In this document: piece after piece, positions 1-64,000 of the stretch | How the letters are laid out: each line of letters begins with the position of its first letter | Position numbering within the stretch: position 1 is the first letter of the stretch | Assembly (NCBI GenBank): GCA_016868315.1 | Contig: VGHE01000004.1 | Location: 186,001-250,000, forward strand | Origin: Betaproteobacteria bacterium | Lineage (GTDB): Bacteria; Bdellovibrionota_B; Oligoflexia; Silvanigrellales; Silvanigrellaceae | DNA: 64,000 nucleotides | Direction of reading: 5' to 3' | Notes under the pieces: generated by a model | What the model saw: the letters and a program-made list of their open reading frames with translations, nothing else | The model's database searches: none | Told to the model about the DNA's origin: nothing | Made by a program: the position numbers and the translations under genes

Positions 1-732
1 ATTGAACGGTTTAATAAGGTCAGAACGCGTGAGGTGCTTGAGCATCTTTTGCAACGCGCGTTGAAGGAAAAGGCAACCGTCGTTGCAACGATCGTTGATC
101 CAGAATTGCGCGTGTATCTGATTTCTCGGGGCATGCAGCTTGGTGTGCATATTGTCGACGTGCTTTTTCCGTTGTTGGAAACCTTGTCAACGCAGCTTGG
201 GCGGCGTCCGAGTGCTATTCCCGGACTTTTGCGGCAGCTTGACCAGGATTATTTCCGTCGCGTTTGGGCTGTTGAATACACGGTGCGTCACGATGATGGA
301 GTTGCGCTGCACGACCTCAACGATGCCGATATCGTTCTCGTTGGAATCTCTCGCACATCAAAAACACCGCTGAGTATGTATCTGGGTCACAAGGGCTACA
401 AGGTTGCCAATGTGCCACTGGTTCCCGGCGCCGAATTGCCTGCCGAGATTTTTGCGGTTGACCAAAACAAAGTGATTGGCCTTGTCATCGACCCTCTCCG
501 TCTGACCGAGATCCGCACTGCGCGTATCGAGGCTTTGGGGAGCTCAAGTCAGGGCGATTATGCCAACTCAGCAAAAATCTTCGACGAGCTGGAGTGGTCG
601 CGTGAGATCTTCAAGCGCAACAAGCGTTGGCCTGTTCTCGATGTAACGGGCAAGGCACTTGAAGAAACAGCAGTTGAGATCGAGCGCATTATTCTTTCGC
701 GGTTCCCACATTTGCAGGAAGCGGGATTTTGA
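1..732 (+). CDS. ppsR: Pyruvate, water dikinase regulatory protein (kinase/pyrophosphorylase), 5' truncated
   Basis: This is a bifunctional ADP-dependent kinase and phosphate-dependent pyrophosphorylase of the DUF299 family. Known members switch PEP synthase or pyruvate phosphate dikinase off and on by phosphorylating a threonine. The family nucleotide-binding motif GISRTSKTPLSMYL is intact, and the C-terminal half (IGLVIDPLRL, then RSREIFKR-like and WPVLDVT segments) follows the family. The frame is open from base 1, so the true start lies outside the window; the GTG at 34 is internal. About 243 codons are visible against about 270 usual, so only a short N-terminal piece is missing. No dikinase gene is in view, so the target enzyme cannot be named. 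A hairpin terminator follows 28 bases after the stop. Confidence 0.93.
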   Translation: MERFNKVRTREVLEHLLQRALKEKATVVATIVDPELRVYLISRGMQLGVHIVDVLFPLLETLSTQLGRRPSAIPGLLRQLDQDYFRRVWAVEYTVRHDDGVALHDLNDADIVLVGISRTSKTPLSMYLGHKGYKVANVPLVPGAELPAEIFAVDQNKVIGLVIDPLRLTEIRTARIEALGSSSQGDYANSAKIFDELEWSREIFKRNKRWPVLDVTGKALEETAVEIERIILSRFPHLQEAGF

Positions 733-759
733 TTTTTCAAATCCGGAGAAATTAAAAAA

Positions 760-787
760 CCCTCGAGCAGTGCTCGGGGGTTTTTGT
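760..787. terminator. Bidirectional Rho-independent terminator between ppsR and tRNA-Arg
   Basis: An 8-bp stem (760-767 with 773-780, one G-U pair, loop CAGTG) is followed by a T tract on the + strand and preceded by an A tract that becomes a T tract on the - strand. It can therefore end both ppsR (+) and the tRNA transcript (-), which converge here. Confidence 0.85.
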
Positions 788-800
788 TTTGCTTCGGAGA

Positions 801-877
801 TGGCGGGCCGTAAGGGATTCGAACCCCTGACCAACGGTTTCGAAGACCGTTGCTCTATCCAGCTGAGCTAACGACCC
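801..877 (-). tRNA. tRNA-Arg (anticodon TCG)
   Basis: The reverse complement folds as a complete 77-nt cloverleaf: acceptor GGGTCGT pairs with ACGGCCC, followed by discriminator G and an encoded CCA. The D arm reads GCTC/GAGC, the anticodon stem ACGGT/ACCGT encloses loop CTTCGAA, and the T arm has loop TTCGAAT. Loop positions 34-36 are TCG, which reads CGA and, by wobble, other CGN arginine codons. It lies alone between ppsR and cysS, on the same strand as cysS. Confidence 0.95.
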
Positions 878-928
878 GCTCTGCTTCGCAGTGTGCCGCT
901 GAACGCGCCATTTTTCAAGGTCAGTGGT

Positions 929-2398
929 TTAAATCTGCAACGTCCAGCGTGTGCCACGGGGTGTGTCTTGGATCACAACACCTTGCGAAAGAAGTTCGTC
1001 CCGGATGAGATCGGCCGCCTTCCAATCTTTGGCTGCTCGAGCTGTTTGTCTGTCACCCAATTTACGTTCGATGTCGTCGGGACTGAGTTGTCCGCCCAAG
1101 CGGTACTGTGCAAGGTTTGCAAAAAATTCTGCGGGTGTGCTCTGCACAAGACCAAGTGTTTGTGTGAGCCAAGCCTTGGCGACCGGCCAGGTTTGATTGA
1201 GACGTTTTTTGTCGGTCGGGTGCAGCGACTTTCCTGCTTTTTCATTTGCTGCAAGGCCGCTGTTGATGGCACGAACCGTTTCAAAAAAGACTCCCATGGC
1301 TGCTGCGCTGTTGAGGTCATCAGAGAGTGCATCGCGCATCTTTTGGGTGAGATGCTCCAACGACGAGAGAACCTCAATGCTGCTAGCGTTGGTTTCTGAA
1401 TCTTCCTCATGCGCATAGCGGTCGAGTAGCTCAACGAAACGGTAAATCTTGGCAAGTTTTTTGAAGTTTTCTTCGGCTAATTCCATGGTGAAGTCGAGTG
1501 GCTGCGCATACGAAACCGACAAAAATGTGAGGCGCAGAACCTCCTGCGGATACTTTTCAAGGAAGTCTGCAATCGATACAAAGTGGTTTGTGCTCTTGGA
1601 CATTTTCTCGCCATAGAGCGTAACCATGCCGGCGTGCAGCCAGAAGGAAGCAAAATTTTTGCCGGTGGCACCCTCGGATTGGGCAATCTCTGCTTCATGG
1701 TGTGGGAAGATCAGATCGCGGCCACCCATGTGAATATCTATGCTTTCACCAAACAGAGCATGGATCATGGCAGAACACTCAATGTGCCAGCCGGGGCGTC
1801 CATCGCCCCAGGGGCTCTGCCATTTGATTTCGCCCGGTTTTGCAAATTTCCAGAGGGCAAAATCGAGAGGATCTTCTTTGGATTCGTCGACCTCAATACG
1901 CACGCCCTTTTGGAGGTCATCGATGTTGTTCTTGCTGAGTTTGCCGTAGCCTGAGAATTTACGCACTCGATAATAAACACCACTCGATGAGACGTATGCG
2001 TATTCCCGGTTGATGAGGGTTTGAATCATGTCGACGATGTTTTGAATATTCTCGGTCACCTTGGGTTCATGTTGAGGGCGATGCAAGTTGAAGTGCTTGA
2101 GCATTTCATCTTGTTCACCCACATAGCGGTTAACGATATCTTCACAACTCACGCCCTCATCGTTTGCCTTTTTAATGATTTTATCGTCGACGTCGGTGAT
2201 ATTGCGCGCCCATTGAACATCGTAATTTTGATCGACGAGCGTGCGATAAAGCAAATCGTATGAAAAGAATGTGCGGCTATGACCAATGTGAGTGTTGCTG
2301 TAGGGAGTGACGCCGCAGCAGTACATTTTGACCTGACGGCTGGCGGTGCGAAAGGGTTCTTTACGGCCTGTCAGGGTATTGTAAAATTGCAAAGCCAT
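929..2398 (-). CDS. cysS: Cysteinyl-tRNA synthetase
   Basis: This class I aminoacyl-tRNA synthetase charges tRNA-Cys in the cytoplasm. At 489 residues it is slightly longer than the usual 460. The N-terminal [16 protein letters not shown] block holds the zinc cysteine (Cys27/28) and the HIGH motif (37-40). The WHIECSAM and [11 protein letters not shown] blocks give the remaining zinc ligands, and [11 protein letters not shown] is the KMSKS loop. The C-terminal half is the helical DALR/anticodon region. It lies downstream of dnaJ on the same strand, but a strong terminator separates the two, so cysS probably has its own promoter or relies on readthrough. Confidence 0.97.
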
Positions 2399-2433
2399 GC
2401 GTGTGATTCCCCGTGTAACTGCGAATTGAAATC

Positions 2434-2460
2434 AAAAAAAACCAGAGCAGCAGCTCTGGT
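2434..2460 (-). terminator. Rho-independent terminator after dnaJ
   Basis: A perfect 8-bp inverted repeat ACCAGAGC/GCTCTGGT with a 4-nt loop (2441-2460) is followed on the - strand by seven T residues (2434-2440). It lies 22 bases past the dnaJ stop and just upstream of cysS. Confidence 0.85.
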
Positions 2461-2482
2461 TGATGCGTTCTCGGATGAGAGT

Positions 2483-3622
2483 TTATCCGAAAATTCGGTC
2501 AAAGAAACCGCTCCCCTGCCCTTTGACGGCCTCACCATGTTTTTCGGCGAAGGCGCGCAAATGATCCTCGGCATCCTTTGATATTTTAGTAGGAATTTCG
2601 ACTGAAATCTCGATTATCAGATCGCCTTTGCCGCGTCCGTATTTTTCAAGTTTCGGCACACCCGCGCCCTGAATGATAAGGCGCTGGTTGGGTTGGACTC
2701 CTGCCGGGATGTCGATTCTGCGCGGCTCTTCTTCAAAGCAATCCACCAATATTTCGGTTCCCAGAATGGCTTGCGCAACTCCGAGCTTCAACGGATAGAC
2801 GAGGTCAAACTCTTCGCGCTTGAGCTTGGCATCTTCGGCAACATCAATGAATACGTAAAGATCACCCGAGGGACCACCGTTGGCTCCCGCTTCGCCCTCA
2901 CCCGCAACGCGCAAGCGCATACCTGAGTCGATGCCGGGAGGGATTTTAACTGTAATGGTGCTGGTTTTGGTGATGTGACCGGTGCCGCGGCAGTCACCGC
3001 AGGGGGTTGCAATCTTTTTGCCACTGCCGTTGCAGTCTGGGCAGGTGCTTGCGTAGCTGAAGAACCCTTGTTGGATCACGACCTGACCCTGTCCGCGACA
3101 CGTGTTGCAGGACACTGGCTTTGTGCCCTTTGCGGCGCCGGTTCCTTCGCACGATGTGCATTGTGCACGGCGTGGGATTTCAATTTTCTTTTCTGTTCCC
3201 AGAACCGCTTCCTTGAAGGGAATCTGGAGATCGTAACGCAAATCAGCACCGCGTCGGGCGCGGTTGCCACCACCGCGGCGCCGCCCCGCTCCACCCTGCA
3301 TGCCTCCGAAGCCAAAAATATCCTCAAAAATCGAACCGAAGTGTTCAAAAATGTCGTCCACATTGTTGAAGCCACCCGCTCCACCGGCACCCTGCACGCC
3401 GGCGTGACCAAATTGGTCGTAGCGTCGGCGTTTATCGGTATCACTGAGAACTTCGTAGGCTTCAGCAGCCTCTTTGAATTTTTCCTCGGCAGCCTTATCG
3501 CCCGGGTTTTTGTCGGGATGGAACTGCAGGGCAAGCTTGCGGTAGGCGCGCTTTACTTCGTCTGCCGCTGCAGAACGGGCAACGCCAAGAATTTCATAGT
3601 AGTCGCGCTTTTGCTGAGCCAT
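2483..3622 (-). CDS. dnaJ: Chaperone protein DnaJ (type I Hsp40)
   Basis: This is the co-chaperone that delivers unfolded clients to DnaK and stimulates its ATPase. At 379 residues it is full length. The domain order is classical: a J domain with the HPD tripeptide in [12 protein letters not shown], a Gly/Phe-rich stretch ([17 protein letters not shown] and [14 protein letters not shown]), four zinc repeats ([32 protein letters not shown]), and then two client-binding beta domains. No dnaK or grpE lies next to it. The flanking terminator and upstream promoter-like sequence suggest a single-gene transcript. Confidence 0.97.
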
Positions 3623-3671
3623 GGTTGATCCTCATACACGTGCCGGCTTCGGTCTGCCCGCGAGCATGAGA

Positions 3672-3699
3672 AAACTATGCCAGAGCTGCGCCATGTCAA
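3672..3699 (-). promoter_or_regulatory. Possible sigma70-type promoter for dnaJ
   Basis: On the - strand a perfect TTGACA (3694-3699) is followed after 16 bases by TAGTTT (3672-3677), about 50 bases upstream of the dnaJ start. The -35 box is ideal and the -10 box is weak. I see no CIRCE repeat or clear heat-shock (CTTGAAA/CCCCAT) promoter. This is a prediction only. Confidence 0.35.
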
Positions 3700-3730
3700 G
3701 CGCAATCAGCAATGTTGTTTGTGCGATTTT

Positions 3731-4696
3731 TTAGCCGCTGACCAGGGAGAGACGCGAGAAGTCTGGAATTTCCGCTAGGCTGCTGGGGAAATCGAGGAGG
3801 CGCACCAGCGGATGCGGTGCTCTGCGTGCAGAGAAGGTGCGCAGTTCCACCGCCTCCGATGCATCGGAAAGTGCTTTTGCTAGTGCCGTATGCAGATCGT
3901 GCCCTGCCCTGTGGGCGATGATGTGTCCAATGACTGGAGTCCCAAGCAACGCGAGGTCGCCAATACAGTCGAGGATTTTGTGGCGCACGAATTCGTCTGG
4001 GGCGCGGAGTCCAGCTGAGTTGAGAAGCCCCTCTGTTCGACTCACCACAATAGCGTTTTCAAGGCTTCCGCCCTGGGCAAGCCCGCGCGAACGCATGAAC
4101 TCGACCTCTTCCGCTGTGCAGAAGGTGCGCGCATGCGACAGAGTTTCGCAAAAACTGCGTCCGGTGAGGGACAAAGTCAGGCTCTGCGAGCCGATAAGTG
4201 CATTGTTTTTAAAGTCGATGGAGTAGGTGATGCGCGGTTGCTTGCTTGGTTCAATCCGGATGAATCGGTTCGGGTCGCGAGGGTCGACGACTTCCACTGG
4301 CTTCTTGATGACTCGAACCGCACGGGGGATACCCAGATCCTCCACTCCGGCCTCATCGAGAAGAATGAGCCATGGTACTGCCGAACCATCGACAATCGGC
4401 ATCTCTGGCGCATTCACACAGATGCGTGCGTTGTCGATACCGAGTCCAAAGAGAGCTGCCATCAGGTGTTCAATGGTTGAAACGTAGGCTTCAGGTGAGC
4501 CGATGCGAGTTGCCAGAGCGGTATCGAATACAGCTTGGGGCTGTGCTTTGATTTCAACGTTGGGTTTGAGGTCGGTGCGCACAAAGCAAATACCGGAGTT
4601 TGCCGCGGCGGGATGAATTTCAAGCCGAATCTGATGGCCCGAATGAAGACCAATACCTCTGTGGCGGATTGTGCGTGCCACTGTACGTTGGTTCAA
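3731..4696 (-). CDS. lpxC: UDP-3-O-acyl-N-acetylglucosamine deacetylase
   Basis: This zinc amidase catalyses the committed step of lipid A synthesis, removing acetate from UDP-3-O-acyl-GlcNAc in the cytoplasm. At 321 residues it has the normal length. The zinc and catalytic residues are visible: His77 in EHLMAALFG, His239 and Asp243 in HKILDCIGDLALLG, and His266 in HRAGHDLH. Its presence shows that the organism makes lipopolysaccharide or lipo-oligosaccharide. It is divergent from ssb and is not clustered with ftsZ or other lpx genes. Confidence 0.96.
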   Translation of the reverse strand: MNQRTVARTIRHRGIGLHSGHQIRLEIHPAAANSGICFVRTDLKPNVEIKAQPQAVFDTALATRIGSPEAYVSTIEHLMAALFGLGIDNARICVNAPEMPIVDGSAVPWLILLDEAGVEDLGIPRAVRVIKKPVEVVDPRDPNRFIRIEPSKQPRITYSIDFKNNALIGSQSLTLSLTGRSFCETLSHARTFCTAEEVEFMRSRGLAQGGSLENAIVVSRTEGLLNSAGLRAPDEFVRHKILDCIGDLALLGTPVIGHIIAHRAGHDLHTALAKALSDASEAVELRTFSARRAPHPLVRLLDFPSSLAEIPDFSRLSLVSG

Positions 4697-4844
4697 TTTA
4701 GACTCCCCTCGCCGGTGAGGTCGAACACTTGCGTTTGGTCAAGGGCTCGGCCGATCCGTTTGCTTACCAGCCGGATGTTTTGGCAGCAAGCAAAACCATC
4801 CTGTTGTCGGTCAGTTCTTTACGAAGTTTAGCTTGAACCCGGAC

Positions 4845-4862
4845 AAAGGGGGAGCCCCCTTT
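4845..4862. repeat. Inverted repeat in the lpxC-ssb divergent intergenic region
   Basis: The 308-base gap between the divergent lpxC and ssb starts contains no credible gene. It holds a G/C-rich perfect inverted repeat, AAAGGGGG then a 2-nt spacer then CCCCCTTT. There is no T tract, so it is not an intrinsic terminator on either strand. It could be a protein-binding site or a leader hairpin in the ssb or lpxC transcript. No function can be read from sequence. Confidence 0.4.
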
Positions 4863-5004
4863 ACCCCCTGTCAAGTCTCTGACATTGCTCAGATCGAGTT
4901 TTTTACTCCGTGACCGCCTCCCGGTCTGCTCAGGAGGCTCTAGTTGACCCTGACCCAGATGCGATTTAAGCGTGCATTTAGAACTTGAGCAGGAGACAGT
5001 GCGT

Positions 5005-5505
5005 ATGCAGGGTGTGAACAAGGTGATTTTGATTGGTCGATTGGGACAAGATCCGGAAGTGCGTATGACCCCGAACGGACAAGCTGTCTGCAGCCTCCGC
5101 TTGGCCACCAGCGAAAGCTGGATGAAAGATGGCAACAAGGAAGAGCGCACGGAATGGCATCGCATTGTGGTTTGGGGCCGTCAGGCGGAACTTGCAGGGA
5201 AGTACCTTAAGAAAGGCCGCTCTTGTTTCATCGAGGGAAAGCTTCAAACGCGGAGCTGGGACGATCAGCAGTCCGGCCAGAAGCGCTATTCCACAGAAAT
5301 CGTGGCCAGTAATATCCAGTTCCTCGATTCCGGTACGGGTCGCGGCGCGGAATCCTCCTCAGGAGCAGATTTTGGTGGAGACACGGGCTCTGACAATCCT
5401 TTCTTCGGCGGTGGACCGTCATACGACAACGGTGGTGGAAATCGTGCGGCAGCCAATGGTCAGAATTCTCGCGCAGTCGATCTCGACGACGACGTTCCAT
5501 TCTGA
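5005..5505 (+). CDS. ssb: Single-stranded DNA-binding protein
   Basis: This OB-fold protein coats single-stranded DNA during replication, recombination and repair. The 166-residue product starts [20 protein letters not shown], the standard SSB N-terminus; an AGGAGA Shine-Dalgarno sequence at 4991-4996 supports this ATG over the upstream in-frame ATG at 4972. Family blocks [20 protein letters not shown] and [11 protein letters not shown] follow. A Gly/Ser-rich disordered tail ends in the acidic tip DLDDDVPF, which recruits partner proteins. A strong terminator lies right behind it, so it is probably monocistronic. Confidence 0.97.
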
Positions 5506-5531
5506 ATCTTTGCAGCAAATCCGAGTTCAAC

Positions 5532-5562
5532 AACCTTGTCATTGAAGTGACAAGGTTTTTTT
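5532..5562 (+). terminator. Rho-independent terminator after ssb
   Basis: A perfect 10-bp stem (AACCTTGTCA at 5532-5541 with TGACAAGGTT at 5548-5557, loop of 6) runs into seven T residues, 26 bases after the ssb stop. Confidence 0.92.
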
Positions 5563-5595
5563 GTTGTTCTCGGTAAATATAGAGGGTCGTGGGCG

Positions 5596-6261
5596 ATGAA
5601 AATCTTGGTTGCAGGTGGAACGGGACTGGTTGGTACTGAGCTTCTGAAGATTCTCGCGCAGCGTTCGAACCTTCACGTCACAGCATTGGTTCGGCGCCAT
5701 CCTTCGCCTGAGCTGTGTTTAGAACACATTCACTACCTTCCGTTCAATTACGAGAATGAACAAGACTTTGATAAGCTCGTTTCAGAATCGTTTGATGTTG
5801 TCTTTTGTGCGCTCGGTACAACTCGTAAAAAGGCTGGCTCCGCGCAACAGTTTGTCAAGGTGGATTTCGAATACCCGAGACGATTGATCGATGCTCTCGT
5901 ATCAACATTGCCTCTTTTGTGCGTTGTTTCTTCGGTGGGGGCTGATCGTCCGAGCGGGTTATACCTGCGCACCAAAGCTGCTCTCGAGCAGCATATTATG
6001 CAAAGTGGGATGCGTTACGTTATTTTGCGCCCTTCGTTGCTCTTGGGTGCGCGTCGGGAATTCCGCTTGCGTGAATGGCTTGCGGCGAAGTGTTCTCGCC
6101 CCCTTCAAAAAATATTGCGCTCGTCACTAGGAGGAAAATCAGCGATTTATGCACCAATCGACGCTGCTGAAGTCGCGCGTGCTATGGTGATCGCTGCTCT
6201 CGATCACCCTCCGCACTCGGGGGGAGTTATTCTCCAGGGACGCGACCTGCTTAAGCATTGA
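5596..6261 (+). CDS. NAD(P)-binding SDR-like oxidoreductase (HTATIP2-like)
   Basis: The 221-residue protein has an extended/atypical SDR Rossmann fold. The dinucleotide motif GGTGLVGTE lies at the N-terminus, VFCALGTTRKKAGS follows strand 4, and SSVGADRPSGLYLRTKAALE contains the Ser and a YxxxK-like YLRTK. This pattern is typical of the HTATIP2/TIP30 and NAD(P)H-binding-protein group. Substrate and reaction are unknown. It stands about 100 bases ahead of the KefG-like gene on the same strand, and could share its transcript. Confidence 0.75.
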   Translation: MKILVAGGTGLVGTELLKILAQRSNLHVTALVRRHPSPELCLEHIHYLPFNYENEQDFDKLVSESFDVVFCALGTTRKKAGSAQQFVKVDFEYPRRLIDALVSTLPLLCVVSSVGADRPSGLYLRTKAALEQHIMQSGMRYVILRPSLLLGARREFRLREWLAAKCSRPLQKILRSSLGGKSAIYAPIDAAEVARAMVIAALDHPPHSGGVILQGRDLLKH

Positions 6262-6363
6262 GAAAGCACCAGTGGTTGTTGATAAGATGTTTTGACTCTC
6301 AGCTTTCAGGTCTCTGCTTTTGTGTTGCTATGCTGCTCGCATTCTAACATGTGGAGTGGCGAG

Positions 6364-6918
6364 ATGACATCGCAGCGGAAAGCGCTCGTTCTTTTCTTTC
6401 ATCCGAACCATAAATCCTCGCGCGTAGGAAAAGCACTGGCAGAGGCAGCACATGGACTCGAAAATGTCACTGTGCGCGACATGTATTCAATTTATCCTGA
6501 TTACCTAATTGATTTGAAAGCAGAGCAAAAGGTTTTGCTTGAACACGATCTGATTGTCTTTCAGCACCCTGTGTACTGGTATTCGTGCCCACCTTTATTG
6601 AAATTGTGGATCGATGAGGTCTTCGAGTACGGATGGGCTTACGGTACCAGCAGCAATCATCTTCAGGGTAAGCATCTTCTCAGTGTGCTGACAACCGGGG
6701 GTTCGAGCGGTGCCTATGCGCCTGAAGGCTCGAACCGCGACACGATTCACACTTTTTTCTCGCCATTTGCTCAGACCGCTCACTTGTGTGGCATGGCCTA
6801 TGCCACTCCGTGGGTTGTTTATGGTGCACGCGGGATGAGTGATGGTGAGCTGCACGCGGCGTGCGCAGCATACCGAGGTGTTCTTACAAATTATGTTGCG
6901 TCAGGAGTATTGCCATGA
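6364..6918 (+). CDS. NAD(P)H-quinone oxidoreductase-like flavoprotein (KefF/KefG type)
   Basis: The 184-residue flavodoxin-fold protein belongs to the NQO1/KefF/KefG group, which includes the ancillary subunits that activate glutathione-gated K+/H+ antiporters. Family markers are the N-terminal [18 protein letters not shown], the [16 protein letters not shown] block with [17 protein letters not shown], and the TTGGSSGAY flavin-binding loop. I chose ATG 6364 because GGAG (6353-6356) sits 7 bases upstream; the frame is open further up but has no family similarity. Its stop overlaps the next start (ATGA), so it is translationally coupled to the broken kefC-like gene. Confidence 0.85.
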
Positions 6919-8586
6919 GCGGACAAGGTCTTCTGGGCACAGTGGCGGTGCTGCTCGCTGCAGGTGTTGTCAGTGTTCCCTTGGCAAAACGGCTGGGGCT
7001 GGGGAGTGTTTTGGGGTACCTGGTCGCGGGTGCGCTGATTGGTCCATTTGGATTGAAACTTCTGAACAACTCTGTCGAAGTGATGCATGTCGCTGAGTTT
7101 GGAGTTGTTATGCTCCTGTTTTTGGTGGGACTTGAGCTCAACCGCAATCGTTCTGCAAATTCTCTCAGAGCGCGGACTCTCCCAGTCCTCTGTTGGTCAA
7201 GATTCTTTTTCCGTTCTGTTGTTTCAGGATTTAGCGATCATTCCTATCCTCGCACTGATTCCTCTCTTGGGACATGAGCAAGCCGTTTCGGCGAGTTCTC
7301 CGGTTGAGATGTCTCCTGCGCTTCGTACCGTTCTTGCTCTTGCCATTATTATGGCTCTTGTGTGTGGCAGTCGCACAGTAGTCAACCCTCTTTTCCGTTG
7401 GATTGCTGTCACCCGTCAAAAAGAAATTTTCACGGCAGCGGCATTGTTGATTGTTGTGGGTGTTGCCCTTCTCATGGACAGTGTTGGACTTTCGATGGCT
7501 CTGGGAACCTTTCTTGCTGGTGTGGTGCTTGCTGACTGTGAGTACAGACACGAACTTGAAAGCAACATCGAACCTTTCAAGGGTTTGCTGCTTGGTATCT
7601 TTTTTACAGCCGTGGGCAGCTCCATGGATTTCTCCCTGCTCTCTGCGGAACCCCTGCGGATTCTTGCGCTTGTTCTGCTTTTGCTTGCCTGTAAGATATT
7701 CGTTTTGAACCTGTGTGCACGCCTCTTTAACCACGACAGTCGAAATGGTTGGCTCTTTTCCGTTTTGCTTTCGCAAGGAGGAGAGTTTGCCTTTGTCCTC
7801 TTTACGACTGCACAGGGCTTTGGTGCACTCACGGCGAGGCAGTCCTCAGAGCTCACCCTGATTGTCGCGTTATCAATGTTCACAACTCCGTTTTTGCTCA
7901 AGGCAGTTGAAAAGCTCATTGCTCAAGAGAATCGAAAGCCTGCTGTGACGGAAGAGAAGATTGAATCCGATCACAACGCGGTCATTATTGCTGGAATGGG
8001 ACGATTTGGTCAGATTGTGGCTCGATTGCTCCATACAAATGGGATGTCAGCCACGATTGTCGATTACAGTCCGGATATACTCGACCGTGTTCGCGCATTT
8101 GGATTCAAGGTTTACTATGGAGATGCAACTGAATTGTCATTGCTCGAATCAGCTGGCCTTGAGCATGCAAAAGTGGTTGTTCTGGCAATTGATGATCGCG
8201 ACGCGTGTTTGCGTGCCGCCGAGCAAATCAAGAAGCACTATCCGAAGGTACGGATTATGGCGCGAGCATTCGACATGATGCATGCCTATGAGCTGATGGA
8301 TATCGGGGTTCAAGATTTTCAGCGTGAGACCTTTGATTCTGCTGTGGGTCTGGGTGAGCGTGTACTTGTTGAGTTAGGCGTGCATCCACATGCTGCTCGG
8401 AGGCATGCAAAAGTTTTTCATCGTTATGACAACAGGGTGCTTCACGAGCTTCACTCACTGCACAAGCAGCGCAATGAGTTCATTTCCAGCAGCAAGGCGG
8501 CGCGCGAGGAGCTGGGTCGGCTCTTTTCGGTGGATGAGGAAAACTTGCGGCAAGGTCATGCCGATGCAGCATGGGTCAAGTCATAA
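6915..8586 (+). pseudogene. KefC/KefB-like K+/H+ antiporter, broken by an internal out-of-frame deletion
   Basis: The intact family exchanges K+ for H+ through a CPA2 membrane domain gated by a cytoplasmic RCK/TrkA-N domain. Here the N-terminus starts in one frame ([13 protein letters not shown] to FLVGLELN, about 75 residues, ending near 7142). The rest continues in another frame from [15 protein letters not shown] (7132) to the stop at 8586. About 45 residues normally found between GLEL and LSSTA are missing, so this is a deletion with a frame change rather than a one-base error. The 13 bases 7131-7143 can be read as either boundary, pointing to a short-homology deletion. The remaining membrane segments and RCK domain (GMGRFGQIVARLL, YYGDATELSLLESAG) look undamaged. 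The shifted frame has an in-frame ATG at 7087, but a product from it would lack the first helices. Confidence 0.8.
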
Positions 8587-8626
8587 TCTATTCCCTTACT
8601 GCACCGCGTCTCATATCAGAGGCTTT

Positions 8627-9745
8627 TCAGTTCTTTGCCGTTGGGGCAACAAAGGCGCTTTCCGGCAAAGCATAGCGTCCAAGGTTGCTCTTGTTGAGTT
8701 TCAATTCCTTGAGTTCAATGGTCACTTCATAGACCACACCTTCCATGGATTCCTTGATGCTGCGGCTGAAGTCTTCAGTTTTGGGATCCGGAAAATCTTT
8801 GATCAGGCGGCGAAGATCAAAGCTCGCCTGCGGATAATCTGCTGTGACCTCTTCGAGTGTTGTTATGCGCATGGGATAAACCGGGTCGGTTCCGACGCGT
8901 TCAAAAACCAGACCTTCATCAATGAGAAGAGTCACATGGGCGATGTCGGATTTTGCACCTGTTTCTCGAGCCATCTGCTTGTCACGAACAATAATGAATT
9001 CACCAAAAACGACACCTCTAGTGGCAAACTGATTGTTGATTTGAGATGCGCTTTGTCCGCTCAAAAGAGTCTGGGTGAGTTGGGGATCTGTAAAGCGCAG
9101 ATCGACTTCCTGTGGGAGTAAATTATGAATTGTGTACGAAGGTGAAGCGCCCGATGTTCTGCGCAGAACTTCATATGCAGTAGACCAGCAGTTGGTTTCA
9201 GCACTTTTCGAAACCAGCATTTCACCGCCCGCAGAGATGCCATACTGCTTTCTTTCGTCTTGGGTCAGAGGACGACTGCTTTCTGTTTTCTCGGGAATGA
9301 AGGTGTGACGGAGAGTGGCTTGCATCACAGGTGTGAGGAAATCATCGATCAAAAAAACCTTCTTGCCATCAGCAAGATTGCAATCGACTCCACTGAGATT
9401 GTCCTTCCAACCATCGGCATAAACCTTGCGCGCAACTTCACACTGTTCGCGTGTCAGAGTACCGAGCGAAATTGACAGATGCTTGCGTTGAGAATCTCTG
9501 TTTGTTTCTGTGGCGAGAAGAGTTTGATTGGCTACAATTTTTGCTGCCGGAAGTTTTGCAGCCTTGAGTGCTCTCTGCAAATTCGGGAGTGAGATTTCTA
9601 CAGATTGTTGGTTTGAATCATCGAATCGTTTGAATTCTTTCGTCGTCGTTTTCGGCGTGACACTGCAGGCAAGTGTCAGTCCCACGAGCGCAAGGGAAGC
9701 TGTCGCGAGTGTCTTCAGACTTTGTTTGGGAGGTGTTTTCTTCAT
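8627..9745 (-). CDS. Lipoprotein with possible papain-fold (NlpC/P60- or CHAP-like) hydrolase domain
   Basis: The 372-residue protein has a type II signal peptide ending in LTLAC, so Cys27 would be lipidated and the protein anchored outside the inner membrane. I prefer ATG 9745 (preceded by AAGGGGA) to the ATG 45 bases upstream because it starts a normal signal peptide. I do not recognise the family. The second half looks like a permuted papain fold: NCWSTAYEVLRR puts Cys186 at the start of a helix, then GEFIIVRD, then AHVTLLIDEGLVFERVG with His270 at the start of a strand. NlpC/P60 and CHAP amidases share this order. Catalysis is an inference only. It converges on the kefC-like gene and is divergent from the APCDD1-like gene. 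Confidence 0.6.
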   Translation of the reverse strand: MKKTPPKQSLKTLATASLALVGLTLACSVTPKTTTKEFKRFDDSNQQSVEISLPNLQRALKAAKLPAAKIVANQTLLATETNRDSQRKHLSISLGTLTREQCEVARKVYADGWKDNLSGVDCNLADGKKVFLIDDFLTPVMQATLRHTFIPEKTESSRPLTQDERKQYGISAGGEMLVSKSAETNCWSTAYEVLRRTSGASPSYTIHNLLPQEVDLRFTDPQLTQTLLSGQSASQINNQFATRGVVFGEFIIVRDKQMARETGAKSDIAHVTLLIDEGLVFERVGTDPVYPMRITTLEEVTADYPQASFDLRRLIKDFPDPKTEDFSRSIKESMEGVVYEVTIELKELKLNKSNLGRYALPESAFVAPTAKN

Positions 9746-9976
9746 AGCAATCCCCTTCGGTTCGTCCTTCGTAAGCGGGATGTGTGCCAAATTAAGTTAT
9801 TCAAAATATCAGAAAATATTCCGTAGCAGGTGTCTTTCGCCTTGACGATGTCTTTGGAATTTACAGCTGGTGTTGTCAGGTTTTTGGCTACGGCGACCTT
9901 CCTGCAGCTATCTTTCAAATGAGATCCTTTTAAAGTTAATGGGTGCTTTTGTTCCCGTTTCTCATAAGGAGGTTTC

Positions 9977-10576
9977 ATGAATCGTTTTGTTGCTCTTGCT
10001 GTGTCTGTTGTGTTTAGTTGCGTTGCGTTTGCTGCACAGAAGGCGCCCGAGAAGGTCGATCTGACTGGCACTTGGACGAGTGAAAAATGCGAGTCCATGC
10101 CCAACGGCCAAGGTGGTGAAACCTACTTCACACGCACATTTCCGATGACAAACAAAGAGTGGAAGATCGATTTCACTGTGTTCGGCGATAAAGATTGCAC
10201 GCAAGCGCTTTTTACACTGGATGTTGCTGGAGACTGGGAACTGCGTGGCAAGTCCAAAGCTGTTAAGGGTGCTCACAATGCTTTCTTCGGTTTCAAAACC
10301 CGCACACTGACTGCGAAAGCTGATGGTGCAGTTCAGTTTATGAACCAGGCCGGTTTTTGCGGCAAGAAAGATTGGAAGGTGGGTGAGGCTGTTGATATCA
10401 ACTCAACAGGTTGTGCGCAGATCGGTGCAAAGCCCATTACGGATTGTAAAGGTGAGCATGACCTCGTGAAAGTAGACGAGGGTAAGGTCTTCTTGGGCGA
10501 TCGTGGTGGCGACATGTGCAAGAAGCGCAACTATCCGAAGAAGCTTTATCCTGTTGCGCTCATTAAGAAGCCCTAA
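9977..10576 (+). CDS. Exported APCDD1-like domain protein
   Basis: The 199-residue protein begins with a Sec signal peptide (MNRFVALAVSVVFSCVAFA, cleavage before AQK). The mature part opens DLTGTWTSEKCESMP and continues with YFTRTFPMTNKEWKIDF, which resembles the beta-rich APCDD1 domain (L-x-G-x-W, C-E, R-x-F, W). It contains six or more cysteines suited to disulfides outside the cytoplasm. A strong AAGGAGG Shine-Dalgarno precedes the ATG. The bacterial function of this domain is unknown to me. The family call rests on motif spacing seen by eye. The gene ends two bases before the convergent metallo-hydrolase gene. Confidence 0.6.
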   Translation: MNRFVALAVSVVFSCVAFAAQKAPEKVDLTGTWTSEKCESMPNGQGGETYFTRTFPMTNKEWKIDFTVFGDKDCTQALFTLDVAGDWELRGKSKAVKGAHNAFFGFKTRTLTAKADGAVQFMNQAGFCGKKDWKVGEAVDINSTGCAQIGAKPITDCKGEHDLVKVDEGKVFLGDRGGDMCKKRNYPKKLYPVALIKKP

Positions 10577-10577
10577 G

Positions 10578-11807
10578 TCAGAGACCTGTGGAATTGACGG
10601 GAGCCTGCTCTGCTGTCTCCCAGGGAAGATCCGGCCACCACTTCTTGAAAAGTGATTCCTGAAGTGCACCCGGGTCAACACTTTCGCCTGGCCTGGGCAA
10701 CACGAGAGGAACGTTGAGCTGCTTGGCTCTCACCATCAAGCGTTCACCAGGTTCAGTCCAACTGTGTGTCGACAGGTTGAAGGTCGCCCAATGTATGGGA
10801 AGGTAGATGTTTCCTTTGACATCGAGGCAAGCTTGGATGGCTTGTTCGGGGCCTATGTGAACGTCAGGCCAAGCTGAATTGTAGGCTGCTGATTCAATGG
10901 CGGCGATATCAAATGGCCCATACTTTTCGCCGATGCTTTTAAAGCCGGGAGAGTAGGCCGTGTCACCACTGAAATAGAAGCGTCTGCTCTTTCCAACAAA
11001 TGCCCAGCCGCACCAGAGTGTTGAGTTGCGATCAAAAGGAGTCCGTCCTGAAAAGTGCCTTGCTGGCACGCAGGCAAGAGTGACTTCTCCAATTTTTATT
11101 TCCTCCCACCAGTCACATTCGCTGATGCGAGTATGGTGCACCCCAAACTCTTCAAGGCGATCTCCGAGACCAAGCGGTACAACGAATTGAACGTTGCGTT
11201 TTGCGAGCGCTTCAAGTGTTGATTTGCAAAAGTGATCATAGTGGTCATGTGAAAGAATGACTGCGTCGATCTCTGGAAGTTCTTCGAGTGACAAGGGTGC
11301 AGGAAAAAATCTTTTTGGTCCGACAAAAGATAAAGGCGATGCGCGCTCACCCCAGACCGGATCCGTAAGAAAGCGTTTGCCCTCTATTTCAAGGAGGAGT
11401 GTTGAGTGGCCAATCCAGGTCACCCGCAAACCCGAAGCGGGCGGAGTATTGAAGTCAGCCCTTTGCTTGCCGACAGTTGGAATGGGAGTGGTTGGCGTGG
11501 TTTGGCGAGCACCCAGCATTTTGCCAAAGGCTTCAGTGAAGTTGGTTGTTTCGGGGAGCCCGTTGCGGAATTTGCCATCGTGCCACTGGGGAGAGGCAAT
11601 TTTCTTTGCGTGGCGAGCAGCACGCGCTGCTTTGGCGGCCTCTGCATCCGAATGTGCATTGAACATGGGTGAGCTCTCCGCTGTAGAGGGCAATAACGCG
11701 ACGTGTTTGAAAAGTGTGGCCGCCATCATCAGCGAGGAAGTTCTTATGAAATTGCGTCGGCTTGGAGAAAGACTTTTTGCGCAAGGATCAAGTTCTTGTT
11801 CATCCAT
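10578..11807 (-). CDS. MBL-fold hydrolase of the NAPE-PLD/UlaG-like group, Tat-type N-terminus
   Basis: The 409-residue protein belongs to the metallo-beta-lactamase fold. The metal motif HxHxDH appears as SHDHYDHF, with further ligand blocks PARHFSGRTPFDRN and FSGDTAYSPGF. Block TWIGHSTLLLEIEGKRFLTD is typical of NAPE-phospholipase D-like and UlaG-like hydrolases, so a phospholipid or other phosphodiester substrate is possible. The N-terminus carries SRRNFIRTSS followed by a hydrophobic stretch, a plausible twin-arginine signal for export as a folded metalloprotein. The first 14 residues before the RR pair are long but acceptable. The actual substrate is unknown. Confidence 0.82.
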   Translation of the reverse strand: MDEQELDPCAKSLSPSRRNFIRTSSLMMAATLFKHVALLPSTAESSPMFNAHSDAEAAKAARAARHAKKIASPQWHDGKFRNGLPETTNFTEAFGKMLGARQTTPTTPIPTVGKQRADFNTPPASGLRVTWIGHSTLLLEIEGKRFLTDPVWGERASPLSFVGPKRFFPAPLSLEELPEIDAVILSHDHYDHFCKSTLEALAKRNVQFVVPLGLGDRLEEFGVHHTRISECDWWEEIKIGEVTLACVPARHFSGRTPFDRNSTLWCGWAFVGKSRRFYFSGDTAYSPGFKSIGEKYGPFDIAAIESAAYNSAWPDVHIGPEQAIQACLDVKGNIYLPIHWATFNLSTHSWTEPGERLMVRAKQLNVPLVLPRPGESVDPGALQESLFKKWWPDLPWETAEQAPVNSTGL

Positions 11808-11939
11808 TGTGCACCTGCTGAATCAATATGAAACGAGCCTAATGGATGCAGGCCGGTGCACAAGAGATCGTCTGGAATCACAGAGCCATCGGGTTGACTC
11901 CCGAAACAGTCCCCGTCTGGCTCTGAGGTCAGCGCGGTA

Positions 11940-12563
11940 TCAAGGAGCTCTCAGCACGAGTCCCTGCCAGGTGCATGTGCGCAGTGGGTTAGTCGCTTCA
12001 AGTGAGGCGCAGGCATCCCGACAGCCTTGCGGTTGGGTCAGCGCGTTGAAGTGCACCTTTCCACCGCTTCCCACAATAAGGCATTGTGCTGTCGGAGTTT
12101 GCCGGAAAATAATTCCATTGTACGAGCATTCTCTAAATGGGTTGGTCGCATCAATACTTGAACATGTTAAATGGCATGCTGCTTCACTTGTTGAAGGGTT
12201 GAAGTAGACGCGTTCGCGTGCCCCACTCAAGATCTCGCAAAATCCAGGCTGTGGAATCACGACAGGTGCAGGTACTGGTGCTGCTGGTGCAGGCGCCGCC
12301 TTTCCGACGAGCGCTTTGGCGGGCGCTGCTGGTGTTTTCCCAGCGGCCTTTCTGAAGTCCTCAGATTCGCTCGCCGTTTCTGTAGCCGTGCTGGATTTCT
12401 GTTCCACTTGTGTCTGCTGCGTGCTTGGGTTTTTCTTGACTTCGCTCTTTGCCGCGTTCACCTCAGAGGCACCGCGCGCCAGCAGTTCATTCGCTGTTCC
12501 GCAACCGACAACAACAGAGCTCAGAAGCACTGCCCCGCAGAGCAGTGAGTAAGATTTCGTCAT
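11940..12563 (-). CDS. Lipoprotein with a duplicated four-cysteine module
   Basis: The 207-residue protein has a lipoprotein signal peptide (SSVVVGC, lipid Cys21). A disordered Ala/Pro/Ser/Thr linker (about 25-105) follows, then two copies of a roughly 45-residue module. Copy 1 has Cys109, 130, 134 and 146; copy 2 has Cys161, 181, 185 and 197. Both share ATNP[FL]R, a following C, and a GIIFR/GLVLR ending. The spacing suggests two disulfides per module. I do not recognise the family. The layout, a lipid anchor with a flexible arm and paired disulfide domains, suggests a surface or periplasmic binding role, which is inference. The AT-rich 186 bases upstream, up to the sucD terminator, hold no gene and probably its promoter. 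Confidence 0.7.
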   Translation of the reverse strand: MTKSYSLLCGAVLLSSVVVGCGTANELLARGASEVNAAKSEVKKNPSTQQTQVEQKSSTATETASESEDFRKAAGKTPAAPAKALVGKAAPAPAAPVPAPVVIPQPGFCEILSGARERVYFNPSTSEAACHLTCSSIDATNPFRECSYNGIIFRQTPTAQCLIVGSGGKVHFNALTQPQGCRDACASLEATNPLRTCTWQGLVLRAP

Positions 12564-12749
12564 CCATTCCCCCTAGGAATTCAATTTAAAAACAAAGAAA
12601 AATTGATATCGCAGCTGCATTTTTTGTATCGGAAGTCTTTTAGAGAAAGATTATCTTTCGCAGTATAAACCCGATATTGCTTAGGATTTTAGACTTCAAG
12701 TAGACTCAATTGGTTTGAGTTTAATGCGGTTATCAGGAATGACTGCAAC

Positions 12750-12778
12750 AAAAAAAGTGCCCCCAGGATGGGAGCACT
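12750..12778 (-). terminator. Rho-independent terminator after sucD
   Basis: A 10-bp stem (12756-12765 with 12769-12778, one G-U pair, 3-nt loop) is followed on the - strand by a run of seven T residues. It lies 26 bases past the sucD stop. Confidence 0.85.
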
Positions 12779-12804
12779 TCGGTCAGATGGCTTGAGTTTC
12801 TTTT

Positions 12805-13680
12805 TCAGCGAAGCGCTTTTTTAAGTGTGTCGCCGATTTCGCCAGCACTCAGCACAGTATGGATACCGCACTCGCGCATCGCTTCATATTTCTCGGCAGC
12901 CGTTCCCTTACCACCTGAGATGATAGCTCCGGCGTGGCCCATGCGTTTGCCCTTCGGAGCGGTTTGGCCTGCGACAAAACCGACCACTGGCTTTTTCATG
13001 TTGGCCTTAATCCACTCAGCGGCCTGAATTTCAGAGGCACCGCCAATTTCGCCGATCATAATGACTGCATCAGTGTCGTTGTCCTTGTTGAACAGGTCGA
13101 GAACGTCGATGAAGCTTGTGCCGTGCAAAGGGTCGCCACCGATGCCGACGCAGGAACTTTGACCAATGCCCAAAGCAGTGAGCTGGCCCACAGCTTCGTA
13201 GGTCAGTGTGCCTGATTTGGAGACCACACCCACTCGGCCGGGTTTATGGATATGGCCGGGCATGATTCCAATTTTGCATGCACCTGGAGTGATAACACCA
13301 GGGCAGTTGGGGCCAATGAGGCGGCTGCGGCCTTGAGCGTGTCCAAGAGCTTTCTTCACGCGCAACATGTCGAGCACAGGAATGCCTTCAGTGATGGCCA
13401 CAATGAGCTCAATACCCGCATCGATGGCTTCCAAAATAGCATCCGCTGCAAACGGAGGTGGAACAAAGATCATGGTTGCGTTTGCATCCACTTCTTTGCG
13501 CGCTTCATAGACAGTGTTGAAGATGGGGCGGTCGAGGGTTTTTGTTCCGCCTTTACCGGGCGTCACGCCACCCACCAGATTTGTACCGTATTCAGCGCAC
13601 TTTTCAGCGTGAAAGTGTCCAGCGCTACCTGTGATGCCTTGGCAGATGAGGCGAGTGTTTTTGCCAACCAGAATACTCAT
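12805..13680 (-). CDS. sucD: Succinyl-CoA synthetase, alpha subunit
   Basis: This is the alpha subunit of succinyl-CoA ligase, which makes ATP or GTP from succinyl-CoA in the TCA cycle. At 291 residues it has the standard length. It has the N-terminal CoA-binding Rossmann domain ([26 protein letters not shown]). The phosphohistidine-loop block [17 protein letters not shown] lies near the C-terminus, and the family block [10 protein letters not shown] lies in the middle. It follows sucC by 59 bases in one operon and is closed by a strong terminator. Confidence 0.97.
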
Positions 13681-13739
13681 GTGAGGTGTCCTCTTAATTC
13701 AAAGTCAAAAGTAGCAAGCCCAAGGTTTCAGCGAGATGT

Positions 13740-14903
13740 TCAGCGCACAGCGTGAACGATCTTCTCTGCACCGTCACTCATCGAGTTGGCGGCAATGATG
13801 TTCAAACCAGAGTCGTTGAGAATCTTTTTGCCAAGTTCGACGTTTGTTCCCTCGAGGCGAACCACGAGCGGAACTTTGAGTCCAAGTTCTTTAGCTGCCG
13901 AAACAATACCGTTGGCAATCACATCGCACTTCATGATGCCACCGAAGATATTCACAAAGATTCCACGCACGGCAGCATCTTTGAGAATGATGCGGAAGGC
14001 TTGGGTCACTGTCTCTTGGTTTGCACCACCACCCACATCGAGGAAGTTCGCGGGCTGACCGCCCTTCTGCTTGATGATGTCCATTGTGGCCATCGCGAGG
14101 CCTGCGCCATTCACAAGGCAGCCAATGTTGCCTTCGAGCGAAACGTAGCTCAGACCAAATTTGGAGGCTTCGAGTTCGCGTGCATCTTCTTCTTCGTAGT
14201 CGCGCAGATCTTGGATCTCGGGATGACGGAACAGAGCGTTTTCATCGAAGGCCATTTTGCAGTCCAGGATTTGCATTTGGCCATCTTTGGTGACTGCGAG
14301 TGGGTTGATTTCGATCATCGAGCAGTCGTACGCCACGAAAGCGTTGAACAGTCCGCGGATGGTTTTGTCGAATTCTTTCGCCAGAGGACCGGTGAAGCCA
14401 AGGCGTGCGCACATCATACGGACGGTGAAGGGCATGAGACCAACGGTTGGGTCGATGTTGGCGGTGACAATCTTCTCGGGGTGTTTTTCTGCAACCTCCT
14501 CGATGTCCATGCCACCTTCGGTCGAGGCCATGACGCCGATAGAATCAGCTTCGCGGTTGACAACCAAGCTCAGGTAGTACTCTTTAGCGATGTCCGAGCC
14601 TTGAGCTACAAGGACTTTGTGAACCTTTTTTCCTTGGTGTCCGGTTTGGGGTGTGACGAGCTGCATGCCAATAATCTTGCGCGCCCACTCGTTTGCTTCC
14701 TCGGGGGTGCGAGCCAATTTCACACCACCACCCTTGCCACGGCCACCTGCGTGGATCTGCGCCTTAACAACGCTCAGTGCATCAAGCCCAAACGATCGTG
14801 CTGCCCATTCGGCTTCAGTCGCCGTATAGCAGAGCTTTCCTTTGGGGATGTTCAGACCGAATTTGGCGAGCAGCTCCTTGGCCTGATACTCATGAACGTT
14901 CAT
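13740..14903 (-). CDS. sucC: Succinyl-CoA synthetase, beta subunit (ADP-forming type)
   Basis: This beta subunit provides the ATP-grasp nucleotide-binding domain of succinyl-CoA ligase. At 387 residues it has the normal length and starts [17 protein letters not shown], as in other SucC proteins. [19 protein letters not shown] is the nucleotide-binding segment, [15 protein letters not shown] the interface region, and [17 protein letters not shown] the C-terminal phosphate-loop block. A GAGGAG Shine-Dalgarno precedes the ATG. It is the first gene of sucCD and is separated from the upstream groEL gene by a terminator. Confidence 0.97.
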
Positions 14904-14978
14904 GTCTGACTCCTCAATGACAAAGGCGCTTGGCCGTTCGTAGATGACCTGTAGGGATTGTCGCAGAAAACCTTACAC

Positions 14979-15009
14979 AAAAAACAATAGCCTCGCTATC
15001 GCGAGGCTA
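14979..15009 (-). terminator. Terminator after groEL
   Basis: A 9-bp perfect stem TAGCCTCGC/GCGAGGCTA with loop TATC (14988-15009) is followed on the - strand by TTGTTTTTTG, about 50 bases past the groEL stop. A second GC-rich hairpin (AAGGGGC/GCCCCTT, 15029-15046) without a T tract lies between it and the stop codon. It may stabilise the 3' end of the mRNA. Confidence 0.75.
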
Positions 15010-15061
15010 CGGTAAAATCAACGACTGTAAGGGGCTTACGCCCCTTTTAAGCGGGGGCAAC

Positions 15062-16705
<1,644 letters not shown>

Positions 16706-16746
16706 TCATCTCCGTATGAACAAAAAACAGATGTAAATTTTGAGAA

Positions 16747-17037
16747 TCAGTTGTTGACGATGCCCAGGATGTCGTCTTCGCGCAGAATGAGGTGCTCTGT
16801 GCCTTCGAGCTTGATTTCTGTTCCGCTGTATTTGCTAAACAGAACGCGGTCGCCGACCTTGATTTCCATGGGACGCACTTTGCCATCGGTTAGAACTTTG
16901 CCCGTGCCAACGGCAACGACAGAGCCTTCCATGGGTTTCTCTTTTGCATTGTCGGGAATGAGGATTCCGCCTGCGGTTTTGGTTTCTTCCTCAACGCGTT
17001 TGACCAGAATGCGGTCTGCCAAAGGGCGAATTTTCAT
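16747..17037 (-). CDS. groS: 10 kDa co-chaperonin GroES
   Basis: This heptameric lid of the GroEL chamber is 96 residues long. The start [20 protein letters not shown], the mobile-loop segment [17 protein letters not shown] and the roof block [16 protein letters not shown] are standard. A GGAGG Shine-Dalgarno lies just ahead of the ATG. The upstream 219 bases, to the end of the mutase gene, contain no gene, no CIRCE element and no convincing sigma32 promoter. They include a GC-rich hairpin near 17230-17255 that lacks a T tract. Confidence 0.99.
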
Positions 17038-17256
17038 AGATACCTCCTATAGACGTGGTTGTTTCCCATACCAAAAACTCGGGGGGGTGCACAATAAGCA
17101 ACCAATCCGATTGTTGTCGGTTCATGAGCTATTTCGAGCCAAGCAGGAAGCTAAGCGGCAATCGAGGTGTGTCAAGGCCGGGGCAGTCTGAGGAGACGTT
17201 GTGCCAACAGACCGCGCCTGGTTGACCCGCGGGCACCGCGGAGGGTGCCGTCGAAT

Positions 17257-18876
17257 TTAGAGCACAACGTTCTCTTTATATTCCCCAAAGACCTCGCGCA
17301 GGGTGTTACAAATTTCACCAACGCTCCCATAACAGCGCACAGCTTCGAGGATGTGGGGCATCAAATTGTCCTGCCCCTGTGCGGCAGTTTTGAGTGTCTT
17401 GAGGGCAGATTGAAGGCGTAAAGAGTCTCGCTGCGCTCTAATTTGTTGCAGTTTGCGAATCTGATTCTCTTCGACGGTTTTTGAAATTTTCAGCAGACCT
17501 TTGGGCGGGGGTTCATTGATGGTGAACTTGTTTACGCCAACTATAATGCGTTTTTGTTTCTCAATATCATCTTGGTATGTGAATGCTGAGCGCTGGATGC
17601 TGGCCTGAATAAATCCTTGTTCAATGGCAGGAATCACGCCCCCGAGGTCATCAATCTTTTGAATAAATGCCGCGGCCTCATGTTCGATGCGGGCTGTTGT
17701 GGCCTCCACATAGTAAGACCCAGCAAGGGGGTCGACCGTCTCCGCAACACCTGACTCGTGGGCAATGATCTGCTGTGTGCGCAGGGCAATACGGGCAGAC
17801 TCTTCGCTCGGCAAAGCGAGCGCTTCGTCGCGAGAGTTGGTGTGCAGACTTTGGGTGCCGCCCAATACGGCTGCAAGAGCCTGAATTGTCACGCGGACGA
17901 TGTTGTTGTCGGCCTGTTGTGCCGTTAGGGTTGAGCCCGCAGTCTGGGTGTGGAAGCGGAGCATCCAGCTCTTCGGGTTTTTTGCTCCGAAACGCTCACG
18001 CATGATTTTAGCCCACAGGCGCCGCGCAGCTCGGAATTTGCCCACCTCTTCGAGAAGATCAGTAAAAGAATTGAAAAAGAAGCTCAGGCGTGGTGCAAAA
18101 TCATCGACGTCGAGACCAGCGTCCAGTGCTGCCTGAACATAGGCGATTCCATTGGCGAGTGTGAATCCAACCTCTTCGGCAGCCGTGCTTCCGGCTTCGC
18201 GGATGTGATATCCGCTAATGGAGATTGTGTTCCATTGCGGTACCTCTTTTTTACAGAAGGAGAAAATGTCGGTGATGATGCGCATCGACGGGCGTGGCGG
18301 AAAAATATAGGTGCCACGTGCAATATACTCTTTTAAAATATCGTTCTGAATTGTTCCACGCAGTTGGTTGGCCGAGATTCCCTGCTTCTCTGCAACTGCA
18401 ATGTACATAGCGAGCAGCACGCTCGCCGATGCATTGATGGTCATCGAGGTGGAGATTTTATCGAGCGGAATATCGCGGAGAAGAATTTCCATGTCCGCGA
18501 GAGTGTCAATCGCAACACCAACTTTACCAACCTCTCCTGCAGCCTGCTCGGAATCGGAGTCGTAGCCTATTTGAGTTGGCAAATCGAAAGCCACACTCAA
18601 TCCGGTTTGGCCTTGTTCAAGCAAATATTTATATCGGGAGTTCGACTCTTCTGCGGTCGCAAAACCGGCGTACTGACGCATTGTCCAGAATTGGCTGCGG
18701 TACATAGATGGGTGAACACCGCGCGTGAAGGGAAATTTTCCAGGTTCACCGAGGTCATTCAGAAAAGTTTCGAGCGTGCCGAGGTGATCGACATCGTAAA
18801 GCGGTTCGACTGGTGCATTGGAGGCAGTGACAAAGGCCTCGGAGCGCATTTTGGTCTGGTTATTTTTCTCGCTCAC
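17257..18876 (-). CDS. Methylmalonyl-CoA mutase-type acyl-CoA mutase, large (substrate-binding) subunit
   Basis: This is the TIM-barrel catalytic subunit of an adenosylcobalamin-dependent acyl-CoA mutase, 539 residues long. It has family blocks [39 protein letters not shown] and [18 protein letters not shown]. It stops after the barrel and lacks the cobalamin-binding domain of the single-chain enzyme, so it must work with a separate small subunit that is not in this window. Methylmalonyl-CoA is the most likely substrate; ethylmalonyl- or isobutyryl-type mutases cannot be excluded by eye. Placement next to sucCD fits propionate entry into succinyl-CoA. The start overlaps the upstream lipoprotein stop by 4 bases. 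Confidence 0.9.
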
Positions 18877-19664
18877 TTTTTTGTTCCTTCCTTGCTGGGC
18901 TGATTTTCTACTTTGGTGCGGCGGCCAGGAAACTCAGCCCAAAGGGGTTCAGAGAAGAGTTTGTCGAGCAGAGGATTGAGTTCTGGAAATTGCTTTAGAC
19001 CTTGAGCAGACCCTGCCTGAATTTGCGTATCGCGCCCCCAGATGAGCCGCCCTGTGTTGGTGTCGATAAGGAGAAGACTGATGCCAACTTTAACAACGTA
19101 GGTGTTGTTGTCTGTGGATTTTTCAAGTGAGGTCAAAACAGGAATCAACATCGAGTCAGAATTGAGGACAGCTAAGGAAAATTGATTCAGAAGCTGTGTC
19201 CACCGACCTGAGGAGAGCATGCAGTGCTTGTAGAAATCTAGAAAGTTTTTTCGTTCTCTGCACTCTTTTGAGAGCAACAGAGTTTCTTTTGCGGAGCCAC
19301 TATGAACGAGTTGCCCCATGTTCTTCAGCTCGGTATCAATATCCGCTGCAACACGTGGACTGTTCTTCAACAGACTGCGCACCGTTTGAAATGAAACGCC
19401 ATTGACGTTCGGTTGGTTCTTGAAAGCTGCGAGAATTCTTGTTTCGATTGAGGCTTGAACCTGGGCTGTGATGACGGTGGCTGGATCGATGGATGTTTTG
19501 TTCACTGGGTGCGGCATCAAGACGGGTGCAAAAGCAGCAATTCTTGCCGGGTTCAATGCCAAAAATTCGCTCTGCAGACCCTCTCGTGTGGTGGGTGTGG
19601 TCGTGCAGCTGCCGAGAATTGTCGTCAGCATCGCCATCTTCACAAGATTCAAAGCATTTTTCAT
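18873..19664 (-). CDS. Lipoprotein of unknown function
   Basis: The 263-residue protein has a signal peptide ending in lipobox ILGSC followed by a Thr-rich start (TTTPTTRE), so it is a predicted lipoprotein. A hydrophobic strand block near the C-terminus, [20 protein letters not shown], is reminiscent of CsgG- or DUF799-like periplasmic lipoproteins, which display a similar L-x-D-x-x-x-G motif. I cannot assign a family. Its last four bases overlap the start of the mutase gene (ATGA), so the two share an mRNA, an odd pairing of an envelope lipoprotein with a cytoplasmic mutase. The 162-base upstream gap is shared with the divergent htrA-like gene. Confidence 0.7.
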
Positions 19665-19826
19665 GTGTTAACCTCCCCAGGTTCGGATGGCATGTCCGGC
19701 GAGAACCATATCCACTTGATCCTTGTTTGTCATGTGATTGGCGGGAGGGAGTAGCCCCACCCCCTCCTATGACAAGATGAGCCTCAGTGGGTCGCACGTT
19801 GCGTCCCAGCCGCGGAGGCAGACCCC

Positions 19827-20972
19827 ATGTGCACGTCTCAAACTGCATGCGAAGTCATTCGTTCGCGTTTTGTTTTGGGCTTGGCTTCTGTGCTGATAGG
19901 GGCAAGTGCTGGCGAGGCCTTTGCAGCCCAGGTGTTTTCAATCGCTGATGTGGTCGAGAGGGTTCTTCCTGGTGTTGTGAATATCCGCACCCGCGATAAA
20001 GTGGATTCTGTTAAAACAGAAAATGCAGGACGCGAAGTCCCTTCTGATGGCCGCGCACCGGCCATGTCAGACCCTTTTTTCAAGCTTTTTGTTTCCCCCT
20101 TGGAAGTCATTCAAAAGGAGATTCCCCGGTCGCGTGGGTCGGGATTCTTTTATCTTTCAAGTTCATTGGTGGTCACAAATTACCATGTTGTCAAAGATGC
20201 CCAGAGCATTGAAGTGGTTCCAGCGCATGAGCGCTGGGGTTTGAGCGCCAAGTTGATTGGTATGAATAAACAGGCGGATATTGCTCTTCTTAAGTTAGAA
20301 AATCCTTGGCCCAGGGCTCGTCCTTTGCGCTTTGCGTCGAGTGTCAAGGCGCGTATTGGAGATCCGGTTTTCGCAATTGGAAATCCTTTTGGCTATGGCC
20401 ACACTGTGACATCTGGAATTCTCAGCGCAAAAGGCCGCACGATAGGCGAGGGTCCGTTCGATGATTTTCTTCAGACGGATGTGGCCATCAACCCTGGAAA
20501 TTCGGGTGGGCCATTGTTCAATGTGCGCGGAGAAGTGATTGGAATCAACACTGCCCTGCTCACCGATGCGCGTGGAATCTCCTTTGCGATTCCAACTGAA
20601 GTGGCACGTCCTATTCTCGATGCACTGCGTAAGCCGGTTGGTTTGTCGCGGCTTGTGTGGTTGGGTCTGGGGCTGACACATGTGCGCCTTAAGAGTTCCG
20701 ACGCCGATCCTGTCGGCCTCCTTGTAACACATGTCGTTCAAGGTTCTCCTGCTCAGAGTGCAGGGTTGCGTGTTGGCGATGTGATTGTCTCGACGAACAA
20801 TAAGCGCGTGCATGAGATTGCAGATTTTCGCGACGTGATGAAGAAACTCTCGCCGGGTGCAAAAGTGAAAGTTTCTGTTTTCCGTGAAGGGCAGACCGAG
20901 CAGTTAGAAATAATGGTGGGTCGAATGCCACAGGAGTTTATTGCGGGTCGGGGACGTGCTGACGTCCATTGA
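19827..20972 (+). CDS. HtrA/DegP-family trypsin-like serine protease with one PDZ domain
   Basis: The 381-residue protein starts with a signal sequence (cleavage likely after GEAFA). The trypsin-like domain carries the triad His120 (TNYHVV), Asp151 (ADIALLKL) and Ser226 (GNSGGPLF), with the usual IGNPFGYGHTVTSGI block. A single PDZ domain (about 270-370; VVQGSPAQSAGLRVGDVI) follows. One PDZ is the DegS arrangement; the cleavable-looking leader suits a soluble periplasmic protease. The role would be envelope protein quality control. Its 3' end overlaps the convergent queG by 35 bases. Confidence 0.92.
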   Translation: MCTSQTACEVIRSRFVLGLASVLIGASAGEAFAAQVFSIADVVERVLPGVVNIRTRDKVDSVKTENAGREVPSDGRAPAMSDPFFKLFVSPLEVIQKEIPRSRGSGFFYLSSSLVVTNYHVVKDAQSIEVVPAHERWGLSAKLIGMNKQADIALLKLENPWPRARPLRFASSVKARIGDPVFAIGNPFGYGHTVTSGILSAKGRTIGEGPFDDFLQTDVAINPGNSGGPLFNVRGEVIGINTALLTDARGISFAIPTEVARPILDALRKPVGLSRLVWLGLGLTHVRLKSSDADPVGLLVTHVVQGSPAQSAGLRVGDVIVSTNNKRVHEIADFRDVMKKLSPGAKVKVSVFREGQTEQLEIMVGRMPQEFIAGRGRADVH

Positions 20973-22119
20973 GTTCCATGAGCTGATGAGCTGTTGCAGC
21001 AATCAGTGGTTCCGCGTCATTTCTGCGCTGCAACAAGATATCCGAGAGCGCCGCATTTCGTGTGGCATACAAAGCACACAGGGCGTTTCTAACAAGCCCA
21101 CTGTATTTTGCACGCGTCATTGCTGTTCCACCGAACCATTTTTCGTATTCAGCCTGTGACATTTTTGCGACCTGTTCGAGCGTGATTTGCAGAAAGAAGT
21201 CGTGTTGCTTCTCAAAGCTTTTGATTGTTTGAAGCGGAGTTGTTCTCAGATTGTAGGGGCAAACATCCTGACAAATATCGCAACCATAAAACTGGGCACC
21301 GAGATGTGGAATGAACTCTGAAGGGATCTGCGCCCGGCTCTCGATGGTCAAGTACGACAAGCATTTATCAGATTGTAAATACATTGGCGCAATCAAAGCG
21401 CCGGTCGGACAGGCGTCGAGACATTTGCGGCATTCGCCACAAGATAATTCGGCGATGGCGTTTGCAGCCAAGGGTTTCTCAAGGTTCTCTGCAGCGAGAA
21501 TCTCAAAAGGAGCATCGATGAGCGCGTGAGCAATGAAAAAAAAACTTCCCACACCCGGGCGAATGAGCATGGTGTTTTTTCCTACAAAACCCAATCCTGC
21601 AAGGCGTGCGTGAGCTCGGTCAAGAAACGGGAGTGAATCAGTGACGACACGCCACGATGTTGTCTGAGACAGGAGGTTCTGTGAGAGAGCGTCCTTCTGC
21701 CACGCATGCAGCACAGTATCGATTTCTCTTTTGAGGCTGCGGTGGTAGTCAGGCACGCGAGCATAGCGTGCAATTTTTGCGATGATCGCGTCACTCTGTG
21801 TTTCGTTTTTCTGCCCGCTGCCGCGCACAGAATGACCTTCTGCATATGGAATGATGAGGGAGATAATGCACTTGACACCGGCAAGAATTTTTCTCGCATC
21901 TTTGCGGGCGGCGAGGTTGTTCTGCAGGTAGGTCATATTCGCGTGACCCCCTTCACTGAGCCAGCGCTCGTAGAAGTTGAAATCGGTCTGGAGTTCAGCT
22001 GGTGTTGCTTGAACCTCCCAGAATTGTTCCCAGGAAGAAATGTCCAGCACCGAAGTCCACATCAAGCCTGCTTTGCGAAGATGTTGGTCCAGCAGCGTTT
22101 GAGGCTTGGAAAAATTCAA
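20938..22119 (-). CDS. queG: Epoxyqueuosine reductase
   Basis: This cobalamin- and iron-sulfur-dependent enzyme catalyses the last step of queuosine synthesis in tRNA, reducing epoxyqueuosine. The 393-residue protein carries two [4Fe-4S] ferredoxin-like motifs, CGECRKCLDACPTGAL and CDICQDVCPYN, plus the family block DSLPFLDRAHARLAGLGFVGKNTMLI. Its start overlaps the stop of the upstream CDF transporter (ATGA). It forms an operon with trmB, so two tRNA-modification genes flank the transporter. Confidence 0.94.
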   Translation of the reverse strand: MNFSKPQTLLDQHLRKAGLMWTSVLDISSWEQFWEVQATPAELQTDFNFYERWLSEGGHANMTYLQNNLAARKDARKILAGVKCIISLIIPYAEGHSVRGSGQKNETQSDAIIAKIARYARVPDYHRSLKREIDTVLHAWQKDALSQNLLSQTTSWRVVTDSLPFLDRAHARLAGLGFVGKNTMLIRPGVGSFFFIAHALIDAPFEILAAENLEKPLAANAIAELSCGECRKCLDACPTGALIAPMYLQSDKCLSYLTIESRAQIPSEFIPHLGAQFYGCDICQDVCPYNLRTTPLQTIKSFEKQHDFFLQITLEQVAKMSQAEYEKWFGGTAMTRAKYSGLVRNALCALYATRNAALSDILLQRRNDAEPLIAATAHQLMELNGRQHVPDPQ

Positions 22120-23114
22120 GTTGTTTCCTTGTTTTTTGGAATGGCGTGGAGCGTGCGGTGCAGTCCGGGCGCTGTGCGGACGCGTCCGTGATTTTCCTCT
22201 TCAGGGTCAGCATGCACGACGACATCGGCATCGAATCGTTCTTCGATTTTCTTTTCGATGTCTTCGGTAATTTCGTGAACAGTGCGGAAATCGAGATTTG
22301 CTGGAAGAGTGATATGAAAGTCAATGAAATATCTGTGTCCGCTGCGTCGACCCCGGAAGTTGTGGACATCGATAATGAGCTCATTGCTGTCGCTAATGAG
22401 CTTGAGCACATCTTCTTTCATGGATTCGGGCAGGTCGTGATCGAGTAGGTCATTGATGCTTGTGGACAGAAGTTTGAATCCTCCCCAGCCAATATTGATG
22501 GCGAAGACTCCTGCGAGGAGTGGGTCAAGCCAGGTTTTACCCGTGAATGCAATTGCAGCGAGAGAGAGTGCACTGGCAAGGTTAGCCATCACGTCGGTGC
22601 GATAGTGTTCGGAGTCAGCGGCTAATGCAGGGCTGTTGTATTTGCGCGATGCGTGTTTGAGTCCACCCGTAATGACCCAGCTCGCCAGTGCTGCAACGAT
22701 GAAAAAGGCAGCTGTTGGCCAAGGGTGCTGCATCACAGTTGGTGCGCCTTGCAGATCTTCCCAGAGCTTTTGTCCGCTCGAAATCATGATGAGAACGCCG
22801 CCGCTAACAATCAGCGCTCCCTGCGCCAAGGCGGCCATTGATTCAGCTTTGCCATGACCGTAGGGGTGATTAGAGTCAGGGCTCTGTCGCGCAAAATGAA
22901 TGACCTTCTGATTGAGTGCACTCACAAAGACATCGAGCGTGCTGTCCCAGGCTGACAGTGCAACAACCATAGAGCCGGTCATGAAAAAGAGAATGAGTTT
23001 GCAAAGTGCAAGGGCTCCGGCGCCCCATGCGGCATAGACAGCCGCACGTCGTGCACCTGAGGTTTTATCAGCGTGAGTAGAGATTTGTTGTGTCGCTGTT
23101 TGGAGCACGTTCAT
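22116..23114 (-). CDS. Cation diffusion facilitator (CDF) family metal efflux transporter
   Basis: This is a six-helix divalent-metal/proton antiporter with a C-terminal cytoplasmic dimer domain. The metal-site pairs are visible: Asp57 and Asp61 in AWDSTLDVFV, and His170 and Asp174 in EHYRTDVMANL. The linker NHPYGHGKAES is also typical. The D-D/H-D set matches FieF-like Zn/Fe/Cd transporters. The metal is not certain. I used ATG 23114 (332 residues). A GTG at 23171 that overlaps the trmB stop would add 19 residues and cannot be excluded. Confidence 0.9.
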   Translation of the reverse strand: MNVLQTATQQISTHADKTSGARRAAVYAAWGAGALALCKLILFFMTGSMVVALSAWDSTLDVFVSALNQKVIHFARQSPDSNHPYGHGKAESMAALAQGALIVSGGVLIMISSGQKLWEDLQGAPTVMQHPWPTAAFFIVAALASWVITGGLKHASRKYNSPALAADSEHYRTDVMANLASALSLAAIAFTGKTWLDPLLAGVFAINIGWGGFKLLSTSINDLLDHDLPESMKEDVLKLISDSNELIIDVHNFRGRRSGHRYFIDFHITLPANLDFRTVHEITEDIEKKIEERFDADVVVHADPEEENHGRVRTAPGLHRTLHAIPKNKETT

Positions 23115-23167
23115 AGCCACCGTGGGTTTTTTCGACTGTGTGTGCCTTACCCACCGGCTGCCTGCGT

Positions 23168-23860
23168 TCACGACCGCGGGGGAGTGAAGACGCGACGATA
23201 GATGGGAAGATTTTTTCCAATGAAGAGTGCCTCAAAAACCGTTGTGTAGGGAAGAGGCTCGAGCCCACTCGGGACGACATCGGGTGCAGATTCACCCCAG
23301 TGGAGCGTGCGGCCGAGGTCCTGCACGCATTCAAAATAATCGAGGCTGTCGGTTTTGAACCAGAAAAATCCCTTCTGAGGCTCAAGTTTATCGGCCAACA
23401 GGCGGAGGAAGGGTTCCTGGACGAGGCGGTTTTTGCGTTGCTTCTTTTTAGGCCAGGGGTCGGGGAAAAATACACACAGCCCCGAAAGTGAGCCTGCGGG
23501 CAATTGAGAGATTGCCAGATGCGCATCACTGATGAGGATCTTGGCGTTGTCGAGCCCGAGATTTTTGATTTTTCGAGCGGCTTTGACCGTGCGTTTGTAT
23601 GTGATGTCTATTCCTAGAACATTCCAGTCTGGATTGTTCTGTGCAAATTCCAGGACGTTCTTGCCCATGTAGCAGCCGGCCTCAATCAGCAACGGCTTGG
23701 TTGTGTCTTTAAACACATCGCGGTTACGTTCTGCCCATTCACTGGCTGTGAGCAGGATGCCCTGGTAGTCCATCGCTTCATACAAATACGGGTTGAAGTG
23801 TTTGTCGGGGGCCGCCTGTCCGTTTTTCATGCGCTCCACCAACATTCCCGCTTGTTTCAT
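23168..23860 (-). CDS. trmB: tRNA (guanine-N7-)-methyltransferase
   Basis: This SAM-dependent enzyme methylates G46 in the tRNA variable loop. The 230-residue protein shows the family signature FFPDPWPKKKQRKNRLVQ. The SAM site is divergent, LIEAGCYMGKNVLEFA, where family members usually have a G-x-G-x-G form, and GIDITYKRTVKAARKI follows. ATG 23860 is chosen because GGGAGGGAGCAGG lies just upstream and the extra 45 residues of the longer frame have no family match. It heads a trmB-CDF-queG operon and is divergent from the OmpA-like gene. Confidence 0.92.
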   Translation of the reverse strand: MKQAGMLVERMKNGQAAPDKHFNPYLYEAMDYQGILLTASEWAERNRDVFKDTTKPLLIEAGCYMGKNVLEFAQNNPDWNVLGIDITYKRTVKAARKIKNLGLDNAKILISDAHLAISQLPAGSLSGLCVFFPDPWPKKKQRKNRLVQEPFLRLLADKLEPQKGFFWFKTDSLDYFECVQDLGRTLHWGESAPDVVPSGLEPLPYTTVFEALFIGKNLPIYRRVFTPPRS

Positions 23861-24010
23861 GGCCTGCTCCCTCCCCGACGCTCGGGTTCGTTTTTTTGAA
23901 GTCAAAACCTCCGTAAATGCTGAAAATTTTGCATTCCAACAGTAGAGGCCTGCGTACCGATACGCCTCGCAGAGCAAGACGCGCAGAGTGCGCATGGAAG
24001 GGGAGCCATA

Positions 24011-24910
24011 ATGAGGCTTAACAACCGACTCAAGACCGGAATTGCACTTGTGCGAGGAAAGCCCATGGGCTGGCCACGCCGCCTGTTTAACACCTCATTA
24101 TTACTGGTATCCCTCTTGGGCGCCGAGGCAGCCCTCGCGTCGGGAAAAGCCTGTTCGCAAGATGCCATGAGCGCCCTTCCCGACCAGCCTGTGGCTCTGA
24201 CCCGTGTTGAAAAGGCGGAAGACGGTCGGGTTCGTGTGATGTGGCCACTGCGGCTTTCGTCTGACGAGGGCGAAGTGTCAGCAGCTCCAAGGCATCTTCA
24301 GGCGGGCGCTGAGTTCGATGTCCTGCGCTGTTTGCCTCCGGGGCGCTGGGTTTCCTTGGGTCATGGCGAGGTTGTTGCGCGCAATGGCGGTCTGGTTGAA
24401 GGAGCCTTGGAAGTGGCAGGTGAAAGTGTGTCCGTGGACAGCGGTGTTCAGGCAGAACTTGTCTCCACCGGAAATCTTCACCCGACCCCCATGGTAGGTG
24501 ATTTGGTTGTGGTGCGTCAGAAAGAAATCTCACAGAAGCACGGCGTGAGCCCGCGTGTGACTCTTCCTGTCGATGAGCTTTTTGGTGGCACTGCCGAAGG
24601 CAGTCCGATTGAACTCACTCGATTCGGCCAGGATTCTTTGAAGCGTGTTCTGCTCAGTGCATTTGCTCAAGCGCGTGGCCGACTTCTCGTTGAGGTTCAT
24701 GCGCGGCGCACCGGTTCACGCACAAAGCTGCGTGACGAGACAACTCAGAGAGCCAAGAACATCGAACGCTATTTGCGTTATGAATTCTCTCTCGACAAAG
24801 AGCAGGTTGTTTCTGTTGGTATGGGATCAGATACATATATTCCTGGAATGATCGATGCCGATGCTCCTGCTGATTTTGTTGTGTTGAGAATGTTGCCCGG
24901 AAAGTACTGA
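24011..24910 (+). CDS. Exported protein with C-terminal OmpA-like domain
   Basis: The 299-residue protein has a signal peptide ending AEAALAS. Two starts have good Shine-Dalgarno sequences: ATG 24011 (used here) and ATG 24065, which gives a cleaner 25-residue signal peptide. The middle part is beta-rich and unassigned. The C-terminal 100 residues (LTRFGQDSLKRVLLSAF, LVEVHARRTGS, TTQRAKNIERYLRYEF, VVSVGMGSD) follow the beta-alpha-beta pattern of the OmpA peptidoglycan-binding fold, in divergent form. A cell-wall-associated periplasmic role is likely. The gene converges on a Cys-repeat protein, with a shared terminator between. Confidence 0.65.
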   Translation: MRLNNRLKTGIALVRGKPMGWPRRLFNTSLLLVSLLGAEAALASGKACSQDAMSALPDQPVALTRVEKAEDGRVRVMWPLRLSSDEGEVSAAPRHLQAGAEFDVLRCLPPGRWVSLGHGEVVARNGGLVEGALEVAGESVSVDSGVQAELVSTGNLHPTPMVGDLVVVRQKEISQKHGVSPRVTLPVDELFGGTAEGSPIELTRFGQDSLKRVLLSAFAQARGRLLVEVHARRTGSRTKLRDETTQRAKNIERYLRYEFSLDKEQVVSVGMGSDTYIPGMIDADAPADFVVLRMLPGKY

Positions 24911-24945
24911 CAGATAAATCTGAGTCAAAAAGAAGAAGTTTGCGC

Positions 24946-24984
24946 AAAAAAAGCGAGGTCACCTGAGAGTGGCCTCGCTTTTTT
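24946..24984. terminator. Bidirectional Rho-independent terminator
   Basis: A 12-bp stem (24951-24962 with 24969-24980, one G-U pair, 6-nt loop) is flanked by an A tract on the left and a T tract on the right. It serves the convergent OmpA-like gene (+) and the Cys-repeat protein gene (-). Confidence 0.93.
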
Positions 24985-25002
24985 GCCTGTGTATTGTCAA
25001 CT

Positions 25003-26181
25003 TCATTTAATGAGCGAGAGAGCTTCGTCTTCTGTGAGCTCTTTGCCCGATGGAATGGAATCCACTTGGGCAGAGGTCATGTCGGTGATGTTGACGCCCT
25101 GTTCGGAGAAACGCTGTTGAATGGCGATGGGCAGTTCCTTCAAAGGTCGTTTTTGGCAATTTGTGATGTAAAAAAGCTGAGAATAAAATGAAACAACTTT
25201 GTTGTTAAATTGTTTGCAGAGCTTTTTGCCATCGACTTTGGTTGTCTTGCCAGATGATTCGGGGAGTGCCTCAAGATCCTCTGCCGAGCGCACAGGTTTT
25301 GCCTTGCCGTCGGCACTTCCCAAAGGACTCAGGGCGGAGTCACCAACAATCCTGTAGAGCGCCCCGACTTCGCGATCGTAGCTGCCCTCAATAGTTTTAC
25401 CTTCATCGAGTTTATCGAGCTGCTCCGGTGACACCGTGAGAACAGGTGCATTGCGCTTGTTGTGAGCCTGGAGTTCGACATAGCTCGAGAAAGCTCTTTT
25501 CTTGCAGTTTTCAATAACAAAATAGTCGGTGCCGGTGGAGGTTACGTAACGACCATTTAGCTCGCGGCAGACTTTAGAGGTTGTGAAATTTTGTTGTTGT
25601 TTTCCAACCCAAGGTTCCCCAAAGGGAATCAAGCGGTAGACGTGCGCAGGAACCTCGGCCACAGTTTTGCGCTGCTTGTATACGAGTTCATTCAGTAGGT
25701 CTACATCTTCGATCGGGCGCTGAACGCATCCTGAAACAAAAGAGGCTGTATCGTAGTACGTGACGACCTTGCCCTCGAGCAGCATACAAGCTTCTTGTTT
25801 GGTTTTGACAGCATCGAACTTCTGCACCGCTCTCAGTTCGAGTGGAACCTTTTGAAGCAGTTCGGAGCGTTTTTTCGTTTTTTGATCGGTTGCCTTGGCT
25901 GCTTCACTGTTGGTTTCTGGTTTGGCGAGTGCTGGAGCCTGGGGCAGCGGCAGGTCGATTTTCTCGCCCTTTTTTTCGGTTGTGTTGCCGGCCTTCGCGG
26001 CGGGTGTTGCCTCCGCCTTGGTGTCTTTGGCTGGCGGCGGAGCCTCCTTTTGTTGGGCTTGGGCAAAAGAGTGAGCTCGCTCCCAGCCCAAACCCAGGCA
26101 CAAGAGTGTGCCCACGAATGGCGCAAATTTTGGGTTCTTTTCGCTCAATTCTTTCAGGAAGCTCACCTTCAACTCCTTCAT
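25003..26181 (-). CDS. Secreted protein with three Cys-pair repeats, unknown function
   Basis: The protein is 392 residues from ATG 26181 (the frame stays open to 26244). It has an N-terminal hydrophobic signal (FAPFVGTLLCLGLGW, then AHSFAQA), a long Lys/Pro/Ala-rich disordered stretch, and three copies of a roughly 60-residue unit. Each unit opens with a Cys pair 20-21 residues apart: Cys132/152, Cys205/226 and Cys322/342, in the pattern C-x4-[GN]-[KR]-x-V-[TS]-x(6)-[FY]-[VI]-x2-C-x2-R. Each then has a helical part ending in hydrophobic-P-x-G. The pairing suggests one disulfide per unit outside the cytoplasm. I do not recognise the family. It is divergent from the ABC ATPase gene. Confidence 0.65.
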   Translation of the reverse strand: MKELKVSFLKELSEKNPKFAPFVGTLLCLGLGWERAHSFAQAQQKEAPPPAKDTKAEATPAAKAGNTTEKKGEKIDLPLPQAPALAKPETNSEAAKATDQKTKKRSELLQKVPLELRAVQKFDAVKTKQEACMLLEGKVVTYYDTASFVSGCVQRPIEDVDLLNELVYKQRKTVAEVPAHVYRLIPFGEPWVGKQQQNFTTSKVCRELNGRYVTSTGTDYFVIENCKKRAFSSYVELQAHNKRNAPVLTVSPEQLDKLDEGKTIEGSYDREVGALYRIVGDSALSPLGSADGKAKPVRSAEDLEALPESSGKTTKVDGKKLCKQFNNKVVSFYSQLFYITNCQKRPLKELPIAIQQRFSEQGVNITDMTSAQVDSIPSGKELTEDEALSLIK

Positions 26182-26336
26182 GCTGCGTTCGCGCAGAGAA
26201 TGGGTCGGTTGCATTGGCACTTGGCTTGAGGTCGAGAGACTCACATGTCAGACTTCAACGAGTCTTTCCCGATTTCACACCCGTGCGATGCATGCTTTTT
26301 CCGCGCAGGATGTCTGCTGATCGGTCTGGAGATCGT

Positions 26337-27134
26337 ATGCAAGTCACCAAGGACGCCAGAACTATTGTTGATGTTGTGGATTTTCACAAGTCCTACGATG
26401 GTCGTTCAGTGCTGAGCGGTGTCAACCTGAGGGTTGAGCGGGGCGAGCATCTCTCGATTCTTGGGCCAGGTGGCTGTGGGAAAAGCACCTTGCTAAAGGG
26501 GCTTCTTGGTTTGGTGGCGCCCGACAAGGGGAGCGTTACGCTGTTTGGTAAGAATTTGCAGACTCTGGGAAGCGAAGAGCGCAATGCTCTGCTGCGTCGG
26601 GTCGGCATGGCATTTCAGTTGGGTGCGTTGTTTGATTTCATGACCGTGCGCGAAAATATTCTCTTTGCCATGGAGAACATGACCAGCCTTTCAGCCTATG
26701 ACATGGAAGAGCGGGTTCATCGCATGCTTGCGAGCGTGAACCTCCCGGCCGCGGCACGGAAGTTGCCCAGTGAGCTCTCCGGCGGGATGCGTCGTCGCGT
26801 GGGGATTGTGCGCGCGTTGGCCACATCACCCGACCTCGCGCTTCTCGATGAGCCGACGGCTGGTCTCGATCCCGTGACGTCGGCCGTCGTGATTTCGATG
26901 ATACATAAGCTAGCTGCTGAAATTGGCAGCAGTCTGGTGTGTGTAACCTCGAGCGTCGAGGTCGCCTTTACGTTTGCTCCAAGAGTGGCCATTCTGAACG
27001 AGGGGCGGCTCATCGCTAAAGGGACATGGGAAGAGTTGCATAATCTCCACGATCCGTGGATCACTCACTTCTTGGATGTGCGCGGGTATAAGCCCAACCA
27101 AAGCACCGAACAGGAAGCCTCAAACTATGCCTAG
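26337..27134 (+). CDS. MlaF-like ABC transporter ATP-binding protein
   Basis: The 265-residue ATPase has Walker A GPGGCGKST, Q-loop AFQLGALFD, signature LSGGMRRRVGIVRA and Walker B LALLDEPTAGLDPVTS. The GALFDFMTVRENI block and a C-terminal ITHFLD-type tail match the MlaF/Ttg2A branch that drives phospholipid transport between the membranes. The switch histidine is unusual: where the H-loop His is expected, the sequence reads CVTSSVEVAF. No MlaE permease or MCE protein is adjacent, so partners must be elsewhere. ATG 26337 has a GGAG five bases upstream; ATG 26310 is a possible alternative. It overlaps the UvrA-like gene by 8 bases and shares an operon with psd. Confidence 0.82.
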   Translation: MQVTKDARTIVDVVDFHKSYDGRSVLSGVNLRVERGEHLSILGPGGCGKSTLLKGLLGLVAPDKGSVTLFGKNLQTLGSEERNALLRRVGMAFQLGALFDFMTVRENILFAMENMTSLSAYDMEERVHRMLASVNLPAAARKLPSELSGGMRRRVGIVRALATSPDLALLDEPTAGLDPVTSAVVISMIHKLAAEIGSSLVCVTSSVEVAFTFAPRVAILNEGRLIAKGTWEELHNLHDPWITHFLDVRGYKPNQSTEQEASNYA

Positions 27135-30021
27135 GTCGCCGACTTCGTCTTCACTCTCGGTCAGCAATGATTCCATTCATTGTGAAGGCGTTAAGACGCA
27201 CAACCTCAAGAATCTGAAGCTCGATATTCCTCTCGGTAAGTGGGTTGCTGTCACGGGTGTGTCTGGAAGTGGTAAGAGCTCACTGGTCTTTGACACCATC
27301 TACGCCGAGGCGCAGCGCCGTTTTCTTGAAACCTTGGGCACCTACGAACGGCAATTTCTTCAGGGCTTGCCTGCCGGCGATTTCGAGGCCATTGAAAATG
27401 TTCCAGCCGCGGTTGCCTTGAAACAGACCAATCGCTCCACTGACCCACGTTCGGTGATTGGCACAAGCTCCGATGTCTTCGATCCGCTGCGGATTTCCTT
27501 TGTCACATTAATGGACGAGAGCTGCGCAAAATGTGGTTCTGCGGCTGAAACCCATTCTGTGAACGAACTGCTCGCGCACCTGAACGCTGCTTTTGCAAAG
27601 AGTTCAACAACAGAGAACTATAAAATCCTAGCCATCCCTTTCGCGCTGTCTGATGAACTGAAAGAGCGAAAAACTCTGTTTGAGAGTTTTCTGCTTGAGG
27701 GTTTTACCAAGATCATCGCAGATGGGGTCATTCTTGAAATCGAGGATATTCTCGCACAAAGCGGTCAGCTCCAAAAATTACCTTCCGACGTTTTGGTTGT
27801 GCTCGATCGTCTTTCGGCGGACTCCTCCTCCGACGAACTTCGCAATCGTGCCGATTCTGTATGGAGTCAGGTGCGTTTTTCGAATCGTTTTTCGACTCTC
27901 CAAATGCTGAATTACAATGCCGACACGGAGAAGGTCACGCACGAACAGCTGTTCCGTGTGCAGCCGTTTTGCCACAGCTGTAATCAGCCCACCGCCTTGA
28001 TTCAAACGTCGGATCTCGATTGGCAAAGTGTTCTTGGCTCATGCCGGACGTGTCGTGGTCTTGGGAATGTTCCCATTCTCGATGAGGCTAAAATTATCCC
28101 TGACCCGCGCTTGAGCTTAAATCAGGGTGCAATCAAACCCTGGGCATCAGACGTTTTCGGGTGGATGAACGACGAACTCATTTCTGCCTGCCGTTCTCTT
28201 GGTATTCCCGTGGGAACGGCGTGGAATAAATTGAGCGAAGAACAACGAAAAGTAATTTGGTCAGGTGCTCCTCAGGGTACAGAGGGTGAAAAGGGAGCAC
28301 GTCGCCCCTCAAAATTCGTTAGCATTGAGGAATTTTTTGCGGCGCTAGAGGCAGAGCGCTACAAACAACAATCGCGTATCCTTCTTGCCAAGTATCGGCG
28401 TTACGTCACTTGTGCCGATTGCTCTGGCTCGCGTCTTGGTTCAGCTGGCCGTCAGGCACGTTGTGGAACAACCCGCTATGGCGACTTGATGCATGGAGAA
28501 ATTGCCTCTGTGCAGCGCTGGATGAACAGTGTCCGCGAGGAAAAAAAATACCAGCATCGGTTGGTGGGTTTAAAAGAGATTTGGGCTGAGTTGCAGCGCA
28601 AGATCGATCTTCTTGTACGTTTGGGTTTGGGATCAAGCACGCTCTCGCGCCGCTGTAAAACACTCAGTGGTGGCGAATATCAGCGCGTTCTCCTGACGCG
28701 CGTGATTGGTAATGGACTCACCGATGCACTTTATGTTTTGGATGAGCCGAGTGTTGGATTAGGGCGGGCTGAAATTCCTGAACTTGTCTCGTGTTTGAAG
28801 GATCTGCGCGACCTGGGCAATACGGTGCTGATGGTCGAGCACGACCCTGAGCTCGTGCAGCAGGCCGATGTTTGGATTGAACTCGGTCCGGGTGGCGGAA
28901 GCCGTGGTGGTGAGCTTATCACTCAGGCATCCACAGGCGAGCCTGAATCTGCGCGCATGGACGTCAAGACTCTTTCCCTTGAGCGCATTCGTCGCTGCGA
29001 GCAGCCTGTGCAATTTCAGCCGTCACAAAAAAAAACATCTTCAAAATCTCTGTGGCTCAAAGGATTTTCGATGCACAACTGCAGAGACATTGATCTGCAG
29101 ATACCACTTGGTCAGCTGACGGTGGTTGGCGGTGCAAGCGGCGCGGGAAAGTCGACACTGATTCACTGTGGACTCGAGGCAGCTCTCGAATGGCTTACCG
29201 ACAAAGGGTTGAGCTCAAACGATCGCGTTGATCCCGATGAGGGGCGTGGGCTTTGGAGTGAGCTTGCGGTGCCCGCTGACTTCTTCGATGCGCATGACAT
29301 TGTCAGTGTCGAGCAGCGCGCTATGCACCGCTCGATTACGAGTGTGCCTGCAACTGTTCTGGGGCTGATGGACTTGCTCCGCAAGCAGTTTGCACAAACA
29401 GCTGAGGCAAAGCTCAACGATTTGATGCCGAGTGATTTTTCATTCAACGGTGCGGGTGCATGTGGAGAGTGTGGCGGCAAGGGCTTTATCCGTGAAGATT
29501 TATTCTTCCTGGGTGAAGTCGACAAGGAATGTCCAGAATGCCACGGCGGCCGTTACCGGCGCGACGTACTCAAGGTGCAATGGCGCGGCAAGAGCATTCA
29601 GCAGTGGTTGGAAACGAGTCTGGAAGATTGTCTTGTGGAATTGGGTCAGGAGACTGGTTTTCGTAAAAGTCTTGCGATTGCCGTGCGGCTGGGTTTGGGA
29701 CACTTGCCTTTGGGTGTGCCCACCTCCTTCATTTCAGGGGGTGAGGCGCAGCGACTTCGCCTGTGCGCGGCTCTGACCAAGGGAACCAAAAAGCTATTTT
29801 GTATTTTGGATGAGCCGACGCGTGGACTGTCAGAAAAGGACATTGGTCAGCTGTTGAAGACCTTGCAGGATCTGACCCGCGAAGGGCATACCTTTGTTGT
29901 TGTAGAGCATCATCTTGCCTTCCACGAATACGCCGACCAGTTTGTGCTGCTCGGCCCAGGGAGCGGCCTTGAGGGTGGACGCATTGTAAAACGCGAAGTG
30001 AATTTGGAATCGGAGGGCTGA
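27127..30021 (+). CDS. UvrA-like excinuclease ABC subunit A paralogue
   Basis: The 964-residue protein has two ABC ATPase modules: Walker A GVSGSGKSS (44-52) with signature LSGGEYQRVLL, and GASGAGKST (669-677) with signature ISGGEAQRLRL. UvrA zinc modules appear as CRTCRGLGNV, CADCSGSR and CGECGGKG with CPECHGG. The segments usually reading RLFSFN-x-P-x-GACP are strongly altered, so it looks like a divergent UvrA rather than the housekeeping copy. Possible roles are DNA-damage tolerance or antibiotic resistance, as for other UvrA2 proteins. It sits between an MlaF-like ATPase and psd, an unusual place for a repair gene. Confidence 0.87.
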   Translation: MPRSPTSSSLSVSNDSIHCEGVKTHNLKNLKLDIPLGKWVAVTGVSGSGKSSLVFDTIYAEAQRRFLETLGTYERQFLQGLPAGDFEAIENVPAAVALKQTNRSTDPRSVIGTSSDVFDPLRISFVTLMDESCAKCGSAAETHSVNELLAHLNAAFAKSSTTENYKILAIPFALSDELKERKTLFESFLLEGFTKIIADGVILEIEDILAQSGQLQKLPSDVLVVLDRLSADSSSDELRNRADSVWSQVRFSNRFSTLQMLNYNADTEKVTHEQLFRVQPFCHSCNQPTALIQTSDLDWQSVLGSCRTCRGLGNVPILDEAKIIPDPRLSLNQGAIKPWASDVFGWMNDELISACRSLGIPVGTAWNKLSEEQRKVIWSGAPQGTEGEKGARRPSKFVSIEEFFAALEAERYKQQSRILLAKYRRYVTCADCSGSRLGSAGRQARCGTTRYGDLMHGEIASVQRWMNSVREEKKYQHRLVGLKEIWAELQRKIDLLVRLGLGSSTLSRRCKTLSGGEYQRVLLTRVIGNGLTDALYVLDEPSVGLGRAEIPELVSCLKDLRDLGNTVLMVEHDPELVQQADVWIELGPGGGSRGGELITQASTGEPESARMDVKTLSLERIRRCEQPVQFQPSQKKTSSKSLWLKGFSMHNCRDIDLQIPLGQLTVVGGASGAGKSTLIHCGLEAALEWLTDKGLSSNDRVDPDEGRGLWSELAVPADFFDAHDIVSVEQRAMHRSITSVPATVLGLMDLLRKQFAQTAEAKLNDLMPSDFSFNGAGACGECGGKGFIREDLFFLGEVDKECPECHGGRYRRDVLKVQWRGKSIQQWLETSLEDCLVELGQETGFRKSLAIAVRLGLGHLPLGVPTSFISGGEAQRLRLCAALTKGTKKLFCILDEPTRGLSEKDIGQLLKTLQDLTREGHTFVVVEHHLAFHEYADQFVLLGPGSGLEGGRIVKREVNLESEG

Positions 30022-30023
30022 AA

Positions 30024-30977
30024 GTGGCTTTTTTGGGCAAGAGTGAGTTTCCCTTGTTGCGGATGCTGGGGGTCGAGTCTAAACAAATCAATGTCGTCGA
30101 CCGCCGCAGCAACGAAAGTTTTGTGGAGAAGGTTTACGGCGATGATGTGATGAAAGTGTTTTACGGTCATCCCGCTGGATTGGCTGTGACCACAAAACTT
30201 CTCACCAACCGCGTGCTCAGCAATATTTATGGTGCCTACAACGACTCAGCTGCCAGCAAGCACAAGATTGAAGATTTTGTTGAGGCTCTTGGAATCGACA
30301 TCACGGAGTGCAGCAAAGACCTTGTTGAATACGTGAGCTTCAATGACTTCTTTGCGCGTAAGCTCAGACCCGGTGCACGTGTTATTACAGAGGAAGATAA
30401 GGCGGTTGCTTCGCCCGGTGATGGCCGTCTGCTTGTTTTTCCGCAAATTGATGACGCAACAGTTTCGTACGTCAAGTGGGCTCCTATTTCGCTGTTCGAC
30501 CTTTTCAATAAGAATCAGGAACTCGCTGATCGCTACCGCAATGGCGCATGTGCTGTGCTGCGTTTGTGTCCAGCGGATTATCACCGTTTTCACTTTCCGG
30601 TCGCAGGCAAGGTCGGGATCACCAAGACCGTTCCTGGGTTGTTGCACAGTGTGAGTCCGTATGCCCTTGAACAGGGACTGCCTGTGTATTGTTTGAACAA
30701 GCGCACTCTTTGTGAACTGAAGACCAACGAAATGGGTACGATTCTTCAAATGGAGATTGGTGCTTTGTTTGTGGGTTCGATTGTTCAGACCTATCGTGCC
30801 GGCACTCAGGTTCAGCGTGGCGATGAGAAAGGTTATTTCAAGTTCGGTGGGAGCACCTGCATTTTGTTCTTTGAAAAGGGCACCGTCCAGTTCGATGATG
30901 ATCTTGTTCGTAATTCCCAAAATGGTCTCGAAACTCTCGTGAAGATGGGCGAGCGCCTCGCAATGTCGCTGCGGTGA
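30024..30977 (+). CDS. psd: Phosphatidylserine decarboxylase
   Basis: This enzyme makes phosphatidylethanolamine from phosphatidylserine at the membrane. It cleaves itself to form a pyruvoyl group. At 317 residues it is near normal length. The charge-relay residues are visible in SPGDGRLL (Asp) and YHRFHFPV (His). The self-cleavage site is KFGGSTC with Gly276/Ser277, a GGST variant of the common LGST. It begins two bases after the UvrA-like gene and is followed by an overlapping GNAT gene, all in one operon with the MlaF-like ATPase, suggesting a lipid-related transcript. Confidence 0.94.
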   Translation: MAFLGKSEFPLLRMLGVESKQINVVDRRSNESFVEKVYGDDVMKVFYGHPAGLAVTTKLLTNRVLSNIYGAYNDSAASKHKIEDFVEALGIDITECSKDLVEYVSFNDFFARKLRPGARVITEEDKAVASPGDGRLLVFPQIDDATVSYVKWAPISLFDLFNKNQELADRYRNGACAVLRLCPADYHRFHFPVAGKVGITKTVPGLLHSVSPYALEQGLPVYCLNKRTLCELKTNEMGTILQMEIGALFVGSIVQTYRAGTQVQRGDEKGYFKFGGSTCILFFEKGTVQFDDDLVRNSQNGLETLVKMGERLAMSLR

Positions 30978-30988
30978 GGGTGGAGGCG

Positions 30989-31918
30989 ATGATTCATTTT
31001 GCATTCCATCGCCCTCCCTTAAACAACCCCCAGGTTGAAAAACTTCTTAATTCTGCGTTCTCAGTCGGTCACTATGCGGAAAATTTTCCGCATATTTTTT
31101 CTGCCAACTCCGGTGCATTCATAGCGACAGCAAGCACTGCTCAGGGTGAAATCAAAGGCCTATGTGCCGTGGACTCCGAGTTCTGGAGTGAGCCTGTGTT
31201 TATGCGCGGAGCGTGTATCGGAAGTGTTGCTGTTGACCCTTCGGCGCAGGGGCAAGGTCTTGGTCGAGCTCTGCTGGCCTGGGTGCTGGAGCAACTTGCT
31301 GAGGCGCAGCTGCATGACTTTGTTTACCTGTTTTCGCAGCCGCGTGAGTTCTATGGTGCACTCGGTTTTGTCGCTGCAGGTCGTGAAGGTCTTTTTAAAT
31401 TCAACGCAACCCCTGAGCACATTTCTTTGCCTGCCGAGTTACGCTTTGTGCCACCGCGCGAAATTTCCCAGCTTGAGAGCGCGACGCGCCTGAGAGTTTG
31501 GAGCGCGCTTGAGCGTGGGCGAAGAGCGGGGGAAAGCCAATCGAGCTGGGTAAAGTTTGAGAGTCTTTGCAGTGTCTCTGGTCTGCTCTTGAGTTGGCTG
31601 GAAGGCGCAGATGGAGAAATTTTGGCTGGTGCATGCATCGGTAAGGGCATTGATTTTAAAGGAGTCATGCACACTTTCTTTGCTGAATCGGATGCTCTAG
31701 CGTCGGCTTTTCTCGATATTTTTTTTAAAGCTTACCCGACCGTCGCGAATGAGCTTTTGATTGCACCAGGACTATGGTCAGAGCCACTAAAGATGCAGCT
31801 CCTGCAAGATCAATCACAGACCTTGTGCCTTGTGCGCGGGTTTTCAAATTCCACCCGGCAGGTGGTTGACCTGTTTGCAAAGGGTAGGGTTTATCCGCGC
31901 TCATTGTTTAGTAGCTAG
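30989..31918 (+). CDS. GNAT-family N-acetyltransferase
   Basis: The 309-residue protein has a GNAT domain in its first half. The acetyl-CoA motif A reads SVAVDPSAQGQGLGRALL, followed by LYLFSQPREFYGALGF-type motif B. The second half (about 170-309) has no recognisable domain and may bind the acceptor. The start is uncertain: ATG 30989 is used, but GTG 30974 overlaps the psd stop and would couple translation. The substrate is unknown. Its end overlaps the convergent cyclo-ligase gene by 4 bases. Confidence 0.8.
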   Translation: MIHFAFHRPPLNNPQVEKLLNSAFSVGHYAENFPHIFSANSGAFIATASTAQGEIKGLCAVDSEFWSEPVFMRGACIGSVAVDPSAQGQGLGRALLAWVLEQLAEAQLHDFVYLFSQPREFYGALGFVAAGREGLFKFNATPEHISLPAELRFVPPREISQLESATRLRVWSALERGRRAGESQSSWVKFESLCSVSGLLLSWLEGADGEILAGACIGKGIDFKGVMHTFFAESDALASAFLDIFFKAYPTVANELLIAPGLWSEPLKMQLLQDQSQTLCLVRGFSNSTRQVVDLFAKGRVYPRSLFSS

Positions 31919-32643
31919 CTGCTTATCGACATGTTCGTTAAGTAAAGCCTGAACTTTTCGGTGGAAAGAACGTCCACCGTTTTTTCCGTCACGATGACAT
32001 CAATGCTCACATCGTGTGTTTCCCTAGGAAGTGTGTTTGCGGCGAGTCGGAGTTCATGAGGCACACACGCCACGGAGAGAACGTGGTTTCCGTGTTCTTC
32101 AAGGAAGCGGTCGTAGTATCCCCCACCGTAGCCCAAGCGCGTACCCGCGAGATCAACCGCAAGGCAGGGTGTGATGACGAGTGTTAGAGAGCGATTTGAT
32201 GGTAGAGCCCGGCTCAGCTGCACTGATGCGGGAGGCTGTGGCAACGAGCGTGCGTCTTTGGCCCAGAGCTCTATGCCGCTTTGCCACGGGTACCAGTTCA
32301 GCACACCATTGGGCAAAGCATGTGGTAGCCAGCAGTTTTCCATGGGGCAGTGACCGAGGAGCTGGAGCTCAGAACCCATGGGGACGTAAGCTGCCCAGGG
32401 CGTGTTCCAAAATTCCGGCGTTGCACCTGCGGATGAGGCGGCGCGCAGGAACTCCGAAAAGCGCAGGATGTGTGCCTTGCCCCAGTCCGTCTGGCCCAAC
32501 ACTGCGTTTTTTTTAAGGAACTCCCGCTGCCCGCGAAAATTCTTGCGCAACCGAGGTTTCGGCGCACGTTCTTGTCCCCCGGACTGTTCTACGCTAAGCC
32601 AGCAGCGCGATTGTAAACCGCGTAACGAAGGGAAAAAAGACAT
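31915..32643 (-). CDS. 5-formyltetrahydrofolate cyclo-ligase
   Basis: This enzyme converts 5-formyl-THF to 5,10-methenyl-THF with ATP, salvaging a folate storage form. The product-binding block GTRLGYGGGYYDRFL is diagnostic, and the N-terminal LRKNFRGQREFL corresponds to the family helix with the conserved basic residues. The best start is ATG 32643, which shares the palindrome CATG with the start of the divergent acidic-protein gene. This leaves about 33 extra residues ahead of the conserved helix, and no better in-frame start codon exists further in. The start is therefore uncertain. Confidence 0.85.
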   Translation of the reverse strand: MSFFPSLRGLQSRCWLSVEQSGGQERAPKPRLRKNFRGQREFLKKNAVLGQTDWGKAHILRFSEFLRAASSAGATPEFWNTPWAAYVPMGSELQLLGHCPMENCWLPHALPNGVLNWYPWQSGIELWAKDARSLPQPPASVQLSRALPSNRSLTLVITPCLAVDLAGTRLGYGGGYYDRFLEEHGNHVLSVACVPHELRLAANTLPRETHDVSIDVIVTEKTVDVLSTEKFRLYLTNMSISS

Positions 32644-32920
32644 GGCAACACCTGCAGCTCTGGCCGATAAGGCATTCGGCAACGGCCAATATTATCTGAT
32701 TGACGTTGAAACTGTTGTAACTGTGTACCGTGATGCGGGCTACGATGTCGACAACGAGGACGAGGAAGTGCCGAATGTTCTGACTGTGGATGGTCAGGAG
32801 TGTTTCTTTACGGGCGATCTCGTTAAGCGCAACAACACCTACTACGAGATTGTTATCGCTGCCAACGGCTTCAGCTGGGACGAAGTCGAGTCCGATGCTG
32901 ACTTCGACGACGAAGAGTGA
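32642..32920 (+). CDS. Small, very acidic protein of unknown function
   Basis: The 92-residue protein contains about 23 Asp/Glu and only 4 Lys/Arg, including the acidic patch VDNEDEEVP and the C-terminal DADFDDEE. It has mixed strand/helix character (YYLIDVETVVTVYRDAGYD, VDGQECFFTGDLVKR) and no signal peptide or membrane segment. GAAGGGA precedes the ATG. I do not recognise a family. It lies 59 bases upstream of an orphan DNA methyltransferase on the same strand. A DNA-mimic or methyltransferase-partner role is conceivable but is inference only. Confidence 0.75.
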   Translation: MATPAALADKAFGNGQYYLIDVETVVTVYRDAGYDVDNEDEEVPNVLTVDGQECFFTGDLVKRNNTYYEIVIAANGFSWDEVESDADFDDEE

Positions 32921-32979
32921 TTCACTACCACCATGCGGTGGCACCACACGGTTGATTCAAGGGCTGAGGAGACCTCTGC

Positions 32980-34233
32980 ATGCTTGAGCTGGTCTGGCCG
33001 GGTAAAGAATCAACGGCTCGGGATTGTGTGCTTCCTTCCGACAAAACTCTGAAGCTCTGGACGCCCCGCGCCAGACCCGAGCCACCTTCTTCTCTCCAAG
33101 AGCCCGCTGAGCATAGGATCATGGCTGGCGATAATCTTGATGCTCTCAAACTTCTGCGCGATGCTGGCGAGCGTTACGACGTCATCTACATTGACCCGCC
33201 CTACAATACGGGCAGTGCGCTCACCTACAAAGACAAAAGCGCATTTTCGGGTGCAAACGCATCAGCGCAATGGTTGAATGAAATATATCCGCGCATGATT
33301 CTTGCGCGAGATGTTCTTGCAGAAACCGGAGTCTTGTTCGTCAGCATTGATGACAACGAAGCCTGTCATTTGCTAACAATCATGCGTGAGATTTTTGGTC
33401 AGGAGAATCATCTCGGAACAATCAAATGGCGGCGTAAGCGAAAGCCAAGCTTTCTCGACAAACATCTCAGCGCAACGCTGGAATATATTCTTGTGTTTGC
33501 CCGCAATGCTGCTGTGTGTCCGCGATTGTTGGGCGCACAGACCGAGGAATCAACCCGTCCCGTTCTTAACGCATCTAACAAAGACGTAGAACGAAGAATT
33601 CCTGAGGGCATGTCTGCGCTTTGCCCGGAGGGTGAATATGCCCCTGGCGTTTATACCAACCGCTCGCTTGGCTTTAGGCTTCTCGACCCATTGGTTGTGC
33701 GGCAGGGAGCGGTCGAAAAAGGCGCACGCGTTGTCGGACCTTTTCGAATTCAGCAGGAGCTGTGGGCTCAGACCGGATTCATCACACGTTATTTTGGATT
33801 GCGGCGACGTGTTTTGGCATCCGAGCAGAAACGCAGACATGCCGAAGATAATGGCACACACTGGCCTACAAACGAGGATGCCCAGGCAGAACTCAAGGCC
33901 GTGTTTGACGGTGAGCGCGTGTTTGATTTTCCTAAGCCCGTGGGCCTACTTCAGGAGCTTTTGGCTATGGTGCCACGCGAGAGTCCTCAACCACCACAAC
34001 GCTGTCTTGATTTCTATGCGGGCTCGGGAAGCTTTTTGATTGCTGCGCTCGAACAGAGCCGCCGCGACAGCATTGCGCGTCGGGTTGACCTCGTGCAGAG
34101 CCGCGAGGTCGTGCGTGGCCAGGTGGCTCATCAATTCGATGACATTGCGGAAATTTGTGCCTATCGGGTGATCACTGATAGCCGCAGACGCGGATTTGAA
34201 CCCTCTTTCGCTTTTTCGGAACTCGCACAATAA
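32980..34233 (+). CDS. Site-specific DNA methyltransferase, beta class (type III Mod-like)
   Basis: The 417-residue enzyme should transfer a methyl group from SAM to adenine (or N4-cytosine) in a specific DNA site. The catalytic motif IV DPPYNTG (72-78) precedes the SAM motif I DFYAGSGSF (344-352), the beta-class order used by type III Mod subunits and many orphan methylases. The variable middle (about 170-300) is the likely recognition region. No restriction (Res or endonuclease) gene is nearby, so this copy looks orphan. A GAGGAGA Shine-Dalgarno precedes the ATG. The target sequence cannot be predicted. Confidence 0.9.
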   Translation: MLELVWPGKESTARDCVLPSDKTLKLWTPRARPEPPSSLQEPAEHRIMAGDNLDALKLLRDAGERYDVIYIDPPYNTGSALTYKDKSAFSGANASAQWLNEIYPRMILARDVLAETGVLFVSIDDNEACHLLTIMREIFGQENHLGTIKWRRKRKPSFLDKHLSATLEYILVFARNAAVCPRLLGAQTEESTRPVLNASNKDVERRIPEGMSALCPEGEYAPGVYTNRSLGFRLLDPLVVRQGAVEKGARVVGPFRIQQELWAQTGFITRYFGLRRRVLASEQKRRHAEDNGTHWPTNEDAQAELKAVFDGERVFDFPKPVGLLQELLAMVPRESPQPPQRCLDFYAGSGSFLIAALEQSRRDSIARRVDLVQSREVVRGQVAHQFDDIAEICAYRVITDSRRRGFEPSFAFSELAQ

Positions 34234-34306
34234 GAATGGGTAAATGCTGCAGTAATTGAGCTTCTCTAGGCCTGCTAACCTGAGGTCAGCGGGATGAGGA
34301 ATCTTT

Positions 34307-34633
34307 ATGGGCAGTCATTTCGAAAAACGAATTTTTTCGGTCTTACTTGTGGGTCTGTTGCATGTTGGCAGCGCCCATGCGAGCGATGATCTTGTCATTC
34401 GTGGCGATCAGTCCAAGTCACTTTTGTCCGAAGTTCCTCTTCCCTTGAAGGCACTTCCCGATTGGTTTTTTGAAGAGTCACCAACAGACGCGGACGCGCA
34501 GTTGAAAAAACTTCTCGCAGATGTCGAGCTGTTTACGCGCACCCCTGCAACAACTGAGTCAAACCAAAACAGCAATAGCATTCCACCCAAAGACAAGCCG
34601 AATTCTACAGCAGCCGATGGAGCGACTCCATGA
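34307..34633 (+). CDS. Small exported protein at the head of the Exb/AgmX cassette
   Basis: The 108-residue protein begins with a signal peptide (MGSHFEKRIFSVLLVGLLHVG, cleavage near AHA-SDD). The mature part is about 80 residues, with a short helical region (PTDADAQLKKLLADVELF) and a disordered Ser/Asn/Pro-rich tail. No family is recognised. Its stop overlaps the start of the ExbB-like gene (ATGA), so it is translationally coupled and probably acts in the periplasm with that complex. Confidence 0.7.
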   Translation: MGSHFEKRIFSVLLVGLLHVGSAHASDDLVIRGDQSKSLLSEVPLPLKALPDWFFEESPTDADAQLKKLLADVELFTRTPATTESNQNSNSIPPKDKPNSTAADGATP

Positions 34634-35421
34634 TTCAGGAAATGTTTGAACTGTTCAGATCGCGCGAGCCTGTTCCCTATATTATTCTTGCGATTTTTGC
34701 GGTCGGATGGGTGATTGTTTTTGAGCGCTTCATTGCTCTGCAGCTGACCTACCGGGTGAACTTCAATAAGTTCAACGCAACCATTCGCCGCATGCTTTCC
34801 GCAGGCGATCTCGATCGAGCAAGGCAATACTGTGCAGCCTCGGGAAACACCGGTGTTCCGCTCATCACCGCCAAAGCCATTGAGGCCTACGAGAACGAGA
34901 ATTTCCGTGTGCGCATGGTCGTCTCCGAAGAGACTCTGGCCTTTATGCCGCGTATCCGTCGGCGTATTTCGCAGCTTCCCAATCTTGCCGCTGTCGCTGT
35001 GTTGCTGGGAGCTCTCGCGGCAGTCAATGGCGTTTGGCAGAGCTTCCAAATGGTTGATGGACTCGAATTGGGTCTCAAAAGTTTTGCGTTCAGCCGCGGG
35101 TTGAGTCAGGCACTGACTCCAATTGCATTGGGTCTAGCCGCGTCGGTATTTCTCATGATTCCCTATGGCATTCTCGATGCAATGGCCAATCGCCTCGAGG
35201 GCGAAATCGAACACAGCTTAACTGTGGTTTTGAACTTGCTGGCTCCTGAAATGCAGCCAGTCTTTGCACAGCCTGTGGGAGTATCACAGGTTGTTTCAGG
35301 CGATACACAGAACAATGCCGCGACTCATGAAGATGACGGTCAGGTGAACAAGGGAGGCTACCAGGATGTCGCAAGTGCGGAGCGCTCAGACCCCGTTCCA
35401 GATGAGGAAGAGATCATTTGA
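34630..35421 (+). CDS. ExbB/TolQ/MotA-family proton-channel-like protein
   Basis: The 263-residue membrane protein has three helices (about 16-37, 117-138, 162-183) with a cytoplasmic domain between the first two, as in ExbB and TolQ. The TM2 signature LGxLGTVxG appears as LGALAAVNG and the TM3 ALxxTAxGL appears as ALTPIALGL. The threonines that line the channel in ExbB are thus Ala131 and Ile165 here. The C-terminal tail is long and acidic (PDEEEII). It is the second gene of a five-gene cassette with two ExbD-like proteins and an AgmX-like protein. Confidence 0.85.
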   Translation: MIQEMFELFRSREPVPYIILAIFAVGWVIVFERFIALQLTYRVNFNKFNATIRRMLSAGDLDRARQYCAASGNTGVPLITAKAIEAYENENFRVRMVVSEETLAFMPRIRRRISQLPNLAAVAVLLGALAAVNGVWQSFQMVDGLELGLKSFAFSRGLSQALTPIALGLAASVFLMIPYGILDAMANRLEGEIEHSLTVVLNLLAPEMQPVFAQPVGVSQVVSGDTQNNAATHEDDGQVNKGGYQDVASAERSDPVPDEEEII

Positions 35422-35923
35422 TCTCGCCTGGGGCGCTTGGGTTGGCATTCTCGCTGTAATGACCGCCGTTGGTGCAGCCCTGGCGGGTTCGCAGATCCTG
35501 TTGATGTACCCTCGCCCCGTGCAAATGATGGAATTCAAATATCCAAGTCTGCCCAAAGCTGATTCAGTTGCTGCGGTGCAACTCAACAGAGAAACGGTTG
35601 CTCTTTATTGGAGTGCCGAAGGGGTTATGCTTGGTCGTATCTCGGATCTTGCCGCCCCTTTGCGACCAGGCGAGCTTCTCCTCAAGCGTGGTCAATACGC
35701 AACAATTGGAACTTTGGGTGAAGAGATTCGTGAATGGTGCAAGAAGAATTTGAAGGCGCCTGTGATTCATCTCGCGCTCGGTCAATCTGTGAAACAACAA
35801 GGACTGACCATGACTCAGATTTCAGAGGTGGTCAGTGTTTTTCGTTCTGTGAACGAGAATCAGTTTGACACGACCAATGTTGCACCCGTGGTTATTCCAT
35901 TTGAGCTTTTGAATCCGTTGTGA
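35366..35923 (+). CDS. ExbD/TolR-like protein (first copy)
   Basis: The 185-residue protein has one N-terminal transmembrane helix (about 20-45) and a periplasmic domain, the ExbD/TolR/AglQ layout. An Asp (Asp19, in RSFDLAWGAWVG) sits at the cytoplasmic end of the helix, near where ExbD carries its essential proton Asp. ATG 35366 is well supported by GGGAGG 8 bases upstream, and makes a 56-base overlap with the ExbB-like gene in a different frame. Similarity is by topology and context more than by sequence. Confidence 0.65.
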   Translation: MSQVRSAQTPFQMRKRSFDLAWGAWVGILAVMTAVGAALAGSQILLMYPRPVQMMEFKYPSLPKADSVAAVQLNRETVALYWSAEGVMLGRISDLAAPLRPGELLLKRGQYATIGTLGEEIREWCKKNLKAPVIHLALGQSVKQQGLTMTQISEVVSVFRSVNENQFDTTNVAPVVIPFELLNPL

Positions 35924-35933
35924 AGAGGGACTG

Positions 35934-36494
35934 ATGTTTACCGAGGGCTCAAGACAATTTGGTGTTTGGCGCGGAGGTCACCCGAGCCTCAATCGTCACG
36001 CGGGTCGTCCAACCCAAGCATTGTTGTTGGCCTACGGACTCTGTGCATTTCTGACCTGGATGATTTTCATTCTCACACTCAAGATCCGCGGTGAATTCTT
36101 TCTTATTGAGAGTATGAACCTGCCTTTGCATGCTGTTTCCGGTGAGTCAGCGAAGCCGATGCCTATGCGCAGTGTCGGCTTATCTCTGGCAATCCGCTCC
36201 ACAGCAGTCCAAGGACAATCAAGAGTCGTGCTTGATACGGGAGAGTCCTTCCTGATTCCTGAAGATAAGAAAGCTCTGCGTGAATTTCTAAATCAGCGTG
36301 TGGAAAGCATGGAGCTTTCAGCGATGATTCGTAAAAAGATTATGCCTGGACTCGGAACGGTCGTGCTTTGGGTTGATAAAGGGGTCACACTCGAAAGCAT
36401 GCAACCCTTGGCAAAGGATTTGGTCAGTCTTGGTTTTGATACCCTTAACTATGCCGTTGACATTCATAAGCCCGCAGCAACGGAGAGGCGATGA
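35934..36494 (+). CDS. ExbD/TolR-like protein (second copy)
   Basis: The 186-residue protein also has a single N-terminal helix (about 26-50, TQALLLAYGLCAFLTWMIFIL) and a periplasmic domain with late ExbD-like features (VLWVDKGVTLESMQPLAKDL, where TolR/ExbD have a strand-helix pair). No Asp or Glu lies in its membrane helix. This suggests it is a structural partner rather than the proton-carrying one. It follows the first copy by 10 bases and overlaps the AgmX-like start by 4. Confidence 0.65.
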   Translation: MFTEGSRQFGVWRGGHPSLNRHAGRPTQALLLAYGLCAFLTWMIFILTLKIRGEFFLIESMNLPLHAVSGESAKPMPMRSVGLSLAIRSTAVQGQSRVVLDTGESFLIPEDKKALREFLNQRVESMELSAMIRKKIMPGLGTVVLWVDKGVTLESMQPLAKDLVSLGFDTLNYAVDIHKPAATERR

Positions 36495-38233
36495 TGGTGA
36501 AGTCACGCTTCAAAAAAGTATTCTCTGCAAAGCAGGCCGAAACGGTTTATCTGAAGGTTCAAGTCTACCAGGGGCCTGCACTGCAGTGTGAATTTGAAGC
36601 ACCGCTCAAGCGAACCTGTCGGGTGCGGCTCGGAAAATCACCAGCTGTGGAATTGCCCCTTCCGTTTTCGACTTTTCCAACCGACTTGACCCTATTTAGC
36701 ATTGATAAATGGGGTGCTAAGGTTCACCTGGATCCGCGTATCGATGGGTTTGTCTCAGATGGACAGCGATTTGGAGAGGTGCGTGACTTCATTGCGCCGC
36801 GAGGTGCGTTGAAGGAACTTGCGACTGTGCTTGAGCCGCTTGAGGTTCCTATTCCACTGGGCAGTCGTGGGGCACTTGAGATCGGTGGTTATACGGCAGT
36901 ATTTCGGGTGGAGAAGGCGAGACTCGCACCAAAGAAGGTGAAGGTCGAAGGTGCACCCAAGGCGCCTTTCGCACTTCCCGAGGCAAACTCAGGTCTTGAA
37001 AGATTTGGATTTTTGATTGGCATGGTGTTGGCCGTGATTGTGACAGTCCCGCTGGTACAATGGCTCAACAAATCAAAGATTCAGGACTTCAAGTCTTTGG
37101 CCGACATGTCGCCATTTCTTGCATCTGAGGTCATTCATCCCGATCACTTTCAAATTCTGCCTTGGGCTTTTGGTTCGGAGTATGAAGGGAAGAAGATTGT
37201 TACGCACGCGTTGGTTTGGGTCGACGAATTGCGTCGGAAGTGGAATGCCGAGGACTCGGGCTCACGGTATGATGCAACTCTTCCGCAATTGCGCGGCTTT
37301 TCCACGCCAGCTAATGTTCTAGAAAGACGCCGTTCACTGCAGAACGCACTTGAGGCTGAATGGTCGGAAGTGACTCAAAAGAGAAACGCTGCCGCACCGG
37401 GAACGTTCATGAAGGGCCAGGCGACTTACGCACCCTTCCGTGTTGTCGTCAGCGGTGGAGAGCGTGGTTCGTTGTCCGAGCGAGTGCGTGCGCGCATTGA
37501 AAAGCTCAACCAAACCCATGGCGCGATTGTGTCGCTGATTGAAACAGAGCATCAGTATCTCAAAGAACATTTCGCCACGATGAATGCGGAGATTCCTCAA
37601 ATCTTCGAACCACCCAAGGAGCCTGGGATATTCTTTCGCCTCGCGGAGAAATCTTTTTCTGTTGAGCGAGATAACTTTCAGTCGGCTGAGAGCTTTGCAG
37701 CTTTGGCTCGACAGAAGCAGAATTCTTTGAAGGCATCTCTGGGTGATGAGCCCTCTGAGGCGATCGTTTGGTCGGATGAGTCTCTGACACTTCCGCACGT
37801 GCTGAGTTTAAGTCTTGCTGAGACTCTGGCTGGACGAGAGCAAGATCTGCTCAGAAACGCAAAACTATCGTTGGGCGTCATCGCGCCGCCGCCCGCTCCC
37901 AAGCCCGTGCCCAAGATCAACATGAAGGACGTGGAATCATTCATCCGCGGACGGAGCCCTGAAGTGAAGAGCTGCTATGACGTAGCCTTGGGGCGTAATC
38001 CTCGCCTGGGTGGAGCCGTTGTCTGGCAATGGACGATTGCAGAGAGCGGACGCGTTGTGCGTTCGGCTGTGAAGAGCTCAAGCATTAAAGATGGCGATTT
38101 TCTGAAGTGTCTCGATAAAAAAGTCAAAGGTTGGACTTTCCCCAAACCAGTGAACGGGGCTATTACAATTTCATTCCCGTTCCGATTTGTTGTTCGTGAG
38201 AATATGGACACACTCGAGCGGAACGCGCGATAG
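36491..38233 (+). CDS. AgmX/PglI-like TonB-type energy transducer
   Basis: The 580-residue protein has an N-terminal FHA-like beta domain (about 15-150, with LPLGSRGALEIGGYTAVFRV), one transmembrane helix near 175-195 (FGFLIGMVLAVIVTVPLVQW) and a long helical middle. A proline hinge (PPPAPKPVPK) leads to a C-terminal domain with the AgmX/PglI pattern: VKSCYDVALGRNPRLGG, VVWQWTIAESGRVVRSAV, KGWTFPKPVNGAITISFPF. This domain is TonB-like and is found in Myxococcus gliding and other envelope complexes. With the ExbB/ExbD genes it forms a complete energy-transduction set. Confidence 0.8.
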   Translation: MMVKSRFKKVFSAKQAETVYLKVQVYQGPALQCEFEAPLKRTCRVRLGKSPAVELPLPFSTFPTDLTLFSIDKWGAKVHLDPRIDGFVSDGQRFGEVRDFIAPRGALKELATVLEPLEVPIPLGSRGALEIGGYTAVFRVEKARLAPKKVKVEGAPKAPFALPEANSGLERFGFLIGMVLAVIVTVPLVQWLNKSKIQDFKSLADMSPFLASEVIHPDHFQILPWAFGSEYEGKKIVTHALVWVDELRRKWNAEDSGSRYDATLPQLRGFSTPANVLERRRSLQNALEAEWSEVTQKRNAAAPGTFMKGQATYAPFRVVVSGGERGSLSERVRARIEKLNQTHGAIVSLIETEHQYLKEHFATMNAEIPQIFEPPKEPGIFFRLAEKSFSVERDNFQSAESFAALARQKQNSLKASLGDEPSEAIVWSDESLTLPHVLSLSLAETLAGREQDLLRNAKLSLGVIAPPPAPKPVPKINMKDVESFIRGRSPEVKSCYDVALGRNPRLGGAVVWQWTIAESGRVVRSAVKSSSIKDGDFLKCLDKKVKGWTFPKPVNGAITISFPFRFVVRENMDTLERNAR

Positions 38234-38246
38234 GCGAAGGATTTTA

Positions 38247-39896
38247 ATGCGTAAAGTATTTCAGGTAATTCCGCTTGGGGGATGTGGTGAGATTGGGATG
38301 AATCTCACCCTGTGGTGTGTTGATGATTCCTATTATTTCGTTGATTGCGGAACACTCTTCGCAGATGAGCATCATCCCGGAATGGATCTGATTTTTCCCT
38401 CGCTCGACTGCCTGCGCGAACGCGGCATCAAGCCAACAGCTTGGCTCATCACGCATGGTCATGAAGATCACATTGGTGCTTTGCCTTATGTGTACGAGGA
38501 GTTTCCGGCACCGATTTATACAACCCTATTTACAGCTGAACTTATCAAGGAAAAATTTCGGGGTCTTGAGCGACCCGCGCCGGATATTCACGTCTGGCAG
38601 GTTTGGCAGCGCACTGCTTTCCGCAACGCAGCGGTCACTCCCTTTCCTGTCAATCACAGCATTCCAGATGCCTGTGGACTCTATTTCGAAACCAAGTACG
38701 GAAATCTGCTACACACAGGCGACTATCGAATCGATCGCTCCGCGCCAGAAGGTTCCATGACTCTGGACAATCTCACCCGCGTGACAGCCGGGCGTGAAAC
38801 TTTACTGATGACGGCTGACTCGACGAACGTCTTCGTGCCAGGAACTGATCGGGAAGAGCAGCAGATAGCAACCAATTTGGTTAAGATCTTTGCCGACGTG
38901 CGCGGACGAGTTGTAGTCGCAACCTTTGCGAGCAATATCTGGCGTGTGAAAAGCGCATTTCACGCAGCCCGAGCATCGGGTAGAAAGGTCGTGTTGCTGG
39001 GACGCTCGCTGCTGCGCAATTACGACATTTCCAAGAAGCTTGGCCTCATGAGCGAATTTGAAGAGGGTTTGGTTGTTGGACAGGAAGAGCTGAAGCTTCT
39101 GCAGCCTTCTGAGGTGTGTGTGATTTGCACAGGCACGCAGGGAGAGGTTTTTTCTGGTGCGAATCGGCTTGCCTTTGGAAGTCTCGACAGTCTCCGCTTG
39201 GATGGCGACGATCTGGTGATTCTCTCAGCGCGTGCGATTCCTGGAAATGAAAAGTCGATCGGAATTCTCATCAACCAATTTTGGCGAATCGGTTGCCGGG
39301 TCATCACAGGCAAAGAGGCAGAGGTTCACGTGAGTGGGCACGGTTATGCTCAGGATCTGATGGACTCAATTGCGCTCGTGAAGCCCAAGTATTTTATGCC
39401 CCTGCATGGTGAGTTTAGAAATCTTGTTCACCACATCCGCTTGGCCAACAAAGCTGGCGTTCCACCAGAAAGCTGCCATCTCGTTGAAAATGGCGATGTT
39501 CTGACCATAGCGCCTGATGCTCTCGGTGTGATTGATCGTTGGGATGTTGGTCGTGATTTCGTTGGAAGCGACCGTGTGATTTCTGGGTCGGCCGATGTTC
39601 TCAGGAACCGCGTGATGCTGGCCAAGAATGGAATCGTTGAAATTTCCTTTGTGGTGGACAGCACGCTTTCGCGCATGCTCGATGAAGCCAAGATCGCCGT
39701 GCGAGGCGTTAATGTGAGCGCAGATAGGGTCAGCGATGCCCTGAAGTCATCGTTCCGGAGTTTGATGCGAGCTCAGCGCAAAGGAGCCTGGACTCCGGAG
39801 TCACTCTCCGAAGAGCTGAGGATCGCCGTACGGCGCGAGCTTGAAGCTGATGTCGGTTACAAGTGTGTTGTCAGCCTTTTCGTGCATCGCATTTAG
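38247..39896 (+). CDS. rnj: Ribonuclease J
   Basis: This metallo-beta-lactamase/beta-CASP ribonuclease has endo- and 5'-3' exonuclease activity in RNA maturation and decay. The 549-residue protein has the metal motif HGHEDHIG (His70, His72, Asp74, His75), further ligand blocks FPVNHSIPDACG and HTGDYRID, and the beta-CASP motifs LMTADSTN, ISARAIPGNE and HVSGHGYAQD. ATG 38247 follows the GGCGAAGGA Shine-Dalgarno; the frame is open further upstream inside the AgmX-like gene. It begins 13 bases after that gene and may share its transcript. Confidence 0.96.
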   Translation: MRKVFQVIPLGGCGEIGMNLTLWCVDDSYYFVDCGTLFADEHHPGMDLIFPSLDCLRERGIKPTAWLITHGHEDHIGALPYVYEEFPAPIYTTLFTAELIKEKFRGLERPAPDIHVWQVWQRTAFRNAAVTPFPVNHSIPDACGLYFETKYGNLLHTGDYRIDRSAPEGSMTLDNLTRVTAGRETLLMTADSTNVFVPGTDREEQQIATNLVKIFADVRGRVVVATFASNIWRVKSAFHAARASGRKVVLLGRSLLRNYDISKKLGLMSEFEEGLVVGQEELKLLQPSEVCVICTGTQGEVFSGANRLAFGSLDSLRLDGDDLVILSARAIPGNEKSIGILINQFWRIGCRVITGKEAEVHVSGHGYAQDLMDSIALVKPKYFMPLHGEFRNLVHHIRLANKAGVPPESCHLVENGDVLTIAPDALGVIDRWDVGRDFVGSDRVISGSADVLRNRVMLAKNGIVEISFVVDSTLSRMLDEAKIAVRGVNVSADRVSDALKSSFRSLMRAQRKGAWTPESLSEELRIAVRRELEADVGYKCVVSLFVHRI

Positions 39897-39902
39897 GGTG
39901 TT

Positions 39903-40910
39903 TCAGAGGAAGGCTGTCAGGAAAGCTTCGACATTCATTCCGAGGCGCTCAACGAGATATCCACCCTCCTGAACGTGCATGGTTGGCTTTTTGAGGGAAC
40001 GAATGGTTTCACCCAAAGCATGAAAGTGCTCGGGCAGAAGGCCAAAGTGTCCAAGGGGGTCTTTGTCGGCGACGTCAAAGCCGCACGAGCAGACCACATA
40101 CTTTGGGTCAATTTTCTTGAGTGCGGTTTCAATTGAAGCGCGGAATGCGTCGAAGTATTCCTCGGGTCCACAGTGAGGCTCAAGTGGGCAATTGAGCGTG
40201 AATCCCGCACCGTCGTCGATGCCCGTTTCATGCACGTAGCCGGTGAAATAAGGGTACTCGATGGCGGGGTTACCATGCAGACTCAAATAGAAGACGTCTG
40301 AGTTGTCGTAAAAGATGGACTGCGTTCCGTTGCCGTGGTGGTAGTCGAAATCAATGAGCAGGACTTTTCCATATTGCGACAGATATTGCGCAGCGATGGC
40401 GGCGTTGTTGAGGTAGCAATAGCCGCCAAACAATGCCGATGCAGCATGATGCCCAGGTGGACGGGCAAGTGCATAGCAGACGTCACCCGTTTTCTTGAGG
40501 TGCTGTGCCGCAGCAAATGCACCCGAGGCTGCAGCGATGGCGGCCTGCCATGTATCACTCATGATGGGTGTGCCTACATCGAAGCAGTAATAACCCGCGG
40601 TGAACACCGTGACGGGCTCATAAACCGGGACACGCCGGTCGCAAGGAAAAACATAGGGCCAGATCACCTCTTCTTTCGAGAGCATCTGTGAGCTCTCGAG
40701 AAAGCGGATGTAGGCCTCGTCATGAACGGCAAGCACGGCTTCCATGGGCACGGGTTCAGGAATCACGAACTGGAATCGGCCATTGGCCTTGAGATGGCGA
40801 CGAATGATATCGATACGTGCGCGGCGCTCGTGGTGGCGGAATCGTTTTCCGGCAATGATCTCATGCGAGAGCACATGAGTTTTTTGCACCGGGTCATAAA
40901 AAACTTTCAT
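39903..40910 (-). CDS. Histone-deacetylase-family acetylpolyamine amidohydrolase
   Basis: The 335-residue zinc amidohydrolase matches bacterial acetylpolyamine deacetylases in length and motifs. The His-His charge relay is in ARPPGHHAASA (His154/155), the zinc Asp and His are in DFDYHHGNGTQ (Asp189, His191), and the third zinc Asp lies in GFDVADKDPLG. ATG 40910, preceded by AGGTGAG, gives the usual MKVFYDP start; the upstream Met would add 23 unmatched residues. It should remove acetyl groups from acetylated polyamines or other small amides; substrate preference cannot be read. It is divergent from the alpha/beta hydrolase. Confidence 0.9.
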   Translation of the reverse strand: MKVFYDPVQKTHVLSHEIIAGKRFRHHERRARIDIIRRHLKANGRFQFVIPEPVPMEAVLAVHDEAYIRFLESSQMLSKEEVIWPYVFPCDRRVPVYEPVTVFTAGYYCFDVGTPIMSDTWQAAIAAASGAFAAAQHLKKTGDVCYALARPPGHHAASALFGGYCYLNNAAIAAQYLSQYGKVLLIDFDYHHGNGTQSIFYDNSDVFYLSLHGNPAIEYPYFTGYVHETGIDDGAGFTLNCPLEPHCGPEEYFDAFRASIETALKKIDPKYVVCSCGFDVADKDPLGHFGLLPEHFHALGETIRSLKKPTMHVQEGGYLVERLGMNVEAFLTAFL

Positions 40911-41105
40911 CGGCTCACCTGTATTGTGCACAAATGATGTGCATTTCATGCGCGGCGCAGCTGCTTGCTGCACCGTCATTATTCCGAAGCCTTTCCGCTG
41001 GGTCTATGACTTCAGGTCAAAAAAATTCGATCCCCCGTTTGTGGTCTGTTATAAGCAACTGGCTCGTTCTTGTTGCAAAATCATCTGCTGTTGGGGAGCA
41101 CGTGC

Positions 41106-42602
41106 ATGGATTCACGCCCAAGCCTTTGGTCGGCCTGCGCCCGTCTCGTTGTATTGTTTTTGCTGTTGCGAGGCTTTTTGTGCAGTACCGATGCACGTGC
41201 AGGTGTGGATATTCTTTGGCCCGCACAGGCTCCCGAGTGGGGTCTTTTGTTGGGTCCAGGAGCACAGCGCAAGCCTGAAGAGTACCGAATTTTGGCTCAG
41301 CGTATCCAAGATGAGTCGCCTGTGCCTCTGGCAGTCGGGATTGCAAGTTTTACGGCAAATTGGCCTGAGCCATTCCAAATGGTTTCTGCGCTAAAATCTT
41401 TTAAAAGTCAGGTTTCCGAGCGTGCAGCCGAACCACTTGCCGGTCAGCGCTTCCTTGTGGCCGGGCATTCTATGGCGGGGATTATTATTCAGGAGCTCCC
41501 TGCGCACCAAAGCATCGGTGGGGTCATTCTTTTAGGAGCCTACCCTTCCAACGATGTCCTGCGGCTCGGGCAGGGTTTGCGCAAAGCTGGAATTCCAACG
41601 TTGGTTGTTGCGGGTGAGTGGGATGGACTCACACGCATAACGCGCGTCCTCGACACGGTGCTTGAGTGCGAGGGGCTTTCACCCGGGGATCCAAACGAGA
41701 AGCGCTGTGCGAAACAACGTGTTGTCATTCTGCCTGGTGTCAATCATTCCGATTTTGCAAATGGTGTTTTGCAGGCTGGGGATCTTGAGGGCGAAGTTGA
41801 TCTTGAGACGGCTCACACTGAAATTGCCAAAGCGATTGCTGGCTATTGGAGCGATGTGTTGTTGGATGTGCCGGGAAACTTCAACGCGATGCACGGCTCT
41901 CATCCATGGAAAAATTGGGTTGCCGATACTCAGGTTTGGGCACATGCATGGTCAGAAGCAATCGCAATGGATGAACGCGCCTGCCTCGAGGCGCAACGTA
42001 AACTTCTCCCACGCAGTACTTCTGTGCGCTGGGATGTGATGGTACGCACAATTGAATCTGTGCCTGGATTCATGCTTGCCAAGCCGTCGATTGAAAAAGT
42101 TTCGGACGATCATTTTCGAGTGACTGCGATCCAAAGCCAGGACAGACCCTTCAATCCACTCGATTTGTCTTTGCAGTCGAGAGCATTTACGCGACTTTCA
42201 TGCAAGCTCAAAAGCGAAGAGGCCTTGCGAGCTGCGGCACAGCAGGATGTGCAACCGCGCTCAACTATCTCAACCTGTGGGACACTCAACCAAGAAATTT
42301 ACAACGATGTAGTCTCTCGCATCTCGCTTGAACTCAAGCACCGCCTCCACAGGCGCGGACTCGAGCTTATCTTTGGTGAAGACCTGCCTCTGGGTGATGG
42401 ACTGCGTTGGGCGACTCGAAAGCCGGAGCGCAGAGTTGAGCTCACTGAGCGGCGCGTGGTTGTGCGCTTGCCCCGGCTGCAAACGCCCGCAAATGCCGCG
42501 TTGCAATTAGACGGTCTGCATTACTGCCAGTTTGTTCCCCCCACCCAGCTGGCCGAATGGGTCTTTTTTGATGCATTTAAGCTGCTTGCTCCTGCACAGT
42601 AG
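41106..42602 (+). CDS. Exported alpha/beta-hydrolase, substrate unknown
   Basis: The 498-residue protein has an N-terminal hydrophobic signal (ARLVVLFLLLRGFL, cleavage near DARA). An alpha/beta-hydrolase fold follows, with nucleophile elbow GHSMAG (Ser122), an Asp in VVAGEWDG and a His in LPGVNHSDF in the right order for a catalytic triad. The C-terminal 200 residues have no recognisable domain. GGGGAG lies about 8 bases before ATG 41106. An esterase or lipase role in the periplasm or outside the cell is likely, but unproven. Confidence 0.78.
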   Translation: MDSRPSLWSACARLVVLFLLLRGFLCSTDARAGVDILWPAQAPEWGLLLGPGAQRKPEEYRILAQRIQDESPVPLAVGIASFTANWPEPFQMVSALKSFKSQVSERAAEPLAGQRFLVAGHSMAGIIIQELPAHQSIGGVILLGAYPSNDVLRLGQGLRKAGIPTLVVAGEWDGLTRITRVLDTVLECEGLSPGDPNEKRCAKQRVVILPGVNHSDFANGVLQAGDLEGEVDLETAHTEIAKAIAGYWSDVLLDVPGNFNAMHGSHPWKNWVADTQVWAHAWSEAIAMDERACLEAQRKLLPRSTSVRWDVMVRTIESVPGFMLAKPSIEKVSDDHFRVTAIQSQDRPFNPLDLSLQSRAFTRLSCKLKSEEALRAAAQQDVQPRSTISTCGTLNQEIYNDVVSRISLELKHRLHRRGLELIFGEDLPLGDGLRWATRKPERRVELTERRVVVRLPRLQTPANAALQLDGLHYCQFVPPTQLAEWVFFDAFKLLAPAQ

Positions 42603-42667
42603 TGCGCTCGGACTCAGCGGCTTAGGGATGGCCTTGAAAGGCTTGCATTAAGGACAGGTTTGCCCGA

Positions 42668-42717
42668 TGCTCCGTGCAGTCGTTCGGTAAAAAAAATCCG
42701 AGACAGAACCCGGAGCA
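42668..42717 (+). promoter_or_regulatory. Possible SD-sequestering leader hairpin before the methionine operon
   Basis: In the 121-base gap before the HMT-MTHFR gene, TGCTCCG (42668-42674) can pair with CGGAGCA (42711-42717). The second arm contains the GGAG Shine-Dalgarno that lies 8 bases before ATG 42724. A smaller inner stem (TTCGG/CCGAG, 42683-42702) caps it. Pairing would hide the ribosome-binding site. The core sequences of B12, SAM-I and SAH riboswitches are not visible. This could be a new methionine-related leader or a chance fold. Confidence 0.35.
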
Positions 42718-42723
42718 CCTTTA

Positions 42724-44625
42724 ATGCAAACCTTTTCTTCCCCCGAGGAAGGCTCGTTGAGCTTTCCGTCAGAGCGCATTGCGCGTTTCAGAAAACTCCT
42801 GCTTGAAGAGCGTCAGGCTTTTTTGTTCGATGGCGGCGTTGCGACGCAGCTGTATGAAAAAGGCATTTTCATCAATCGTTCTTTCGATGAAGTGAACCTC
42901 TCGCAGGCTGACCTCATCAGCAGCATTCACGGCCAGTACATCCAGGCGGGGGCACAAGTCATCACCACCAACACCTGGGGTGCGAATCGGTTCAAATTAA
43001 AAAACTATGGGCTCGACCAACAGCTCACCGAAATCAACCGACAAGGTGCGAAAATCGCACGTTCTGCAGCCGGTGATGTTGTTTGGGTTGCAGGATGCCT
43101 TGGGCCGTTGGGCGTGCGCATTGAACCCTGGGGGCCAACGTCTTTCGACGAAGCCAAAGACTTTTTTCTTGAACAAGCAACAGCCCTCCAGCAGGGTGGC
43201 GTCGATCTTTTCGTGTTGGAAGGGTTTGCAGATCTTAATGAAATCCACCAAGCGATACGCGCAGTAAAATCACTCGGCGATTATCCTGTCGTGGCCATGA
43301 TGACCACCAACGACGAAGGTCAGACACTCTACGGCACCGAACCAGAGTGGTTTGTGCGCAAGCTCGATGAGTGGGGAGCCGATGCTGTGGGTGTAAATGG
43401 AGGCAATGGTCCAGCCCCCCTTCTTGAACTCGCTAAGCGCCTCAAGAGCTCCACAGAAAAACCGTTGATTCTCAAACCTAATGCTGGACTGCCACGTCAG
43501 GTCGATGGTCGCCTCATCTATATGGCGAGTCCGGAATATATGGGTGAGTTTGCACGCCAGGCGCTCTTGCAGGATGTGCGTATTCTTGGCGGCTGCAGTG
43601 GAACAACGCCACAGCACATTCGTGCCATGGCAGGTGCCGTGCGTCAGGGGGCTGCCTTTCGAGGAGGCGAAGCGTCGCGTGGAGCGACTATCGTCGATGA
43701 CAAACACCCGTCCGTAATGGCAACAAATGGCGCTACAGCAACAGCATCCTCGTCGTCTACCTGGAGCCGTGGTCTAGCGTCTGGAAAGTTCGTGGTTTCG
43801 GTCGAGTTGCTGCCACCTAAAGGTCTCGAGACCGAAAAACTCATTGAGCGCTCTGCACAGTGCAAGAAGGCGGGAGTTGATGCCATCAATATCCCCGATG
43901 GTCCGCGCGCGAGTGCGCGCATGTCCGCACTGGCGGCAGCATGCTTGATTGAGCAGAAGGTTGGGATTGAAACAGTTCTTCATTATGCCTGTCGTGATCG
44001 CAACATTCTTGGCATTCAGAGCGACTTGATTGGAGCTGCTGGTTTGGGTTTGCGGAATATTCTGTGTGTCACGGGCGATCCACCCAAGCTTGGCCCCTAC
44101 CCTACGGCGACGGCCGTATTCGACATCGATGCCATTGGCCTCGTCAACATGGCTTCGCGTCTCAATTCGGGCTTTGACTTGGGCGGAACCTCAATTGGTC
44201 GTGCTACCGGTTTTTCTATTGGTGTTGGTGCAAACCCGGTGGCACCTGACTTGCGCAAAGAGTTTGAACGCTTCCGATACAAGGTGGAAGCAGGTGCGCA
44301 GTGGGCAATCACGCAGCCTGTTTTCGACTCCGAGAGTCTGTTGCGGTTTTTGGACTTCTCATCGCAATTCCGTATTCCAATTATCGCAGGAATCTGGCCG
44401 CTCATGAGCTTGCGCAATGCGGAGTTCATGGCCAATGAGGTGCCAGGGGTTTACGTGCCGAGCTCTGTGCTCGAGCGTATGCGAGCCTGCAAAACAGCCG
44501 AGGATCAGCGCAAAGAGGGTGTTGAAATTGCCCATGAGCTTATCTCGGAAATCAAGAAGAATGTGCAGGGATTGCAGATCTCTGCACCGCTTGGGCAAGT
44601 TGAACTTGCACTCGCGTTGATTTGA
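42724..44625 (+). CDS. Homocysteine S-methyltransferase-like / methylenetetrahydrofolate reductase fusion
   Basis: The 633-residue protein fuses an S-methyltransferase-type barrel (about 25-325) to a MetF-type methylene-THF reductase (about 355-625), the YitJ arrangement. The reductase part looks intact: VVSVELLPPKG, HYACRDRN, VTGDPPKLGPYP and EAGAQWAITQPVFD. The methyltransferase part lacks two of the three zinc cysteines: the GxNC position is Gly226 (GVNGGNGP) and the GGCC pair is Cys291-Ser292 (GGCSGTTP). Classical zinc-activated homocysteine methylation therefore looks unlikely. It is first in an operon with a ferredoxin and MetH, so the reductase would supply methyl-THF to MetH. Confidence 0.92.
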   Translation: MQTFSSPEEGSLSFPSERIARFRKLLLEERQAFLFDGGVATQLYEKGIFINRSFDEVNLSQADLISSIHGQYIQAGAQVITTNTWGANRFKLKNYGLDQQLTEINRQGAKIARSAAGDVVWVAGCLGPLGVRIEPWGPTSFDEAKDFFLEQATALQQGGVDLFVLEGFADLNEIHQAIRAVKSLGDYPVVAMMTTNDEGQTLYGTEPEWFVRKLDEWGADAVGVNGGNGPAPLLELAKRLKSSTEKPLILKPNAGLPRQVDGRLIYMASPEYMGEFARQALLQDVRILGGCSGTTPQHIRAMAGAVRQGAAFRGGEASRGATIVDDKHPSVMATNGATATASSSSTWSRGLASGKFVVSVELLPPKGLETEKLIERSAQCKKAGVDAINIPDGPRASARMSALAAACLIEQKVGIETVLHYACRDRNILGIQSDLIGAAGLGLRNILCVTGDPPKLGPYPTATAVFDIDAIGLVNMASRLNSGFDLGGTSIGRATGFSIGVGANPVAPDLRKEFERFRYKVEAGAQWAITQPVFDSESLLRFLDFSSQFRIPIIAGIWPLMSLRNAEFMANEVPGVYVPSSVLERMRACKTAEDQRKEGVEIAHELISEIKKNVQGLQISAPLGQVELALALI

Positions 44626-44636
44626 GGTTGAAGCTC

Positions 44637-44933
44637 ATGTCACAGCAAAGGCCACGAGTGAGTTTCCTGCTCGACGATCTTGAGGTGGATGTTCCACCGG
44701 GGACGCGGCTGATAGAGGTGGTGGATGTTGCTGGTGCAGACGTCACGTTCGGATGTCGCAATGGTACCTGCGGAACATGCCGCGTTCGCATTGTTGAAGG
44801 AATGGAGCATCTCTCCAAGCCGACACCCGAAGAGCGCGATTTTCTTGCTGCACTGCAAGCCCAACCGGATGAACGTCTCGGATGCCAATTCAGCGTCCAC
44901 GGCGATGTGTGCATCGATTACATAGGAAGCTGA
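44637..44933 (+). CDS. [2Fe-2S] plant-type ferredoxin
   Basis: The 98-residue beta-grasp protein has the cluster motif C-x4-C-x2-C in GCRNGTCGTCRVRI and a fourth Cys in LGCQFS. It starts after the MTHFR fusion (ATG 44637, weak GAGG upstream; TTG 44622 is an alternative) and ends 6 bases before metH. Being sandwiched between methylene-THF reductase and cobalamin methionine synthase suggests it supplies electrons to one of them. It could reduce the MTHFR flavin or reactivate cob(II)alamin in MetH, a job flavodoxin does in E. coli. This is context inference. Confidence 0.9.
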   Translation: MSQQRPRVSFLLDDLEVDVPPGTRLIEVVDVAGADVTFGCRNGTCGTCRVRIVEGMEHLSKPTPEERDFLAALQAQPDERLGCQFSVHGDVCIDYIGS

Positions 44934-44939
44934 AAGCCC

Positions 44940-47900
44940 ATGAGAAATATATCCTTGAGTGAGGCGCTGCAGGAGCGTGTGTTGCTCCTTGATGGTGCCA
45001 TGGGGACGCAAATTTTTGCACACAAACCCACCGTCGATGACTATGGCGGCACAGATTACGAGGGTTGTGTAGAACTGCTCAATGAACGCCGCAGCGCATG
45101 GATTCAGGGCATTCACGAGAGCTACTTCAAAGCAGGATCCGATGCGGTTGAAACCAACACCTTTGGTTGCACACCGCTTGTTCTCGCAGAGTTTGGGTTG
45201 GCTCACCGAACGTTTGATCTGAACGTTCAGGCTGTGAAGATTGCGCGTGATGTTGCGGAGAGCTTCTCTGAGAAAAAGTGGGTCATTGGCAGTGTTGGGC
45301 CAGGTACAAAACTCCTTACGCTTTTGCATGTTGATTATCAGACCTTGTACGCGAGTTACCTCGAGCAAATGCGCGGCCTTATTGCTGGTGGTGCGGATGC
45401 TATTTTGATAGAAACCGGTCAAGATCTCGGGCAAATAAAATGTGCTGTGCGTGCTGCACGCACAGCAATGAAACTGCAGCAGAAGAAAGTTCCTATCTGG
45501 GTGCAGATTACCATTGAAACCACCGGCACCATGCTCGTGGGTTCTGATGTTCAGGCTGCGCTGGCTGCAATCGAAATGCTGGGCGTTGACGTGATTGGCA
45601 TGAATTGCGCTACCGGCCCGGATGAAATGCGACCACATCTAGCCTATCTTTGTGAAGCTGCGCCCATGCAGGTGAGCTGTCTGCCGAACGCAGGTTTGCC
45701 CGAAAACAGAAATGGGCAAACGTACTATCCACTCGGGCCAGCAGCGTTTGCGCAGCGCGTGAAGGGTATCAGCAAAGATTTCGGACTTAATATTTTGGGT
45801 GGCTGTTGCGGAACCACGCCCGAGCACATCCGTGCACTTGCAGACATGCGTGGTGGGTTGAATGTGCCATTGCGCTCCGGGCGATACGAGCGTTCTGTCA
45901 GTTCACTTTACAATTCAGTTTCGCTCTCGCTTGAGCCGCGTCCGCTTTATGTTGGCGAACGCACCAATGCCAACGGCTCAAAGGCCTTCCGTGACGCGCT
46001 CGCCAAAGACGATTTCGACAGCATGGTGGAAATTGCCAAGGAGCAGGCCAAGGAAGGTGCGCACATTCTTGATGTTTGTGTCGCGTATGTGTCGCGCAAT
46101 GAAACGCGCGATATGGTTGAGTTTCTGAAGCGCCTGGTGACTCAAGTCAATATCCCTCTGATGATTGACTCCACCGAGGTTCCCGTTATTGAAGCCGCTT
46201 TGCAGCATGCTCCCGGCAAATGCATCGTCAACTCTATTAACTTTGAGGACGGCGATGAAAAACCACGTCGCATTCTCGATTTGTGCCGGGAGTACGGCGC
46301 GTCCGTTGTAGCACTCACAATCGATGAACAAGGCATGGCGAAGAGCTGCGCCGAAAAGATGCGCATCGTGGATCGCTTGCATGCGTTAGTTGTGGATGAA
46401 TATGGTTTCGCACCCGAAGACCTCATCATCGATCCGCTTACCTTTACGCTCGGGAGCGGTGAGGAGGAATGGAGAAATTCGGCGGTTGAAACTCTGAACG
46501 CTCTCGAAGCACTTCACAAGAAGTATCCACGCGTGCGTTCAATACTTGGTCTGAGCAATGTGAGCTTTGGATTGAAACCCTGGCCACGACAGATTTTGAA
46601 TTCACTCATGCTTTATCACGCAGTTCAGCGTGGATTGAGCATGGCTATTTTGAATGCTTCTAAAATCCTTCCAGTCGCTCGAATTTCCGATGAGCACCGC
46701 GCGGTATTTGAGGCATTGCTCTTCAATGAGCGCAGCGCCATTGCCGACCCGCTGAAGCAGATTCTTTCATTGTTTGCTGATGCCAATGCAAAACAGCATG
46801 CTGTGGTCAATGATGATCACCTTGGCATTGACGAGAAACTTAAAAACGACATCATTGATGGTCGAAAAAATCAGATCGGAGCGCATGCGCTTGAGGCACT
46901 CAAGACCTATCCGGCTCTGACAGTTATCAACGATATTTTGTTGGCTGGAATGAAGGTTGTGGGAGAGCGTTTTGGCGCCGGACAAATGCAGTTACCATTT
47001 GTGCTCGAGAGTGCTGAAGCGATGAAATCCGCGGTCAAAGTTCTTGAGCCTTATATTGAGAAAAAAGACGGATACAAAAAGGGTAGAATTATTCTTGCAA
47101 CCGTGAAGGGTGATGTGCACGACATTGGCAAGAATTTGGTTGAGATTATTCTCTCCAACAACGGTTTTGAGGTGCTCAACCTCGGTATCAAGCAACCTAT
47201 TGAATCCATACTTGAGACCTATCGCAGCAAAGGTGCGGATGCGATTGGCATGTCAGGATTGCTCGTTAAGTCGACGGTCATTATGAAGGAAAATCTGGAA
47301 TACATGGCAACGCATGGATTCACTCTACCGGTGATTCTTGGCGGTGCAGCGCTGACGCGAAATTTTGTTGAGCGCGAATGCCAGGAAGTCTATCCGGGTC
47401 CTGTTTTCTATGCCGAGGATGCTTTTGTTGGTCTGCACATCATGGAGAGGATCTCTTCAGGCGGACTTGATGCTCTTTTGACAGAACGCAATGCTCGTCT
47501 CAATGCAACTGGCGTAGGTTCCCCGGCCATTGCTGCGGGAGGTGTGGCGGCAGACAGCGCTGCATTAACGCAGTCACAGGGTATTGTTGTAGTTAAGCGG
47601 GGCGACAAGCGCGTTGAGCTCGATACCTATGGACAAAGCACCTGGGTGCGTCGTGATGCGGTGATTCCTGCTCCTCCGTTTTGGGGAGTGCGCAAAGTCG
47701 AACATGAGTTGGATGAGGTTTTTGAGTACCTCGATGAGTTTGCGCTTTTGCGCAGCCGATGGGGCTTCGCCCAAGGACAATTGTCCGACGCCGAGTTCGA
47801 AAAACTTCTCCAAGACAAAGCCTATCCAACTTTGCAACGTATCAGGGAGAAGGTGATTCGCGAGAAGTTGCTGCACCCCGCGGCCTTGTACGGCTATTTT

Positions 47901-48476
47901 CCGGCGTGCTCACGCGATGCAAATGAGGTTGTGGTTTATAATCCCGATGCGTGTGGCGCAGATCCACTCAAGCGCGAGGTGATTGCGCGCTTTGTTTTTC
48001 CGCGTCAGTCGCAGGGACGTCAGCTGTGTATTGCCGATTTCCTGGCACATGAGGAGAGCGGCCAAATCGATGTGCTGGGTCTGCAGCTTGTGACCATGGG
48101 ACATGTGGCGAGCGAAAAGGCTCATTCCGCATATGCAGAGAATCAATTCAGTGAGTATTTCTTTTTGCATGGACTCTCTACCGAGTTAACTGAGGCCTAT
48201 GCGGAGAAGATTCATGCCCAGATTAGGCGCGAATTGAATATTCACGGACGTGACGCTGCGTCGAGGCGGGCGTTGTTCAGCCAGGGATATCAGGGCTCGC
48301 GTTATTCGTTTGGATATCCTGCATGCCCCGACATGGAACTCAACGAGCCGCTGTTGAAGTTGTTGCGCGCAGAGCAAATCGGTGTGAGCCTGTCCGAAAG
48401 CCACCAGATGGTTCCTGAGCAAACCACTTCAGCGATTGTGGTTCACCATCCACAAGCACGTTATTTTGCGACTTGA
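44940..48476 (+). CDS. metH: Cobalamin-dependent methionine synthase
   Basis: The 1178-residue enzyme methylates homocysteine with methyl-THF through methylcobalamin. All four modules are present. The homocysteine barrel has intact zinc ligands (Cys223 in MNCATGP; Cys289 and Cys290 in GGCCGTTP). The pterin-binding barrel follows (VGERTNANGSKAF). The cobalamin cap and Rossmann module have the axial DVHDIGKNL (His727). The C-terminal AdoMet activation domain (RYSFGYPACPDMEL, PEQTTSAIVVHHP) is present too. It follows the ferredoxin by 6 bases. Its 3' end overlaps a convergent lipoprotein gene by 16 bases. Confidence 0.97.
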   Translation: MRNISLSEALQERVLLLDGAMGTQIFAHKPTVDDYGGTDYEGCVELLNERRSAWIQGIHESYFKAGSDAVETNTFGCTPLVLAEFGLAHRTFDLNVQAVKIARDVAESFSEKKWVIGSVGPGTKLLTLLHVDYQTLYASYLEQMRGLIAGGADAILIETGQDLGQIKCAVRAARTAMKLQQKKVPIWVQITIETTGTMLVGSDVQAALAAIEMLGVDVIGMNCATGPDEMRPHLAYLCEAAPMQVSCLPNAGLPENRNGQTYYPLGPAAFAQRVKGISKDFGLNILGGCCGTTPEHIRALADMRGGLNVPLRSGRYERSVSSLYNSVSLSLEPRPLYVGERTNANGSKAFRDALAKDDFDSMVEIAKEQAKEGAHILDVCVAYVSRNETRDMVEFLKRLVTQVNIPLMIDSTEVPVIEAALQHAPGKCIVNSINFEDGDEKPRRILDLCREYGASVVALTIDEQGMAKSCAEKMRIVDRLHALVVDEYGFAPEDLIIDPLTFTLGSGEEEWRNSAVETLNALEALHKKYPRVRSILGLSNVSFGLKPWPRQILNSLMLYHAVQRGLSMAILNASKILPVARISDEHRAVFEALLFNERSAIADPLKQILSLFADANAKQHAVVNDDHLGIDEKLKNDIIDGRKNQIGAHALEALKTYPALTVINDILLAGMKVVGERFGAGQMQLPFVLESAEAMKSAVKVLEPYIEKKDGYKKGRIILATVKGDVHDIGKNLVEIILSNNGFEVLNLGIKQPIESILETYRSKGADAIGMSGLLVKSTVIMKENLEYMATHGFTLPVILGGAALTRNFVERECQEVYPGPVFYAEDAFVGLHIMERISSGGLDALLTERNARLNATGVGSPAIAAGGVAADSAALTQSQGIVVVKRGDKRVELDTYGQSTWVRRDAVIPAPPFWGVRKVEHELDEVFEYLDEFALLRSRWGFAQGQLSDAEFEKLLQDKAYPTLQRIREKVIREKLLHPAALYGYFPACSRDANEVVVYNPDACGADPLKREVIARFVFPRQSQGRQLCIADFLAHEESGQIDVLGLQLVTMGHVASEKAHSAYAENQFSEYFFLHGLSTELTEAYAEKIHAQIRRELNIHGRDAASRRALFSQGYQGSRYSFGYPACPDMELNEPLLKLLRAEQIGVSLSESHQMVPEQTTSAIVVHHPQARYFAT

Positions 48477-49030
48477 TCGATCTGCGGGCACAGGTCGTTC
48501 GCAGGCGACGGACGACCGTAAAGTTCGTTGAGTGCCCGCATCATCGCAACAGCTTCACAGGTTTCGTACTGCATGTAGATATCTGGTCGTGCTCCGCGCG
48601 AGGCCCACGCGAGCTCTTTCTTGCAACGGTTTTCAAGAACAGCATGCGGGCGTGTGGTCCGGCACAGATCTACGATGTCCTCAAGCAAAGGCTCGGGAAC
48701 CACACGCACCATGAGCTGACTTCCCTCTATGCTTTTCTCTATGCGAAACTGAAGTTGTGAGTTGAGTTGCGCTGCCCATTCGTCTGCTTTGGCGCGGCTG
48801 AGGGAGTTGATGGACGGCACGGTTGGGAATTCCGGAGTGAATTCTGGGCGTGGAATGATGTAGTAGGTGCCATCGGGCTTCGAGAAGACCTTCCAGTACG
48901 CTCGCGCGCCTTGCGAGTTGGTCTTTGTTATTGAGGACGTCGTGGTCATGCAGCCCGGTATCCAGGCCCATGTTGCTGCGCCAATGAACGCCAACAGGGC
49001 TTTTGTGCACAATGACCTTCCCGGTTGCAT
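48461..49030 (-). CDS. Lipoprotein of unknown function
   Basis: The 189-residue protein has a lipoprotein signal peptide (KALLAFIGAATWAWIPGC, lipid Cys27) followed by Met-Thr-Thr-Thr. The mature part contains YYIIPRPEFTPEFP and a C-terminal Cys-bearing helix region (TCEAVAMMRALNELYG). No family is recognised. It converges on metH, overlapping by 16 bases. The 266-base gap upstream, to the next + gene, contains only AT-rich promoter-like sequence and no gene. Confidence 0.7.
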   Translation of the reverse strand: MQPGRSLCTKALLAFIGAATWAWIPGCMTTTSSITKTNSQGARAYWKVFSKPDGTYYIIPRPEFTPEFPTVPSINSLSRAKADEWAAQLNSQLQFRIEKSIEGSQLMVRVVPEPLLEDIVDLCRTTRPHAVLENRCKKELAWASRGARPDIYMQYETCEAVAMMRALNELYGRPSPANDLCPQIDQVAK

Positions 49031-49296
49031 CTACGAACCTCCACTAAACGAGCCATGCCGACCAGAATAGGCTTCATCGGCGAGATTGTCTCCTCGGTTC
49101 TCCGGCGAACAAAAGTCACGGTATGGACTTATGTTAAAATATTAAAATTACTGAGGTTAAATCCTCTCATATGAAAAGGATTGGCGTTTCTGACACCTGA
49201 GGAATGAGGTGGCCTACAGAATCCATCGGTTTTGGGCGAAAAGAATGTCTGAGGTTTTCGGGCTCGTGCCCGACACGAACTTTCGGGAGAATTGCG

Positions 49297-49644
49297 ATGG
49301 CCAGCACGAACGATTCTACGCCTCGTCCGATATCCGTTGACGTTGACCCGAAAGACAGCCGTGAGGTTCAGGATTGGATTGCTTCGCTTGAAAATCTGAT
49401 GCGCTCTGTTGAGCGCTCGCCCATGGACGCAGAGCGTAAGGCAGAAATCCTTGTTCATATGGAATTCATCCGCGCCGAACTTGCTGCAGGACGTTGGCCT
49501 GATTCAGGAATGTCGGGATCGCCTGTCAACCAGCTGGCTCAAGATGTGGGTGAAGTCGAGCGTATTGCACAGGATTGGCAGATTCTCTCCATGCGTCTGG
49601 CACAGTGGATCAAGGCTATCTCAGACTCTCTGGGCGTCCGGTAA
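49297..49644 (+). CDS. Small helical cytoplasmic protein, unknown
   Basis: The 115-residue protein starts at ATG 49297, with GGGAGA 6 bases upstream; the longer open frame from 49204 has no supporting Shine-Dalgarno. The sequence is largely helical and charged (REVQDWIASLENLMRSVE, DAERKAEILVHMEFIRAEL, WQILSMRLAQWIKAISDSL), with no signal peptide. It ends 6 bases before the decayed CHASE2 gene and might once have been co-transcribed with it. No family is recognised. Confidence 0.6.
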   Translation: MASTNDSTPRPISVDVDPKDSREVQDWIASLENLMRSVERSPMDAERKAEILVHMEFIRAELAAGRWPDSGMSGSPVNQLAQDVGEVERIAQDWQILSMRLAQWIKAISDSLGVR

Positions 49645-49650
49645 GTTCAA

Positions 49651-51038
49651 ATGGAGTGGTTCAGGAAATTCGCACGTTGGGAGCGGATACTTCCCGCTCT
49701 GCTGCTGAACGTCTTTTTCATCTTTTCAATCAGCGACGTTGGAGATGACTTTCGTTAAAGTGCCGTTGCGCCACTCGAATTTCGATTTCGCACCTGGGTT
49801 GGACAGGAGCCCGAGAAGCACCCAAAGCTAAAAGTCGTAATTTTCGGTGACCTTGCAAAGCGCGAACTTGGCATTCAGGAGCTCGTGCATCTCAATGTTT
49901 GGCAGCAGGTTTTGACCGATATTGCATCGCGAAAGCCGCGTGCCATTTATCTCGATAAATTTTTTAGTACGTACCGTGGTGACGCAGCTGATGTAAAAAA
50001 TTTCAGGGAATCCCTGCGTGCAGCACAAGCACCTGTCATCGCTGCCGCTGCACTTGGAGCGGCACCCGACAAGGCCAGTGTCGCGCTCGAGGAGCTCTTC
50101 AAATCCTGGTCTTTAGCCGGTGATGCGCAGTTGCCTGAGGCGTCAATCTCAACGTTGATTGGCCCTCATGTTGACATCATAGATGCATTTTCCGGGTTGG
50201 GTCATATCCGAGTTGAAGACTCCACAACTGCGGTGGAACCTGCCTGGAGAGTCAGGCAGTCACAGCGACTCTTGCCGCAGCTATCGCTTGCGGGTTCGGA
50301 AAATGTTGCTCTCCACCGGGGAGCAATCATCATTGATGGAAAAGAGATAGTACTCGACCGGCATGGACGCATTCCCGTTAATTTTCTGGAGCGTAGAAAA
50401 ATCTTCAGTGGCTCCGTTTCCTTCTTGAATCTTGTCACCCCCACTGTGCGCAGCTCACCTTTGGGCTTGGTTGAGGGTGGACTGTATCATGCATCACTGC
50501 TCAACTCCCTGACAGCTGATCTCTCTCTGCGTCCGCTTCTTCAGAACCCCTGGATGTGGTTCTTGGCGCTGCTGACAGCGGCTGTGGCATCCGCACTTGC
50601 AGCACTTTTGTTTTCCCAACGGGTATCTATAGTACTCGTGCTCGTTGGCTCTTTAGGCCTCATTGTTGTTGGCTTGAGTAGTTTTGCTTGGTCGCGTTTG
50701 CTGTTTGATTGGCACATCTTGTTTGCGCTGTTTTTTATAAATGGAACTCTGTCATTGCTTGTCCGCGCTCTCTGCAAGTCACATTGATGTTCGTCGATGT
50801 TGAAGGTTTTTCACTGCGCACCAAGAATCTCGGTGATGGTTTGCTCTGTTATTTTGGATACAACATCGCAGCAAATAACCTTTCTGAGCAGCAGAGTCCA
50901 CAGAGCGCATCCACGAGCTGTCCACTCTGCTTCTGTCCCGCGTTTGACTTGGAATCTTGGAGAAAGCAAAGGTTTGATAAACGCATTTGTCGGCGGACGC
51001 TTTTTCTGCGAGCAGAAGGGGGAGCGAGGGAGTGTTTG
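49651..51038 (+). pseudogene. Decayed CHASE2-domain adenylate/guanylate cyclase gene
   Basis: One reading frame runs from ATG 49651 through a first membrane segment, an in-frame TAA at 49756-49758, then a CHASE2-type sensor (EFRFRTWVGQ to VTPTVRSSPLG) and three C-terminal helices, and stops at 50787. In the next frame the start of a class III cyclase appears, VTLMFVDVEGFSL, joined directly to its later motif KNLGDGLLCYFGYN. About 50 residues between these motifs are missing. Past that, coding fragments jump frames (for example TERIHELSTLLLSR in the third frame). Nonsense, deletions and frameshifts together indicate a dead gene. The fragment 49885-50787 could still be translated as a sensor stub. 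Confidence 0.72.
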
Positions 51039-51554
51039 ATGAATGCTTTACGCAGTGATCTGCTCATGGGTCTTAAAATTTTGGTCGTGGATGATGCACC
51101 GGACAATCGACTCCTGGTCTCAAGATTTTTATCTTTGGCCGGTGCTTCAGTGGAAGTGTCCGATAACGCCGTCGATGGTATTGCCGCGGCACTGCAAGGG
51201 CATTTCGATCTTGTTCTTATGGATATTCAAATGCCCTCGATGGATGGTTACGAGGCAATTCAGCGTTTGCGCCGGCTGAACTACAAGGTGCCCGTGGTTG
51301 CACTGACTGCTCACGCTATGACCTCTGATCGCAGTCGATGTCTGGCTTCGGGATTCAATGCTTATCTTCCGAAGCCCATTGCGCACGCGCAGCTTGTTGC
51401 GACAGTTTACGAATGTGTTCGTGCTGGTCGAGCAAGCCAAGCTGATACTATTCCGACCGTAGGCACTCAGCCGGATCAAGTTTCGCAGCCCGAGACGCAG
51501 GAAGTGAACCAAAACCAAGTCCACACAACAGACTCAAGAATAGACCTGCAATAA
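51039..51554 (+). CDS. Response-regulator receiver-domain protein
   Basis: The 171-residue protein is a single receiver domain: the acidic pair in LVVDDAPDN, phospho-acceptor Asp62 in LMDIQMPSMDGYE, switch Thr in VALTAHAMT, and Lys in YLPKPI. The IQMPSMDG form is typical of receivers attached to hybrid kinases. ATG 51039 has GGGAG upstream. The last 35 or so residues (Gln/Asn/Thr-rich) are encoded antisense to the 3' end of the convergent MacB gene, a 107-base overlap. The natural end of the protein may therefore have been lost. No output domain is present. Confidence 0.8.
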   Translation: MNALRSDLLMGLKILVVDDAPDNRLLVSRFLSLAGASVEVSDNAVDGIAAALQGHFDLVLMDIQMPSMDGYEAIQRLRRLNYKVPVVALTAHAMTSDRSRCLASGFNAYLPKPIAHAQLVATVYECVRAGRASQADTIPTVGTQPDQVSQPETQEVNQNQVHTTDSRIDLQ

Positions 51555-53514
51555 GCCCAACGGGTGCAAAAACCCAACGAAACTCTTTGAGCATTGGTAC
51601 GAAAAGGCTGACACACAGCGAGAAGAGATTGTTCACAAGAAGACCACAAACGACCGCAACCATTCCTGCAATGACACACAACAAAGATGCCTCGGTGAGG
51701 ATATAGCTGCGGATGTGACCTTGGTTGGCTCCCAGGCTCTTCATCACTCCAATCTCACGTGTTCTTTCGGCAACCGTCACGAGCATCATGTTCATGATGC
51801 CAACACCACCGACGAATAAACATAGAAGTCCGATGAAACCAACAATGGTTTGCACTATCCGCAGAAACCCTCGTACTCGTTCAAGGATGTCCGCTGGCAC
51901 CGAGCTTGCGAAAGTCAAACGCCCACCCGAACGTAGGCTGAGAAAGTTTGAAATTTCAGTGGCAAGATTTTTTGTGTCCACGCCTGGGTGGGGCAGGACG
52001 CTGAACCAGCGGTAAACCGTAGGTCCCATGCGAGCTAGTAGGGATTGATTCGGAACGTAGAGAACGTCGTTTGCATCGCGGTTTCCGAATGACGTGTCAC
52101 GTTTTTTGAGCACGCCAATGACTGTAAAGGTGGCAAGCGTGTCGCAGTTATCGACCACGACCCTCTGTCCGACCGGAAAATTCCTCTCGCGGCGACGTGG
52201 GTCGGCTTTGGCGAAGAGTTGGTCGATTGTGTCTGAGCCAAGAATAGCAACGGCAGACTGTGCGCTGAATTCCTGGCGACCAGGCAGGCGTCCCACGCTC
52301 AAAGGTGTATCCATTTCAATGAATTCTTCCAGATCGGAAACACCGACGAGCCGGCTGCGGAATCCTCCACTCTCGGTTTTGATTTGACAGGTGCTGCTGC
52401 GCAAGAAGGGGCGCACGATGCCTTTCCTTTCGAACATCTGTGCTAATTTTGGAAATTCAGCTTCGGCATCTAAGCCTGCCCAACTGGAATTTCGGTGCCC
52501 ATGTGGACCGGTGCGATCTTCATCATAATAGATATATGCCTTGCGCACGGAACTGGTAAAAAACAATTTGTTAAATGAGTTTTCCACGATCTCACCAAGA
52601 CCGTCGATGACAATCAAACTCAAGATCCCCATGAACAGCCCGAGGCCGGTAAGAACACTGCGTGTACGGTTGGTTGCAAGACTGCGCCTGGCAAGCAGCA
52701 CGCTGGTGCGCAACAGTCCCATAAAGCGCTGAACCGAGGGCGCTGCATGTTTCTCCGACTTTATTGAGTTGGTTGAAGATTGAGCGCGCTGGGGAGAAGG
52801 CTTCTGACCTATGCTTCCCGCCTTTGACTCGTCGGAGCTGATGTGTCCATCTCTGAGGCTCACAATACGTTGAGCTTGCTGTGCCACACCAGGATCGTGA
52901 GTGATGACAACAATCGTGCGTCCTTCGGCATTTAACTCTTTGAGGATGGACATGACCTCTTTGGAGCTCCTGGAATCGAGAGCTCCGGTGGGCTCATCGG
53001 CGAGCAGCATCATGGGGTCGAGAATGAGGGCACGGCAAAGAGCAACTCTCTGTTTCTGTCCGCCTGAGAGTTCGTTTGGAAAGCGTGCGGCGAGATCTTG
53101 AAGTCCAAAGCGCCCCAGCAGTGCGATAGCTTTCGCTTCCCAAAAACCGGGAGAGTGATTCTGCTCTGGCAAGAATGTCGTGGGAAGAAGGATGTTTTCA
53201 AGCACGGTGAGACGGCTAACGAGTGCGAAGCTCTGGAACACAAAACCAAGGGATGTATTCCTCAACTGTGCCAGTTGAATCTCGTCGAGTATGTCGAGTG
53301 TCTTTCCAAAAACGCTTTGTGTTCCTGAGGTCGGATGTGCCAGGAGTCCGAGGAGGTTCAAGAGTGTGGATTTCCCCGAGCCGGATGGTCCAATAATAGC
53401 GATGAATTCACCTGATGAGACGGAAAGGTTGATATCCCTCAGTGCGACAAATGAGCGCTCTGCAGTCTTGTATTCAAATGAAACCTGCTCGAGCTGCAGA
53501 AGTGGCGCGCTCAT
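51448..53514 (-). CDS. MacB-like ABC exporter (fused ATPase-permease), second copy
   Basis: The 688-residue protein has an N-terminal ATPase (Walker A GPSGSGKST, signature LSGGQKQRVAL, Walker B MMLLADEPTGALD). After a Ser-rich linker comes a MacB-type permease with one helix, a large periplasmic domain and three C-terminal helices (FVGGVGIMNMMLVTV, DPAECLRSE end). Known MacB pumps do not transport across the inner membrane. They push periplasmic substrates through TolC. Its start overlaps the TolC-like stop by 4 bases. It is the last gene of the exporter operon. Confidence 0.9.
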   Translation of the reverse strand: MSAPLLQLEQVSFEYKTAERSFVALRDINLSVSSGEFIAIIGPSGSGKSTLLNLLGLLAHPTSGTQSVFGKTLDILDEIQLAQLRNTSLGFVFQSFALVSRLTVLENILLPTTFLPEQNHSPGFWEAKAIALLGRFGLQDLAARFPNELSGGQKQRVALCRALILDPMMLLADEPTGALDSRSSKEVMSILKELNAEGRTIVVITHDPGVAQQAQRIVSLRDGHISSDESKAGSIGQKPSPQRAQSSTNSIKSEKHAAPSVQRFMGLLRTSVLLARRSLATNRTRSVLTGLGLFMGILSLIVIDGLGEIVENSFNKLFFTSSVRKAYIYYDEDRTGPHGHRNSSWAGLDAEAEFPKLAQMFERKGIVRPFLRSSTCQIKTESGGFRSRLVGVSDLEEFIEMDTPLSVGRLPGRQEFSAQSAVAILGSDTIDQLFAKADPRRRERNFPVGQRVVVDNCDTLATFTVIGVLKKRDTSFGNRDANDVLYVPNQSLLARMGPTVYRWFSVLPHPGVDTKNLATEISNFLSLRSGGRLTFASSVPADILERVRGFLRIVQTIVGFIGLLCLFVGGVGIMNMMLVTVAERTREIGVMKSLGANQGHIRSYILTEASLLCVIAGMVAVVCGLLVNNLFSLCVSLFVPMLKEFRWVFAPVGLIAGLFLSLLCGLGFGSLPASRAAKLDPAECLRSE

Positions 53515-54917
53515 GGTTGAGCCGCCGAAGACGAATTCGGAGGGAGATTCCACAGTGTGCTCAGTCCCATCTCCGCGCGCAGCAGACTTTCTTCATTTGC
53601 AAGTGTCACAAGGAGTTTGCGGTCGCGATCGAGATCCTGTTGCGAGAGGATGAGACGATCGAGGGGGAGTTCCCCTGCTTCAAAAAGGCGCTGATTCTGT
53701 TCGCGGATTTTAGAGGTTGCCCCAACAAGCTTGGCCGTTACATTTTGGCGATCAACGACAATTCTCAACCTCTCGATTGAGCCCGTGAATGCAAGCGCAA
53801 GCTCTCGCTGCGTCTTTGTTTCAGTTTGCTTTGCTGTCATCAAACGCTGCAGTGCTTCATCAACCATCCCAAAGGTGATGGGTGGGTTTAATTGAAGCGA
53901 TCCATTTAACGCTACCGACCACTGCTGTGTTCTGTCGGAGTTCTGAGTGTTGGCCGATAAAGATTGGGCTGCGCCGAGTTGCCTCGACTCTGAGAATCCT
54001 ACCGACGCATCGATGCTTGGTGTGAGTCTTCCAGAGCGCGTCCTTCCAAGTTCTTGCTCAGCAATTTTCGTTTCTGTTTGAGCCAGCAGCCAGAGCAAGC
54101 TTTGTGGAGCCTGTGCATCAACAAGTTGTGTCGTTGGAATTGAGAGCACGTTATTCGAAACTCGGATGAGTGCCTCGAGTGCTTTGCTTTTGGCACCAAC
54201 ACTGTTGCGGACCCCATAGGTGAGAAAGCTTATTTGTGTGAGTTGACCGAGATTGCTTTTGTTGCGCTGCACCTCTTCAGAGGTTCTGAGCACTTCGCGC
54301 TCTGACTCAAGAAGTTCACGTTTGCCCAAAAAGCCACTTGCTGCCTTGCGTTTCGCCAATTGGTTGAGCTGTTGCGCCTGCTGGTGCGCTTCTTCAGAGA
54401 ATTTGACAAGTTCCGTATGGAATTGAATTTGTATCGTATCGAGTATCCATTGCTTCACTGCGCTCTTCCAAGAAATCTGATGGCGCAGCTGAGCCGCAGT
54501 TTCGCTCAGCCGCAGTCCCTCACTTCTCTTGAGGTCAGTGCCTCCTGAGAAGAGATTCTGCTTTAAACTGACACCGTACTGTAGGTAAGTTTGCGGTGAG
54601 CCGCGGTTGATTTCGTTCTCGTTGGCCAGAGATTTTTTTTGGCTCCGATCAATGCCACTCTGCAGGGCGAGAACAGGGAGCCATCTTTGTGACTGAGCTT
54701 TGCGCGCCGCATCGGCTTCAAGTGTTCGTCCGTAGGCCGGATCGGCCGCAAGAAAATGCCTGTATACACCTTCAATTTCTTCTCGCAGTGGAAGGAGTTC
54801 TGCAGGCAGCTGAACCAGCTCCTGAGGAAGTGTTTCAGCTGCTAAGGCTCTTGCCGGGAGTGTCCAGCTTCCACAAACGAGTGCCAATGCGGAACACAGA
54901 CGCAATGCAGAGATCAT
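53511..54917 (-). CDS. TolC-like outer-membrane efflux channel
   Basis: The 468-residue protein starts at ATG 54917 with a signal peptide (SALALVCGSWTLPARALA). Family features are the long amphipathic helices and the repeated half pattern. Conserved segments include YLQYGVSLKQNLFSGG in the first half, SVALNGSLQLNPPI in the second, and a C-terminal EQNQRLFEAGELPLDRL helix. It would form the trimeric exit duct for the neighbouring MacB pumps. The 8-base gap to the first MacB gene and the ATGA overlap with the second make it part of one operon. Confidence 0.85.
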   Translation of the reverse strand: MISALRLCSALALVCGSWTLPARALAAETLPQELVQLPAELLPLREEIEGVYRHFLAADPAYGRTLEADAARKAQSQRWLPVLALQSGIDRSQKKSLANENEINRGSPQTYLQYGVSLKQNLFSGGTDLKRSEGLRLSETAAQLRHQISWKSAVKQWILDTIQIQFHTELVKFSEEAHQQAQQLNQLAKRKAASGFLGKRELLESEREVLRTSEEVQRNKSNLGQLTQISFLTYGVRNSVGAKSKALEALIRVSNNVLSIPTTQLVDAQAPQSLLWLLAQTETKIAEQELGRTRSGRLTPSIDASVGFSESRQLGAAQSLSANTQNSDRTQQWSVALNGSLQLNPPITFGMVDEALQRLMTAKQTETKTQRELALAFTGSIERLRIVVDRQNVTAKLVGATSKIREQNQRLFEAGELPLDRLILSQQDLDRDRKLLVTLANEESLLRAEMGLSTLWNLPPNSSSAAQP

Positions 54918-54924
54918 TTTTACT

Positions 54925-56997
54925 TTACTCCTGTTTAAGCGCATCAACAATTTGGAGATCTGCTGCACGGCGTGCGGGCCAAGTTCCAAAGACAAGGCCA
55001 GCGCCGAGGCTGACGACCAGCGCTGCCACGAGCGCAAAAGGTTCGATTCCGAATGTCAGTGATACAGCGCGGGGTAGCACTGATTTGGCTATCTGCAGCG
55101 CCACTGCACTCACTGCGATTCCAAAGACTATGCCGAGCAGGCCGCTCAGAAAGCAGAGACCCACAGACTCCAAGAGGAATTGCCTGCGGACGTCACGATT
55201 GCGAGCTCCGACAGCTTTGCGGATACCAATCTCTTGAATGCGTTCGTGGACATTGACGAGCATGATGTTCATGACCCCGATTCCACCAATCAGCGTGCAG
55301 AGTCCGCCAATAACAAGCGTTAGTCCGAGTAGAATTCCCATCATGAGATTGAACTTTTCCAGCTCTTGCTCGAATGAAAAGAAGCGTAGAGGGAATCGGT
55401 TGCCCGTCATCAGTTTGAGCTTATTGACGATGTATTGAGCGAACCAAGTCGGACTCATGTCTGGATGGGGGACGGCGACAAACCGGGTGTTGTAGACCCG
55501 GGCTCCACCCGAAATCAGCGTGGAGGTTGGGACGTAAAGGGAGCTGTTGATTTCGGGATTGAACAACGAATCCTGAGGTTCAAGAATTCCAATGATTTTG
55601 AGAATACCTTCGAACTCACAGCCTCTGATACGTACTGTTTGTCCTAGGATCAGGCTTGAACCCGCGGCAGAGTTGCGTGTAGATTTCGGAAAGAGTTTAT
55701 TGACTGCATCACTCCCCAAGAGTGCAATGCGTGGCGCGGGAACAGCCTCATATTCGTGAGGTAATGGCATGCGGCCTAAAGAAATACGCAAAGCGTTTTC
55801 CTCGACTTCACGCAAAGAATTTATTCCAGTCAGGTTGCCTTGATAATTACCCTCAGGCGAAAGTATCGCGCACCCCGATGCATCGATTGTGGGATCGAGA
55901 CGTCCATATTTGACAATCTGTTGGTTGATTCGTGGCAGGTCTTCCGTCACGTGAAGGCCTTGCCAGCGTGGTGCGCCGGTTCGTTCAGCCTGCCGCCAGT
56001 CAAAACTTACAAAAGATTTTCGTGCGCCTTGTGTCTCAAAGAACTCACGAAAGACATCTTGTACCTTGCCAGTGAGTGTTAGCATGATGAAGACACTCGC
56101 CACTCCGAGCAGAAGTCCCGTCATGGTCAGCAGTGTGCGCAAGCGTTGTGATTTTAGAGCCTGAAGAGTCGGCAGGAAAAACAGGCGCACATTGGCTTTC
56201 AAGAAATTCAAGGTTGCGTTTAAGAAACCCTGAGTCAATTCATGAGATGACGTCGAGCTCCCAGATTGTTCGAGCTTGCGCGGAGCTGCTGGCGAGTCAG
56301 AGCGACGCTCGTCGGAGACAATCACACCGTCTGCGATTTGGATTATGCGTTGTGCCCGGGCAGCGACCTCTGGGTCGTGGGTAATGACGACAACAGTGTG
56401 CCCTTGCTGATTCAGTGCAACAAGTGTGCCAAGCACCTCGGCTGCTGTCGCGCTATCGAGAGCACCCGTTGGCTCATCGCACATCAACACCTCGGGCCGC
56501 ATGATCAGTGCACGACACATTGCCACGCGCTGACATTGTCCTCCAGAGAGCTGCGAAGGCCGTTTGTCTGCCTGCTCACTCAGGCCAAAACGTTGCATCA
56601 AATCCTGCGCTCGTTCGTTCCATTGTTGTAAACTTAAGCCAGAGCGTGCGTACTCCGTCGGGAGTAAAATATTTTCTCTGACAGTGAGCTGCGGAAGGAG
56701 AAAAAATTGTTGAAACAGGAAGCCAACAGATTTGTTTCTGCGTTCAGATTTTTCATTGACATCGAGGCGAGTGGAAGTTTCGCCTGTCATGCTAAGCGTT
56801 CCCGTGCCAGGGTCAGACATGAGCCCGAGCAGATGCATGAGAGTTGATTTGCCCGAGCCACTGGCACCAATAATGGCGACGAATTCGCCTTTCTCAATGC
56901 GCAGGTTGATACCACGCAGAGCTGTGTAGGGGGGTGCCTTAAGAGCCTGATAAGTGTAGCTCACATCATTCAGCTCATAGAGCGGCGGACGTGGCAT
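54925..56997 (-). CDS. MacB-like ABC exporter (fused ATPase-permease), first copy
   Basis: The 690-residue protein has the same layout as the other copy: ATPase (Walker A GASGSGKST, signature LSGGQCQRVAM, Walker B VLMCDEPTGALD), linker, periplasmic domain and FtsX/MacB helices (LIGGIGVMNIMLVNVHERI). The two copies are clearly different in sequence, so this is an old duplication rather than a recent one. It follows the MacA-like gene by 16 bases. Confidence 0.9.
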   Translation of the reverse strand: MPRPPLYELNDVSYTYQALKAPPYTALRGINLRIEKGEFVAIIGASGSGKSTLMHLLGLMSDPGTGTLSMTGETSTRLDVNEKSERRNKSVGFLFQQFFLLPQLTVRENILLPTEYARSGLSLQQWNERAQDLMQRFGLSEQADKRPSQLSGGQCQRVAMCRALIMRPEVLMCDEPTGALDSATAAEVLGTLVALNQQGHTVVVITHDPEVAARAQRIIQIADGVIVSDERRSDSPAAPRKLEQSGSSTSSHELTQGFLNATLNFLKANVRLFFLPTLQALKSQRLRTLLTMTGLLLGVASVFIMLTLTGKVQDVFREFFETQGARKSFVSFDWRQAERTGAPRWQGLHVTEDLPRINQQIVKYGRLDPTIDASGCAILSPEGNYQGNLTGINSLREVEENALRISLGRMPLPHEYEAVPAPRIALLGSDAVNKLFPKSTRNSAAGSSLILGQTVRIRGCEFEGILKIIGILEPQDSLFNPEINSSLYVPTSTLISGGARVYNTRFVAVPHPDMSPTWFAQYIVNKLKLMTGNRFPLRFFSFEQELEKFNLMMGILLGLTLVIGGLCTLIGGIGVMNIMLVNVHERIQEIGIRKAVGARNRDVRRQFLLESVGLCFLSGLLGIVFGIAVSAVALQIAKSVLPRAVSLTFGIEPFALVAALVVSLGAGLVFGTWPARRAADLQIVDALKQE

Positions 56998-57013
56998 AGC
57001 TACAGCACCTCAC

Positions 57014-58255
57014 TTAGCGTGGATTGTCGGCACGTTGATTCTGGGGCGCAGCTTTTTCTCCGAGTTTGCCCTCTGCGAGGAGCTTGAGATCGAGTTTTGC
57101 AAAGTCGATTTCAAGCACAGCATCGCCCTCTTTTAACTCGTCGCCTGCAAGTTCAACCCATAGGTCGGTGACAAGCCCGGCTTTAACTTTTTCGAATCGT
57201 GGTGATTCCGAAGCGGAGGAACGCGGGCGTTCGACAACAGAGTGACCATTGAGAGTTGCTACTGCATTGGCGGGAAGTGAGAGGACGTTCTTGTTCTCTG
57301 CAACCACAAGCTCAATGCTGGCATTCATCTGTGCACGCACGTCACGGTCTGGATTTTGGATGAGGATATCGGTGACGAAGTAGGTGAAGCCGCCTGTTTT
57401 GTCTTCCACGCCTTGCTGGCTGATGCGATTGACGACGCCGTCGTAGTGCTTCTGTGGGAATGCATCAAGCTTGATGCGAACTGCTTGTCCGGTTTTTACA
57501 ACTCCGAGGTCAGCTTCGAGGATACGCGATCGTACCATCATTTTTTCCGTGTCGGAGATAATCAAAACTTCACGCCCTGTCGCTTCAGCACTTTCCGCGG
57601 TCGCCATGACACTCTCACCCACAGCTTTGTTGAGAAAAGTGATAACCCCTTGCCTGGGGGCTTTGACAAAAATCATCGACAAGCGACCGTCTTGGGATTT
57701 TCTCTTGTCGATAGTCTTGCCCGTTTTTAGTCCCAGAGCTTCTTCGAGAAGGGAGAGTTGTTGACGCGCAGTTTCGTATGAAAGCTTGGCACGATAATAG
57801 TCGTTTTCTGCTTTTTCGTTTTCGGATTGCGAGAAGAGATCGCGTACGTTTTTTCGGCGGTCGAGATTCTCCTCGGCGGCCTGCATTTCGAGACGAGTAC
57901 GTTGCACTTCGGCTTGTCTCGATTCGAGTTCCTTCTGGCCGGAGGAGTCCTGCAGCACAGCGAACAGCACCTGACTTTCCCTGACCGTTTGCCCCTCTTG
58001 GACGAGAACCTGGCGGAGTTGTCCGGATACAGGTGAATAAACCGCGATGGCGCTCGCAGGAAGAACCTTACCTGTGAGAAGCAGATCACGGCGCACGTCA
58101 CGGCGCTCGACCTTGACAGTGCGCTTGGCTTGTTGGGCTTCAAATTTAATCGCGCGGTTGTATCTTGAAAATGAGATACCTCCGGCGATCAACAGCGCCG
58201 CAGCGCACGCAACAAGAAATCGGGACGTTTTGTAAAAGGGCTTATCCAACTTCAT
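57014..58255 (-). CDS. MacA-like periplasmic adaptor (membrane fusion protein)
   Basis: The 413-residue protein has an N-terminal membrane anchor (FLVACAAALLIAGGISF), a split lipoyl-like beta domain (VYSPVSGQLRQVLVQEGQTV and VKAPRQGVITFLNKAVGESV), a coiled-coil hairpin (about 120-185) and beta-barrel domains. This is the HlyD/MacA fold that bridges a MacB pump and TolC. A single adaptor serves two MacB genes in this operon. The gene lies 56 bases after the serine-hydrolase gene. Confidence 0.9.
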   Translation of the reverse strand: MKLDKPFYKTSRFLVACAAALLIAGGISFSRYNRAIKFEAQQAKRTVKVERRDVRRDLLLTGKVLPASAIAVYSPVSGQLRQVLVQEGQTVRESQVLFAVLQDSSGQKELESRQAEVQRTRLEMQAAEENLDRRKNVRDLFSQSENEKAENDYYRAKLSYETARQQLSLLEEALGLKTGKTIDKRKSQDGRLSMIFVKAPRQGVITFLNKAVGESVMATAESAEATGREVLIISDTEKMMVRSRILEADLGVVKTGQAVRIKLDAFPQKHYDGVVNRISQQGVEDKTGGFTYFVTDILIQNPDRDVRAQMNASIELVVAENKNVLSLPANAVATLNGHSVVERPRSSASESPRFEKVKAGLVTDLWVELAGDELKEGDAVLEIDFAKLDLKLLAEGKLGEKAAPQNQRADNPR

Positions 58256-58311
58256 TGGTTTCGACGACCTCTTTGTCTGTGTTGACGTCGGGGGCGGACG
58301 CTAGCATGTCT

Positions 58312-59784
58312 TCAGTGCGACCATAAGGATTGTCCGGTGCTGCGACGGATGATTGCCAGGTCAGGTGGCGTGCGCAGGATGTTGCGGTTCCAGTAGCGGG
58401 TTGCAAGTCGAAAGTGCTCTGAACAAAGCGTGCAGGCATCTTGCCACGAGAGCGCCTGCCACTGTTGTTTGTCCGACATCGTGCGGTTTTTCTGCACCGG
58501 TGTGGTTGAAATCCAGCAGTCCGGCTGGTCGGTCGAATTATCCCAAAAGAAAAGAAGGCGCGGCACTGTTTGCGTGCCCACTGTGCTGCGTTCGGAAGTT
58601 CGATTTGTCAGCAGCACATGAAATTGTCCGTCTTCTGCAAACCACAGCGATGTACCGGAGTACCCGAGATGACCAAAGAACATGTTGTTGCGTTCGGGAG
58701 GCCACTTCTTCAGGCCTGCGGTAGATTCCGCGCTTGAGGGAGTGTCGAGTCCCCACGAAAACCGACCACGCTGCGAAGAAAACGCCTGCGGGCTGGCAAG
58801 AAGTTGTTGTTGGGTGGCAGAGAGTTCGGGAATTGTGCGGCTCACGTCCAACACGCTTCCAAACAACCCTGCATGCGAGGAGACCAGGGGTGCAACCCCG
58901 TGCGCTGACTTGAATTCACTCGCGAGAATATTGGCATTTGTATCGTGCACGCTGCCAAAGAAACCCGCGTGATTTTCAAGTTTTCTTTGCTCGTAGAGAT
59001 GCGCAACGACCTGAGAATTCAAATAGGGGAAAAACGGAATGGCTGTGCCGCTGCGCTCGGGATCGATGGAGGCGTGCCAAAAGTCAGAGTTAAACTTCTG
59101 GTTGAGCGTATCCACAGCGTGTGCCCAACCGCGGAACGGACTGAGGCCAAGATGCTCGATGATTCGCGCCAGCAGGTAATAATTGAGGTCTGAATAAACG
59201 GTGTTTTCTGAGGGTTCTTGTGGAGCCCTTTCCAGTATTGAGCGGGTGAGATTGAACTGTGCAGCACGCGTCAGTGAGCCATCTTGGTCACGCGCCAAAT
59301 CTCCCAGGCGACCGGTTGTGCGCGTCTTGCCACCCTTTTCACCAAAATTCCAAAGCGCACGTCCGAACCAGCACCAGGCTGGCAGACCGCTGCGGTGACT
59401 CAACACGTGCCCCAGGGTCAGCTTCGGCCGCTGCTCGGCCCAGATTTTGAGTGCCTGACCTTCTTCTGACCGTGGCTCGATGAGCGTTGCTAGAGGAGCT
59501 CCGGCAAGGATCAGTGGGTCAGCATTTAGAGCGTGCCGCAGCCAAAGGTTCGCTAAAAGCGGCTTTGTTAGACTTGCCAAGTCGAATGCGGGAAACCAGG
59601 GTTTTCTGCCATAGACCCCGCCCGAGGGGGTGTCGAGATCGAGAAGCCAATCGGGAGGGCACGCCTCGTCTGCATAAAGAGCGCACCAGTTTCCCTCCCG
59701 GTTCGCGCACGCCCAGGATGTAAAAGTTCCCCGCTCAACCTCCAGCTCGAGGCTGTTAATCAGGGAGGTGTGTGGTAGAGCCAT
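58312..59784 (-). CDS. Serine hydrolase of the beta-lactamase/PBP4b-like family
   Basis: The 490-residue protein has the class C-type active-site motifs SLTK (Ser71, Lys74), YSDLN (197-201) and a HLGYSGTSL third motif. It also has the GSVHDTNANIL/SSHAGLFGS blocks seen in many beta-lactamase-related esterases and peptidases. No signal peptide is apparent, so it may act in the cytoplasm. It is the first gene before the MacA-MacB-TolC-MacB genes, and could modify or activate the exported compound. That link is inference. The C-terminal 80 residues are less conserved. Confidence 0.85.
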   Translation of the reverse strand: MALPHTSLINSLELEVERGTFTSWACANREGNWCALYADEACPPDWLLDLDTPSGGVYGRKPWFPAFDLASLTKPLLANLWLRHALNADPLILAGAPLATLIEPRSEEGQALKIWAEQRPKLTLGHVLSHRSGLPAWCWFGRALWNFGEKGGKTRTTGRLGDLARDQDGSLTRAAQFNLTRSILERAPQEPSENTVYSDLNYYLLARIIEHLGLSPFRGWAHAVDTLNQKFNSDFWHASIDPERSGTAIPFFPYLNSQVVAHLYEQRKLENHAGFFGSVHDTNANILASEFKSAHGVAPLVSSHAGLFGSVLDVSRTIPELSATQQQLLASPQAFSSQRGRFSWGLDTPSSAESTAGLKKWPPERNNMFFGHLGYSGTSLWFAEDGQFHVLLTNRTSERSTVGTQTVPRLLFFWDNSTDQPDCWISTTPVQKNRTMSDKQQWQALSWQDACTLCSEHFRLATRYWNRNILRTPPDLAIIRRSTGQSLWSH

Positions 59785-59886
59785 AACTGAGTTTCTCCGC
59801 TGAGGCCGAGGGGCGCGCTCTTTGTCGATTTGTCACAATAGACGCCGTGCCGAGATTGTCCAGAAGCAGATCGAGGGAGCAGGGCA

Positions 59887-60843
59887 GTGAAGCAGGAAAA
59901 AAAACCAGAAAATGAACTGACTCGTACAAGCGTAGAGCGGCAGATCCTCAGTAGCCTCGGAATGACTCCCGCTCGCTTGCAGCGCGATGTGGATGCTTGG
60001 CTGGAAGAGGATTTTGGTGGTGGGGATCCGAGTGTCTGGACCCAGTCCGCACTGGGAACGCGCATGCGTGTTGAGATTGTCGCCAAGCAGGAGTTCATCT
60101 TGTGTGGCCTCCCATTCATGGCTCTGATTTTTCAAAAAACGCACGGCCATATTCCTGTTCAGTTGCACTCGACCTTCAATGACGGTGAGACCGTGCGGCG
60201 CGGCGACATTATTCTTTCCGGCGAGGGAGATGCAGCAGCTCTTCTGTTGGGAGAACGCGTGGCATTGAATTTGGCTGCACGCCTCAGCGGAATTGCAAAC
60301 AAAACCCACGCCATGAAACTTTTGGTCGAGAGAGCCTCGGCCAGACAGAATTTGGGTGCACCGCAGCTCCTTGAAACCCGCAAGACCACTCCTGGTCTGC
60401 GCCTCTACGAAAAGTATGCAACCCGTGTCGGTGGTGCGCGCAACCATCGTCATGCACTCGATACCGGTCTTATGCTGAAGGAAAATCATTTGCGCAGTTT
60501 TGGCGGAGTGAGCGGCGCTCTTGGCAAGGCTCGTGCAAACGCACCCATTCTGACACGTGTAGAAATTGAAGTGTCCAACCTGCGTGAGTTTGCTGAAGCA
60601 CTCGAAGGTGGAGCAGACGTCATCATGCTCGATAATTTTTCCGTGCAGGACATTCAATCTGCGGTTGAATTGCGGAAAGATCGCAGACGTTCAGTGGCGC
60701 TCGAGGTGAGTGGAAATTTAACAGAAGAAAACATTGCAGCAGTTGCTCAACTTGGCGTTGATTATTTGAGCTCGGGCGCTCTCATACACCAAGCTACGTG
60801 GGTTGACATGAGTCTGCAGCTCTATCCAATAGGCCAGAAATGA
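59887..60843 (+). CDS. nadC: Nicotinate-nucleotide pyrophosphorylase (quinolinate phosphoribosyltransferase)
   Basis: This enzyme makes nicotinate mononucleotide from quinolinate and PRPP in de novo NAD synthesis. The 318-residue protein starts with GTG (59887) after a GAGGGAG. It shows the family blocks ETRKTTPGLRLYEKYA, GGARNHRHALDTGLMLKENH and VEIEVSNLREFAEALEGGAD. At the C-terminal end, VDYLSSGALIHQ replaces the more usual VDxISxGALTHS. It overlaps the BirA-CoaX-RluA gene by 4 bases (ATGA), forming a cofactor-linked operon. Confidence 0.95.
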   Translation: MKQEKKPENELTRTSVERQILSSLGMTPARLQRDVDAWLEEDFGGGDPSVWTQSALGTRMRVEIVAKQEFILCGLPFMALIFQKTHGHIPVQLHSTFNDGETVRRGDIILSGEGDAAALLLGERVALNLAARLSGIANKTHAMKLLVERASARQNLGAPQLLETRKTTPGLRLYEKYATRVGGARNHRHALDTGLMLKENHLRSFGGVSGALGKARANAPILTRVEIEVSNLREFAEALEGGADVIMLDNFSVQDIQSAVELRKDRRRSVALEVSGNLTEENIAAVAQLGVDYLSSGALIHQATWVDMSLQLYPIGQK

Positions 60844-63839
60844 AAGCCCTTTTTCGAGATGAAACAACCTCCACCATGGACTGGGCACGTGAGTGTGTCA
60901 CACAGGGCGGAGTGAGCGAACCCTTTGTGGTGATGGCTCGCATGCAGACAGCCGGACGTGGACGTGGCGGAAGCACCTGGGTGCAAGGTTCTGTGGGTGC
61001 ACTCGAAAGTGAGCTCTCCTCTGCGGCTTATTTGGCTCATGCGAGTTTGCCAGACGCAGTTGCAGCGCACGGATGTTTTGGTCCGTGCACATTTGTTTTT
61101 CCGGCCAGCGCGATCCGAATTCCCTTGACCTGGATGAGTCTTGCTGTGGGCTGTGCGCTCTTGGATGCAATTGAATCTGTGCGTCGACGGCTCGAAAATC
61201 AACTCGGATTTGTGAAGCTCTTTCCGAGTAAAGATCTTTATGAACCTCGCATCAAATGGCCCAATGATCTGTGGGCTTGGCCAACATCCGGGCGCGCTTC
61301 CGACCAAAACCGCGGTCGAAAAATTGCAGGAGTGCTCTGTGAATCTTCTTTCCGTGGCGATGTTCTGCAGAACGTCACTGTCGGCATTGGTCTGAATACA
61401 TTTTCAGCTCCTGCAACCGTTTTTCACTCCGGCTGCCTGCTTGATATGTGGGGAGTGTCTCCCAAATCGATTTCACCTGCGCAGGAGCGCCAGGTCGAAG
61501 TCTTATTGGCAGAGGAGATTGAACGAGAGTTGGCCGACTATCTCGGCGTACAGCGCTCGGTCGAACAACTTCAGTCCCTCGTGCTTGAACGCTCGCTCCC
61601 GCCTGGGACACTCATGAGTGTGAACAAAGGAGAGGTCAGCGGAGCTTTTGTTGGCCTTTCTGCTGAGGGCGGCCTTTTGCTCGAGGGATTCAAGGAGCCC
61701 GTTTTGTCGGGCGACGTTGGATTGCCACGCTTTGAGAATATGATTTCTGCCCTCCCAGCTTCCACATCTCGGGCTGTTCAGGCGCGTCTGTGTCTCGATT
61801 TTGGCAATAGCCATATTCATTGGCGCTGTGAATCGAGCCAGGGTGTTCTGCAAGGTCATCTGCCTTGGAATCTTGTCGAAAAGAAAACAGTTCAAGATCC
61901 ACGTGCTTTTGCGCGCCTCGAATTTTCGCGTGAGGTTGCTGAGCACCTGAGGCAAAGTCTGCAGGTTGAGTTGGTTTGGTCTGCCGTATCGCATGCCGGG
62001 ATGACTGCAAAGTTCGTTGCGGCCACGGAGAATTTACTTGTGGCGCATTCTCCTGGGCGCGAGATGGCGTTGCATCCTTTGCACGCCGACGAAATTCTTC
62101 AGGCCTGTGCGCTGGCTGCAGATTATGCGCCCGAGCAGATGGGTGTTGACCGAGCTTTGCAGGCCTGGATCGCTGCGCGCGAGGCGCGTGCTGCGGCATC
62201 GTCTGTGGCTGTGCTTTCTTCCGGCACCGCGCTCACGGGATTGGTGGTCAGTGCACATGGGCGCATTGTTGAAAGTTTTATTCTTCCGGGTGCCGTTCTT
62301 GGATTGGCTGCGCTTCACGAAAAGACCGCTCGTCTTCCGCATGTCTCTTTGCCACGCATGCTACCTGAGATACGCGAGGAACCACCCTTCAACACCCAGC
62401 AGTCGATGCTGCGGGGTTTAACTCTGCAGACGCTTGGGTTGGTCTCGAGTCTTGTGCAATTGCACGATGTCCGCACTCTCGTGCTCACCGGTGGCGGAGC
62501 TGAGACGCTCTCCCAGCTGATTGAAAAAGAGTTTCCCCTCACTGTTCGAACCGAACAGGATCTTGTTCTTAAGGCCATGTCGGATTTCATTGCGCACCAG
62601 AGCCAGACTCGTTTTCGGTTGATGGCTGATGACGGTGAGACTGACTCAGGTGTGCCCGAGAAGGTTCTCCAGAGCATGCTTCGAGCGCGTCTAAGCAAGC
62701 GCAGAAGCCAACGTGTTGCGCTTGATTTGGCGCACTTTCGGCGCCTGGGCGGTCGTCTTGAGCACCTGGGTGTGGGACTCCGGATCGACCGCCACCTTGC
62801 AGAAAAGTTCAAATTTCACACCCGCGATCTTTGGCGCGAGCGAGTTGATCTTGGTGAGGTGATGATCGAGCAGAATTCACCTAAAAATCACCTGACTGAT
62901 TCCGCTCCTGCGGCACTTATCAACATCAAATCCACATACGTCTTAAAGCAGGGAGACCAGGTTTGGCTGTTCCATCCGCCGGAGTATGAGCCCGACATGG
63001 CAACCCATGTTGAAGTTGTGCACGACGATGGTGATGCAGCTGTTTTCTGCAAGCCAGGAAATTTGGTTGTGCATGCAGCCGGTTTGTACGGTAAAAACAC
63101 GTTTATCGAAATTGCCAAGAAAATGGGATTTGCAGATGCCGCACCCGTGCACCGTATCGACCGCGAAACCTCGGGATTGCTTGTGTGTGCCCGTTCGACT
63201 CCTCTGCGGAGGGATCTCTCACTCAGTTTTCGTGATGCCTCGGTGAAGAAAATGTATCTTGCAGTGACCCGCGGTGGTCCAGAGGTTCCGCAACATTTTC
63301 GTGTAAATTTTCCTATCGGAAACGCCATAAACTCTCGGATTCGATTGAAGCTTTGGCACAACCCAGATGATGGACTTGATGCGCTGACTCATTGCGTGCG
63401 ACTTTCGTGCTGGAACGATTACACACTGTTTGCCTGTCTTCCTCAAACGGGCCGCACCAACCAGATTCGAGTCCATCTTGCGGCCATTGGTCATTGGATT
63501 GTGGGCGATAAGATGTATCACCCCGATGAGGAGGTTTTTCTCAGGTTTTATGAAGAAGGTTATACTGATTTCGTTGCTGAGAATGCTTTGTTGCCGCGCC
63601 ACTGGCTGCACAACACAGGGATTCAGTTTTTGGGTCAGCCAGAGTCACCCTTAGGTCGTGCACCGGTGATTGCGCCTCTCACAGAAGATCTTTTGGTGCA
63701 CGCTCCGACGCGCGAACTCTTGCGTGTTGCTGGATTTCCGACCGAACCCGAAGCGCAAAAAAAGGCGTTTGCAAAACTTTTTGCGGAACTGGTTTCAATT
63801 GATTTCACAAGAACAGAATTCATTGCGCCTGAGGCTTGA
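60840..63839 (+). CDS. BirA-CoaX-RluA fusion: biotin ligase, type III pantothenate kinase, pseudouridine synthase
   Basis: One open frame of 999 residues joins three enzymes. Residues 1-310 are a biotin-protein ligase (GRGRGG near 39-44, IKWPNDLW near 138, GRKIAGVLCESS, and an SH3-like end) without an N-terminal DNA-binding domain. Residues about 318-580 are a type III pantothenate kinase (DFGNSHIHW at 320, GVDRALQAW at 435); its GTA motif reads SSGTALTGL, where family members usually have Asp residues. Residues about 645-999 are an RluA-type pseudouridine synthase with S4 domain and catalytic Asp774 in HRIDRETSGLL. BirA-CoaX fusions are known; adding RluA is unusual. It is coupled to nadC by a 4-base overlap. 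Confidence 0.9.
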   Translation: MKALFRDETTSTMDWARECVTQGGVSEPFVVMARMQTAGRGRGGSTWVQGSVGALESELSSAAYLAHASLPDAVAAHGCFGPCTFVFPASAIRIPLTWMSLAVGCALLDAIESVRRRLENQLGFVKLFPSKDLYEPRIKWPNDLWAWPTSGRASDQNRGRKIAGVLCESSFRGDVLQNVTVGIGLNTFSAPATVFHSGCLLDMWGVSPKSISPAQERQVEVLLAEEIERELADYLGVQRSVEQLQSLVLERSLPPGTLMSVNKGEVSGAFVGLSAEGGLLLEGFKEPVLSGDVGLPRFENMISALPASTSRAVQARLCLDFGNSHIHWRCESSQGVLQGHLPWNLVEKKTVQDPRAFARLEFSREVAEHLRQSLQVELVWSAVSHAGMTAKFVAATENLLVAHSPGREMALHPLHADEILQACALAADYAPEQMGVDRALQAWIAAREARAAASSVAVLSSGTALTGLVVSAHGRIVESFILPGAVLGLAALHEKTARLPHVSLPRMLPEIREEPPFNTQQSMLRGLTLQTLGLVSSLVQLHDVRTLVLTGGGAETLSQLIEKEFPLTVRTEQDLVLKAMSDFIAHQSQTRFRLMADDGETDSGVPEKVLQSMLRARLSKRRSQRVALDLAHFRRLGGRLEHLGVGLRIDRHLAEKFKFHTRDLWRERVDLGEVMIEQNSPKNHLTDSAPAALINIKSTYVLKQGDQVWLFHPPEYEPDMATHVEVVHDDGDAAVFCKPGNLVVHAAGLYGKNTFIEIAKKMGFADAAPVHRIDRETSGLLVCARSTPLRRDLSLSFRDASVKKMYLAVTRGGPEVPQHFRVNFPIGNAINSRIRLKLWHNPDDGLDALTHCVRLSCWNDYTLFACLPQTGRTNQIRVHLAAIGHWIVGDKMYHPDEEVFLRFYEEGYTDFVAENALLPRHWLHNTGIQFLGQPESPLGRAPVIAPLTEDLLVHAPTRELLRVAGFPTEPEAQKKAFAKLFAELVSIDFTRTEFIAPEA

Positions 63840-63841
63840 AG

Positions 63842-64000
63842 ATGTCTGGTTCAACTGCCTCATCAGCTTTCGCTCTCATCACTGACATTCATGGCAATGC
63901 CACTGCACTTGAGGCGGTGCTTGAAGATGTAAGGCAGATGCGTGCTCAGCACGGAACAGATTCGTTCGAGTTTGTTTGTTTGGGTGACAGCTTTGATGGT
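63842..64000 (+). CDS. Calcineurin-like metallophosphoesterase, 3' truncated by the window
   Basis: Fifty-three codons are visible before the window ends. The N-terminus reads ALITDIHGNATALEAVL and then FVCLGDSFDG, the first two metal-binding motifs (D-x-H and G-D) of the metallophosphoesterase fold. The DIHGN form points to the YfcE/diadenosine tetraphosphatase-like group. It starts 2 bases after the fusion gene and is probably in the same operon. Confidence 0.85.
   Translation, partial: MSGSTASSAFALITDIHGNATALEAVLEDVRQMRAQHGTDSFEFVCLGDSFDG

Follow-up and report, generated by a model that had tools for sequence, protein, structure and literature searches.

RESULTS

The kefC locus

The window is a 64,000-nucleotide stretch of DNA from contig 4, a 272-kb piece of a source genome of 3.24 Mb (27 contigs, 94.76% complete), and the locus lies in the interior of that contig. 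There, a flavodoxin-like oxidoreductase gene precedes a kefC-like gene (Table 1); kefC encodes a CPA2-family antiporter that exchanges K+ for H+ and is gated by glutathione. The oxidoreductase stop and the kefC start overlap as ATGA, an overlap that is kept in the window. The kefC-like gene is broken into two frames at GLELN and LSSTAIVLQ, and the frames and start codons are as the preliminary description gave them. In the N-terminal fragment, residues 1 to approximately 75 are homologous to KefC, the homology stops at GLEL/N, and approximately 45 out-of-frame residues follow. Homology in the C-terminal fragment begins at LSSTAIVLQ and covers the later part of the exchanger domain and then the TrkA_N (RCK) domain. 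Compared with relative G001, the N-terminal fragment is 89% identical over 76 aa, and the C-terminal fragment is 76% identical over 482 aa. By locus match, the nearest named relative is an uncultured Silvanigrella sp. MAG (CAIZJW010000090.1).

Table 1. Features of the oxidoreductase-kefC locus in window coordinates
Feature	Position	Strand	Remarks
Intact KefF/KefG-type oxidoreductase, 184 aa, flavodoxin-like	6364..6918	+	Pfam Flavodoxin_2, 6.1e-43
N-terminal kefC fragment, 120 aa	6915..7277	+	ATG 6915, stop 7275-7277
C-terminal kefC fragment, shifted frame, 499 aa	7087..8586	+	ATG 7087; homology from 7132
Deletion junction, CTTGAGCTCAACC	7131..7143	+	155 or 158 bases fewer than intact orthologues

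An Rfam search of positions 5000 to 10000 gave no match, and neither the promoter-like sites (2, versus 1.4 expected) nor the terminator-like sites (7, versus 3.4 expected; standard deviation, 1.8) had a clear bearing. Five plasmid records matched the query, each in short pieces only (8 to 13% of the query) at 67 to 70% identity.

The missing segment

Intact kefC frames lie behind the oxidoreductase gene, with the same overlap, in relatives G001 (608 codons), G002 (609 codons), and G003 (606 codons), and the proposal that kefC was inactivated by deletion is backed by these orthologues in the same place. The KefC-profile match in G003 counts one internal TAA, but a separate reading was open over 606 codons, and the TAA is taken to be the gene's own stop. 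Comparison with the kefC of close relatives, as the preliminary description had suggested, recovered the missing segment in all three. It is 51 residues long relative to G001 and G003 and 52 relative to G002, which in the register of the window comes to 155 or 158 bases lost; the original estimates of about 45 residues and about 130 bases were too small. The deletion length leaves a remainder of 2 when divided by 3, and the frame is shifted. Programmed frameshifting was rejected as an explanation because a shift of frame cannot restore the 51 to 52 missing residues.

When the protein of the intact relative was compared with the source genome, it matched the locus only at residues 1 to 80 and 122 to 606 and otherwise hit two distant paralogues. 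The missing segment itself, used as a 51-aa query, gave no match anywhere in the genome at E values up to 10, in a search run without a positive control. Over approximately 20 kb, G001 and the window are largely collinear, though not every window gene there was matched. The kefC frame of G001 matches the window in two pieces in different frames, whereas the matches to the dnaJ-, lpxC-, and ssb-like genes, and to two minus-strand genes of 291 and 414 aa, are all unbroken. Besides kefC, one listed frame (155 aa, 16497-16953) matched in two pieces, and it is antisense to two adjacent minus-strand matches.

Two further observations concern the same comparison. Identity to G001 is lower for the oxidoreductase-kefC pair (67% and 76%) than for some neighbors, such as the 379-aa dnaJ-like gene (91%) and the 291-aa gene (96%). 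Downstream of kefC and ahead of the next gene that is collinear, positions 8627 to 10576 hold a 387-aa minus-strand frame and a 199-aa plus-strand frame, both with signal-like starts by eye. The equivalent gap in G001 is only about 60 bases, and neither frame was matched within the 20 kb compared, so these 2 kb may be peculiar to the lineage of the window.

The deletion junction

The 13 junction bases, CTTGAGCTCAACC, encode conserved residues in either frame: LELN in the first and, from 7132, LSSTA in the second. Such a double reading is what alike deletion ends would give, and from it the preliminary description had inferred that these bases could serve as both ends. The double reading holds, and a guiding repeat is plausible rather than proven. 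The 13-mer had no second exact copy on either strand of the window, its sole exact match being at 7131, and a search for a direct repeat there found none. An imperfect 14-nt inverted repeat (7054-7067/7213-7226, 79%) lies in the junction region.

In intact homologues, the two deletion sites share 4 to 8 of 13 bases (mean, 5.8) over 13 of the 14 homologous loci; G004 was left out of this count because it did not fit the motif pattern. G001 shares 6, G002 shares 8, and G003 shares 7 of the 13. Among background pairs that were sampled, 9.5%, 0.8%, and 3.3%, respectively, shared as many, and in the ten more distant homologues the values were reached by 9% to 45% of such pairs. Among close relatives there is thus some resemblance between the two sites, whereas an exact repeat of all 13 bases goes beyond the data. 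Short homology may plausibly have guided the deletion.

What the protein loses

The intact protein of the nearest relative aligned with E. coli KefC (8bxg) over its residues 13 to 562 (E, 1e-150). Through that alignment, the gap in the window corresponds to E. coli KefC residues ~74 to 124 and ends at S125, with which serine 126 of the intact relative aligns. In the structure of E. coli KefC (PMC11150392), S125 lies at a helix break between TM5a and TM5b, and K+ binding is assigned to S125, T127, Q155, and D156. The lost stretch is probably TM4 and TM5a, judging from residue numbering against E. coli KefC. The QD motif of TM6 is still encoded, as LFQDLA, in the C-terminal fragment, and the motif of the relative aligns with that of E. 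coli KefC, Q155-D156 (PMC11150392).

Domain profiles are likewise divided. Pfam Na_H_Exchanger (PF00999) matches the first frame over profile positions 7 to 65 and the second over positions 116 to 374 together with TrkA_N, whereas the intact relative carries positions 5 to 374 and TrkA_N in one frame. Against the NCBIfam KefC model (NF002924; curated cutoff, 752 bits), the C-terminal fragment scored 557.5 and the N-terminal fragment scored 93.3, both under the cutoff. The intact relative also fell under that cutoff (726.8) but exceeded that of the CPA2 model TIGR00932 (270.9 versus 238.3). Transport by the window's kefC product has presumably been lost.

Constraint on the remaining sequence

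The rest of the gene is well preserved. No stop interrupts the 483 C-terminal codons that were compared, and the window retains every one of the 90 positions that 12 intact homologues share without variation (12 of 14 homologues were used; G003 and G004 were missed by the motif filter). When each of those 12 was left out in turn and put through the same test, 0 to 12 changes were found. In the N-terminal part, 0 of 21 invariant positions are changed relative to 11 homologues, as the filter missed G003, G004, and L036 of the 14 for both this test and the tree. Nonsynonymous and synonymous difference proportions between the window and G001 were 0.099 versus 0.669 and 0.170 versus 0.758 for the two parts, with synonymous sites near saturation. 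Since all codons are open and none of the 90 positions is changed, the lesion is either recent or a minority variant or assembly fault.

Rates of change were less consistent. With G002 as the outgroup, the C-terminal part has 47 changes unique to the window versus 16 unique to G001, but with G003 as the outgroup the counts are 21 versus 24, and thus the rate comparisons conflict between outgroups. For the partner gene, the counts are 23 versus 12 (G002) and 16 versus 12 (G003). In the tree of the C-terminal part, the window branch is 0.26 and the G001 branch 0.09. As the invariant positions are untouched, we judge the longer branch to be a matter of lineage rate or of the shape of the tree, not of decay.

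Full residual constraint is also expected from an assembly error or from a fragment still in use. If the assembly were at fault, or if a minority variant had become the consensus, the living population would have an intact gene; the undiminished constraint in both parts of kefC and a draft that is incomplete and divided into contigs would fit. Assemblers normally use word lengths longer than 13 bases, however, and the repeat is at most that long, the locus sits well inside its contig, and the missing segment was found nowhere else in the genome, either with the relative's protein or with the segment query, the latter run without a positive control. We regard this explanation as improbable. The preliminary description had left recent gene loss and assembly collapse side by side; as assembler words normally exceed the 13 bases that the repeat has at most, gene loss is the likelier, and collapse at so short a repeat is unlikely.

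Alternatively, the C-terminal fragment might still be produced, with ATG 7087 or some other codon as its start, and keep a function, such as binding of the oxidoreductase by its RCK domain. The 499-aa frame is open, its invariant positions are kept, and GAAG lies a few bases upstream of the ATG. The first residues, however, come from kefC codons read out of frame, nothing ahead of the TM5 break is present, the relatives with a strong match (G001 to G004) have a full-length frame, and recent loss explains the conservation equally well. A retained function is very improbable, and the particular version in which a split KefC remnant, expressed as a free RCK-bearing membrane fragment, regulates together with the oxidoreductase deserves just as little credence.

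The oxidoreductase partner and other homologues

The partner was described as an intact, KefG-like gene directly upstream. It is intact and overlapping, and is better called KefF/KefG-type: the protein scored just over the NCBIfam KefF cutoff (210.4 versus 210 bits) and under that of KefG (185 versus 240). The oxidoreductase-kefC arrangement is common to the window, G001, G002, and G003. We surveyed 12 genomes, namely, the source genome and 11 relatives. Strong oxidoreductase matches (E, 1.7e-45 or lower) were found in 4 of the 11 relatives, G001 to G004, and KefC-model scores above 650 bits in the same four, while the other seven had neither gene at that strength. No kefC above 255 bits was found in G005 (83% complete), G006, or G007, and thus not every member of the family has a high-scoring kefC. 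Oxidoreductase and kefC therefore co-occur in the sample, and in the source genome the partner is present but the antiporter gene is not intact.

Other homologues were found in the source genome. A KefC/YbaL-type paralogue of 550 aa, 35% identical, has an intact frame on contig 3 (L044, 2968-4620); it scored 297.6 bits with the KefC model and 271.2 with the YbaL model, both far under the cutoffs. A second homologue, a 741-aa frame, is on contig 2. Replacement by another kefC copy was rejected, as both are distant paralogues, though redundancy through them is possible. Loss of glutathione synthesis as the reason for kefC loss was unsupported: among the candidate synthesis genes in the genome, a GCS2 match exceeds its cutoff. 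A glut_syn match is weak, in two pieces, and under its cutoff, which none of the 12 genomes surpassed. A literature search for Silvanigrella together with KefC found nothing.

DISCUSSION

How kefC was broken in this genome is best explained by ordinary gene inactivation, and the window very probably carries a recently inactivated kefC. About 155 bases were deleted, probably when short stretches of similar sequence at the GLEL and LSSTA codons slipped or annealed. The deletion put the rest of the gene out of frame and probably took out TM4 together with the half-helix TM5a. A ribosome starting at 6915 would then stop at 7277 and yield a 120-residue stub. Any protein begun at ATG 7087 would be missing all that precedes the TM5 break and would be unable to form the six-helix core. 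The deletion may be fixed in the population.

Gene loss thus appears to have been caught early, as in other known cases: the antiporter gene is disrupted, but neither the partner gene nor what is left of kefC shows damage. The case matters mainly for annotation, as an annotator could mistake the 499-aa frame for a functional antiporter.

Some bacterial pseudogenes form by deletion between short repeats, and like them, the window's kefC has a clean internal deletion, a frameshift, and an otherwise preserved gene. Unlike in such pseudogenes, the ancestral repeat copies are unreadable here. In E. coli, an ancillary oxidoreductase gene lies upstream of kefC and overlaps it (PMC10224563). The locus resembles that of E. 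coli KefC (PDB 8bxg and 8by2) with KefF in its domain order and in the overlapping oxidoreductase gene upstream, but the window copy is without the residues corresponding to ~74 to 124 and is out of frame. Closer at hand, the intact kefC of G001 occupies the same place as an uninterrupted frame where that of the window is broken.

Follow-up and report, generated by a model that had tools for sequence, protein, structure and literature searches.

Fusions of the biotin protein ligase BirA with the type III pantothenate kinase CoaX are a bifunctional unit known from annotated genomes. No paper on such BirA-CoaX fusions, or on the cofactor metabolism of Silvanigrella, was found in the open literature searched. 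Among pseudouridine synthases, yeast Rib2 is fused to a deaminase of the riboflavin pathway, while moulds have the deaminase alone (PMC8256712), and Vibrio cholerae TrcP carries an RNA-editing deaminase as a partner domain that acts on the same tRNA, the activities being sequential (PMC9553926).

Here we analysed a window of 64,000 nucleotides (the whole stretch of DNA examined), which belongs to a 3.24-Mb draft genome of the order Silvanigrellales, and in which BirA, CoaX and RluA-family domains are encoded by one gene. Like the BirA-CoaX fusions, of which the relatives in the same class are exact examples, this gene has BirA before CoaX, nadC as its neighbour and an altered GTA motif; unlike them, it does not end after CoaX at ~470–615 codons, and RluA follows in frame. 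The RluA domain shares with the RluA/RluC/RluD family (TIGR00005, PF00849) the S4-plus-catalytic span, the motifs HRxDRxTSG and TGRTxQIRVH and the fold match, but it is N-terminally fused, belongs to a separate subfamily and scores under the TIGR00005 cut-off. In Rib2, too, a pseudouridine synthase is joined to an enzyme of cofactor synthesis without any evident metabolic connection; Rib2 differs in being eukaryotic, in having two domains with the synthase N-terminal, and in serving riboflavin rather than biotin and CoA. TrcP has its RluA-family synthase C-terminal in a larger multidomain bacterial protein, as here, but its sequential activities on one tRNA have no evident counterpart in BirA-CoaX-RluA. 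The initial annotation knew of no described addition of RluA to BirA-CoaX, and no description of the three-domain form was found in the open papers searched; the one broad scan across named genomes relied on exact peptide patterns, which reach close relatives only. Rather than a novel type of system, the gene looks like an old two-enzyme fusion to which an ordinary third enzyme was added.

A single frame in a tightly packed operon

The reported 999-residue frame running through all three enzymes was recovered in the list of open reading frames, with the three Pfam domains in the order BirA, CoaX, RluA, each above its gathering score (Table 1). At local composition, a stop-free frame of 999 codons is expected by chance with a probability of ~6e-20. 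The upstream overlap with nadC, which the initial annotation had also noted, amounts to 4 nt (ATGA, the nadC stop and the fusion start codon). Orthologs of nadC lie directly 5' of the fusion in Silvanigrellales and directly 5' of BirA-CoaX in most of the class. The gene downstream encodes a metallophosphoesterase (PF00149, 41.5 bits for the full frame, L055:9834-10808), and in a related genome (G001) its ortholog overlaps the fusion by 4 nt. With the nadC overlap on one side and a 2-nt spacing to the metallophosphoesterase gene on the other, the fusion gene sits in a tightly packed operon.

Table 1. Coordinates of the fusion gene, its parts and its neighbours in the window
Feature	Position	Strand	Description and basis
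nadC (quinolinate phosphoribosyltransferase)	59887..60843	+	Upstream operon gene; exact start uncertain; ORF list, overlap sequence
BirA-CoaX-RluA fusion gene	60840..63839	+	ATG start, 999 aa plus stop, no internal stop; ORF list, Pfam, alignment
BirA (biotin protein ligase) catalytic domain	60840..61739	+	Residues ~1-300; PF03099, motifs, Foldseek
CoaX (type III pantothenate kinase) domain	61779..62609	+	Residues ~314-590; PF03309, motif columns, Foldseek
CoaX-RluA linker	62610..62729	+	Residues ~591-630; conserved SMLRAR segment; alignment of 14 members
RluA-family pseudouridine synthase domain	62730..63689	+	Residues ~631-950; PF00849, TIGR00005, tree, Foldseek
C-terminal extension of fusion	63690..63836	+	Residues ~951-999; alignment
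Metallophosphoesterase gene start	63842..64000	+	2 nt past the fusion stop; continues outside the window

Domains and catalytic motifs

The N-terminal domain is a predicted biotin protein ligase by its BPL_LplA_LipB score (PF03099, 44.6 bits; gathering cut-off 21) and its motifs GRGRGGSTW (60954) and KWPND (61254), which are kept, as GRGRxGxxW and KWPND, in every member of the order that has a BirA domain. Foldseek matched it to biotin protein ligases. It lacks the N-terminal DNA-binding domain, and its sequence has diverged, an insertion separating the two motif blocks. Against the birA_ligase equivalog TIGR00121 it reached 54.8 bits, under the cut-off of 83.1, which none of the 15 genomes of the order exceeded. 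Given this shortfall and the divergence, the strict wording is 'BirA-like'.

The middle domain is a predicted type III pantothenate kinase, by its Pan_kinase match (PF03309, 78.7 bits vs a gathering cut-off of 24.7, residues 317-540) and the motifs DFGN (61797) and GVDR (62142); Foldseek matched it to type III pantothenate kinases. DxGN and GxDR are invariant among the members of the order with a CoaX domain. At the third motif, which the initial annotation had correctly described as altered, SSGTA (62217, residues 460-464) stands where CoaX has DxGTA. Every Silvanigrellales member has S, G or T instead of the Asp; in the class, BirA-CoaX fusions have S, A, G, C, T or Q there, and solo CoaX proteins keep DFGTA. 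The CoaX of Burkholderia thailandensis, crystallised with pantothenate and phosphate according to its PDB title, reads ATFGTATT at this motif, which shows that CoaX proteins do not all carry the Asp. Decay of the kinase peculiar to the present protein was therefore rejected, the change being class-wide in BirA-CoaX fusions and found in B. thailandensis CoaX as well. From these comparisons SxGTA is a subfamily trait and not a lesion of this protein, and the motif should not by default be taken to mark a dead kinase.

The C-terminal domain is a predicted RluA-family synthase by its PseudoU_synth_2 match (PF00849, 78.1 bits vs a gathering cut-off of 26.8, residues 734-882) and the catalytic Asp in HRIDRETSG (63150); TGRTNQIRVH follows at 63447. 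Among members of the order HR(I/L)DR(E/D)TSG is kept with its catalytic Asp invariant, and one (G014) has SGKTNQIRIH in place of TGRTNQIRVH. TIGR00005 matched with 144 bits, below the family cut-off, across an S4-plus-catalytic span, the N-terminal part of which is probably S4-like. Foldseek matched the domain to RluD, RluA and RluC, and it scored far below all equivalog cut-offs. Assignment as RluD or RluC was rejected, since the domain falls in a clade separate from E. coli RluA, RluC, RluD and TruC (100/99). A separate RluD-like paralog in the same genome (G000p2) clusters with E. coli RluD (99/96).

Distribution of the fusion in Silvanigrellales

The order was sampled with 15 genomes, mostly draft assemblies. 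BirA, CoaX and RluA stand uninterrupted in one frame of 1002–1148 codons in 12 of them (G000-G003, G005-G012), from four genera and including two single-contig genomes (G010, G011). In G004, a BirA frame and a CoaX-RluA frame each reach a contig end, consistent with a cut fusion. In G013 a 765-codon frame at the same nadC locus encodes BirA-RluA, with ~67 residues at the CoaX position. G014, the only member of the second family, has a CoaX-RluA frame of 604 codons and an adjoining, convergent BirA gene of 206 codons. That the join reflects an assembly artefact or a missed stop codon could be argued from the draft state of most relatives and from the division of G004 between two contigs; the same architecture in 12 separate assemblies excludes it, the G004 halves end where those of a cut fusion would, and we regard the chance of such an artefact as vanishingly small.

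Each domain is under purifying selection. In the two usable pairs (G008/G011 and G007/G012), dN/dS was 0.05 and 0.19 for BirA, 0.11 and 0.08 for CoaX, and 0.05 and 0.05 for RluA, values that are rough, synonymous sites being near saturation in places.

Origin of the fusion

A class survey covered 58 genomes, and a phylum-wide search returned the same 58. Outside the order, CoaX matches lay mostly in frames of 470–615 codons, and all 30 class frames examined had BirA before CoaX and none continuing into RluA, which supports the earlier view of BirA-CoaX as the older unit. RluA-type relatives outside the order are separate frames at other places. Relatives with a separate rluA, named in the initial annotation as counter-evidence to the fusion, thus exist outside the order, where they are the expected ancestral state; inside the order, no second copy of the fused RluA subfamily was found.

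A tree built from 50 RluA domains gives the 14 fused ones a single origin: they make up one clade (99/97) whose sister group is the 24 standalone orthologs of the class (96/87), and fused and standalone domains together lie apart from the E. coli enzymes and from the other RluA-type paralogs of the order (100/99). The CoaX tree groups the members of the order in a single clade (100/99), placed among or next to the BirA-CoaX fusions of the class; the solo CoaX of family f5 lies apart from both (100/100). As both its CoaX and its RluA domain cluster with relatives in the class, transfer of the fusion from elsewhere is unsupported.

BirA-CoaX with nadC upstream is thus the predicted ancestral state in the class. 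BirA and CoaX would already have been joined behind nadC in the class ancestor, and the ancestor of the order would have acquired the RluA domain by in-frame joining of an rluA-type gene, until then separate, to the 3' side. The simplest history suggested by these trees and gene orders has a single gain of RluA in the stem of Silvanigrellales, a loss of CoaX in G013 and a detachment of BirA in G014. The locus offers a clear example, spanning the lineage, of gene fusion in steps, from BirA-CoaX behind nadC to BirA-CoaX-RluA.

Pantothenate kinase complement of the genomes

In each of the 15 genomes the only TIGR00121 match is the domain at the fusion locus, and in each of the 12 three-domain genomes the fusion carries the only CoaX match, so that two activities expected to be essential depend on the fusion. 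No other recognisable pantothenate kinase was found in these 12 genomes by searches with CoaX and CoaA models; the CoaA-model matches were weak and resembled related P-loop kinases. The type II kinase model gave no match, and its control likewise matched nowhere.

G013, which falls inside the fused clade but is without a CoaX domain, is the sole genome with a strong CoaA-like match: 115 bits (114.6) to TIGR00554 vs 48 for uridine kinase, under the TIGR00554 cut-off of 235. The contig bearing the CoaA-like gene also bears a valS of this lineage, with its closest match in genus g5 of the order (52–53%). This genome, a single MAG that is 72% complete, may be a natural experiment in which the middle enzyme was apparently swapped out, and the pattern, suggestive only, is that expected if the CoaX domain works as pantothenate kinase elsewhere. 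In five other class genomes without CoaX, the model searches found no CoaA either, so some pantothenate kinases may escape the models used.

Proposed function and alternatives

The fusion is likely a trifunctional housekeeping enzyme, made from an operon with nadC and the metallophosphoesterase gene. The repressor-less BirA module would use biotin and ATP to form biotinyl-AMP and then transfer biotin to a lysine of biotin carboxyl carrier; the CoaX module would carry out the first step of CoA synthesis, making 4'-phosphopantothenate from pantothenate and ATP; and the S4-RluA type module would convert uridine to pseudouridine at a tRNA or rRNA site. The three modules most likely act independently, with flexible linkers between them, and the benefit of fusion would lie in co-expression and a fixed stoichiometry, not in substrate channelling. 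The frame, the homology, the catalytic motifs, the single copy, the single origin and the purifying selection are observed; the presence of three activities, an uncleaved chain and the RNA target are our inferences. Counting against the trifunctional reading, no member has the Asp of the CoaX DxGTA motif, and the BirA and RluA domains score under the NCBIfam family cut-offs.

The continuous frame might instead yield separate working enzymes, by proteolysis of the linkers or by an internal start for RluA, so that the fusion would be mainly a co-expression device. The linkers are long and differ in length and sequence among genera, and model confidence in them is low: the AlphaFold models (five sequences) were good for BirA and CoaX only, with a mean pLDDT of 56.8 for the whole chain and 54.4 for RluA alone. 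Most members also have a Met at the CoaX-RluA boundary, with GAGAAGG 11 nt upstream in G000 and G002. However, G005 and G014 have a Leu codon (CTC) in the column of this Met, and the other genera show nothing resembling a ribosome-binding site at the boundary; with neither start codon nor ribosome-binding site conserved, an internal RluA start was rejected. The frame also stays open across the linkers in the 12 genomes, and we consider production of separate enzymes unlikely. Less probable still is that the CoaX domain is a pseudokinase, that is, a non-catalytic scaffold or sensor, with pantothenate phosphorylated by an unrecognised enzyme. Such a role would suit the replacement of the DxGTA Asp throughout the order and the BirA-CoaX fusions of the class, set beside its retention in solo CoaX, and PDB 9cku, in which M. 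tuberculosis CoaX is complexed with Dop, indicates that proteins of the CoaX fold can take on different partners. However, both remaining aspartate motifs are invariant, the B. thailandensis CoaX crystallised with pantothenate and phosphate is also without that Asp, and both the lack of another recognisable pantothenate kinase in the 12 genomes and the absence of the CoaX domain where a CoaA-like kinase is present (G013) argue for a working kinase.

The initial annotation had further proposed that the protein links biotin and CoA supply to RNA modification, and physical and operon linkage is all that was found in its favour. In a regulatory form of this idea, the RluA RNA-binding module and the cofactor enzymes would sense each other; examples would be RluA binding its own mRNA, or the CoA or biotin state controlling pseudouridylation. 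Physical linkage is conserved across the order, and the overlapping nadC is another cofactor gene, but strict three-way coupling is evidently not required, as G013 without CoaX and G014 with BirA apart retain the rest. We hold such a regulatory role to be very improbable, and place equally little weight on coupling in which C-terminal RNA binding or pseudouridylation reacts to biotin transfer or CoA synthesis, or regulates them; if true, such coupling would tie cofactor supply directly to RNA modification.

Under the favoured trifunctional reading, one chain would join two enzymes expected to be essential and a predicted RNA-modifying enzyme, and annotation of Silvanigrellales genomes should name all three functions of the fusion. 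The RluA subfamily found here also occurs in another fusion, with QueG, in G022.

Variants of the fusion and of pantothenate kinase

The fusion of biotin protein ligase (BirA) and pseudouridine synthase (RluA) in the Silvanigrellales genome G013, a 72%-complete MAG, lacks the type III pantothenate kinase (CoaX), and the same genome encodes a CoaA-like kinase that was detected in none of the order's other members. The pantothenate kinase of G013 appears to have been replaced. Five genomes of the class (G017, G018, G025 and G038 of family f5, and G056 of family f13) gave no match to either CoaX or CoaA, so their pantothenate kinase is not accounted for by these two types. In G014, where a short BirA gene converges on a CoaX-RluA fusion, the layout would fit an inversion of birA to the opposite side.

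Other fused and interrupted genes

A single genome of the same class, G022, carries a frame predicted to join two RNA modification enzymes, epoxyqueuosine reductase (QueG) and an RluA-type synthase, on one protein; the synthase part belongs to the same subfamily as the RluA domain of the Silvanigrellales fusion. In the window's genome, just past the end of the window, an in-frame stop breaks up a gene whose counterpart in the sister species G001 is intact; the product of that counterpart appears, by eye, outer-membrane beta-barrel-like.

Coordinates of the variant, fused and interrupted genes
Feature	Genome	Location	Remarks
BirA-RluA fusion	G013	L049:501-2795	
CoaA-like kinase	G013	L114:1322-2056	
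Short BirA gene	G014	L050:1204-1821	206 codons, C-terminal part missing; convergent to CoaX-RluA
CoaX-RluA fusion	G014	L050:1817-3628	convergent to short BirA gene, 5 nt overlap
QueG-RluA fusion	G022	L051:4805-6727	one 641-codon frame
Interrupted gene	window's genome	L055:10757-12148	
Intact counterpart	G001	L057:5471-6811	one 446-codon frame
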